37,778 bases of DNA, taken from positions 1 to 37,778 of IMG/VR virus record IMGVR_UViG_3300007523_000026. The stretch is one strand, 5' to 3'. The stretch's first letter is position 1; each line of letters starts with the position of its first letter. The translations under genes were made by a program, and so were the position numbers. Source of the stretch: a virus. The notes under the pieces were generated by a model. It was not told the DNA's origin. It worked only from the letters and a program-made list of their open reading frames with translations, and did no database searches. Positions 1 to 37,778 of the stretch are shown here, in pieces.

Positions 1-150
1 GTGCGGCCCCTGCTGCTCCGGCCGCCCGGGGGCCCCGGGCTGGCCTGGCGGCCGGGGCGGCCCGGGCGGGCTGGGCTGTGAGGGCGAGCGGGGGGGGGGG
101 GGTTAGGTGAGAGCGGTTTGGGGGGCGCCGGGGGGCCTCGATGCGTGTGT
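1..150. other. Low-complexity, very GC-rich window end
   Basis: The first ~150 bases are almost only G and C, with short GGCC/CCGGG blocks, a run of 13 G at 90-102 and a run of six G at 120-125. No reading frame here has protein-like composition. The texture differs from everything downstream, where normal phage coding sequence begins. It may be a poor-quality contig end or chimeric sequence rather than phage DNA. I see no gene in 1-462 apart from the repeat and promoter candidate listed separately. Confidence 0.6.
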
Positions 151-157
151 ACCCTCC

Positions 158-260
158 CGGGATACGCAGACCCTTCCAGAACTTTCTCAGGAAAAAAAAA
201 GGCACATCACGGGATACGCAAACGATTCCCACGAATTACCAGAAAAAAAACAGACCATCC
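158..260. repeat. Two-copy ~52-bp imperfect direct repeat with A-tracts upstream of terminase
   Basis: The 11-mer CGGGATACGCA occurs exactly at 158-168 and 210-220. Each copy is followed at the same distance by a TTCC block, a CAG or CCAG, and a run of A (nine at 192-200, eight at 243-250). The units are therefore about 52 bp, close to five helical turns. The position directly upstream of the small terminase gene is where cos/pac and TerS-binding sites often lie. That function is an inference from position and A-tract bending; the repeat itself is visible. Confidence 0.6.
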
Positions 261-307
261 CCAAAATAGCCTTACGTCGTTCTATCAGGTCCCCAAACAT
301 CACCCGC

Positions 308-336
308 TTGACGTTGCTCCACGAAAACCCTACTGT
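308..336 (+). promoter_or_regulatory. Candidate sigma70-type promoter for the terminase/head operon
   Basis: TTGACG at 308-313 matches the -35 consensus at five of six positions. A 17-bp spacer follows, then TACTGT at 331-336, a weak -10 that keeps TA...T. It faces the terminase genes about 120 bp upstream of the small-subunit start, in one of the few longer non-coding stretches of the rightward block. Judged by eye only. Confidence 0.35.
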
Positions 337-462
337 GTGGCCCGCCAGCCCTCCATGTTCGTTCCCCGACTTGGTGTGGGTGCCCCTGGCAAGCTGCCCT
401 TGGTCGGGCGGCAGCATACAAGTAGCCCGACCATTGTGATCGAACTCGAAGGGGAAGCCCGA

Positions 463-1041
463 GTGAAACCGCTGACTGCCATGGAGATCCAAGCCGTCGA
501 TCACTACGTCTCCACGCCCGGCTGCAGCAAGGGCCAGGCGATGCGTGTGGCCGGCTACTCCCGAACGGTCACCGACAACCCCCAGAAGATGTTCAACAAA
601 CCGAACGTGGCCGCGGAAGTGCGACGCCGCCGCGAGATCATGGCCAGAAGGGCGGAAGTCACCGAGGAGAGGATCGTTGCCGAGTACGCCCGTATCGCCT
701 TCGGCAGCATCGCGAAGTTCAAGAAGGTGGACTTCAATGGCGGCCTGTATTGGGATTTCACCGGCGCTACGGAAGAAGACCTTGAGTTGATCGAGGCGAT
801 GGACACGGAGACCTATGTCGATGGCCGTGGCGAGGAAAGCCGGATCGTCAAGAAGCTGAAGATCAAGCCGTATCCCAAGTTGCAGGCACTCGACGCACTG
901 GCGAGGCATCTGGGGCTGTTCAAGGACAGCGTGAACGTCACCCATGAGGTTACGCTGGTGGATCGCATGACACGCGGCCGCGAGCGGGTTTTCAGCCAAC
1001 AGGTGATCGAAGGGCAGGCAGAGAAGGTCGAGGATGCCTAA
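463..1041 (+). CDS. terS: Terminase small subunit (TerS, Terminase_2-like)
   Basis: 192-aa protein that would bind the packaging site and load the large terminase. The N-terminal part has the layout of the Terminase_2 family: a helix-turn-helix region around residues 5-35 ending in an AGYS motif (VAGYSRTV), then a conserved Pro-x-Val segment (KPNVAAEVRRRRE) and a basic helical stretch. I chose the GTG at 463 because AAGGGGAA lies just upstream at 449-456, the same ribosome-site variant used by many genes here. The ATG at 481 is the alternative. The frame is open further upstream (to 118), but that extension runs through the repeat region and is not protein-like. The stop overlaps the large-subunit start by 8 bases, so the two are probably co-translated. 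Confidence 0.85.
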   Translation: MKPLTAMEIQAVDHYVSTPGCSKGQAMRVAGYSRTVTDNPQKMFNKPNVAAEVRRRREIMARRAEVTEERIVAEYARIAFGSIAKFKKVDFNGGLYWDFTGATEEDLELIEAMDTETYVDGRGEESRIVKKLKIKPYPKLQALDALARHLGLFKDSVNVTHEVTLVDRMTRGRERVFSQQVIEGQAEKVEDA

Positions 1042-2602
1042 CGTCCCCAAGGTAACGCCTGAAGAGCAGTTGGCTGGGGACCTGGGGATGCTCTACGCCG
1101 ATCCCTTGGGTTATGTCATGTACGCCTTCCCGTGGGACATCGAGCGGTCGATCCAGATGGTCGAGTTGAAGCCCCACTTTCAGGAGCGGTTCAACGGCAC
1201 GAAGTTTGGCCCCGACGAGTGGGCCTGTGACTTCCTCGACGACCTGGCAGCCGAGATCAAACTGCGACGGTTCGACGGCACCAACGCCGTCATGCCCATC
1301 CAGTTCGCCACCTCCAGCGGTCACGGTATTGGAAAATCGACCCTCGCTGCGTGGCTGGCGAAGTTCATCCTCGATACCCGCCCCTACAGCCGTGGCGTCA
1401 TCACGGCCAACACCGCCGATCAGTTGAAGACGAAGACGTGGGCCGAGGTCGGCAAGTGGCACAACTTGTCGGTCACGAAGCATTGGTTCAGCTATTCCAG
1501 CGGTCGCGGCGCCATGTCACTCACACACAAGGAGTTCAAGGAGAACTGGCGCTGCGATGCCCAGACCTCACGCGAGGAGAACTCCGAAGCCTTCGCCGGT
1601 CTCCATGCCGCCAACTCGACGCCGTTCTACATTTTCGATGAGTCATCGGCCATCGCCAACCGCATCTTCGAGGTTCGTGAGGGCGGTACGACGGACGGCG
1701 AGCCGATGGTCTTCGACTTCGGAAACCCGACACGAAACAGCGGTCACTTCTTCGAGGAGTGCAAGGGCGAAATCTCCAAGCGGATCAAGGTCAGGCAGAT
1801 CGACTCCCGCAACGTGGCCATCACCAACAAGGCCCGAATTCAGCAGTGGATCGACGACTACGGTGAAAACAGCGATTTCGTCAAGGTCCGCGTCAGGGGT
1901 GAGTTCCCCTCCGCATCGTCGCTCCAGTTCATCGCGACCGAACTCGTTGAAGCAGCGTTCAAGAAAGAACTGATTGTCGATCGTTTCGCTCCTCTCGTCA
2001 TCGGCGTTGACGTAGCAAGGTTCGGTGACGACGAGACCGTCATCTACCCCCGTATCGGAGACGACGCGCGTTCGTTCCCCCCGAAGCGGTACAGTCAACT
2101 CGACACCATCCAGATCACCGGGCAGGTCACGGGCATGATCCGTGAGTTCCGCAAGATCGGCATGGAGCCATCGGCCATCTTCATCGACGGTGGCGGCGGC
2201 TACGGTGGTGGCGTCGTCGATAACCTCCGGGCGCTCGGCTTCACTGTCTTCGAGGTTCAGTTCGGCGGGTCGCCTCTCGACAAGCAGGCTTACCGCTTCA
2301 AGGCCGACGAGATGTGGGGGAACATGCGTGACGCCCTGACCGCTGGCCGTCTTGCCCTGCCCGACAATCCCGACATCAAGAGCCAGTTGACGCAACGTGA
2401 GTTCGGCTATACCTTGAAGCAGCAAGTGAACCTTGAGTCCAAGAAGGACATGAAGGCGAGAGGTCTCATGTCGCCCGATATTGCTGACGCCCTGGCTCTC
2501 ACGTATGCTCAGGAAGTCGAACGCCTCGATCTCCCAATCGGGGAGGCCCGCGAGAACAGAACCGTCCAGCACGAGTACGATCCGCTGGAGCAGAAATGGT
2601 AG
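1034..2602 (+). CDS. terL: Terminase large subunit (TerL), ATPase plus nuclease
   Basis: 522-aa packaging motor that pumps DNA into the prohead and cuts it. The ATPase half (about residues 20-295) has Walker A SGHGIGKST (K101) and Walker B FYIFDES (D202, E203). The nuclease half (from about 315) has an RNase H-like fold signature: D326 in VIGVDVARFGDDE, D385 in IFIDGGGGYGGG, and a third acid in SPDIADALALTY near residues 482-485. Length and motif order are normal for TerL. The start is coupled to the small subunit. A catalytically broken copy of residues ~21-291 sits on the other strand at 29034-29861, so this is one of two related genes in the window. Confidence 0.95.
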   Translation: MPNVPKVTPEEQLAGDLGMLYADPLGYVMYAFPWDIERSIQMVELKPHFQERFNGTKFGPDEWACDFLDDLAAEIKLRRFDGTNAVMPIQFATSSGHGIGKSTLAAWLAKFILDTRPYSRGVITANTADQLKTKTWAEVGKWHNLSVTKHWFSYSSGRGAMSLTHKEFKENWRCDAQTSREENSEAFAGLHAANSTPFYIFDESSAIANRIFEVREGGTTDGEPMVFDFGNPTRNSGHFFEECKGEISKRIKVRQIDSRNVAITNKARIQQWIDDYGENSDFVKVRVRGEFPSASSLQFIATELVEAAFKKELIVDRFAPLVIGVDVARFGDDETVIYPRIGDDARSFPPKRYSQLDTIQITGQVTGMIREFRKIGMEPSAIFIDGGGGYGGGVVDNLRALGFTVFEVQFGGSPLDKQAYRFKADEMWGNMRDALTAGRLALPDNPDIKSQLTQREFGYTLKQQVNLESKKDMKARGLMSPDIADALALTYAQEVERLDLPIGEARENRTVQHEYDPLEQKW

Positions 2603-2611
2603 AGGACGACC

Positions 2612-2962
2612 ATGGCGATCACTCCCGTAACGACCCCTGTAGCGGGCTTCTGCTCCCTGACCCTCTGGGAAGCCCTCGTGACGACGACGGACCACACTGG
2701 TCTGCCTGTCAGTATCCCCGGCGCTGCCGACCGGACAGTTCAGGTCATCGGTACGTTTGGCGGGGCTACCGTCATCATCGAAGGTTCGAACGATGGCGTG
2801 ACGTGGGCGCAGTGCCATGACTTCGCGGGCCCCGTGGTCTCGTTCACGGCAGCCGGGATGACGAAGTTGGCAGAGAACCCCCTGCACCTGCGGGCGCGTC
2901 TCTCCGTCGTCGGTTCGGGCGCTGACGTGGATGTCTACATGTTGTCGCGGACGACCCGCTGA
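2612..2962 (+). CDS. Small beta-rich protein, probable head decoration protein
   Basis: 116 aa, starting ATG at 2612 after an AGAGGA ribosome site. The sequence is rich in short hydrophobic/threonine strands, with a pattern (VQVIGTFGGATVIIEGSNDG, then W) that I associate with small phage structural proteins forming beta sandwiches. It lies between the terminase and portal genes, where such accessory head proteins are common. No catalytic motif or membrane segment is visible. The structural role is inferred from composition and position. Confidence 0.7.
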   Translation: MAITPVTTPVAGFCSLTLWEALVTTTDHTGLPVSIPGAADRTVQVIGTFGGATVIIEGSNDGVTWAQCHDFAGPVVSFTAAGMTKLAENPLHLRARLSVVGSGADVDVYMLSRTTR

Positions 2963-3045
2963 GATGCTTCGTCGCCGTCGACAGCGAAGGGCAGGCCCTG
3001 ATGATTGAAACTCAGCAAACTCTTGAGAAGCAGAGAGGGTGAATC

Positions 3046-3267
3046 ATGAGTTTCATCACAAAAGGCCCTAGTACCCCCGCGGTCCCTGCATTGCCCAAGG
3101 CTCTGCCTCCGCCGCCCACGATCCTCGACCCCGCGGTCACACGAGCGCGGACTGAAGAACGTGCGCGTGCGGCGTTGGCAGGCGGAACCGACAGCACCAT
3201 CCTGACCGGCGCCAGTGGTCTCGTCGGTTCCGGCAACACGGCGACCAAAACCCTGTTGGGGCAGTAG
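3046..3267 (+). CDS. Small Pro/Ala-rich protein upstream of portal
   Basis: 73 aa. It has a proline-rich N-terminal half (ALPKALPPPPTILDP), then a charged helix (RARTEERARAAL) and a conserved-looking tail with STILTGASGL and KTLLGQ. Short proteins of this design often sit just before the portal gene in podoviruses. I do not know a demonstrated function. AGAGGG upstream of the ATG serves as ribosome site, and the gene ends three bases before the portal start. Confidence 0.7.
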   Translation: MSFITKGPSTPAVPALPKALPPPPTILDPAVTRARTEERARAALAGGTDSTILTGASGLVGSGNTATKTLLGQ

Positions 3268-3270
3268 ACC

Positions 3271-4932
3271 ATGGCCGACGAAACCAAGCGCGACAAATAT
3301 CAGCGCCAAGTCTCCGCCATGCGCGAGGAACGCCAGTCGTTCATCTCGCACTACCAGGAGCTTGCCCAGTTCATTCAGCCCCGCCGTGGCCGGTTCCTGA
3401 TTACCGATCGCAACAAAGGTGATCGGCGCTACAACAACATCATCAACTCGCGAGCCACACAGGCGCATCGCATCGCGCGGTCGGGTATGCTGGCTGGTAT
3501 CATGTCGCCCGCGCGGCCATGGGTCCGCTTCAGCACCTTCGACGCCGATCTCATGGAGTTCGGGCCGGTCAAGAACTGGCTCTACAAGGCCGAGACGATC
3601 CAGCGCGAAATCTTCAACCAGTCGAACCTCTACAACATGGCTCCGGTCATGCTGGGCGAACTGCTGCTGTTCGGGACCGGGGCCATGTCCCATGTCGATG
3701 ACTTCGATGACGTGGCCCGCTTCTACACGCACACTGCCGGCAGCTACATGATCGCGCAGGACAACAACTACCGCGTCCGCACGTTCGCCCACGAGTTCGA
3801 GATGACCGTCAAGCAGATGGTCGACGAGTTCGGCAAGGACAAGTGCAGCCAGTTCGTGCGCGACCAGTACGACAAGAGCAACTACAATGCGTGGTACCCC
3901 GTCACCCAGTTCATTCAGGCCAACGACGACTACCGTGAGTCCTCGAAGCTGTCGAAGTACAAGGCGTTCTCGTCCTGCTACTACGAGCCGGGCAACAACG
4001 ACAAGGACCAGTTCCTCCGCGAAAAGGGCTTCGAGGAGTTCCCCGTCTACTGTCCGCGTTGGGACGTGACGGGCGAGGACATCTACGGCACCGACTGCCC
4101 GGCCATGACTTCGCTTGGCGACATCAAGAGCCTCCAGGTCGAGGAGAAGCGCAAGGCACAGGCCATTGACAAGATGGTCAACCCTCCCCTGCACGGGCCG
4201 GCATCGGCCAAGAACGTGTCGGCGCTGCCGGGCGGCTACACCGGCTTCGATGGCGACCCCAGCAGTCAGGGTATCCGCCCGATCTACATGGTGTCACCGC
4301 AGGTGCAGGAACTCATGGCCGACATTCAGGCCACCGAACGCCGTATCGAGACCTCGTTCTTCGTCGATCTGTTCCTCGCCATATCGACCATGGAAGGCAT
4401 CCAGCCGCGCAATCAGTTCGACCTCATGCAGCGCAACGAGGAACGCCTGCTCCAGCTAGGGCCTGTGCTTGAGCGTATGCACGGCGAGTTCCTTGCGCCT
4501 CTCGTCGATCGCACCTTCAATCAGATGGTTCGCGCCAACCTTTTGCCGCCTGCCCCGCCCGAGCTTGAGGGCAAGGAACTGAAGGTCAACTTCATCTCGA
4601 CCCTCGCCATGGCGCAGCGCGCCGTGGCCGTGGGTGGAATCGACAGGCTCGCGGCGTTCGTCGGCGGTCTGGCCAAGGCCGGCTTCGCCCAGACCCTCGA
4701 CAAGTTCGACGCCGATCAGGCTGTCGACGAATACGCCAACGCCATCGGTGTTCCGCCTACGATCGTTGTGCCCGACGATGCCGTCGCCCAGATCAGGGCC
4801 GATCGCGCACAGCAGCAGCAGCAGGAGCAGGCGATGCAGATGGCGCAGCAGGGCGCCAACACCGCCAAGATGCTGTCGGACGCCAAGACTGACGGCAAGA
4901 ACGCGCTGACCGATCTGACAGGTGGCGCATGA
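3271..4932 (+). CDS. Portal (head-to-tail connecting) protein
   Basis: 553-aa protein expected to form the dodecameric portal through which DNA enters and leaves the head. The N-terminus (DKYQRQVSAMREERQSFISHY), the RSGMLAGIMSPARPW block near residues 70-85 and the long helical middle match the podovirus Head-tail_con family. The C-terminus is typically Gln-rich (QQQQQEQAMQMAQQG). Length is normal for the family. It follows the small Pro-rich gene closely, and its stop overlaps the next start as ATGA at 4929, indicating translational coupling. Confidence 0.92.
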   Translation: MADETKRDKYQRQVSAMREERQSFISHYQELAQFIQPRRGRFLITDRNKGDRRYNNIINSRATQAHRIARSGMLAGIMSPARPWVRFSTFDADLMEFGPVKNWLYKAETIQREIFNQSNLYNMAPVMLGELLLFGTGAMSHVDDFDDVARFYTHTAGSYMIAQDNNYRVRTFAHEFEMTVKQMVDEFGKDKCSQFVRDQYDKSNYNAWYPVTQFIQANDDYRESSKLSKYKAFSSCYYEPGNNDKDQFLREKGFEEFPVYCPRWDVTGEDIYGTDCPAMTSLGDIKSLQVEEKRKAQAIDKMVNPPLHGPASAKNVSALPGGYTGFDGDPSSQGIRPIYMVSPQVQELMADIQATERRIETSFFVDLFLAISTMEGIQPRNQFDLMQRNEERLLQLGPVLERMHGEFLAPLVDRTFNQMVRANLLPPAPPELEGKELKVNFISTLAMAQRAVAVGGIDRLAAFVGGLAKAGFAQTLDKFDADQAVDEYANAIGVPPTIVVPDDAVAQIRADRAQQQQQEQAMQMAQQGANTAKMLSDAKTDGKNALTDLTGGA

Positions 4933-5108
4933 GCGATTACGAACACCCGCAATCCGTTATCGTTTGTCAGGGCCCTCCTCGCTGCACGCTGACAGGTGAC
5001 GATGCAATCGCTGCGGTCGAAGCAGGCTGCGTTTGGTGTCGTCGCATCACCATCCACGCAGACGGAACAAAGACTGAGACCGGCCCCTACAGCGACGGTG
5101 CGACATGA
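4929..5108 (+). CDS. 59-aa Cys-rich protein (possible zinc-binding)
   Basis: Short gene overlapping the portal stop (ATGA at 4929-4932) and the next gene's start (ATGA at 5105-5108). The translation has cysteines at 13, 19, 34 and 37, in the arrangement CQGPPRC then GCVWCRR, which could hold one zinc ion. Coupling on both sides and codon use like the neighbours support a real gene. I recognise the general pattern from other phage head-gene clusters but know no function. Confidence 0.75.
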   Translation: MSDYEHPQSVIVCQGPPRCTLTGDDAIAAVEAGCVWCRRITIHADGTKTETGPYSDGAT

Positions 5109-5470
5109 GCGGCTACGACGACGAAACAGAATTGCGTAAAGCTACCACCGTCACCGATGACGACGATGCCTATGTCGTTGGCCAGAAGACGAAGCGGCGT
5201 AGCCAAGCTACCGAGAAAGAGACCGAGGACTTCAAGAAGCTGATCGGCACCTACGAGGGCCGCGCCTTCGTCTGGCGCATCCTTGAGAAGTGCGAGGTCT
5301 ACCAGACGACGTTCACGGGCGACGCCTTGACATCGGCCTTCAAGGAGGGCAAACGATTCATTGGACTTGCGGTCATGGGTGAGGTATTTACAGCATCGCC
5401 TGTCGTCTATAGATTGATGCAGGATGAAGCCGATGAGCGGCTTCGTATTCTCAATGGGGAAGGGACTTGA
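5105..5470 (+). CDS. Bbp19-like head-cluster protein
   Basis: 121 aa with an acidic N-terminus followed by a conserved block: FKKLIGTYEGRAFVWRILEK, then a segment ending TSAFKEGKRFIGL, and a tail with VVYRLMQDEADER. This is the pattern of the Bbp19-like phage domain named after Bordetella phage BPP-1. These genes lie beside scaffold and capsid genes, as here, and the product is thought to be virion-associated. The exact role is unknown to me. Confidence 0.75.
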   Translation: MSGYDDETELRKATTVTDDDDAYVVGQKTKRRSQATEKETEDFKKLIGTYEGRAFVWRILEKCEVYQTTFTGDALTSAFKEGKRFIGLAVMGEVFTASPVVYRLMQDEADERLRILNGEGT

Positions 5471-5472
5471 AG

Positions 5473-6099
5473 ATGGCTGACGAAGTTCAAACCGAGACAA
5501 TCCTGGCTGGCACTGAAAACGCCACGGCTGCCGATGCTGCGAAGGTTACTGCCGACGCTGAAGTCGCAAAGGCGGCTGACGCTGAAGTCGCAAAGGCGGC
5601 TGATGGTGATGAAACCGCCAAGAAGGCCGAAGGCGCGCCCGAGACCTATGGCGACTTTACGGCCCCCGAAGGCGTCGAACTCGCGTCCGAAGCGGTCGAG
5701 GGTTTCAAAGACATCGCCAAGGAACTCAATCTCTCGCAGGATGCAGCGCAGAAGCTCGTCGACTATCACGTGAAGCACTCCACGGAGCAGGCACAGGCGC
5801 AGGCCACTGCGTTCAAGGAAATGTCGGACGGCTGGGCGGCCGCTTCAAAGGCGGACAAGGACATCGGCGGCGCCAACTTCGAGGCGAACGCGGCAGCCGC
5901 CCGCAAGGCTATCACGGAGCTTGGGACACCGGAGCTTGTCACCGCTCTCAATACCTCCGGGCTGGGCAACCATCCCGAAGTCGTCCGCGTCTTTGCCAAG
6001 GTCGGCAAGATGATGGCGGAAGACGGTGTGGTCACGGGCAAGAGTGCGGCAGAACCGCCCAAGTCCGCGGCTCAAACCCTGTACCCCGGAATGAACTGA
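5473..6099 (+). CDS. Capsid scaffolding protein
   Basis: 208 aa from the ATG at 5473; a TTG two codons earlier (5467) is possible, but AAGGG at 5461-5464 spaces well to the ATG. The protein is strongly helical and acidic, with an Ala-rich low-complexity N-terminus, a middle EGVELASEAVEGFKDIAKEL region, and a positively charged end with the TLYPGMN tail. Scaffolds sit directly upstream of the major capsid gene and have this composition. The N-terminal part carries a perfect 24-bp tandem duplication (see the repeat entry). Confidence 0.82.
   Translation: MADEVQTETILAGTENATAADAAKVTADAEVAKAADAEVAKAADGDETAKKAEGAPETYGDFTAPEGVELASEAVEGFKDIAKELNLSQDAAQKLVDYHVKHSTEQAQAQATAFKEMSDGWAAASKADKDIGGANFEANAAAARKAITELGTPELVTALNTSGLGNHPEVVRVFAKVGKMMAEDGVVTGKSAAEPPKSAAQTLYPGMN
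5554..5601 (+). repeat. Perfect 24-bp tandem duplication in scaffold gene
   Basis: 5554-5577 and 5578-5601 are identical, each encoding DAEVAKAA. The duplication keeps the frame and lengthens the helical N-terminal region of the scaffold. Two identical adjacent copies suggest a recent slippage event. Confidence 0.9.
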
Positions 6100-6121
6100 A
6101 CGCAACTGGAGAATATGAACC

Positions 6122-7114
6122 ATGGCCGCTCTCAGCGTGCTGAACCCCACTCTGCTTGATCTGGCAAAGGCGCAGGACCCCAATGGTTCAATCGCGACCG
6201 TTGCCGAAATCCTCAACGAGACGAACGAAATCCTCGCTGACATGACGTGGATGGAGGGCAACCTCATCACCGGCAATCGTTCGACGGTCCGCACTGGTCT
6301 GCCCGCCCCGACGTGGCGTCAGATGTACGGCTTCGTCCAGCCGACCAAGGGCACCACGGCCCAGGTCACAGACAACTGCGGTATGCTCGAAGCGTACTCG
6401 GAAGTTGACAAGGCGCTGGCCGAACTGAATGGCAACTCCGCTCAGTGGCGTCTGCTGGAGGATCGTGCCCACATCGAGGGTATGAACCAGGAGATCGTCG
6501 ACACCCTGTTCTATGGCAACGAGGGCACGGAGCCTGAAGCCTTCACCGGCCTCAGCCCGCGCTACAACAGCCTGTCGGCTGCCAACGCCGAGAACATCAT
6601 CGCTGGCGGCGGGGTGAGTACCGACAACGGTTCCATCTGGCTGATCTGCTGGAGTCCGATGACGATCCACGGCATCGTGCCCAAGGGATCGCAGGCCGGT
6701 CTCCAGGTCGAGGACCTTGGCCGTGATACTGCCACTGATGGCAGCGGCGGTCTGATGCAGGTCCTTCGCAGCCACTATCGTTGGGACGCCGGTCTGACCG
6801 TGCGTGACTGGCGTTATGCAGTGCGCATCGCCAACATCGACAAGAGCCTGCTGGTGAAAGACGCGGCATCGGGCGCCGATCTGCCTGATCTCATGTTCCG
6901 TGCCATGAACCTGATCCCGAACCTCGCCATGGGTCGCCCGGCTTTCTATGCGTCGCGCGACATGAAGACGATGCTCGGGCGTCAGACGGCCAATCTGACC
7001 AAGGCATCGACCCTGACGACCGAGATGGTCGGCGGCAAGCTCGTCACCAGTTTCCACGGTATTCCCGTGCGTCGCGCCGACGCGCTGGCTGCCGACGAAA
7101 CTCTCGTCTCCTGA
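6122..7114 (+). CDS. Major capsid protein
   Basis: 330 aa, expected to form the icosahedral shell (HK97-type fold). The sequence resembles the BPP-1 Bbp17-type capsid family: an N-terminal ALSVLNPTLLDLAKAQDP, then NGSIATVAEILNETNEIL and DMTWMEGN, a central DTLFYGN, and a C-terminal HGIPVRRADAL. It follows the scaffold and precedes a Bbp16-like cement gene, the order expected for this head type. The start at 6122 is preceded by GGAG at 6108-6111. Confidence 0.92.
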   Translation: MAALSVLNPTLLDLAKAQDPNGSIATVAEILNETNEILADMTWMEGNLITGNRSTVRTGLPAPTWRQMYGFVQPTKGTTAQVTDNCGMLEAYSEVDKALAELNGNSAQWRLLEDRAHIEGMNQEIVDTLFYGNEGTEPEAFTGLSPRYNSLSAANAENIIAGGGVSTDNGSIWLICWSPMTIHGIVPKGSQAGLQVEDLGRDTATDGSGGLMQVLRSHYRWDAGLTVRDWRYAVRIANIDKSLLVKDAASGADLPDLMFRAMNLIPNLAMGRPAFYASRDMKTMLGRQTANLTKASTLTTEMVGGKLVTSFHGIPVRRADALAADETLVS

Positions 7115-7161
7115 TCTCTAGCGGGTAAGCTTACGTAAAGCTACCGGAAGGAAATCTCACC

Positions 7162-7614
7162 ATGGCAATCATGGACAAGCGTACCCTCTTTGCCGAGAAC
7201 TTCGATCTGGACCAGGAGACCGGGACGTTCCTGTTCACCAACCAGATCGACCTCGGTGTCGCGGGCCGCGACCCCGGCAACGGCCAGGTCGTGTACCTTT
7301 GCCTCTCGGTCGACGAGACGTTCACGGACGGTGGCGACGCTGCCACCCTCCAATTCCGTCTCGCCTCGGACGACACCGCCGCGACCCACGCTACGACCAG
7401 CACGGGGCATCTTCTGTCCGCTCCGATTCTGAAGGCGGCGCTGGTGGCCGGCAACAAGTTCGCGTTCACCCTCCCTGTTTCGGGGACGGCCTACGAGCGG
7501 TATCTGGGCCTCCAGGCCATCGTCGCGACTGCCGGCTTCGACGCCGGCGAGATCACGGCGTGGCTCTCGCTCGATCCGATCGGCTGGAAGGCTTATGCCG
7601 ACGCGACCAACTGA
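7162..7614 (+). CDS. Bbp16-like capsid cement protein
   Basis: 150 aa. The MDKRTLFAENFDL start, the NQIDLGVAGRDPGNG motif and the alternating beta-strand pattern (VVYLCLSVDETFTDGGDAA and onward) match the Bbp16-like family. In BPP-1 this protein glues capsomers from outside. The ribosome site GGAAGGAAA is strong, and the gene ends 6 bp before a very stable hairpin, as fits a highly expressed head protein with its own mRNA end or stability element. Confidence 0.8.
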   Translation: MAIMDKRTLFAENFDLDQETGTFLFTNQIDLGVAGRDPGNGQVVYLCLSVDETFTDGGDAATLQFRLASDDTAATHATTSTGHLLSAPILKAALVAGNKFAFTLPVSGTAYERYLGLQAIVATAGFDAGEITAWLSLDPIGWKAYADATN

Positions 7615-7620
7615 TGACAC

Positions 7621-7646
7621 GGGGGAGGAGCTTCGGTTCCTCCCCC
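7621..7646 (+). terminator. 11-bp hairpin with UUCG tetraloop (terminator or mRNA-stability element)
   Basis: Left arm 7621-7631, loop TTCG 7632-7635, right arm 7636-7646. All eleven pairs form, with one G-U, and C(UUCG)G closes the loop. It stands between the cement gene stop and the next gene. No T-run follows, so it may act as a partial terminator or protect the capsid/cement mRNA 3' end rather than stop transcription fully. Confidence 0.65.
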
Positions 7647-7678
7647 ATCGTCACTGTACAATTCCGTAGGGGAAACCG

Positions 7679-8089
7679 ATGGCCAACGTCATTTTCAGGA
7701 AGAACTGGTACTCGGGAGACCGCCGTTACAGGCGCGGCTCCCAGCCGCAGGAGGTTCCTGACGAGCTTGTGTCGGTTCTGCCGTCGTCGTGTGAGATCGT
7801 TGCGGACGAAGACATGCCTGCCGAGACAGTCGAGGCAGAACCCGCGACGGACTGGCGCACGGAAGTCGATACCGACCGCGCCAGCGAAGACGAAGCCGAA
7901 GCCTTGCGCCAGCGCGCCCTGAAGTTCCAACAGGAGCTTGAAGACGAGCGCGAACAGCGTCATGCCGAGCAAACGCTAGCCAACCGTCAGGCGAGCATGG
8001 CCAGGACGCGCGAAATCGGGCGAGCCAAGGAAGCAGCAGGCACGTCCAAGCGCCGTGGCCGCCCCCCGAAGACCAAGCCGCAGGAGTAG
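7679..8089 (+). CDS. Hypothetical charged protein of the head cluster
   Basis: 136 aa. The N-terminus (ANVIFRKNWYSGDRRYRRGS) is short and beta-like, followed by an acidic middle, a long charged helix (residues ~65-110, likely coiled coil) and a basic tail with the AT-hook-like KRRGRPPKTK. The ATG is preceded by TAGGGGAAA. The basic tail suggests contact with DNA or an acidic partner; the function is not known to me. It lies between two virion genes and is probably a virion or assembly component. Confidence 0.7.
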   Translation: MANVIFRKNWYSGDRRYRRGSQPQEVPDELVSVLPSSCEIVADEDMPAETVEAEPATDWRTEVDTDRASEDEAEALRQRALKFQQELEDEREQRHAEQTLANRQASMARTREIGRAKEAAGTSKRRGRPPKTKPQE

Positions 8090-8095
8090 CACCAG

Positions 8096-9592
8096 ATGAC
8101 GACCACGATTTCCGGCGATTTCACGGCCAACGGCAGTTCGTCGATCCTCTCGATCGGTCGTCAGCCCGAGAACGTCACCTTCGATCTGCTCGGGCCGTCT
8201 GAGGGGCGCTACCTCTTCCATCGTTCCGTCACCCGCAACCCCGCTGGCGCATGGGAAACCTTGGCGTCCTATGCCGATCAGGCGGCAGCGGTCCATCGCG
8301 TATTCCCGTCCGACGGCAACCAGCTTTTCAAGATCGAAGCCCGTGGCCTTGACGACAAGGTGACGAACGGGGCTTTCGCAGCCGATACTGACTGGACGGC
8401 TGGCGTCGGCTGGACTATCGCGACCGGCGTCGCCACGCGCACGGCTTCGGCCAGCACCCCCAATCTCGATCAGACCCTTGCGACCGGACTGATCGAAGGC
8501 GCGTCCTACACCGTCACTTTCGACATCACGACTTCCGCAGGTTCGCTCACAGTCAGCCTGGGCGGCGGGACCGCTTCTACTGCGATCAGCGATGCCGACG
8601 CAACCGTGTCGGTCACGCTTGTGGCCGGGGCGACGGCGGTCCTTCAGTTTGCCGCGGGCGCTACCTACGCCGGTACGCTCGATAACATCACGGTGATTCC
8701 GCAGGCCAGCTACACCCTTGCCGACGAGAACGCCGTCGATCTGAACCGCAAGGACCTCGATGATCGGGTGCTCCAGCAGTCGACGCAGGAAACCGAAAAC
8801 TTCCCCAACGGTATCACCGGCAACGTCATCGGCAACGTCACCGGCGCTGTCACCGGCGCTGTCAACGATGTGCCGGTGGCCGAACTCCAGACCGTCGATC
8901 CCTCGCAGAAGTTCACGCTGTTCGAGGACTTCTACGGAACGTGGGCTATCGGTGACGCGGGTCCCGCTGATACGTGGTCCACGACTGCCGGGTCTGGCAC
9001 GGCCAACGCCGTAGCCGTTACCGTCGCTGGATCGGTCAACGGCGAAGTGACGCTCAAGAGCGCCAGCGACGATGGCACAGTCGCCGCCAACTGCTCGACG
9101 TTCACAGGCATCAACGCCAGTTTCAAGGCAAACCAGGGCGGTCTCGTCATGGAAGCCCGGTTGAAGATCGACGACATCTCCGAGGCCGTCATGTTCGTCG
9201 GCTTCACCGACACGATTTCCACCACCGTCGAACTGCCGATCTTCCTTGCCACTACCAACATCGACAGCGATGCCGCGAACGCCTGCGGCGTGGGCTACGA
9301 TGTGGACGGCACGACCAAGCAGTTCTTTCATGGCGGCGTCAAGGCCGACACCGATACGGTTCCTGCCTACTCAGGCACGGCGCCGGTCGATGCCACTTAC
9401 TTCATCGTTCGCGTCGAGGTCTCGGCTGCGGGTGCTGTAACCGGCTACATCAACGGAGTCGCCATCGGTGCGGCAGTCGCCGCCGCCGTGACGATCACGA
9501 CCGCTCTTACGCCGTGTATCGTCATCGGCAACCGTAGCGCCAATCAGGTCATCGCGACGATCGACTATGTGTGGGCGCAGCAGAACCGATAG
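8096..9592 (+). CDS. Large beta-sandwich structural protein (head fibre or decoration)
   Basis: 498 aa. Three regions can be seen. Residues 1-85 form a beta-rich domain. Residues ~88-205 look like a carbohydrate-binding jelly roll (VTNGAFAADTDWTAGVGW, TLDNITVI). A glycine/valine repeat (GNVIGNVTGAVTGAV, ~240-256) is typical of trimeric phage fibres. The C-terminal ~230 residues then resemble a concanavalin/laminin-G-like lectin fold. This suggests a surface-exposed trimer that could bind glycans. The gene lies between head and adaptor genes, so a head fibre is favoured over a tail fibre; that is inference. Confidence 0.72.
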   Translation: MTTTISGDFTANGSSSILSIGRQPENVTFDLLGPSEGRYLFHRSVTRNPAGAWETLASYADQAAAVHRVFPSDGNQLFKIEARGLDDKVTNGAFAADTDWTAGVGWTIATGVATRTASASTPNLDQTLATGLIEGASYTVTFDITTSAGSLTVSLGGGTASTAISDADATVSVTLVAGATAVLQFAAGATYAGTLDNITVIPQASYTLADENAVDLNRKDLDDRVLQQSTQETENFPNGITGNVIGNVTGAVTGAVNDVPVAELQTVDPSQKFTLFEDFYGTWAIGDAGPADTWSTTAGSGTANAVAVTVAGSVNGEVTLKSASDDGTVAANCSTFTGINASFKANQGGLVMEARLKIDDISEAVMFVGFTDTISTTVELPIFLATTNIDSDAANACGVGYDVDGTTKQFFHGGVKADTDTVPAYSGTAPVDATYFIVRVEVSAAGAVTGYINGVAIGAAVAAAVTITTALTPCIVIGNRSANQVIATIDYVWAQQNR

Positions 9593-9602
9593 GGAGTAGC
9601 TG

Positions 9603-10202
9603 ATGGCTCAGTCTTCGGTTTCAATTTGCAGCCTTGGTCTGTCGATGCTTGGTGAGGACCCTATCGAGTCCCTTACCGAGCAGTCGGCTGCTGCCGGCCA
9701 GTGCAACATCTGGTACAATCCGTGCCGCCGCCAGACCCTTGAGGATTTCGACTGGAACTTCGCCCGCCGTCGCGCCACGCTTGCCCTGCATGGCGATGCA
9801 GCCCCAAGCGGCATCTGGACATTCCGCTATCAGGTGCCGTCCGATTGCCTGTCGGCGCGCTACATCCAGAACCCGCTTGGCGATCAGGCCGACCCCGTCC
9901 CGTTCGAGATGGAACTTTCGCTCGACGGCTCCACCCAGTCGATCCTGACCAACGCTGAGGACGCCATCCTGATCTACACAGTGGATCAGGAGACGACCGA
10001 CTTCTTCCCCCCGTACTTTGTCGATGCGCTGGCCACCAACATCGCGTCCAGAATTGCGTTCAAGGTGACGGGCAAGCGCACGATCATGTCAGACATGATC
10101 CAGCTTTACTTCGTCAAGCTCGCGCGAGCGGAGGCTCACGAAGGCAACCGTCGCGGCGAGCGCAAGCCCCGCGAAGCCTCGTGGGTGGAAGCCCGTGGCT
10201 GA
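9603..10202 (+). CDS. Tail tubular protein A (adaptor/gatekeeper, T7 gp11-like)
   Basis: 199 aa. The start motif (SICSLGLSMLGEDPIESLTE) and the YNPCRRQTLEDFDWNFARRR helix are typical of the T7 gp11-like adaptor that rings the portal and closes the head after packaging. Length is as expected. The stop overlaps the nozzle gene start (GTG 10195) by 8 bases. Confidence 0.88.
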   Translation: MAQSSVSICSLGLSMLGEDPIESLTEQSAAAGQCNIWYNPCRRQTLEDFDWNFARRRATLALHGDAAPSGIWTFRYQVPSDCLSARYIQNPLGDQADPVPFEMELSLDGSTQSILTNAEDAILIYTVDQETTDFFPPYFVDALATNIASRIAFKVTGKRTIMSDMIQLYFVKLARAEAHEGNRRGERKPREASWVEARG

Positions 10203-12972
10203 GGTCATCCAGCCCAGTTTTGCGAGGGGGGAGATCGGTCCGGCTCTGTATGGGCGGGTTGATCTCTCCGCTTATCGCGTCGCTCTTCGCACGGCATTGA
10301 ACGCCATCGTTCACGCCTATGGCGGTGTCAGCAATCGCCCCGGCTTGAAGTTCATCGCCCCGGTCAGAGACCACACTTACGCGCCCATCCTGATCCCGTT
10401 CAAGCATTCGGTCGACGACACCTATATCCTTGAGTTCGGTGACTTCTACATGCGCCCGATCCGCAACGACGCTCACGTCGTCGAGACCGCGGTAGCGATC
10501 ACGGGAGCCACGGCTGCGACCCCTGTCGTGGTGACGGCTGCCTCGCACGGGTACAGCAACGGCGATGCCGTCTACATCACGGGCGTCGTGGGGATGACTG
10601 AACTCAACGGTCGCATCTTCATCGTGGCCAACAAGACGACGCACACATTCGAGTTGACGAGCGCCTTCACGGGCGACGACATCGTCGGCGCCGGTTACGC
10701 GGCCTACGGTTCCGCGGGCACTGTGGCCCGCCTCTACACCGTCGTCTCTCCCTACGCGATCGCGGACTTGCGCGAGGTCAAATATTCGCAGTCCTTCGAT
10801 GTGATGACGATGACACACCCGACATACCCGGTGCAGGAACTTCAGCGTTCCGGTCACGCAAGTTGGGCCTTCGTCGAGCCGACGTTCGAGCCCGCCATCG
10901 ACCACCCTGTCGGTCTGACAGCGACGCCGGTATCGGCGGCGGCTGCAACGCATCGTTGGCAGATCACGGCGGTCGCAGAGAGCAACCTTGAAGAAAGCCT
11001 GCCCGCGCTCAACACCACCGCCAGGACGATCACCGGCGCCACGGCAGCCAACCCCGTCGTCATCACAGCCACGTCGCACGGCTTCCTCGACGGCGATGAA
11101 GTCGAGATCAACAGCATCGTTGGGATGACGGAACTCAATGGCCGGCGCTTCATCGTCGCCAACAAGAACACCAACGACTTCGAGCTTCGCGGCGAAGACG
11201 GACTGCTCTATACCGCCTACGCTTCCGCAGGCACGGCCAACCAGACCTTCGTTCGCATCACCAATGGCCAGACGGCGACGCAGCCCAACGCGACTGTCGC
11301 GTGGACGGCCTTGACAGGCGCCCGCAGTTACAACGTCTACCGCGAACTGAACGGCATCTTCGGCTTCGTCGGCAGCACTCAGGCGGCGACGTACCTCGAC
11401 TTCGATACCGTGCCCGACACCCTTTCGACGCCGCCCCAGGCGCGCAATCCGTTCCGTGTCGCCGGTGAATACCCCGCTGCCAACAGTTTCTACCAACAAC
11501 GCCGGGTCCTGGGCGGACCAAATGATAACCCCGACCGCTCGATCTTCTCCAAGACGGGCTACATCTCCAACTTCTCGATCTCGATCCCCGGTCAGTCAGA
11601 CGACGCCATCACGGTCGATCTCGTGGCCACGGACGCCAATCGCATCCGGCACTATGTCCCCGGCAAGGACCTGATCGTCCTGACCTCCAGCGCGGAGTGG
11701 CGTGTCAACTCCGGTCAGGATTCGGCCTTCGAGGCGGCCACCATCAAGCAGGAGCCGCAGACCAAGTGGGGCGCAAGTCACATGCGGCCCATCGTGATCG
11801 ACACCGCGATCCTGTTCGTCGAGGAAAACGAGTCCATCGTTCGCACGCTCGGTTACTCGGTGCAGATCGACGGCTACTCCACCGACGACCTGACCTTGTT
11901 CGCGCCCCACGTCTTCGAGTTCAATTCCGCCGTTGATTGGGCCTTCGTCCAGTCGCCTGACCCCATCGTTCACATCGTTCGGTCTGATGGCTACGTCGCC
12001 ACCGTCACCTTCAACCAGAAACAGGAAGTGGTGGCCTGGACGCGCTGGAAGACGATGGGCGATTTCGAGTCCGTCGCTGCGATCCGGCCATCCAGCGCAG
12101 AACGTGATGATGCCTCCTACTTCGTCGTCAAACGCCTGATCGACGGTAACGTCGTCCGTTTCATCGAGCGCACCGCGGGCCAACGGTTCGAGGATGTGCG
12201 CGATTGTTTCTTCATCGACGCCGGCCTGACCTACGACGTGCCTGTCACGATCACTGGCGCTTCCCTCGCCAACCCTGTCGTCATCACTGCAGCGGCTCAT
12301 GGCTTCGCAGACGGTGACGAGGTTGACATCTTCGACATTCTCTGGACGCCTCAATACGACAGCCTCGATAACGAGACCCAGCCCTATCAGTTGAACGGGG
12401 GCCGCTACACCGTGGCCAACAAGACGGCCGACACGTTCGAACTTTCAGGGACCGATGGATCGGCGTTCGTCGCCTATGTCAGCGGCGGCACGGCGCGCAA
12501 GGCTGTGCTGACGATCTCCGGGTTCGAGCATCTGGCCGGGGCCACCGTGCAGGCTCTTGGAGACGGTAACGTGGTTCAAGACCTCGTAGTCTCCAGCCAG
12601 GGCGTCATCACCCTCCCCCGCAAGTTCTCGCGCGTCCATGCCGGCCTGAAGTACATCTGCGACATCGAAACCCTCGACGTGGTGACAAGCCCGCAGGGCA
12701 CCAACCAGGCCAAGGTCAAGCGCGTCTCCTACGTCACCGTGAACTTCGAGAAATCGCGCGGTCTGTTCATCGGCCCGACGAGCGCCAAGCTTACCGAGAT
12801 GAAGCAACGCGAGTACGAGAACATGGGCGACCCTACGGCTCTGCTCACGGGCAAGAAGAAGGTCACGCTCGACTCCACATGGAACACGAACGGTCGCATC
12901 CTCATGCGCCAGCGTTACCCCCTCCCCATGACCATCCTGAGCGTGTCGCCTGATCTCGACGTAGGCGACTGA
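10195..12972 (+). CDS. Tail tubular protein B / nozzle (T7 gp12-like) with inserted repeat domains
   Basis: 925 aa from a GTG at 10195, overlapping the adaptor gene. The N-terminus (QPSFARGEIGPALYGRVDL, then NRPGLKF) is diagnostic of podovirus nozzle proteins, which form the hexameric tail tube end. Three similar ~75-residue domains are inserted (see the repeat entry), with an Fn3-like segment between copies (residues ~238-400). The middle region with the SADEWRVNSG-like stretch (VLTSSAEWRVNSGQDS) is also typical. The protein is longer than T7 gp12 because of these insertions, which probably project from the tail. Confidence 0.88.
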   Translation: MAEVIQPSFARGEIGPALYGRVDLSAYRVALRTALNAIVHAYGGVSNRPGLKFIAPVRDHTYAPILIPFKHSVDDTYILEFGDFYMRPIRNDAHVVETAVAITGATAATPVVVTAASHGYSNGDAVYITGVVGMTELNGRIFIVANKTTHTFELTSAFTGDDIVGAGYAAYGSAGTVARLYTVVSPYAIADLREVKYSQSFDVMTMTHPTYPVQELQRSGHASWAFVEPTFEPAIDHPVGLTATPVSAAAATHRWQITAVAESNLEESLPALNTTARTITGATAANPVVITATSHGFLDGDEVEINSIVGMTELNGRRFIVANKNTNDFELRGEDGLLYTAYASAGTANQTFVRITNGQTATQPNATVAWTALTGARSYNVYRELNGIFGFVGSTQAATYLDFDTVPDTLSTPPQARNPFRVAGEYPAANSFYQQRRVLGGPNDNPDRSIFSKTGYISNFSISIPGQSDDAITVDLVATDANRIRHYVPGKDLIVLTSSAEWRVNSGQDSAFEAATIKQEPQTKWGASHMRPIVIDTAILFVEENESIVRTLGYSVQIDGYSTDDLTLFAPHVFEFNSAVDWAFVQSPDPIVHIVRSDGYVATVTFNQKQEVVAWTRWKTMGDFESVAAIRPSSAERDDASYFVVKRLIDGNVVRFIERTAGQRFEDVRDCFFIDAGLTYDVPVTITGASLANPVVITAAAHGFADGDEVDIFDILWTPQYDSLDNETQPYQLNGGRYTVANKTADTFELSGTDGSAFVAYVSGGTARKAVLTISGFEHLAGATVQALGDGNVVQDLVVSSQGVITLPRKFSRVHAGLKYICDIETLDVVTSPQGTNQAKVKRVSYVTVNFEKSRGLFIGPTSAKLTEMKQREYENMGDPTALLTGKKKVTLDSTWNTNGRILMRQRYPLPMTILSVSPDLDVGD
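10495..12500 (+). repeat. Three E1_FCCH-like domain repeats inside the nozzle protein
   Basis: Copies lie at about 10495-10731, 11026-11240 and 12246-12498. Each starts with ITGA-x-x-A-x-PVV-(I/V)TA, followed by HG-(Y/F)-x-x-GD-x-V, NG-R-(F/Y)-x-VANK and TFEL or DFEL, ending in a Y-x-S-x-GTA motif. The pattern matches the E1_FCCH-like module often embedded in phage tail proteins. The third copy carries an extra ~12-residue insertion before the NGG motif. Confidence 0.75.
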
Positions 12973-13424
12973 TGATCCAGATCGTTGAAGCCACGACGGA
13001 CCACGCAATCGAACTGGCGCCCCGTCTTCGCCATTATGACTGTATCACCATCGCAACCCTGGGCTTGACGGCGCAAGAAGCTCTGGTCTCCGGCGTAGTA
13101 ACATCACGCGATACTATCGCCGCCCTCGTGGATGGCGAAGTCATACTAATGGCCGGGATCGGTTTCGCTTCCATCCTGAGCAACAGTGGGCACCCGTGGA
13201 TGGCGGCTTCCGACAGGATCGAGCGCCACCCCCGGGCATTGGCCGTCATGGGCCGGCGATGGCTGGCTCACGCCATGTCGCAATACCGCCAGTTGACGAA
13301 CATGGTGCTGGAGGAGGATGAGAAGGCGAGGCGCTTGCTTGTCTACCTTGGGTTCCATATACTGACCGATGGTCCCGTGACTATGGGCGACGTGTCCTTC
13401 CTGCGGTACGAGATGACATCATGA
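12972..13424 (+). CDS. GNAT-like internal virion protein (T7 gp13-like)
   Basis: 150 aa in the position of T7 gene 13. It reads as an acetyltransferase-fold protein: IVEATTDHAIELAPRLRHYD at the start, and a conserved end LVYLGFHI. This family is annotated as internal virion protein A in T7-like phages, while enzyme activity is doubtful. The start overlaps the nozzle stop by one base (TGATG), and its end overlaps the next gene by ATGA, so it is coupled on both sides. Confidence 0.78.
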   Translation: MIQIVEATTDHAIELAPRLRHYDCITIATLGLTAQEALVSGVVTSRDTIAALVDGEVILMAGIGFASILSNSGHPWMAASDRIERHPRALAVMGRRWLAHAMSQYRQLTNMVLEEDEKARRLLVYLGFHILTDGPVTMGDVSFLRYEMTS

Positions 13425-14032
13425 GCGCCGATCCCGTAACAATGCTGGCGATTGCGTCCGTAGCCAGTACGGCTATCGGTGGCGCGGCAACCATGGCCGG
13501 ACAGGCCCAGGCGTCGAGTGCTGCGCAAGGGCAGGCGGCGTACCAAGCCGGCGTCCTTCGCAACAACAAGATACTGGCTGACCGTGCGGCTCAAGACGCT
13601 CTCGATCGAGGCAAGGTCGCAGAGGATCGCCAGCGCATCCAGACGCGCCAGCTTGCCGGACGCCAGCGCGCGGTACTCGCGGCCAATGGCGTTCTGGTTG
13701 ACAGCGGCAGTGCACTCGATATCACTTCCGATACAGCGATGATCGGAGAACTCGACGCTCTCACGATCAGGGCCAACGCCGAGCGAGAGGCCGAAGGCTT
13801 CCGACAGCAGGGCGCCAACTTCAGCAGTGAAGCCGATCTTGCTGACGCGCGGGGGCGGCAAGCCAAGAGCAGTCTTCCGTTGCAGATCGGCGGCACACTT
13901 TTGAGCACCACGGGGTCAGTGGCCTCGAAGTGGTACGGGTTCAATCAGGATGGTATCGACTTGCTTGGCTCGCAGCCCAATAACGCTGGCACCGCGATAA
14001 ACTCCAGCTTCATAAACACGGCGAGGTTCTAA
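13421..14032 (+). CDS. Internal virion protein B-like (T7 gp14-like)
   Basis: 203 aa. A hydrophobic, small-residue N-terminal segment (residues ~5-30) is followed by a long Ala/Arg/Gln helix with QRAVLAANGVLVDSGSA and a DTAMIGELDALTIRANAERE stretch, the signature of podovirus gp14-like ejection proteins. These leave the capsid first and form part of the trans-envelope channel. Coupled to the gene before (ATGA) and to the gene after (one-base overlap). Confidence 0.82.
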   Translation: MSADPVTMLAIASVASTAIGGAATMAGQAQASSAAQGQAAYQAGVLRNNKILADRAAQDALDRGKVAEDRQRIQTRQLAGRQRAVLAANGVLVDSGSALDITSDTAMIGELDALTIRANAEREAEGFRQQGANFSSEADLADARGRQAKSSLPLQIGGTLLSTTGSVASKWYGFNQDGIDLLGSQPNNAGTAINSSFINTARF

Positions 14033-16440
14033 TGGCTCGTGTCCCAACCGTACAGACGCAGGAAGTAGCTGCACGGCCACTCAACCCCACGCTTCAGACA
14101 TCTCAGGGCGCGACCGCTGATGCTTTTGGCCCGACCGGCCAATCGCTCGCGAATATGGGCGTCCCGTTCGAGCAGATGGGCAACGCGCTTGCAGACGCAT
14201 CGCTGCGGGTCCAGCAGCGTAACGCTGCCGTGGCCCGCGCTCGTGACTTCAATCAGTTCTCGACGACGGCGGCCGAAAACCTTCGCGTGATGCAGCAGAC
14301 TGAGGATATGTCTGATCCGGGGATGGTTGTTGCCTACAATACCGAAGTCTCGAAGATGATGAACGATTTCGTCGAAGCGCATGGTGGGCGTTTCGGGCCG
14401 AACAGCAAGGCCGAGCTGTTTGCCAAGATGGACGGGCTTCGCGCCGGTCTGCTCGATGATGCCTCACGTATCAGTGCCGAAGCCGGCGTTGCCGCGGTGC
14501 AGGGCGAGATCGAACGAGATTTCAACGAGCGCACCAACGTTGTGATGAACGACCCCACCCAGTACATGGCCGTGCTGGACAGCGGCTTCGCGTCGTTGGC
14601 GAACTATGCCGACGTACTAACCCCGGCGCAGATCATGGAGTATGAGAACTCGTTCGCCGGCGCGGTGACAGAAGCGGCGGTCAACGGCATCCTCTTGCAG
14701 CCCGGGGGTTCGGCTGAAGCTGCCCGGTTGTTGGCCACGTCGCCCGCTCTGGCGCGTTATCTCAGCCCGCAGACGATGGGCCGCATCACGACCTCGATTC
14801 GTCAGGCGCGTGCGCTGGAGATGGAAGCCGACAGCAGGCGGTTCCAAGTTGGGAGCTCTCTCGTGGACGCGCAGGGCAACGTCATCTACACGGCGCCCGC
14901 TGCCCCGACCGGGCCGTCGAAGGCCGACGAAGTGCTTGAAATGGCGAGGATGTTCTTCGATATTACAGGCGAGATGCCGAGTTCGGAGATGCTCGCTAAG
15001 GCTGCGTTCGACTTTAACGCCGGTTCTGGCGGGGTTTCTAAGGTCGGAGAAGCCGAAGAGATGGTGGCCTTCTTCGAGGAGCGTGGTATCCCCATGGACC
15101 CGGGCATGCTGAAACAATTCTTTGGCGTTGATGTCCCTGAGGGAGAGCGGTCGTTGACCAGCCAGGTCGTTGAAATGAACGCCTTGAGCGTGGCGGCGGG
15201 CGGCGAAGAACTCACCCCCGATCAGCTTCTGGTCCTCTTTGAACTCAGAAACAAGCCTGGAATGTCCTTCGCAGATAAGGTGCAAGAGGCCGAAACCCTC
15301 TTGAAACGCGAAATGACGGAAAGTGAGTTGGCGGTAATTGGCGGATTCATGGTTCCTGGAAAGAGGTTCCTGGCGGAAGAAATCCGACAGACCAACATTC
15401 TCTACGACGCCTATGGGCTGCCCCCGTTGTCCCCCGATCAGGTACGAGCCATGACCGAATCGGGTCTCTATGAAGTCCCCGAAGGCCAGTCATTCGGTGG
15501 CGGTGTCGCGGGCGAAACCCTCAATACGTTCAATACCATCCCTCAACTCATCGTTGACGGTACAGCAACCCCAGAGGAGATACGCACGCTGGAGATCGCG
15601 GCCACTGACTATGTGCAGTCCAGGACGTTCAATGATCCTGTGACTGGCGAGGTCGTGACGCAGCAGAAAAGCCTTCCGACCGCCGTCGCTGAAGCCTTGA
15701 GGTCTGCCGGCGTCGAACTCCCTGGAGCGAGCATCGACGGACTCACAGCCACGTCAGGCCCGAACGCCGGTGGGGCTGACACAGCGCCGGGTTCGGGCGC
15801 CGGTGAGGATGACACAGCGCCGGGTGACGAGGCGCCCGAAACAGCCGACATGGCCGAAGCCATAAGCGCCATGCCCCCCAACCTCCAAGGGCGGACGGTG
15901 TATGGCATGGCTGATTTGCTGCAAGGCCCCGAGGCTTCGTTCGATCGAACCCTCGCGGACTTGCCTGTCAATTTGCGTCCGGCTCCTGAGCAGGTGTCGG
16001 CCAAGCAATTCTTCGATGTGTTCGTCAACGAGGTTGTCAGCGTCTTACAGACCAGCCCGCGTTTCGAGGGCACTGAACGCGCGCAGATCAAGAAAGAACT
16101 TAACCTACGGACCGATCCTCTGAGCAACTCGGAGATTTTCCGCGACCAACTCAGGGGTTTGGACAGCGCGCTGCAAGAGCGTCTGAACAGCGCCAATGCG
16201 TCGTTGCGGGACAGCACACTCCCCCTTGCGGAGCGCCAGAGATTGCTGCAAGTCGTCAACAGCGTCACCATGCTCCGCAAGAAGCTGATGACCGACGAAG
16301 AACGTCAAGCCAATGCCGCTGCTTCGCCCGAAGTGGCCCCCGTGGTGGTAACAACGCAGGACGAAATCAACTCGCTCGCCCCCGGTACGATCTACCAGTT
16401 GCCTGATGGGTCGCAGTGGACCAGCGGTAAGGCTCAGTAA
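14032..16440 (+). CDS. Large internal virion/ejection protein (T7 gp15-position)
   Basis: 802 aa, almost wholly helical by composition, soluble, with no membrane segment. The N-terminal region has features seen in ejection-core proteins (RVQQRNAAVARARDFNQF, then long coiled stretches). Residues ~585-615 form a low-complexity Gly/Ala/Asp linker (GSGAGEDDTAPGDEAPE) containing a short repeat. Its place between gp14-like and gp16-like genes supports an internal core role. Sequence similarity to T7 gp15 is not evident by eye, so the role rests on synteny and length. Confidence 0.72.
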   Translation: MARVPTVQTQEVAARPLNPTLQTSQGATADAFGPTGQSLANMGVPFEQMGNALADASLRVQQRNAAVARARDFNQFSTTAAENLRVMQQTEDMSDPGMVVAYNTEVSKMMNDFVEAHGGRFGPNSKAELFAKMDGLRAGLLDDASRISAEAGVAAVQGEIERDFNERTNVVMNDPTQYMAVLDSGFASLANYADVLTPAQIMEYENSFAGAVTEAAVNGILLQPGGSAEAARLLATSPALARYLSPQTMGRITTSIRQARALEMEADSRRFQVGSSLVDAQGNVIYTAPAAPTGPSKADEVLEMARMFFDITGEMPSSEMLAKAAFDFNAGSGGVSKVGEAEEMVAFFEERGIPMDPGMLKQFFGVDVPEGERSLTSQVVEMNALSVAAGGEELTPDQLLVLFELRNKPGMSFADKVQEAETLLKREMTESELAVIGGFMVPGKRFLAEEIRQTNILYDAYGLPPLSPDQVRAMTESGLYEVPEGQSFGGGVAGETLNTFNTIPQLIVDGTATPEEIRTLEIAATDYVQSRTFNDPVTGEVVTQQKSLPTAVAEALRSAGVELPGASIDGLTATSGPNAGGADTAPGSGAGEDDTAPGDEAPETADMAEAISAMPPNLQGRTVYGMADLLQGPEASFDRTLADLPVNLRPAPEQVSAKQFFDVFVNEVVSVLQTSPRFEGTERAQIKKELNLRTDPLSNSEIFRDQLRGLDSALQERLNSANASLRDSTLPLAERQRLLQVVNSVTMLRKKLMTDEERQANAAASPEVAPVVVTTQDEINSLAPGTIYQLPDGSQWTSGKAQ

Positions 16441-19364
16441 TGGCCACCGTCCCCCTCAACGACAACGCCGACAAGGCCGCTGCGATCACTGTCGAGTTCG
16501 TGCAGGATCAACCGCCGATCGAGGGTTCCGGTCTCGCCCCAAAGGATGGTGACACGCCTGTTCTGACGCCAAAAGCCGGTGATACCCCGGTCGCACCCGT
16601 GGAAGCCGCGACCACCGCAGGACAAAGGACCACCGCATTTGGACAGGGAACGGTGTCGGGCGTCGTCCAGGGCGGCACAGCGACGGGAGGTGCCTTCATA
16701 GGCGCCAGCACTGGCGCGGCCATTGGGGCCTTCGGCGGTCCCTTCGCTCCTATCACGGTCCCGGTCGGCGCTGTCATCGGCGGCATCACGGGACTGCTCA
16801 TCGGCGCGGGCGCGGGTGAAGAGGTAAACAGCCTATTGGCCAAGGTTAACACCCCGAGCGGCAACCCTTTGACCTTCGCGAACGAGAATGCGGTCCCCCC
16901 GTCTCTGCGTCCGTACTTCGTTGCGGGTAACGCCTTCGGCGGCGCTGCTGCGATGGCGTCGGCTCCTTTTGCCTTGGCCCTCCAGGGCATTCGCTTCGTG
17001 CCCAATCTGTTCGGTCGGATTATGAACGGCATGATCAACGGCGCCGCCACCCGTCCGGCTTCGTTCGCACTTTCAGAACTGAGCATGGCCTTTGGCGCGG
17101 GGGTTGGTGGTGGCGCGGCTGAAGCCACCTTCCCTGGAAGCTCAGGCGCGCGTCTGACTGGTGAGATGATTGGCGGCACCTTGAACGTTGGCCACATCGC
17201 CGTACAGAGTTCCCGCTTCGCTTTGGACCGTGTTGCTCGTATCGTGGCCTCGTTCTCATCTTCGAAGACCGCCGCCGAGAGTATGACGGTGCAGACGCTC
17301 CGAGACGTGTTCGCGTCCACTGGCGAGAACGTCGACGATGTGATCGCAGCCCTGCGTGACCCGAACCTCATGGCCGGCCTTGACCTCACGGCGGGCCAGC
17401 GCACGGGCAGCGAGACCCTGCTGGCGCTGGAGGCGAGACTAGCGCAGGACAGCGCTACGTTCGGACGAGAAGCAGAGCAACGCGTTCGCGACGCCATGAC
17501 TTCGCTGCGGAACTCGATCGACCTCATGCAAGGCTCCGGCAACCCGGCTCTCGTGCGAGAGGCTGAACGGGCGCGGGCCACCTACATCCAGGCGTTGATA
17601 GGTGCTCAGGTCGAGCGCGCCCGTATAGAGGTCCTGTCTTCAGTGCAGTCGCTCGATCCCTCCAGCGCGCGTTCGCTGATTGACTATGGCCGCAACGTCG
17701 AGAGGATTCTGGACAACGCCTTGAAAGAGGCCCGCGCCGTCGAGCGGACGTTGTGGGGGGCCGTCGATCTCTCAGGCGAAGCCGTCCCTGAGTCGGTCCT
17801 CGCCGTGGCTGCTTCGATCCGTAGTGGGATGCCACAAGAGGTACGCTTGCCGGGCATCCTTGAGCCCTTGCTCGCGCGTTGGCAAGCCACCGTCAATCTC
17901 AACGCTTCGGACCCGTCTCAGGTTGTTGACGTGGTTGATAATACCGGCGCGTTTGAAGCTGGTCTCCGCCGCCAGTTGGACGAGTTCTTCGGTAAAGGCG
18001 CGGCGGAACGACCACAGTTCATCACGGCCAACGAGATCAAGATTTTCCGCCAGCACCTGTTGGAACTCTCGCGCGAGGCTGCCGCCCGGAACGAATGGAA
18101 CGACGCTCGCATCTACGGCCAGTTGGCTGAAGCCGCTCTGGACGATCTCGACAACGCCGTGTCGGTCGATACCGTGGCCTTGCAGACGGCCCGCGAATGG
18201 TCGCGCTCTCTCCATGACGCCTTCACGCGCACCTTCGCGGGCGAGTCCATGAACGTGCGCGCATCCGGCGCCGATCGCATCCCGCCCGAAATCGTCATGC
18301 GCCGCGCGTTCTCCGATGGCATCCCGGAGATCACCATCAATCGGTTCGACGAGCTTCAGAGGGCAGCGCAGCTTGGCGATATTTCGCGCGACCAGTTGAT
18401 CGCGCTGGGGAGGCTAGCGACAGACGCCGGCAGGGCCACAGACGAATACGCTGCCCAGATGCTCGAAGCCCAGGATCAGACCCTACGATTCCTGGCATCG
18501 CAGATCATCGACTTCACCACCGGGCGGGTAAATGCTAACAGTCTGAATGCTTTCATGGCCCGTCACGGAGAGCTTCTGGACAGGTTTCCCGCGATTCGGG
18601 ACAACGTTCAGACTGCTTTGGACGCTGAAAACTTCCTTGTTCGCACCGCTGGTCGGGAAGCACGTATCCAACGACTCCTGAGAGAAGACTCAATACTGGC
18701 CACGGTCCTGAACACGGAAAACCCTGCTCAGGTCATCTCCGAAACATTGAAATCCGGGCGGTTCCCGGTGCGTGATCTGACCATCATGGCCCGCGACGCA
18801 AGCCGTCACAGCCCGGAAGCCGTCGAGGGTCTTCGCAGGGCCATGATTCAATTCCTCATGGACGACGCCTTGTCGCCATCGGCCGGCGCCATAGAGAGCA
18901 CCGGCAGCGTTTTCGATAAGTTGCGCGCGACATTCGGGCGCGCCGTGAGACCCGGTGGCCCTACTTTGAGTGAGGTTCTCGTGCGATCGCGGATCATGAC
19001 CCGCGCGGAAGTAGATCAGTTCCAGACCTTCCTCGACCAAGCCGCGTCGCTTGAAATCGCGGCGATGGCCCATAAGCCAACCGGGGTCCCTATCGGCGGA
19101 ACCATAGGCATCCTCCAGGACTTCGCAGCGCGGTATTCAGCAGTCAACCTCGCCGCGCACGCGCCGGGGCAAGGCAATTCGCTGATGGTCGCTCACCTGT
19201 TCTCGCGGGCCACAAGGCAGATACTCGACCGCATCCCCGCCAACAAGGCGAGGCAGGTCCTCGAAGAAGTGTTGGTGAACCCGGAAGCCATGGCCTTGCT
19301 GTTGGAGCGCATCCCTGCTAACTCTAAGAGGGGGGTGGGGATGGCTCTCCAGTTTCGCGCCTAA
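16440..19364 (+). CDS. Very large internal virion/ejection protein (T7 gp16-position)
   Basis: 974 aa. Residues ~55-130 are Gly/Ala/Ile-rich with GGAFIGASTGAAIGAFGG and VGAVIGGITGLLIGAGAGE. This resembles glycine-zipper membrane segments that could insert in the cell envelope during ejection. The remainder is long helical sequence. No lytic transglycosylase motif like that at the T7 gp16 N-terminus is visible, so wall penetration may rely on another virion part. The start overlaps the preceding stop by one base. An 83-bp gap follows before the fibre gene. Confidence 0.72.
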   Translation: MATVPLNDNADKAAAITVEFVQDQPPIEGSGLAPKDGDTPVLTPKAGDTPVAPVEAATTAGQRTTAFGQGTVSGVVQGGTATGGAFIGASTGAAIGAFGGPFAPITVPVGAVIGGITGLLIGAGAGEEVNSLLAKVNTPSGNPLTFANENAVPPSLRPYFVAGNAFGGAAAMASAPFALALQGIRFVPNLFGRIMNGMINGAATRPASFALSELSMAFGAGVGGGAAEATFPGSSGARLTGEMIGGTLNVGHIAVQSSRFALDRVARIVASFSSSKTAAESMTVQTLRDVFASTGENVDDVIAALRDPNLMAGLDLTAGQRTGSETLLALEARLAQDSATFGREAEQRVRDAMTSLRNSIDLMQGSGNPALVREAERARATYIQALIGAQVERARIEVLSSVQSLDPSSARSLIDYGRNVERILDNALKEARAVERTLWGAVDLSGEAVPESVLAVAASIRSGMPQEVRLPGILEPLLARWQATVNLNASDPSQVVDVVDNTGAFEAGLRRQLDEFFGKGAAERPQFITANEIKIFRQHLLELSREAAARNEWNDARIYGQLAEAALDDLDNAVSVDTVALQTAREWSRSLHDAFTRTFAGESMNVRASGADRIPPEIVMRRAFSDGIPEITINRFDELQRAAQLGDISRDQLIALGRLATDAGRATDEYAAQMLEAQDQTLRFLASQIIDFTTGRVNANSLNAFMARHGELLDRFPAIRDNVQTALDAENFLVRTAGREARIQRLLREDSILATVLNTENPAQVISETLKSGRFPVRDLTIMARDASRHSPEAVEGLRRAMIQFLMDDALSPSAGAIESTGSVFDKLRATFGRAVRPGGPTLSEVLVRSRIMTRAEVDQFQTFLDQAASLEIAAMAHKPTGVPIGGTIGILQDFAARYSAVNLAAHAPGQGNSLMVAHLFSRATRQILDRIPANKARQVLEEVLVNPEAMALLLERIPANSKRGVGMALQFRA

Positions 19365-19447
19365 ATGTGGAACACGGGGATCATGGGCTGGATGGATGGA
19401 CCTGAGTCCGAGTAGTATCACGTAATTCCAGCGCCCAAGGATAGGCC

Positions 19448-20641
19448 ATGCCCATCACGTCCACGACGAAGAAAGTCACCGCGCTCGGCAACGATGCGGC
19501 GACTGTCTTTTCGTTCTCGCCCGTCGTCATCCCTGACGCTGACAGTCTTGAGGTAACGGAGACGACGGCTGCCGGCGTCGAAACTGTCATCGTTCGTGGG
19601 ACGGGTGCGACCAACTACAGCGTGGCCGTCACGACCTACCCCGGCACAGGCTCGATCACCTACCCCGCGAGTGGTGGTACGCCTCTGGCGACGGGGGAAA
19701 GCCTGACGATCAAGCGATTGGTGCCGGTCACCCAGACCGTCGATCTCAACAACCAGGGCGGCTACTTCGCGGACGTGCAGGAAGGCGCGCTGGACAAGGC
19801 CACGATGGTCGACCTCCAGCAGCAAGAGGAGATCGACCGCTCGCTGAAGGGGCCGGTATCTTTCACGGGGACCTTCGGGGCGCTGGATACGCCCGTTGCC
19901 AGTTATTACGTCCGCCGCAACGCCGCCAACGATGGCTATGAACATTCAGCCCTTGTCGTGGCAGACGGTTCTCCTTCCGATGCTACCCCGTCAACTGTTT
20001 CAGCTTCGGTTGCTTCTGCCGGAACAGGCGTGTCCTTTTCACGAGACGATCACGTCCATCTCAAAGCGGCAGACGTATCAGCTTCCACCACGGATGCGGG
20101 CATTGTCGAACTGGCCACCCCGACGGAGACCACGACAGGAAGCTCCGTGAACCGCGCCGTAACGCCTAAAGGCCTGCACGACATGACCTCCCTCGCAGGT
20201 GCCGCCTGGTTCCTCGACGAGGACAGCATGGTGACGGACAGCGCGACGAAAACGGCATCGCAGCAGAGCATCAAAGCCTATGTGGACGCGAACAGCGGTT
20301 CTACGATCACGGCAGGCACGCCGCTGGTTCAGAGCCCTCTCGCGAACGCTACAGTGACGCAGGCCCACGGGCTGGCCGCCGAGCCGAACATGCCGATGGA
20401 AATGATTATGGAATGCCTGACCATCGACGCGGGCTGGGCTGTCGGGGATAAAATCCGGGTCGGTCCCACCAGGCAGAACAACAGCAGCGTGTCGGGGTGG
20501 GCAGTTTACGCCGACGCGACAAACGTGGTTCTTCTGAACCTCGGTAATGCAATCAACTTTCCCAACAAGTCAACGCGAGCCAATTCCAACGTCACGTTGG
20601 CGCGTTGGAAGCTAACCATTACGCCAATGCTGAGGACCTAG
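19448..20641 (+). CDS. Tail fibre with T7-type N-terminal attachment domain
   Basis: 397 aa. Residues 1-120 match the T7 gp17-like N-terminus that docks the fibre to the tail: TALGNDAATVFSFSPVVIPD, then LTIKRLVPVTQTVDL and FADVQEGALDKATM. A central region has the AGIVELATPTET and AVTPKGLHDM motifs of phage fibre shafts. The C-terminal ~120 residues are unique and would bind the receptor. AAGGA upstream of ATG 19448. This is the main host-range candidate, together with the lectin-like protein at 8096. Confidence 0.88.
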   Translation: MPITSTTKKVTALGNDAATVFSFSPVVIPDADSLEVTETTAAGVETVIVRGTGATNYSVAVTTYPGTGSITYPASGGTPLATGESLTIKRLVPVTQTVDLNNQGGYFADVQEGALDKATMVDLQQQEEIDRSLKGPVSFTGTFGALDTPVASYYVRRNAANDGYEHSALVVADGSPSDATPSTVSASVASAGTGVSFSRDDHVHLKAADVSASTTDAGIVELATPTETTTGSSVNRAVTPKGLHDMTSLAGAAWFLDEDSMVTDSATKTASQQSIKAYVDANSGSTITAGTPLVQSPLANATVTQAHGLAAEPNMPMEMIMECLTIDAGWAVGDKIRVGPTRQNNSSVSGWAVYADATNVVLLNLGNAINFPNKSTRANSNVTLARWKLTITPMLRT

Positions 20642-20645
20642 GCCC

Positions 20646-21011
20646 ATGTATCGCACATATTTTGACACCACGACTGGCGCGTATCTCGGGAGCTATGATG
20701 GGCCAGACGAGGGCAACCCGCATCGCGGGCAGCCTTCTGTTGAGGGCCAGGTGGACGCCTTCCATGTCCTGCGCGACGGTGCAGCCGTTCGGGAGGTCCC
20801 CGTCCCGTCCTACCGCGCTCAGCGCAAGGCCGCATACATCGCCGAGCTTGGCGACGTGCCGGAGTTCACCGAAGCCGTGGGCGACGTTCTGGACGACCTA
20901 ATCCGGGAGGTTCGGGCGCTGTCCGTGGCCCTCTCGCTGGAACCCATCACGCCTGAGTTTGGCGTGCTCTTGGAAAAGATCGCGGCCATCAAAGCGCGTT
21001 ATCCGCAATAA
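20646..21011 (+). CDS. Hypothetical protein next to tail fibre (possible fibre-associated)
   Basis: 121 aa. The N-terminus (MYRTYFDTTTGAYLGSYDGP) has the short beta-hairpin style seen in fibre-associated or fibre-chaperone proteins. The C-terminal half is helical (RAQRKAAYIAELGDV and onward). It starts four bases after the fibre stop. The role is guessed from position only. Confidence 0.65.
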   Translation: MYRTYFDTTTGAYLGSYDGPDEGNPHRGQPSVEGQVDAFHVLRDGAAVREVPVPSYRAQRKAAYIAELGDVPEFTEAVGDVLDDLIREVRALSVALSLEPITPEFGVLLEKIAAIKARYPQ

Positions 21012-21025
21012 CAAAGGCAGGGAAC

Positions 21026-21241
21026 ATGGCAATGCGAGACCCAGATATTGTCACCGGCGCGATGTGGTCGGTCGCCGGAGGAACGGGTTTGACGATCCAG
21101 GTTATTACTGACTTCGGCAGCCTTGTTGTTGTTGTTCTGAATATCGCAATTGCCATCGCAGGCCTCGTGCTGGTCGGGTCGCGGATCAGGGCATCGAAGC
21201 TGCGGGATCGCCAGAAGAATAGTTCGGAGGATGCACCGTGA
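21026..21241 (+). CDS. Holin-like single-membrane-span protein
   Basis: 71 aa with one clear hydrophobic span (about residues 32-54, SLVVVVLNIAIAIAGLVLVG), followed by a basic segment (RIRASKLRDRQK) and an acidic tail. A short protein of this type directly before a muralytic enzyme is expected to be a holin or anti-holin. The N-terminus is also mildly amphipathic. Its stop overlaps the enzyme's GTG start (GTGA at 21238). Confidence 0.65.
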   Translation: MAMRDPDIVTGAMWSVAGGTGLTIQVITDFGSLVVVVLNIAIAIAGLVLVGSRIRASKLRDRQKNSSEDAP

Positions 21242-21720
21242 CCGACCTTATCGACCTGACCGCACGCTTCACCATGCCCGCCGCGATGTCGCTGCTGCCT
21301 GCAAAAATGGACAGCCCGGAGGCTCGTGCGATGATCCTCGCCATCGGGCTGCAGGAATCCAACTTCGAGCACCGCAAGCAGATCGTTGGCCCTGCGCGCG
21401 GGCTGTTCCAATTTGAATCTGGCGGCGGCATCCGTGGTGTTCTGACCCATCGTGCGAGCGCCGAACCGGCCATGGTGGTCTGCGAGGCATTGCTGTACGA
21501 ACCCTCGGACTGGGCGGTATACCTGGCGCTGGCGGATAACGACGTACTGGCCTGCGCTTTCGCCCGTCTGCTGTTGTGGACACTGCCAGCCGCCCTGCCA
21601 AAGCAGGGCGATGCCGAGGAAGGCTGGCGGCAGTACATCGCCGCATGGCGACCGGGCAAGCCCCATCCCGCTACATGGGGCGAACATTTCAACAAGGCAT
21701 GGAGCCTTCTAGGAGACTGA
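21238..21720 (+). CDS. Phage muralytic enzyme (lysozyme/transglycosylase-like endolysin)
   Basis: 160 aa from a GTG at 21238. The motif AIGLQESNFEHRKQ followed by GPARGLFQFE is the catalytic-Glu/lytic-transglycosylase-like pattern of a common phage peptidoglycan hydrolase family. The Glu in LQES is the likely acid. No signal peptide is seen, so release through a holin is expected, consistent with the gene before it. Length is normal for this family. Confidence 0.8.
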   Translation: MTDLIDLTARFTMPAAMSLLPAKMDSPEARAMILAIGLQESNFEHRKQIVGPARGLFQFESGGGIRGVLTHRASAEPAMVVCEALLYEPSDWAVYLALADNDVLACAFARLLLWTLPAALPKQGDAEEGWRQYIAAWRPGKPHPATWGEHFNKAWSLLGD

Positions 21721-21722
21721 CT

Positions 21723-21914
21723 ATGGAAACGAAAAACTGGTATGCGTCGAAGACCCTCTGGGTCAACCTCGTTGCTGGCGGCGTCACTGTCGCGGGCGTG
21801 TTCGGTGTCGATGTCGGGCTGTCGCCCGAGACACAGGCGGAACTCGTGGCCGGCATCCTCGTGGTCGTCAACATCATCTTGCGCTTCGTCACCAACACGG
21901 GTCTTCGCGGGTGA
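21723..21914 (+). CDS. 63-aa two-span membrane protein (second holin-like candidate)
   Basis: Starts at ATG 21723 after AGGAG. Sequence: a WYASKTLWVNLVAGGVTVAG span, a VGLSPETQAELV linker, then VAGILVVVNIILRF. The WY-x-SKT-x-W start and two spans are typical of a small phage membrane protein family often found in lysis cassettes. With the protein at 21026 it forms a possible holin/anti-holin pair. Which of the two makes holes cannot be told. Confidence 0.72.
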   Translation: METKNWYASKTLWVNLVAGGVTVAGVFGVDVGLSPETQAELVAGILVVVNIILRFVTNTGLRG

Positions 21915-22123
21915 CGTTCTACCTCGCCACCACAGTCATCCTGGCGCTACTAGGCGCAGCCGGATGGTTGTGGTGGCGGTCCTACCGATCAGGAAAAACC
22001 GCAGAGAAGCTCCGCAATCTCGACGCGGGCATTCAGGGGCTAGACCATGCACGCAAGGCTGTTGATGACGTTCGCCGCGATCCTGATGCTCGGGACAGGT
22101 TGCGCGACAAGTATCGCCGTTGA
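21911..22123 (+). CDS. Inner-membrane spanin-like protein (Rz-type)
   Basis: 70 aa from GTG 21911, coupled by GTGA to the preceding gene. It has one N-terminal membrane span (LATTVILALLGAAGWLWW), then a charged helical periplasmic part (about residues 27-70) ending in DARDRLRDKYRR. This is the design of i-spanins, although shorter than lambda Rz. A lipoprotein gene overlaps its 3' half in another frame, the classical Rz/Rz1 arrangement. Confidence 0.65.
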   Translation: MTFYLATTVILALLGAAGWLWWRSYRSGKTAEKLRNLDAGIQGLDHARKAVDDVRRDPDARDRLRDKYRR

Positions 22124-22247
22124 GCCATCGCTCAACCCATTTTGCACCCTCGTTGGCCCGCCCCCAGGCGACATGATCCCGGAAGCGGGCGCTCCGACAG
22201 GGTGGGTCGACGAATATCTGGCGGTGTATGACGAGACGTGCGGCTAG
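22047..22247 (+). CDS. Outer-membrane lipoprotein, Rz1-type o-spanin candidate
   Basis: 66 aa, overlapping the i-spanin-like gene by 77 bp in a different frame. A signal sequence (ARLLMTFAAILML) ends at GTGC with Cys19 as the likely lipidated residue. The mature part is Pro-rich (VGPPPGD, EAGAPTGW), as in o-spanins. The lipobox has Gly rather than Leu at -3, so it is not perfect. Confidence 0.6.
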   Translation: MHARLLMTFAAILMLGTGCATSIAVEPSLNPFCTLVGPPPGDMIPEAGAPTGWVDEYLAVYDETCG

Positions 22248-22272
22248 AAGACCCGACCTCTGGAGGTATCCC

Positions 22273-22662
22273 GTGGCCAACTCAAAGCGACTGCTGATCG
22301 CCCTCGCGCTCGTGATGGTTCCGCTGCCCGTCTGCGCGACGGCCCCTTCTGATCCGACCGTCTGCCCGCCTGTCGTAGAGCACCCGCAGGACTTCCTGTT
22401 TCAGGTGCAGCAGGAACTCTACGTGCTGCCCGAACCGAGTGCGATCGAGGAGATGTTGAAGGACTTCCAGGTCATGCGGGGTCAGTGCCGCGCCCGCGGG
22501 CCTGCGAGAATCTCCACGAGGGCGGCGCCAGCGGAGACCCCGCGCACGTTCGAGCACTCCTCGTTCACGTCAGCTAATGTCAGTCCTTCTTGCCCGCATC
22601 TGGTGCAGACCCCGACAAACTTCTGCCCTTTGCCTTTGGGGCTGGTGCGAACTAGTGAATGA
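22273..22662 (+). CDS. Secreted Rz1-like/lysis-associated protein with antisense tail
   Basis: 129 aa from GTG 22273 (GGAGGT at 22262-22267). The signal peptide is residues ~5-24, with possible cleavage after ATA or lipidation at Cys21. Residues 31-73 (CPPVVEHPQD, then LPEPSAIEEMLKDF and MRGQCRA) match a conserved C-terminal module that I know from phage lysis proteins. After residue 73 the frame continues for 56 residues antisense to the last gene of the leftward operon, with no protein-like features. The original stop was probably lost, or the real product is shorter. Confidence 0.6.
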   Translation: MANSKRLLIALALVMVPLPVCATAPSDPTVCPPVVEHPQDFLFQVQQELYVLPEPSAIEEMLKDFQVMRGQCRARGPARISTRAAPAETPRTFEHSSFTSANVSPSCPHLVQTPTNFCPLPLGLVRTSE

Positions 22663-22694
22663 ATCTCAGACATCGACTTCCACTTGCCGGTCAT
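22482..22694 (-). CDS. Small zinc-ribbon-like protein, last gene of leftward operon
   Basis: 70 aa. Contains CTRCGQEGLTLADVNEEC, a CxxC...C pattern likely to bind zinc. The ATG at 22694 overlaps the preceding stop (ATGA). It overlaps the convergent secreted protein gene for 181 bp. Function unknown. Confidence 0.7.
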   Translation of the reverse strand: MTGKWKSMSEIHSLVRTSPKGKGQKFVGVCTRCGQEGLTLADVNEECSNVRGVSAGAALVEILAGPRARH

Positions 22695-23383
22695 CGGTCA
22701 TCCTCACCGATCTTCCGTTCGTCGTAGGTGAACAGGGCGATGCAGTTCCACGCCGCCGCGATCATGTGATGGCTCCCGGTTTCCTTGTCATGGGTCTCGC
22801 CGCGCCAGAAGGCCCAGCAGTGGCGCATGAGTGAACCGAAACAACGGCCCCACTTCATCCCGCGTTCCCAGTTGCGGTCCGCGTACTTGGCCGCGCCAAG
22901 GCGGTAGTGATGGGCCAGCGCCTCCAGAGCCTCGGGCGGGATCAGGTCATAGCGGGCCTTGCCGTCGTCGTAGCGAAGGCCCCCGCCATCAGGCTTCTCT
23001 CCTGCTTGGGGCATTAGCCACCTCTGCGTCCCGATAGTGGGTTCCCCCGGCTGCCATGCGGCCCCGACCTCTACTTCCCCCAGGAACTCCATATCTCCAT
23101 ACGGGCGACCGGCTGCTTCCTCAGCCTTGTCGTCGGCAACCGCATCAGCCATGGCGTCGGCAGCCGAATAAGCCAGACCGCTCAACGTGAACGGCATCTC
23201 AGGCTGCGCAGGGCGCAGGCGCGGGCATGAGAGGCCCCCGGAGCAGCCTTTGCCGCTGAGCAACACCCCCGTCTCGCGCGCGTACCACTCGCCGCAAGCG
23301 CATCGCACCGAGTAGTTTTCGGTCTTCGCCGTCGCATCCGGCCCCTTGTAGATGGTGCCGCCTTCGCTCGTGATCTCGCTCAT
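22691..23383 (-). CDS. dATP/dGTP pyrophosphohydrolase-like (DUF5664, MazG-type)
   Basis: 230 aa. The C-terminal ~100 residues carry the DUF5664 pattern: GLRYDDGKARYDLIPPEAL, then GAAKYADRNWERGM and MRHCWAFWRGE, followed by HHMIAAAWN. These are all-alpha MazG-like folds binding Mg2+, proposed to remove pyrophosphate from dATP or dGTP. The N-terminal half (CACGEW, then CSGGLSCPR) is Cys-containing and of unknown use. The start at 23383 is set by ATGA coupling to the nuclease gene; the frame upstream of it is not protein-like. A 2-aminoadenine role would need PurZ, which is absent here. Confidence 0.8.
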   Translation of the reverse strand: MSEITSEGGTIYKGPDATAKTENYSVRCACGEWYARETGVLLSGKGCSGGLSCPRLRPAQPEMPFTLSGLAYSAADAMADAVADDKAEEAAGRPYGDMEFLGEVEVGAAWQPGEPTIGTQRWLMPQAGEKPDGGGLRYDDGKARYDLIPPEALEALAHHYRLGAAKYADRNWERGMKWGRCFGSLMRHCWAFWRGETHDKETGSHHMIAAAWNCIALFTYDERKIGEDDR

Positions 23384-23871
23384 GTTGTGTTCCCTTCGAT
23401 GTGCATGACGTGCCGGATGTAATAGAGGGCGATCAGGGCAGCTTCCGCAACGCCGTCCTGTCGCACGAGCTTCCAATGCCAGTCACCGGCTTTCCGACCG
23501 AACAGACGGGTGGCCAGATCACGGCTGGCGTTCTTGTTCGACGACAACCCCATCTTGCCCTTCCAGACAGTCGGGGTCACGTAGTCCTGCCGCAGCGTCC
23601 AGTTGCCGACCAGAGCCTCGGCAGCGCCGAACATGCGCCCGAACTGGAATGACGACGCGACACCCTGCCGGGGCATGGCGTTGACAAGCTCGACCACGCC
23701 GATGTCAGGCGCCATCTGCTCCAGCCAATCGCCCGCCCTTGCAGCGTCGAGCGTCACCTTCTTCCTGACCTCCAGCACAGGCATCTCGATGGCGTCGATC
23801 AATTCGCCAGAGAGGCTATCGACGACGGCCAATCCCCCCGTTCTACCGGGGTCTACTCCGAGCACGATCAT
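23380..23871 (-). CDS. RuvC-like nuclease (Holliday junction resolvase family)
   Basis: 163 aa. The RNase H-fold acids are visible: D7 in VLGVDPGRTGG, a Glu in VVELVNAMPRQG, and the C-terminal RQDGVAEAALIAL with Asp and Glu. Phage members of this family resolve branched DNA before packaging. The start ATG 23871 overlaps the methyltransferase stop (ATGA) and has GAGGAGG upstream; an upstream in-frame start would lie inside the methyltransferase gene. Confidence 0.82.
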   Translation of the reverse strand: MIVLGVDPGRTGGLAVVDSLSGELIDAIEMPVLEVRKKVTLDAARAGDWLEQMAPDIGVVELVNAMPRQGVASSFQFGRMFGAAEALVGNWTLRQDYVTPTVWKGKMGLSSNKNASRDLATRLFGRKAGDWHWKLVRQDGVAEAALIALYYIRHVMHIEGNTT

Positions 23872-24824
23872 GCCCTTGCCTCCTCGCATGACAGAATGAA
23901 GTCCCGTGCCAGCCACGGCGCTATCGCGTTGCCGTAGGCGCGCAGTCGTCCCACTCGGGAGGGAACCCCATGAGCCAGCGGGAAAAGGCCGGGTCCAACG
24001 CGCCGCGCTTTTCCGTCAGCGCAGGGGACGAGGTAGTAGTCTGACCAAGGCCCCAGACCTGGCGACCCAGCAGACCGTTCACCGGGGCTGTCCCTTCCGC
24101 CGATCCATCCTTGTGGTCCCTCGATGTCGGGGTTGCCCATCCCGCCACCGGCATCACCTTCGCCGCGTCCGCCGACAACGCTCCGCCCGCCTGGTTCGGC
24201 CCGCCGTTCGATCCGTCCGTTGCCCTTGGCGTGTTCCAGCCCGCCATCTGCACCGCCGTCTTCAGTGCGATGCCCCCTTCCCTGCCTGGCGGAATCTTGC
24301 CGCCCGTGCTGTCGTTCGCCCGTGGAGTAGGCCACCCAAAACAGTCGCTGTCTGATATGGGGCGCGCCCGCGCTCGCAGCGCACAGATCGGCGGCCCCGA
24401 CTGCATATCCCAGTGCTTCCAGGTCAGCACGTACTCCAGCGAGCCATTCACGTCCATCCTTGCTCGCAACCTGCTCTCCAAAGATGACTGGAGGGCGGTG
24501 CTTCTCGACGAGGTTTCGGAAGACTGGCCAGAGGTGTCGTTCATCGTCTTTTCCCCTTCTCTTGCCGGCGTTCGAGAACGGCTGGCATGGTAAACTCGCG
24601 GTCCACACGGGACGATCATCGGGCCATCCGGCGAGCCTCAGCGCCAGTGGCCAGCCTCCGACCCCGGCGAACCAGTGAGCTTGATCGTACCACGGAAGCT
24701 CATCGCCCGCCACGTCGTTGATGTCGGAGCCATCGACCATGCCCGCGGACAGGTGCCCGGCGTTCTTGAGGTTCTGGAGCCAGCGCCGCGCGAACGGATC
24801 GAACTCGTTGTAGTAGGCTGTCAT
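23868..24824 (-). CDS. DNA (cytosine-5) methyltransferase
   Basis: 318 aa. Motif I is HWFAGVGGW (residues 50-58), and motif IV ASLPCQPFS carries the catalytic Cys80. Motif VI is GEQVAS (116-121; usual ENV replaced by EQV), motif VIII is IRQRLFWVAY (157-166), and motif X is RAYGNAIAP near the end. The N-terminal MTAYYNEFDPF...WL-x-NL block is typical of phage enzymes. Residues ~168-258, where the target-recognition region should be, are Gly/Arg-rich and low in complexity, while the +1 frame over the same bases reads as protein (see next entry). Likely role: protection from host restriction. Coupled by ATGA to the polymerase gene. Confidence 0.85.
   Translation of the reverse strand: MTAYYNEFDPFARRWLQNLKNAGHLSAGMVDGSDINDVAGDELPWYDQAHWFAGVGGWPLALRLAGWPDDRPVWTASLPCQPFSNAGKRRGKDDERHLWPVFRNLVEKHRPPVIFGEQVASKDGREWLAGVRADLEALGYAVGAADLCAASAGAPHIRQRLFWVAYSTGERQHGRQDSARQGRGHRTEDGGADGGLEHAKGNGRIERRAEPGGRSVVGGRGEGDAGGGMGNPDIEGPQGWIGGRDSPGERSAGSPGLGPWSDYYLVPCADGKARRVGPGLFPLAHGVPSRVGRLRAYGNAIAPWLARDFILSCEEARA
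23921..24619 (-). other. Open +1 reading frame within the methyltransferase gene with its own conserved motifs
   Basis: 232 codons open in the +1 frame relative to the methyltransferase. Visible motifs are LTWKHWDMQSGPPICALRA (residues 65-83), three GW-x-TP-x-x-x-D copies at 95, 127 and 160, and SRWLMGFPPEWDDCAP (213-228). I recall sequences of this kind annotated as phage methyltransferase fragments. They could be real products of overlapping coding or frameshift, or a shadow of constraint in the main frame. Sequence alone cannot decide. Confidence 0.3.
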
Positions 24825-26818
24825 TTTTTGTACCTCAATCCCTGCCAGGCTTCAACGTTCACAGGCCAGTCGGCGCACCAATCGGGCAGTGGCCCCCTCA
24901 TCAGTTCCTCAAACTCCTCGATCGAGCCGAAGCCTTTCCGCGGTTCCGCGATGATCTCATCATAGACGGTCAGGACCACAGGGTAGCCGGCGTTTTCTGC
25001 GCGTTGTGCCGCAGGCATCAGTATCTCACGCGACGTAGCCTGACAGGCGTTCTCGAACAGCTTGCCGCCGTAGGTGTAGACGCGCTTCCACCGCCCCCCC
25101 TTCTGGCTCTCGTAGGTCAGCTTGGCCTCGGGTTCGCAGTTACAGGTGCCGGCAGCGCAATCTTCCTTCTCGGCGGGCTTGTGCCACTGCGGCATACCCG
25201 TCCGCAGTTGCGGCTTCCAGTACCAGGTACGCTTGCCGTTGGGCAGGATCATCGACAGCCAATCGTCGACAACCTGGAAGCCGATCTCGCGGTAGCCCGT
25301 CGTGCGACCGGGGTACTCGACGGCCTCGATAGCCTGCCGTTGCAACCGGTACCACGTGTTCACGATGGCGGGATGTTCGGAGCGCCACGCCTTGCAAATC
25401 TCGATGATGCGTTCGTCGGTGTGGCGTCCGCTGCTGTCGAACTTCAACCACGCTCCGAGAGCGCCCTGAAAACCAAAAGCGAGTTCGCCCGTCTTGCCGT
25501 CCTGCCGCTCCAGGGGGTGCGTCTTCTTCGTCACCGTTCCCACGGGCAAGTTGTAGATGCGCTCGGCCATACGTTCGTATATCGCCTCACGTCGCCGGAA
25601 CGCCTCGACCTTCCACTCCTCACCGGCGAGGCAGGCGCCGACGACGGCCTCGATGGAAGCGAAGTCGCCCGCGATGATGTAGTTCCCCTCCTCGGCCATG
25701 ATCCAGTGCCGCCCGGCCTTGCTCACAGCCTGCATGGCGTCGCCATAGATGCAGTCGAGCCATTCCGCGTCCTCGAACATGATGTCGTCGACAAGGCGGG
25801 CAGGCTCGACGTGTTCCCACGAGCGCACAAGGTTGAGCGGCTGGAAGCCCGAACCTGTTTCGCGCCCCGTCAGGGCACCGTGGTAGCGCGTCTGAAAGCG
25901 GGCGCGCCCATCGGCCCCGCGCTGGCGGGCCATGGCGTCCAGCTTCTTCGTTGACGCCTTGTTGATGGCCAGCCTGATCTCCAGGGCCTTGAGGGGGAGC
26001 GCGGGCAGGGTATCGTTCCGGCGCTCCTCCCGTGCTTCGACATCAGCCTTGATGACTTCCTCGATCGTCGCCGCCTGCATGTTCGCAAGCTCGATGCCTT
26101 GCCCGCCGAACCAGAGCCGAACCTTCTCGGTCTGTGTCGGGTTGAGGCCCGTGATTCCCTGGAACTCCTTGGCCAACTGCTCGCTGCGCTGATCGACGAT
26201 GCGGCCAGCGGCTTCGATGCCGGCTATGTCGAGATGCAGCCCGCGCATGTTGATCTTGTGGCTGAGATGGAACCACGGCACCTCACGCTCGGGAAGATCG
26301 CCAAGGAAGTCGCTGACGCTCTGCTCGATCATCACGTCGCGCTTGCAGTAGTCGACGAAGCGGCGGAAATCCTCGTCGGGAATCTCGGCCTTGGCCGTCT
26401 TTAGGTAGAGCTTGCTGTACTTCGTGATGAGACGGGCACCATCGGGGTCCTTACCCTCATACCCCAGGACGTTCGCCAGCTTGTCAAGCGCCATCGGAAG
26501 CGCGTAGTAGGCCGCGGCTGCCATGGTGTCGCGCCATTGATCGTCAGCGGGCAGGGGCCAGCCGTAGCGGGGTGCCAGAATGTTGGTCCAGATCGACCGC
26601 TCGAAGGCGACGTTGTGAGCCTCGACGGGCGCACCATCGCGGATCATCTCGAACAGGTGCTCGGGCAGTTCCATCCCCGGCCACCAGGCTTCGATGTCGT
26701 TGTTCTCGAAGCCCCAGCAGACGCAGATCACGTCCGTCGTCGGGTCCTCGGAATAGACCCATTGGCCGACCTGCTTGAGATTAGCGTAGGACTTCGTTTC
26801 CAGATCGACAGTTATCAT
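24821..26818 (-). CDS. Family A DNA polymerase with 3'-5' exonuclease domain
   Basis: 665 aa, replicative polymerase. The exonuclease motifs are VDLET (D5, E7), HNVAFERS (68-75, Glu in place of the usual Asp) and YCKRD (Y157, D161). The polymerase motifs are A GDFASIEAVVG (D385), B RQDGKTGELAFGFQG (R438, K442, F450) and C VYDEI (D620), in which the family's usual HDE is YDE. No 5' nuclease domain is present, as is normal for phage enzymes. The start ATG 26818 follows AAAGGGGAAGCTG. Its last codons contain the methyltransferase ribosome site and start. Confidence 0.93.
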   Translation of the reverse strand: MITVDLETKSYANLKQVGQWVYSEDPTTDVICVCWGFENNDIEAWWPGMELPEHLFEMIRDGAPVEAHNVAFERSIWTNILAPRYGWPLPADDQWRDTMAAAAYYALPMALDKLANVLGYEGKDPDGARLITKYSKLYLKTAKAEIPDEDFRRFVDYCKRDVMIEQSVSDFLGDLPEREVPWFHLSHKINMRGLHLDIAGIEAAGRIVDQRSEQLAKEFQGITGLNPTQTEKVRLWFGGQGIELANMQAATIEEVIKADVEAREERRNDTLPALPLKALEIRLAINKASTKKLDAMARQRGADGRARFQTRYHGALTGRETGSGFQPLNLVRSWEHVEPARLVDDIMFEDAEWLDCIYGDAMQAVSKAGRHWIMAEEGNYIIAGDFASIEAVVGACLAGEEWKVEAFRRREAIYERMAERIYNLPVGTVTKKTHPLERQDGKTGELAFGFQGALGAWLKFDSSGRHTDERIIEICKAWRSEHPAIVNTWYRLQRQAIEAVEYPGRTTGYREIGFQVVDDWLSMILPNGKRTWYWKPQLRTGMPQWHKPAEKEDCAAGTCNCEPEAKLTYESQKGGRWKRVYTYGGKLFENACQATSREILMPAAQRAENAGYPVVLTVYDEIIAEPRKGFGSIEEFEELMRGPLPDWCADWPVNVEAWQGLRYKK

Positions 26819-26957
26819 CAGCTTCCCCTTTCAGTCGCTTGAGAACGATGCGCCCGCGTTCCCGAGTCAGCCGGGTGTCAACGATGCGGCCATCGACCCG
26901 GATATCCCAGTATTTCAGGCGCCCTCTACCACACCGGGTCAACGTGATCTTCTTCAT
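26781..26957 (-). CDS. Small basic 58-aa protein overlapping the polymerase start
   Basis: Begins ATG 26957 with GGAGGG 4-9 bases upstream, overlapping the tail of the ribbon-helix-helix gene, and ends at 26781 inside the polymerase gene in another frame. The translation starts KKITLTRCGRGRLKYWDIRV and continues with VDTRLTRERGRIVLKRL. It is very basic with a short beta-like pattern. The strong ribosome site and gap-filling position support it; no family is recognised. Confidence 0.55.
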   Translation of the reverse strand: MKKITLTRCGRGRLKYWDIRVDGRIVDTRLTRERGRIVLKRLKGEADDNCRSGNEVLR

Positions 26958-27174
26958 CTAGCCCTCCCTGCACGTAGACGCGGATCAACTCGGAAATCGA
27001 GCAACCCCTTGCGACGGCGGTGTCCTGAAGCTGCCCCCACATCTCTTCATCGAAGCCCGACGTGAAGACGACAGGGTAAGCTCCCCGCTTCTTCGCCCGC
27101 GCGCCTTGGGCGACGTGAGGCTTTTTGGATTTGACGTGAACCTCCCTGAAGTGAGCAACCCTGGCCGTCAGCAT
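26926..27174 (-). CDS. Ribbon-helix-helix (Arc-like) DNA-binding protein
   Basis: 82 aa. A basic N-terminus (KSKKPHVAQGARAKKRG) precedes a beta strand YPVVFTSGF, followed by the helices EEMWGQLQDTAVARGC and SISELIRVYVQ, the layout of Arc/MetJ-type RHH repressors. It probably controls phage transcription by binding DNA as a dimer. The ATG at 27174 overlaps the preceding gene by 7 bp. Confidence 0.68.
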   Translation of the reverse strand: MLTARVAHFREVHVKSKKPHVAQGARAKKRGAYPVVFTSGFDEEMWGQLQDTAVARGCSISELIRVYVQGGLDEEDHVDPVW

Positions 27175-27380
27175 GGCGTGACGCTACCGGCACGGACGGG
27201 CGAGACCCAGGTGAAGTGAAACAGCCGGAACGGCCCCACCATCCACCACGTCTCGACACCTTGATTGGACAGGTACTCCAGCCCCGTGTTGATGACGCGC
27301 TTCTTCAGGCGCCAGATGCGGGGGTGGGCCGACAAGGCCCATACCCCCCCCGTTGCGTTCTCGAAGTCGAAGATTTTCAT
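27168..27380 (-). CDS. Hypothetical 70-aa aromatic-rich protein
   Basis: Starts ATG 27380, with GGAGACGCT directly upstream and an ATGA overlap with the gene before. The sequence is rich in Trp/Phe (ATGGVWALSAHPRIWRLKKR, then WWMVGPFRLFHFTWV). No known motif. The 16-bp start region (TTTTCATAGCGTCTCC on the + strand) is repeated upstream of the next gene at 27904. Confidence 0.6.
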   Translation of the reverse strand: MKIFDFENATGGVWALSAHPRIWRLKKRVINTGLEYLSNQGVETWWMVGPFRLFHFTWVSPVRAGSVTPC

Positions 27381-27904
27381 AGCGTCTCCTTCTCTGCTTT
27401 CGTCTTCAACGCCGCCGCGTTGAGTTTTGCGGTGTGGTACTCGATCCGCACCTTGGCCGCCTTGATCTCGCCGCGGTGGTACGCTGCATGCCACGCCCAG
27501 GTGCGCGTGGGCTTCTCCTTCGTGGCGATCCGTTTGCGTTCGTCGCGGTCAGCCTCGACGGCCAGTTCCTGAGCGCGAACGAGCGCTTCAGCCTCGGTGG
27601 TGAATGCCCTGTCGTCAGGCACGATACAGTGATCGGCCCGGTACACGATGCCAGCAGAACGAACCTCGATGCCCGCGATGTTATGGAGCTCGGCTCGTTC
27701 GGTTCGGTTGGAAACTGTGACGTAGCCAGTCGGGTCCATGTAGCGGGGAGCGCAGGTCACGCAGGGAATCGACACCACGATCTCATCGTGGAATATCACT
27801 CTCAGACGGGCGGTGCCACCGCAGTCAGGGCATGTGGCCTGCGCTTCCGTGATGTTGCAGATGGCGACCCAAACAGGATCGCCGATGCTGTATTTGGTTT
27901 TCAT
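27377..27904 (-). CDS. Hypothetical zinc-ribbon protein with coiled C-terminus
   Basis: 175 aa from ATG 27904 (GGGGAGACGCT upstream). Cys pairs CPDCGG (near 25) and CVTC (near 48) form a four-Cys ribbon around IFHDEIVVSIP. The C-terminal ~70 residues are helical and charged, probably a coiled coil. Function unknown. The frame is open further upstream, but that part has no ribosome site. Confidence 0.65.
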   Translation of the reverse strand: MKTKYSIGDPVWVAICNITEAQATCPDCGGTARLRVIFHDEIVVSIPCVTCAPRYMDPTGYVTVSNRTERAELHNIAGIEVRSAGIVYRADHCIVPDDRAFTTEAEALVRAQELAVEADRDERKRIATKEKPTRTWAWHAAYHRGEIKAAKVRIEYHTAKLNAAALKTKAEKETL

Positions 27905-27925
27905 AGCGTCTCCCCTTCCATCGTT

Positions 27926-27949
27926 GAAAAAGTGGGGACCTCTCATCCC
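27926..27949 (-). terminator. Short hairpin with T-run on the leftward transcript
   Basis: Read on the minus strand, GGGGA and TCCCC (27945-27949 and 27933-27937) flank a 7-base loop, and five T follow at 27930-27926. It lies in the 123-bp gap after the DUF2815 gene. The stem is only 5 bp, so termination would be partial at best. Confidence 0.3.
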
Positions 27950-28027
27950 CTCGGACGCTACCAGGGCGCCTCGCGGTTTTCCTGAACCGAACTGAAAGTC
28001 CTTTTTCTGGTTGGTTGCGAAGGGGGG

Positions 28028-28672
28028 TTATCCCGCCCGGCGACGACGGCTGGAGCCGCCTTCGTCGTTCGAGGCCGTGCGACCGACCGGCTTGAACGCG
28101 CCGGCAGCCGAATTGGAGACGAGGCGCTCACCCTCGCCGGTCCACTGGAAGCCCTTGAGGTAGAGGTTGACGCCGGGCTTGCCGTCGCGACCGATCGGGT
28201 CGTAGCAGTTGACCTCGATCAGAGCCATGCCCATGCAACCCTGATAGACGGTGCCGCGCTGGGTAAAGTCCAGAGCGTTGCCGTCATCGCCGGCCACATA
28301 GACGCCACCGGGCGCGTCCTGGCCATCGAGGTTGAACTGGGTGCTGGCTCGGATCACGAGCTTGCCGACGTAGGCGTCACCCTGCTTGCCCTTGGCCACA
28401 CGCTTGGCCGCGAGATCATCGCCGTCGAGGATCGGGGAGTTGATCTTGCCCTCATCATAGTCCTTCTCGGCACTGGCGCCCCACTTGGTAACACAGGCGT
28501 CGACGATGGCGTCTTCCAGGTCCTTCAGGTCGTCGGGGTCGAAGGCCATCTCGATCTTGTAGGAGGGCTTGCCCTCGTTGCCCTTGGCGTCCACGAACTT
28601 GTCCTTCTCGAACAGAGCGTGGTTGATGAGCCGGCCGACGGGAGTGAGAATCTGCGTCTTTTCGGTAGCCAT
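28028..28672 (-). CDS. DUF2815 ssDNA-binding protein
   Basis: 214 aa. The N-terminus ILTPVGRLINHALFEKD, the middle YKIEMAFDPDDLKDLE, and the OB-fold-like tail FTQRGTVYQGCMGMALIEVN with GVNLYLKGFQW are the DUF2815 family pattern. These are phage single-strand binding proteins usually adjacent to a DUF2800 nuclease and a family A polymerase. The end is disordered and basic (SSRRRRAG). The start ATG 28672 is preceded by a 20-bp element shared with the gene before (see the repeat entry). Confidence 0.85.
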   Translation of the reverse strand: MATEKTQILTPVGRLINHALFEKDKFVDAKGNEGKPSYKIEMAFDPDDLKDLEDAIVDACVTKWGASAEKDYDEGKINSPILDGDDLAAKRVAKGKQGDAYVGKLVIRASTQFNLDGQDAPGGVYVAGDDGNALDFTQRGTVYQGCMGMALIEVNCYDPIGRDGKPGVNLYLKGFQWTGEGERLVSNSAAGAFKPVGRTASNDEGGSSRRRRAG

Positions 28673-28673
28673 G

Positions 28674-28994
28674 TCAGTGTTCCCCTTTCGTGGGAGTGGA
28701 GTTGTGCTCGTCGAACCTTGCGACGAGTTTCTGGAAAACCTTATGGCCCGTGACATAGGTGACGACGTTCTCGGTGTCCTCAGGGGCGAAGATGTAGGCT
28801 TCGAGGTTGCCCTGCCGCGCCTGCTCGCACTGGCTCTCCTGGTGCGCGCACCTTGCGGAGATACGAACCCGCCGAACCTTGTAGGCCCCGCCGTCAGCGC
28901 CATACTCGTTTCGCACCCCGAGGTCGTTGATGCGAAGCTCGCCGGGCTGGTAGAGGAGGGGTACGTGAATATCCACCTTCTCAATGTCTTGCAT
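28674..28994 (-). CDS. Hypothetical 106-aa protein beside the ssDNA-binding gene
   Basis: Starts ATG 28994 after AAAGGGGAAGAAGTA. Sequence: KVDIHVPLLYQPGELRINDL, a small beta-rich front, then CAHQESQCEQARQGN with two Cys, and a helical end. No family recognised. It and the dead terminase copy lie between the DUF2800 and DUF2815 genes, which in related phages usually adjoin. Confidence 0.62.
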   Translation of the reverse strand: MQDIEKVDIHVPLLYQPGELRINDLGVRNEYGADGGAYKVRRVRISARCAHQESQCEQARQGNLEAYIFAPEDTENVVTYVTGHKVFQKLVARFDEHNSTPTKGEH

Positions 28995-29020
28995 TACTTC
29001 TTCCCCTTTCGTGGGAGTGG
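28680..29020 (-). repeat. Two identical 20-bp upstream elements containing the ribosome site
   Basis: 28680-28699 and 29001-29020 are identical. Read on the minus strand each ends in AAAGGGGAA, which is the ribosome site of the DUF2815 gene and of the 106-aa gene respectively. The rest of the element (CCACTCCCACG) is shared but is not part of a standard ribosome site, so the pair may be a duplicated regulatory element or a mark of recombination. Confidence 0.85.
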
Positions 29021-29033
29021 TTGAAACGAAACT

Positions 29034-29861
29034 CTATTTCGGCGGAAGTCCAAGAACGCGGGTGCGGTAGTGATCGCTATCGCGCCCATAGGTGTCAGCC
29101 CATTCAGCGATGACAGTCTTGTTCGTGATTTCGACATCCTCGGACGACACGCGACGGACGTAGACATTCGTGTCCTGGCCGCGACACTCCTCGGTGAAGC
29201 GCCCTTCACCGCGAAGCTGCTGACCGAAGTCGAAGATCATCGGTTCTCCGTCGCGCATGCAGCCTTCGCGAGTGTCAAAGAATGGGTCGGGGGTGCCCGC
29301 AGCGCCGTCGAAGATGAAGAAAGCGGTTGACCGCCCCGACATTGTACCGGCGATTGCTTTGGGGCCTTCGATACTGGTCACCCCGTTCACCACCCTCCAC
29401 TGGCGCCGCTCATCGTTGCGCGACATGATAGTGCCCTCAACTTCGAAGTCGTCTCGGGTGCGTGACATGCTGTGCCACTTATCGAGTTCCGGCCACGCTT
29501 TATCGGTGAGCGAGTGTCTTGTCGGCGTCACGATCACGCCCTCGGAGCCCGCGCGCGTGTCAAGGATGAACTTCGCGATCCACGACGCCAGTGCGGTCAC
29601 CCCTACCCCGTGACCGGAGGGAATGGCCATGCGGACGGGCTTGACGGCGTTGAAGCCATTGAACCCCCGCGCCTTGATCTCGGAGCCGAGCCGATCCAAT
29701 ACCTCGCATTGCCAAGGCATCGGTCCATGTCGGCAGCCCTTGAAGCGATTACGGTACTCGCCTTGGAGTTCGACCACCTGGATCGACCGCTCGGTTCGCC
29801 ACGGGAACGCCCACATGACATAACCGAGAGGGTCAGCGTAGAAATCCGCTTGATGGGTCAT
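29034..29861 (-). CDS. Catalytically dead terminase large-subunit paralogue (ATPase half only)
   Basis: 275 aa. It aligns without gaps to TerL residues 21-116, with 58 of 96 identical by hand count, and keeps matching blocks to about TerL residue 291 (DGEPMIFDFG, then EECRG and EITNK). Walker A is SGHGVGVTAL: the catalytic Lys is Val88 and the Ser is Thr89. Walker B is FFIFDG: Asp185 is kept, but the catalytic Glu is Gly186. The protein stops (GLPPK) exactly where the nuclease half of TerL begins. ATP hydrolysis and cleavage should both be lost, while the fold and surface look retained. The ATG at 29861 overlaps the nuclease gene stop (TGATG). It may bind TerL, TerS, portal or DNA. Confidence 0.88.
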   Translation of the reverse strand: MTHQADFYADPLGYVMWAFPWRTERSIQVVELQGEYRNRFKGCRHGPMPWQCEVLDRLGSEIKARGFNGFNAVKPVRMAIPSGHGVGVTALASWIAKFILDTRAGSEGVIVTPTRHSLTDKAWPELDKWHSMSRTRDDFEVEGTIMSRNDERRQWRVVNGVTSIEGPKAIAGTMSGRSTAFFIFDGAAGTPDPFFDTREGCMRDGEPMIFDFGQQLRGEGRFTEECRGQDTNVYVRRVSSEDVEITNKTVIAEWADTYGRDSDHYRTRVLGLPPK

Positions 29862-31033
29862 CACTTCTTGCGCGCGTCTTTGAACGCGCTCTTGGTGTCT
29901 TTGGAAACGGCGGGCCGGTTGTCGCTGTCCTTGACCACCGTCAGCCCGGCGTCAGGCGCGTAGGCGTAGCGCGCCGAGAACGCTTTGCCCTCGGACATCT
30001 TCTCGATCTGGGCAGGCGACTTCAGTTCGGGATCGCTGAACGCGGCCTTCTTGAACTTGGCGATCGCTGCCTCCTCGGCGTCGTCCTTCCAGATACGGTT
30101 GGCACGAGCGTTGGCCAGCTTGCGACCGGGGATCGGGTTCCCGCTGCTGAGACGGGCGAACGCCGTCTCACCGGCAGCCTTGGCAGCGATCTTGGCGATG
30201 TCGAACAGGTCGAGCATCCGACCGACCTGATCGTTCGTGAGTTCGGGAGCGGGTGCGGCCATCAGTTCCTCCAATTCGTCCATGTCGGACATGATCTGCG
30301 GGCAGGCGCGGGTGCGGGCAGGACAAAAGCGGCAGTGCTCACCGCTGGCGGTCGCGTCGGACGTTCCCGCGGCATCCATCGCGGGGACCAGGACATCGGT
30401 CATCCAGTCCCAGAGATCGTCGGTCGAGATCGACCACTCGCGGATCGGTCCGTTCCAGTGGAAGCCCCTCGGCTGGCAGACGACGACGTTGACCGTCTCG
30501 ACCTTGTTCCAGATGTCGAGCGTGTCGAGCATTCCGCAGGCGTAGTACATCAGTTGCGGGTTGTCCTCGACCTCGACGACGATGCCGGCGCCATGCTTGT
30601 AGTCCCAGACGTGAAGGGTCTCGTCTTCCTCGTCGAAGTGGCAGAAGTCGGACGTGCCATAGAACTGCGGGTGAATGCCGGGGCAGTGGAACGAACGCTC
30701 GACCCACGAGTTGCCCTGATTGCGTTCGGGATAGCGGGTGCGAATGGCGTCGAGATAGACCTGCACGGCATCGGCCATGTCCTTGTCGACATCGAAGACT
30801 TCCAGCGTTCGGGCGAAATCGGATGATGCCATGGCGCCAATGAATTCCCATGCTTGCGCATCGGTACTCAGGCACATCTCGCCCAGCGTGTGCGCATTGG
30901 TGCCAAGGCTCGCGTGTTCGCTCTCGCCGTCCTCGATCCCTTCGCTCAGGGTGACGGAAGCCGGACAGTGCATCCAGCGATGGGCGCCCGAAGCCCCCAG
31001 CGGAGAGTGGCCAGTCGGAAGGATTGCGTTCAT
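29861..31033 (-). CDS. DUF2800 Cas4/PD-(D/E)XK-like exonuclease
   Basis: 390 aa. N-terminal LGASGAHRWMHCPASVTLSE; middle GTSDFCHFDEEDETLHVWDY followed by KHG, the GT-x-D...D-x-K nuclease signature; and VEVEDNPQLMYYACGML. A late Cys cluster HCRFCPARTRACP could bind an Fe-S cluster, as in Cas4/AddB. It is expected to act in phage recombination or replication with the ssDNA-binding protein. Start: ATG 31033, overlapping the previous stop by one base (TGATG); the GTG codon before it is also possible. Confidence 0.85.
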   Translation of the reverse strand: MNAILPTGHSPLGASGAHRWMHCPASVTLSEGIEDGESEHASLGTNAHTLGEMCLSTDAQAWEFIGAMASSDFARTLEVFDVDKDMADAVQVYLDAIRTRYPERNQGNSWVERSFHCPGIHPQFYGTSDFCHFDEEDETLHVWDYKHGAGIVVEVEDNPQLMYYACGMLDTLDIWNKVETVNVVVCQPRGFHWNGPIREWSISTDDLWDWMTDVLVPAMDAAGTSDATASGEHCRFCPARTRACPQIMSDMDELEELMAAPAPELTNDQVGRMLDLFDIAKIAAKAAGETAFARLSSGNPIPGRKLANARANRIWKDDAEEAAIAKFKKAAFSDPELKSPAQIEKMSEGKAFSARYAYAPDAGLTVVKDSDNRPAVSKDTKSAFKDARKK

Positions 31034-31689
31034 CACGCGCCCCCCATCGCTGCGTCGATGGTCTCGACGAAGGCGCGACGGTCTGCGCCCTTGAGGTTGG
31101 ACGGGCTTGTCACACCGAAGCTCTTGAGGATGGCCATGATCGGCTTCGGCGTGAGCTTCTGCGCGCCCTCGCTGGCCTTCTTGCCCAGATCGAGATCGGT
31201 CAGTTCGTCGCCACCGTCACTGCCACCAGCACTGCGACGACCACGGCGACCATCGGCAGGAGCAGGATCGTCAGCAGCAGGCTCAGGCGTCTGTTCCGGC
31301 GCTGCCGTTGCTCGCGCGCGGCGGCCTCGGCGTCCCGTCGCTGCTCCTGCTGGCGCAGGGTCAGGTTCATCTGCAACCGCCACAACTGCATCTGCAGCTC
31401 CGGCGCCATCATCTCCAGCATCGTCTGCGGGCTTGCTGCGGCGTCGGCGCTTGGGGGCAGCGGCGGGTGCTTCTTCGACGGCCACGTTGTCGGTCTGCTG
31501 GATGACATCGGAAGCGGCCTCCTTTTTGTTGTCGTAGTCGTCGCGGATGGTGCTGACCGGGCGGATCGAGAGTTCGACCTCGCCCGTGATGAGCGAAATC
31601 CCGTCGAAGTCCTCAACCGGCCCAATGAGAGTGATTGTCACACCCGCTATGCCTTCGGCGCATTCGTAGTTGAAACTATTGATCTTCAT
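31033..31689 (-). CDS. Hypothetical protein with long disordered charged middle
   Basis: 218 aa. Residues 1-55 form a compact beta-like part (INSFNYECAEGIAGVTITLI), and residues ~70-155 are disordered, rich in Ala, Pro, Asp and basic RRGRR motifs (three clusters). The C-terminal ~60 residues are helical (KLTPKPIMAILKSFGV). The basic clusters suggest nucleic-acid contact. The start ATG 31689 follows AAGGGGAACACC. No family recognised. Confidence 0.7.
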   Translation of the reverse strand: MKINSFNYECAEGIAGVTITLIGPVEDFDGISLITGEVELSIRPVSTIRDDYDNKKEAASDVIQQTDNVAVEEAPAAAPKRRRRSKPADDAGDDGAGAADAVVAVADEPDPAPAGAATGRRGRRARATAAPEQTPEPAADDPAPADGRRGRRSAGGSDGGDELTDLDLGKKASEGAQKLTPKPIMAILKSFGVTSPSNLKGADRRAFVETIDAAMGGA

Positions 31690-31755
31690 GGTGTTCCCCT
31701 TGGACTGTTTCGGATTGCAACAGAGCGGCGATGGTACACTATCTCTCGGCCAAGT

Positions 31756-31875
31756 TCAAGCGGCCAGCTTCGTGCAGCGATGAAAGCCCATCCCCAGCTT
31801 TTGAAGCGCCCGACCGAGCCATCCAATCGGCTTTCCGCATTGCTGGCACTGCCAACTTTCGTATTTATGGGGCAT
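31756..31875 (-). CDS. 39-aa zinc-ribbon peptide
   Basis: Starts ATG 31875 after AAGGAGAAG and lies in the gap downstream of the helicase gene. Cysteines 10 and 13 (WQCQQCGKP) and the FHRC near residues 31-34 form a possible zinc site. A small protein of this kind is common in phage early operons. No function known. Confidence 0.65.
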   Translation of the reverse strand: MPHKYESWQCQQCGKPIGWLGRALQKLGMGFHRCTKLAA

Positions 31876-31888
31876 CTCGTCTTCTCCT

Positions 31889-33370
31889 TTATCTGGCGTC
31901 CAGCGCCATGTAGATGTTCTTGTCCTTGGCGATCGCTGTTCCCAGGATGCGCTCGTCGAGGGTATCGGGCACGACGGGGACGTGGCCGGTGACGTGATCG
32001 CCCGTCTGGCCCATCCGGTGAATGCGGTCGAGCATCTGGTCGTTCTTCCCCGGCACCCAATCAGGCTCGGCAAACACGACATCCTGCGCTTGTGCCAGCG
32101 TCCAGCCCTCCCCGAGCGGTATCATCTGGCCGAGGATGATCTTGATGTCGTCGCGTTGCTGGAAGGCATCGACAGCCTTCTGCTTGTTGTTGCCCGAAGT
32201 CGAGCCGTCCATGTAGACGAGGCCGTGTTTGTCGAGCCGCTTGCGCAGATATTCCAGCACCGTCTTGTGCCAGGCGCTCACGACAACCTTCTCGACGCCG
32301 CTCTCCAGCAGGTCCTCGACGTACTCGGCAACCGATGGAGCCTTGGCCTCGCCCAGCACCCGTCGCGCCGTCGCGACTTCACCGTCGATCGGGACTCCAT
32401 GATTGAAGCTGTCGTGGTCCATCTCGTACAGCTTCTCGGCCATCTTCCAGCCGGGGTGCTTGAGTGCCTTGCGAATGTCGCTGGTCATACTCATGGGAAA
32501 GGGGTGCCACTGCTTGAGGGGAAGCTCGTGGAGGCACTGGGCTTTCAGTCGCCGCACCATGAGTCGGCTGCGTAGGCGATATTGGAAGTCGTCAAGGTTC
32601 CGAGGCTGGTTGCGAACCGTATCAGACCAGTGCAGCTTGTTGCTCCAGACCTGTGTCTCAAGATCAAAGACAGGACTGCGGACCATTCCGCCGCCCGCCT
32701 CGTAGTAGAACTCTCGGAAGTCTTCGAGGCTGGCGTTGTTGATGGCGCCCCAGTCGAGCAAACGGAAGGCGTTGTACGCCTCGATCGGCTGGTTCGGAAG
32801 CAGACTGCCCGTGGCCAGGGTGAAGCGGCCCGTGACGCTCGGGAGCATGTCAGGAGCGCAGATGGTACGGGTACGGCGGTTGCCCTTCGGGTCCTTGATC
32901 GCGTGAGCTTCGTCGAGAATGACGTGATCCCAGTGGTGGTCGAGGATGGCGTCGAGGATCGCGGGGTTCGAGAGCAAGTTGTAGCTAATGATGACGTAGC
33001 TGGCCTTGACGCTGACGCCACGGCTGGCCTTGCCGACGATATATGTCTCTACGTCGGGGATCGTCGACCAGCGCCATATCTCGCGTTCCCAGTTCAAGCG
33101 AAGGGAGGCGGGGCAGACGACAAGAGTGCGCTTCGCTCCGATCGCATTCGACACCAGCACCGATTGCGCCGTCTTCGTGAGGCCGGGTTCATCGCCCAGG
33201 ATGCCGTGGTTGCGATTGAGGATGTACTCGGCGCCGGCAAGTTGGAACTCCTTGACGGACCAGCCGGGTGGGAGATCAGGCACGGGGGCGCGATAGAACA
33301 TCGGATTGACCGCGCGTGAGGCCACGATCCGGTAGTCGTCAGGGTTGATAGTCGAGTGGTCGAGTTGCAA
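31889..33370 (-). CDS. SNF2/DEAD-type helicase
   Basis: 493 aa. Motif I GDEPGLTKTAQ (K66; the usual GLGKT is GLTKT), motif Ia LVVCPASLRLNWERE, motif II ILDEAHAIKD (D153-H156), motif III ATGSLLPNQPIEAY, and C-terminal QMLDRIHRMGQTGD (motif VI). It is a compact SNF2-like helicase, a standard partner of the DUF2800/DUF2815/PolA set in phages; role in replication or recombination. The start is TTG 33370, with AAGGGGAAACAA just upstream; no in-frame ATG fits as well. Confidence 0.88.
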   Translation of the reverse strand: MQLDHSTINPDDYRIVASRAVNPMFYRAPVPDLPPGWSVKEFQLAGAEYILNRNHGILGDEPGLTKTAQSVLVSNAIGAKRTLVVCPASLRLNWEREIWRWSTIPDVETYIVGKASRGVSVKASYVIISYNLLSNPAILDAILDHHWDHVILDEAHAIKDPKGNRRTRTICAPDMLPSVTGRFTLATGSLLPNQPIEAYNAFRLLDWGAINNASLEDFREFYYEAGGGMVRSPVFDLETQVWSNKLHWSDTVRNQPRNLDDFQYRLRSRLMVRRLKAQCLHELPLKQWHPFPMSMTSDIRKALKHPGWKMAEKLYEMDHDSFNHGVPIDGEVATARRVLGEAKAPSVAEYVEDLLESGVEKVVVSAWHKTVLEYLRKRLDKHGLVYMDGSTSGNNKQKAVDAFQQRDDIKIILGQMIPLGEGWTLAQAQDVVFAEPDWVPGKNDQMLDRIHRMGQTGDHVTGHVPVVPDTLDERILGTAIAKDKNIYMALDAR

Positions 33371-33405
33371 TTGTTTCCCCTTCGTCGCGGTAAACTTACG
33401 TCGTG

Positions 33406-33498
33406 CTATTCCCCGCCGCGCCCGATGGAGGAAATGATGGCGTCCACGGCGGCGGTGGCGTAGCCTCTGTGGTTCACGCCCATGTCGTCACTCATCAT
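33406..33498 (-). CDS. 30-aa peptide gene enclosed by an inverted repeat
   Basis: Starts ATG 33498, overlapping the preceding stop (ATGA), with GGAGGAG directly upstream. The product begins MMSDDMGVNHRGYATAAVDA and ends ISSIGRGGE. The start and its ribosome site lie in one arm of an inverted repeat and the end of the gene in the other arm. Small, but coupling supports translation. Function unknown. Confidence 0.55.
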   Translation of the reverse strand: MMSDDMGVNHRGYATAAVDAIISSIGRGGE

Positions 33499-33520
33499 CT
33501 CCTCCATCGGGCGTGGCGGG
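33412..33520 (-). repeat. 28-bp inverted repeat (26 of 28 pairing) with 53-bp spacer
   Basis: Arms are 33412-33439 and 33493-33520. Two mismatches only; the inner 21 bp have one. In the leftward mRNA it would form a long stem that hides the GGAGGAG ribosome site and the ATGATG start of the 30-aa peptide, so it may control that gene or mark a small mobile or recombination element. Confidence 0.85.
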
Positions 33521-33908
33521 CGGCGGATGGTGATGTCGGCAGGTTGGATAGGGCGTTCCACAGACCCAACTCCGCGCTGTCCAGCAATCCCCAAATCGAC
33601 GGGTCGAGGTCTGTGATGCGCCATTGACATAGGCCATCTTCGTCGCGCGCGGGCTCTCTGATAGCCCGCCCCTGATGGTGGAACGCGAAGAGGAAGTGCG
33701 CCGCCGTGGCCACCCCCTCCAGTGCCGCGACCCGCGCCGTCAGCCGTGCGATGGTGGCATCTGCGTTCTCGGCCGCGATGGCGAGGGCTGCGTCCTTGGC
33801 GTATTGAACGGCTTCAATGCTGCACACGCTGCACATACCGGGGCCGCCGCAGCGCGCCTTCACCCCGTCTTCTCGCGGCCTGACGTGGCCATGTCCCGTG
33901 TAGGTCAT
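33495..33908 (-). CDS. Hypothetical protein with Cys motif and coiled coil
   Basis: 137 aa from ATG 33908 (ATGA with the gene before). The N-terminus has DGVKARCGGPGMCSVC, a Cys pattern I know from phage early genes, followed by a helix (AENADATIARLTARVAALEG) probably forming a coiled coil. A C-terminal region with ITDLDPSIWGLLDSAELGLW follows. No function known. Confidence 0.65.
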   Translation of the reverse strand: MTYTGHGHVRPREDGVKARCGGPGMCSVCSIEAVQYAKDAALAIAAENADATIARLTARVAALEGVATAAHFLFAFHHQGRAIREPARDEDGLCQWRITDLDPSIWGLLDSAELGLWNALSNLPTSPSAARHARWRR

Positions 33909-34339
33909 GTCGGCTCTCCCTCGGGACCATTGCCCAGCGCGCGGATGGCGGCAATCGCCCTCGCGCATCCGGGGCCTATCAGGTTCTGCTCGAAACTGGT
34001 AAGCGCGCTTTTCGTTCGGACGTTGGGGGCCTCACGCCATAACCGCTTCACTTCCGCCTCCGCCCGCTCCATACCCCCGCGCTCGGCTGCGATCAGGGCG
34101 GCCTCGATGTCGTTTGCCAGTTCGGACAATCGCGGCTCTGCGATGTATCCCGAAACGCTGGCGGCAATCTCTCTGGCGGCCTTTGCGACAGCTTGTGCGG
34201 CGTCGGCGGCGGCCTGGTCGCTGGCGATGGCGGAGGCCCATGCGGCGGCCCATGCGGCGGCCCATGCGTCGCCGGCGGCCTCGATGGCGTAGACGTATTC
34301 GTTGGCGATTTCTTCGGCGGTCTTATGGGCGTCGATCAT
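33905..34339 (-). CDS. Ala-rich helical protein with AWAAAWAA repeats
   Basis: 144 aa. Residues 21-55 are extremely Ala-rich (DAWAAAWAAAWASAIASDQ), built from a 12-bp tandem repeat; then helical regions with AEAEVKRLW and a FEQNLIGPGCARAIAAIRAL tail. It and the larger protein two genes upstream (34548-35333) share this Ala-repeat style. The start overlaps the upstream stop (ATGA). Function unknown. Confidence 0.65.
   Translation of the reverse strand: MIDAHKTAEEIANEYVYAIEAAGDAWAAAWAAAWASAIASDQAAADAAQAVAKAAREIAASVSGYIAEPRLSELANDIEAALIAAERGGMERAEAEVKRLWREAPNVRTKSALTSFEQNLIGPGCARAIAAIRALGNGPEGEPT
34235..34270. repeat. Three tandem 12-bp units in the Ala-rich gene
   Basis: The 12-mer GGCCCATGCGGC occurs at 34235-34246 and 34247-34258, with a one-base variant at 34259-34270. 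On the coding (minus) strand it gives the AWAA repeats. Array length could vary between relatives by slippage. Confidence 0.85.
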
Positions 34340-34551
34340 ACTACGGTCCTCCTGTTGTTCTCGGCGGGCGCGGCACCTTCGGCAAACCCGTACTGCTCCA
34401 GGATGTCGATCACGTCATTCAGGGCCTCGGAGTACCCAGATGCCATCGGGTCGCCGGGGCACACGGCACCACCCAGCGCGTCGATGTCGCGCCAGAGGTC
34501 GTTCAAGTCGGTCATTGTTTTGTTCCTCTGTGCAGTTGTGTCGTCACTCAT
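34336..34551 (-). CDS. Small hypothetical protein (71 aa)
   Basis: Start ATG 34551 by ATGA coupling; an internal ATG at 34515 with AGAGGA upstream is an alternative that would give 59 aa. Sequence includes LNDLWRDIDALGGAVCPGDP and SGYSEALNDVIDILEQYGF, a helical design common in phage early genes that often have no known function. Confidence 0.65.
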   Translation of the reverse strand: MSDDTTAQRNKTMTDLNDLWRDIDALGGAVCPGDPMASGYSEALNDVIDILEQYGFAEGAAPAENNRRTVV

Positions 34552-35333
34552 GGCAGTTCCCCTGTTTCCAGCATCTGCATGAGAGCGCGTACCTGTTCGG
34601 CCTTGGCGGCGGCCCTTACGGCGGACTCTGCGTCCCATGCGGCGGTCCCTGCGTCGGCCCGTGCGGCCCGTGCGGTGTCGGCGGCGGCCCCTGCGGCGGC
34701 CCATGCGGCCCATACGGCGGCCCCTGCGGTGGCCCTTGCAGCCTCCCCTGCGGCGTCTCGTGCGTCGGACCGTGCGGCATCGGCGGCCCGTGCAGCGTCC
34801 TCTGCGGCGGCCCGTGCGGCGGCCCGTGCGGCGTACTGTGCGGCGGCAGAACGGGCGGCGGACCCTGTGGCGGCCAGTGCGCCGTCGGCGCGGATCAGTG
34901 CGCTCGCGGGGAGATCGCCAACGGCGACCCTTCGTGCCGTCTTGATACACTGGCGAGGCCGCGTGTCGTGCGGGCACTCTGCCTCGAACAGATGCAGCAC
35001 CTGTTCCGCGCACCAGCATGCGAACAGGCGTGCGGTCCGCTCATTCCAGTGCTCGCAGTGGCGGAGCAGCCGGACGTTGCGAGCGACAACCTTGTCGGAC
35101 CTCTCTACCACGCGGCCCTTGGTCTCGGCCTCCCAGATCACCGGGCCGAGCCAATGAATCAGGTCGGCCTCCCGGCAGAGGTGGTAGCCCTTCTTGCACG
35201 GCACGAGCGGGCCCTTGATGGGCGGCATCCACTCTCCCGGCTGGCCACCATCAGGCAGGCTCCACAGCGCGTCCCCGCCGTTGCAGGATCGGCCCTCAGG
35301 GTCGAGGACCTTGAAATATCGTGTGGTGGTCAT
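34548..35333 (-). CDS. Two-part protein: conserved phage front domain and Ala-repeat tail
   Basis: 261 aa from ATG 35333 (ATGA). The first ~130 residues match a conserved phage domain: YFKVLDPEGRSCNGGDALWS, PGEWMPPIKG, CKKGYHLCREADLIHWLGP, then IWEAE (DUF7666-like from memory). Residues ~155-245 are Ala repeats with Arg/Asp every few residues (ARAAARAAAEDAARAADAAR). This would make a very long helix. The repeat DNA also gives long open antisense frames that are not genes. Function unknown. Confidence 0.72.
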   Translation of the reverse strand: MTTTRYFKVLDPEGRSCNGGDALWSLPDGGQPGEWMPPIKGPLVPCKKGYHLCREADLIHWLGPVIWEAETKGRVVERSDKVVARNVRLLRHCEHWNERTARLFACWCAEQVLHLFEAECPHDTRPRQCIKTARRVAVGDLPASALIRADGALAATGSAARSAAAQYAARAAARAAAEDAARAADAARSDARDAAGEAARATAGAAVWAAWAAAGAAADTARAARADAGTAAWDAESAVRAAAKAEQVRALMQMLETGELP

Positions 35334-35575
35334 GGCTGCACCCCGCGTCTGTCGTGCTGGTAGAGATCGCGGCAGGCAGGATGACCCGTGCCGAGGTACG
35401 GAAAGCGAGTCTCGAACTGCGGCCCGTGCTCCCGGTGAACGAATGCTATGACGTGCGCCGGCGGCAGCGCAACGCAGTGTTCGTTGACGAACCCTGTGCA
35501 GGTGTCGCATGTGCGGCCCGTGCGGCGCTCGGTGCGGTTTGCGTCCACGGCTTCGGCGTCCTGTGTGGCGGTCAT
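35330..35575 (-). CDS. Small Cys/His-rich protein
   Basis: 81 aa from ATG 35575, coupled by ATGA on both sides. Contains TCDTCTGFVNEHCVALPP and GTGHPACRDLY: a CxxC plus further Cys/His, likely a zinc-binding fold. No family recognised. Confidence 0.65.
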   Translation of the reverse strand: MTATQDAEAVDANRTERRTGRTCDTCTGFVNEHCVALPPAHVIAFVHREHGPQFETRFPYLGTGHPACRDLYQHDRRGVQP

Positions 35576-36459
35576 GACTTCTTCTCGCGCCCCTTCAGGT
35601 AGCCGGGGATGTCGAGAGGATCAATCTCGACCGCAGCCAACGGGTTCGTCAGCATCATCCCCGTTGCTTTGGCGGCGTACTCCATGAGTTTCATCTTGTC
35701 CCCAGGGCTGAGGGCGTCGAAAGCCTTCTTGGCGCCGTCGAGGTCGGCGCTCGGCCCAGCGGGGACCGCGCTACGCAGCTTCACAAGTTCCTTTGCGTCC
35801 GTCTCGGAGACGATCGCGAGACCCGCCTTGCTGGCGATGTTGCGAGCGACCGTCACCGCCGTCTTGTCGTCGAGCGCGTTGATAGCCTCCTCGGCACGGC
35901 GGAAAGGCGTGACGGTCGTCGAGGGCTTGGACGACTCTGCGATCTGCGCTTTGGCAGCCTTCGCCTTCTCGCGGTGCTTGACCGCAGAGGCCGCACCCTG
36001 AGAGCGAAGGTCGGCAAGCGCCTTGGGCGGGTCCTCGCTGGCCCCGATCAGGGCCAGCTTGTTGGCGAGGTTGTAGCCGTTCGTAATGTTGTCCTCGCAC
36101 CACTTCTTGAACGTCAGCCCCGCCGTCTTGCACAACTCCTTGGCTTCGGCCAGACGATAGGCAGTCGACAGGCGCGCGTCGTCGTTCCTGGCTTCGGTGC
36201 GCTCGATCGACTCGAAGCGCGCGTTGACCTCCTTGGCGATGCCGGGGAGCAACTTGATGGCGTCGGCCTTGGCGTCAGCAACGGGGTTGTCGACCGTCTT
36301 GTTCGCGGGCTTCTTCCTGGTCGGCGCCTTCTTCTCGATATCGGCGGCAGTCTGGGCGTCGTCGTCGATCTTCTTCTGCGCAGCCTTGGCCTTGGCGACC
36401 TCGGCGGCTTCATCGGTGGGGGCAGCGGCCCCCTTCTTCTTGCGTGGCGTGGATGTCAT
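35572..36459 (-). CDS. DUF3102-like protein, first gene of leftward operon
   Basis: 295 aa. Residues 1-60 are low complexity and basic/acidic. Residues ~75-170 (TAYRLAEAKELCKTAGLTFK, then KWCEDNITNGYNLANKLALI) resemble the DUF3102-type helical domain of phage proteins with possible DNA-binding use. The C-terminal part is helical (GAKKAFDALSPGDKMKLMEY). GGGAG precedes ATG 36459. As the promoter-proximal gene it could be an early regulator; that is inference. Confidence 0.7.
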   Translation of the reverse strand: MTSTPRKKKGAAAPTDEAAEVAKAKAAQKKIDDDAQTAADIEKKAPTRKKPANKTVDNPVADAKADAIKLLPGIAKEVNARFESIERTEARNDDARLSTAYRLAEAKELCKTAGLTFKKWCEDNITNGYNLANKLALIGASEDPPKALADLRSQGAASAVKHREKAKAAKAQIAESSKPSTTVTPFRRAEEAINALDDKTAVTVARNIASKAGLAIVSETDAKELVKLRSAVPAGPSADLDGAKKAFDALSPGDKMKLMEYAAKATGMMLTNPLAAVEIDPLDIPGYLKGREKKS

Positions 36460-36572
36460 TTGGCGATCTCCCGCGGCGTGGAGACAAAGGGGTCATGCCC
36501 TGACCGCCGCAATGTTGAATGTGTTCCCCTTAGGCGGCGATAGTACCACGTTGTGCCACTGATCGCACGGGC

Positions 36573-36614
36573 AAAAAAAAAGCCGCCCCTGCAAGGAGCC
36601 AACAGGGGCGGCTT
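36573..36614 (-). terminator. Strong rho-independent terminator in the leftward leader
   Basis: Arms 36581-36591 and 36603-36613 pair perfectly over 11 bp, extended by A-T pairs, with an 11-base loop. Read leftward, a T-run of nine (A on the + strand at 36573-36581) follows the stem. It lies between the leftward promoter candidate and the first leftward gene, so it could act as an attenuator; or it could block antisense reading from the right. No T-run exists for rightward transcription. Confidence 0.85.
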
Positions 36615-36656
36615 CAGGCGGGCGCAGGGAGGGGCGCCGGGGAAAGAGCCAATACC

Positions 36657-36685
36657 CTTATAACTGGTTCGCCGGGCTGGCGCAA
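36657..36685 (-). promoter_or_regulatory. Candidate leftward promoter
   Basis: On the minus strand TTGCGC (36685-36680) is followed by a 17-bp spacer and TATAAG (36662-36657). The -10 fits five of six; the -35 fits three of six. It would transcribe through the terminator hairpin into the replication operon. Confidence 0.45.
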
Positions 36686-36706
36686 GCGCCGCCTTTACTC
36701 TATAGT
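36678..36706 (+). promoter_or_regulatory. Candidate rightward promoter for the primase-helicase
   Basis: TATAGT at 36701-36706 matches the -10 at five of six. No good -35 is seen 17 bp upstream (TGGCGC). It lies 35 bp before ATG 36741, which has AAGGGGAACC as ribosome site. A weak -35 suggests dependence on an activator or simply a weak promoter. Confidence 0.35.
36679..36690. promoter_or_regulatory. Palindrome overlapping both divergent -35 regions (operator candidate)
   Basis: GGCGC-AA-GCGCC at 36679-36690 is a perfect inverted repeat that covers the -35 elements of both divergent promoters. A regulator bound here could control both directions. The RHH or DUF3102-like protein encoded in the operon is a candidate binder; this is inference. 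Confidence 0.4.
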
Positions 36707-36740
36707 CGCCGGTCCGTTCGCAGGGGAATCAAGGGGAACC

Positions 36741-37778
36741 ATGACGCAATCACTTATCGACGCGGCCATCGCCTATGCAAAGCGGGGCTGGCCAATCATG
36801 CCTGTCAGACAGGACAAGACGCCCTACACCACCAATGGCGTCATGGACGCCACGACTGATCCGGCGCAGATCGAGGCATGGTGGGCCAGATGGCCACGGG
36901 CGAATATCGCGCTCAATTGCGGCGCTGCAAACATGATGGTCGTGGACTTCGACCCAGGCCATACCGATCCAGATGCCCTCGACCTTCCCGAGACACACCT
37001 TCGCCAGACGACACCACGAGGCGGCTTCCACCTGTTCTACGCACTCAAGGAGGGCGAAGTCGTCTCGCCGTCAACGTCCAAGCTGGCGCCGCATGTGGAC
37101 GTGCGCTCGTTCAACTCCTATGTCCTCTTGCCGCCGTCATCGACGCCCGATGGCGTCTATGCGTGGTCCTCAGAAGGCAAGCCGGCATACCGGACGGATG
37201 AGATGGTCAGACTGGCTAACGCTGGCCGCAGGGACAAGCACGAAGACCACGACCGTTGGCTGATCGAAGCCGACCTGCCCGAACACGTTGAAGCGGCCAC
37301 CAGGTGGCTTCAGAAGGACGCCAAGGTTGCTATCAAAGGCCAGGGGGGTGATGCCATGGCCTATGCCACCGCCGCGCACCTGAAAAGCCACGGCATATCA
37401 GAAGAACGCGCCCTCGATCTCATGTTCGACCACTGGAACCCGCGCTGTGTTCCTCCTGAGTGGGGGTATGAGCGTTTAGGTCGGTGCGTCGAACACGCTT
37501 ACAGCTACAACACGTCACCACCGGGCAACATCACGGCAGCCTACCGGAAGGCTGTGCGCGCGGACGCCTTCAAACCGATCGACAAGCCATTGCCGAGTGG
37601 CCGCGAAGTCACCGCGGGCCGCTTCCGCATGGTGGACGATGACGGCATGGAGCATATCCAGCCGCCGCAATGGATCATGGAGGACGTGATCGCAGACGAC
37701 AGTTACAGCCTTATGTTCGGCCCGCCGGGGACGTTCAAGAGCTTCATCGCCCTCGACATCGCGCTCAGTATCGCCACA
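36741..37778 (+). CDS. Primase-polymerase/helicase (partial, cut at window end)
   Basis: 346 codons visible, in frame to the window edge with no stop. The N-terminal prim-pol domain (residues ~5-150) has VVDFDPG (D69, D71) and TPRGGFHLFY (H97), the archaeo-eukaryotic primase-like catalytic residues. A helical middle (CT-type primase region) follows, then the start of a RepA-like AAA ATPase with Walker A GPPGTFKS (K333) just before the end. It would prime and unwind DNA at the phage origin. It is divergent from the replication operon. Confidence 0.88.
   Translation, partial: MTQSLIDAAIAYAKRGWPIMPVRQDKTPYTTNGVMDATTDPAQIEAWWARWPRANIALNCGAANMMVVDFDPGHTDPDALDLPETHLRQTTPRGGFHLFYALKEGEVVSPSTSKLAPHVDVRSFNSYVLLPPSSTPDGVYAWSSEGKPAYRTDEMVRLANAGRRDKHEDHDRWLIEADLPEHVEAATRWLQKDAKVAIKGQGGDAMAYATAAHLKSHGISEERALDLMFDHWNPRCVPPEWGYERLGRCVEHAYSYNTSPPGNITAAYRKAVRADAFKPIDKPLPSGREVTAGRFRMVDDDGMEHIQPPQWIMEDVIADDSYSLMFGPPGTFKSFIALDIALSIAT

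Follow-up and report, generated by a model that had tools for sequence, protein, structure and literature searches.

A putative pseudo-ATPase derived from the phage terminase large subunit, encoded in an accessory slot of a replication operon

Introduction

The large terminase subunit (TerL) is among the proteins that bacterial Avs receptors recognise, and a satellite is known to encode an inhibitor directed at it. Avs1-4 recognise TerL or portal (PMC12931631). The Gpi protein of the V. cholerae satellite PLE targets the TerL of phage ICP1 and blocks packaging (PMC12409358), and satellite-encoded PICI proteins block the phage small terminase TerS (as described in PMC10884400). TerL ATPase domains have also been reported to form oligomers in isolation (PMC5727402), and an ATPase-defective subunit to enter the T4 motor and lower its engagement, speed and success (PMC8589836).

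Here, we analyse a 275-residue protein, named PARA, encoded by a phage seen only in metagenomes (IMG/VR record IMGVR_UViG_3300007523_000026; 37,778 nucleotides, all of which is referred to as the window). Tailed-phage TerL proteins (P74-26, D6E, HK97 and T4 gp17) have an ATPase domain whose fold PARA is predicted to share across its whole length. PARA nevertheless lacks the nuclease half, both the Walker A Lys and the Walker B Glu, and other invariant polar residues, and, unlike tailed-phage TerL, it is encoded in a replication operon. If PARA poisons packaging motors, it would resemble Gpi in acting on TerL to affect packaging and the PICI proteins in being an accessory gene product that interferes with packaging; however, Gpi is satellite-encoded, and the PICI proteins are both satellite-encoded and directed at TerS. 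The ATPase-defective T4 gp17 (Q163A, PMC8589836) is, like PARA, a catalytically dead TerL, but it is a full-length laboratory mutant, whereas PARA is natural and devoid of the nuclease half. PARA would be in this respect a natural counterpart to the artificial doping with dead subunits used in packaging-motor studies. A literature search, whose reach left many subscription papers outside, found no relevant report of a TerL paralogue or TerL pseudo-enzyme in a phage, nor of a dominant-negative TerL or a decoy against Avs. A natural TerL-derived pseudo-enzyme in a phage appears to be new, pseudo-enzyme paralogues and packaging inhibitors being already known kinds.

Results and discussion

PARA is a TerL ATPase domain lacking key catalytic residues

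The minus-strand operon that contains PARA encodes a helicase, a DUF2800 exonuclease, PARA, an orphan protein of 106 residues, an ssDNA-binding protein (ssb) and a DNA polymerase A (features in Table 1). The PARA frame is open, with no stop over its 275 residues, and the A of its ATG start at 29861 is the last base of the DUF2800 stop codon (one-base TGATG overlap), in agreement with the intact frame and the tight coupling to the neighbour that a sequence-only reading had described. PARA and the same neighbours are also found on a second contig (L106, 12,341 bp) that differs from the window at three positions, none of them in PARA, so that the gene is no artefact confined to the assembly of the window. 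The same phage is seen once more in contig L107, whose coverage does not extend to PARA.

Table 1. Features of the PARA locus, of the terminase genes and of the equivalent slot in a relative (window coordinates unless stated)
Feature	Position	Strand	Basis or remark
PARA, 275-aa protein, putatively catalytically dead TerL ATPase domain	29034..29861	-	homology, AF2, Foldseek, VIA
Walker A Lys position, codon GTG, Val88 (TerL K101)	29598..29600	-	sequence; TerL alignments
Walker B Glu position, codon GGC, Gly186 (TerL E203)	29304..29306	-	sequence; TerL alignments
DUF2800 / PD-(D/E)XK exonuclease-like, upstream of PARA	29861..31036	-	PF10926 E 1.6e-71; phrog_69 exonuclease
Orphan 106-aa ORF between PARA and ssb	28674..28994	-	in same insertion; absent from relatives' slot
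Gp2.5/Enc34-like ssDNA-binding protein (ssb)	28028..28675	-	PF10991 E 6.1e-9; at DUF2800 end in close relatives
TerS	118..1041	+	PF03592 E 2.3e-12
Full-length TerL, Walker A/B and nuclease half intact	1034..2602	+	phrog_2 terminase large subunit E 6e-34
Tad2-like (Thoeris anti-defence 2) gene of G024	L115 188-733 = G024 40188-40733	-	PF11195

PARA aligns with the TerL of the window at 45% identity over 273 residues (E 2e-84, TerL 20-292). The sequence-only reading had counted 58 ungapped matches in the 96 residues facing TerL 21-116; this count is exact and well above the maximum of 17 reached in 20,000 shuffles of the stretch, but the block that it covers is only a part of the homology. In the Walker A motif, PARA reads SGHGVGVTA where TerL has SGHGIGKST, and in the Walker B motif FIFDGAA instead of YIFDESS; the Lys to Val and Glu to Gly replacements noticed earlier are thus both present, while the Walker B Asp is retained. 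The protein finishes with GLPPK at TerL residue 292, where TerL carries the linker to its nuclease domain (GEFP|SASS), and the nuclease half is therefore missing at a clean domain boundary, as had been proposed. No remnant of the nuclease half was seen after the PARA stop; the few residues that tblastn aligns beyond it are those of the next gene. By homology and predicted fold, PARA belongs with the TerL ATPase domains, without the Walker A Lys and the complete Walker B Asp-Glu pair and without the C-terminal RNase H-like nuclease domain that characterise TerL.

Modelled alone with AF2, PARA takes the TerL ATPase fold with a pLDDT of 91.5 and a pTM of 0.91 (54 sequences), values that have to be read with an input alignment made of TerLs, which favours this fold; the residue pattern described below is independent evidence. 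The best Foldseek matches of the model are the TerL ATPase domains of P74-26, D6E and Sf6. With VIA, whose best matches are TerL ATPase domains too, the model superimposes on the ATPase domain of P74-26 TerL (Z 22.1, 219 residues, rmsd 2.6), and the matches include the TerL of the Avs3-terminase complex 8dgc (Z 15.7, 228 residues, rmsd 3.5). From these models, we are confident in predicting that PARA adopts the TerL ATPase fold.

The TerL of this phage group, to which that of the window belongs, has no Pfam or NCBIfam match, and its best PHROG, phrog_5902, is labelled as of unknown function despite being clearly a terminase family.

PARA comes from the TerLs of this phage group

By sequence comparison, PARA descends from a TerL ATPase domain of this phage group; in a tree, it branches within the TerLs of the group and its own branch is very long. 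It had been taken for a copy of the phage's own TerL, a parentage that the data do not single out: PARA is about 45-46% identical to the TerL of the window, 48% to that of L151 and 50% to that of L147, other phages' TerLs being equally close or closer, and a clade joining PARA to its own TerL is neither rejected (AU p 0.29) nor required by the tree. PARA may have arisen by duplication or have been imported from a related phage. A larger duplicated block was also considered, and no other paralogous pair was seen on the coding frames of the window.

Protein searches for PARA orthologues in viral contigs, cultured phages, plasmids and GTDB genomes returned full TerLs only, the TerL homologues from viral contigs and genomes being full-length enzymes; the same search in genome_contigs returned nothing, and no PARA orthologue was found outside one phage population. 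Second TerL-like loci were equally absent from the records searched: the 90 viral records searched whole contain at most one each, bar the two of this phage, and 430 cultured-phage records yielded 430 TerL-like places and no second locus. PARA has no match to a defence model in PADLOC at E 0.01.

The residue losses are selective

Among 141 non-redundant TerLs, with invariant columns defined as those conserved in at least 99% of the sequences, PARA has lost six of the seven polar invariant residues (K101V, Q130S, H191M, E203G, S205A and D257S, D202 alone being kept) and none of the 12 non-polar ones (P24, W34, G96, G100, L131, W142, G189, G217, G237, G277, G289 and P292; Fisher p 2.6e-4). The polar/non-polar split was picked after a first list of changed columns had been seen; the enlarged set upheld it, on fewer columns. 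The lost invariant residues went from nine in the smaller set to six, as some TerLs vary at N231, P232 and R259. The Walker residues are intact in every TerL relative tested: the Walker A Lys and Walker B Glu are present in 90 of 90 and 109 of 109 TerLs in two sets, and K, Q, H and DE are all kept in the 109 checked. Against 43 closer TerLs, the conserved positions of the N-terminal 70 residues are retained almost entirely (9/9, 5/5 and 7/8), compared with 4 of 13 before Walker B and 4 of 10 after motif III.

This pattern bears on the proposal that PARA is a recently acquired TerL fragment, functionless, carried by recombination and now decaying. Its restriction to a single lineage, its long branch (2.0 to 3.1 changes per site) and a slot that admits insertions would fit such a fragment, but the frame is intact, the losses are selective rather than random and the coding composition is normal, with G+C by codon position like that of a coding gene. 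In a neutral simulation where the TerL gene was mutated until eight of 10 catalytic-type residues were gone (list taken from the 90-TerL alignment), none of 300 runs remained free of stops; the mean was 6.7 stops, with 11.6 of 18 structural residues lost on average, versus zero stops and one lost residue in the real PARA. In addition, a codon model rejected omega = 1 on the PARA branch (delta lnL 14.2); as synonymous change is saturated and the branch length is at its bound, only this rejection is used, and it spans the whole branch, any functional phase included. Taken together, the selective losses, the intact frame, the simulations and the TerL fold indicate that PARA is a folded and selected pseudo-ATPase, and random decay is rejected on these sequence data; a functionless fragment is accordingly quite improbable. 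The earlier proposal of a maintained pseudo-enzyme derived from the TerL ATPase is in this way upheld: catalytic residues have been lost while the fold, and the N-terminal block in particular, appears to have been under selection.

PARA could also be an active ATPase with a divergent active site, having kept the P-loop glycines and the Walker B Asp. We regard this as very improbable, because substitutions affect the Walker Lys and the catalytic Glu as well as Q130, H191 and D257, which are invariant in TerLs. With six invariant polar residues missing, among them the Walker A Lys and the Walker B Glu, PARA should not hydrolyse ATP, as judged from its sequence.

PARA occupies an accessory slot between DUF2800 and ssb

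Five close relatives (L216-L220), whose DUF2800 proteins are about 45-58% identical to that of the window, were compared at this junction; one of them, G072, has the TerL nearest to that of the window (73%). In four (L216-L219), ssb lies at the end of the DUF2800 gene with nothing in between, and in L220 the two genes are separated by a gap of about 230 bases devoid of such a gene. A search for PARA beside the DUF2800 gene of related phages was thus negative in all close relatives tested. In the syntenic relative G024, the same slot is occupied by a gene for an unrelated Tad2-domain protein (anti-Thoeris; PF11195, E 3.2e-25), and in more distant relatives it is empty or holds small unrelated ORFs. 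The empty slot of the close relatives and the Tad2 gene of G024 indicate that the DUF2800-ssb junction is an accessory slot and that PARA is a lineage-specific insertion.

The orphan 106-residue ORF, for which no relative was found in Pfam, NCBIfam, PADLOC, phages or other viral contigs, the same phage excepted, is possibly a partner of PARA. The leaders that precede this ORF (28994-29030) and ssb (28675-28705) seem to share ACTCCCACGAAAGGGGAA or a closely similar stretch, which seems to be a repeated ribosome-binding leader. No promoter-like site was found in 28500-33500.

These comparisons weigh on two roles that PARA might play for its own phage. The first is that of a motor regulator: PARA would associate with the phage's own TerL (or TerS) or compete with it, and packaging would be delayed or tuned during replication. 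Such a role would be in line with the TerL fold of PARA, with its retained N-terminal block and with the ability of inactive subunits to enter and slow T4 motors (PMC8589836). However, close relatives package their DNA without PARA, the slot is accessory, and other TerLs match PARA at least as well as its own does. The suggestion that it times the packaging of its own phage is weakened by the same comparison, the close relatives tested having one TerL and no PARA, and the slot being variable, with a Tad2-domain gene in one relative. Binding to the portal, another of the early suggestions, is not favoured either, since D6E TerL is proposed to contact the portal through a C-terminal arm (PMC5727402) that is missing from PARA. 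That PARA tunes its own motor is unlikely, and less likely than a mimic used in conflict. In the second role, PARA would be neofunctionalised as a replication or recombination partner, binding DNA or serving as an adaptor for the DUF2800 exonuclease and ssb. The translational overlap with DUF2800 and the nearby ssb would suit this partnership, which we also hold to be unlikely, as the exonuclease and ssb of the relatives manage without PARA and no basic charge has been gained (net charge of -2.0 for PARA versus -2.6 for the TerL domain).

A proposed mimic of TerL used in conflict

A TerL fold selected without ATPase chemistry, an accessory slot and the absence from close relatives make it the best reading that PARA is a non-catalytic mimic of the TerL ATPase, maintained as a lineage-specific accessory gene and used in conflict, to which we give a probability of roughly 45%. 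We infer this function from a single phage population. Judging from the position in the operon, PARA would be expressed together with the replication genes, probably ahead of the virion TerL, and would act in a conflict between phage and host or between phages by occupying a normal binding partner of TerL. The most likely single target would be a TerL-sensing receptor of the Avs1-3 type, for which PARA might serve as a non-activating decoy, the dead domain made ahead of TerL occupying the receptor without activating it. The next most likely target would be the TerL ring of co-infecting phages, which PARA might enter and stall. The decoy is placed slightly ahead of the motor poison, since a relative carries an anti-defence gene in this slot and since a poison must leave unharmed the phage's own TerL, whose escape would have to be explained. 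The Tad2 parallel comes from one relative, G024, and a TerL-like protein might trigger Avs instead of blocking it. Inhibition of Avs is suggested by the TerL mimicry and the slot, and a Gpi-like blocking of TerL by homology to ring-forming proteins.

More generally, and still tentatively, phages may be able to domesticate the TerL ATPase domain as a dedicated dead mimic, either as an immunity decoy or as a staller of competitors' motors. If PARA is such a TerL mimic, it would offer a natural inhibitor or decoy and a viral case for the study of pseudo-enzymes.

Other observations in the window

Comparison with G024 indicates that the record lacks roughly 5 kb of the genome, and a primase-like ORF (36741-37778) runs off the right end of the window. 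The Imm5_like Pfam match of the ORF at 34548-35510 may reflect composition. Dense imperfect repeats in steps of 9-12 bases (GCGGCCCATGCG-like) are found at 34179-34874, within overlapping ORFs.
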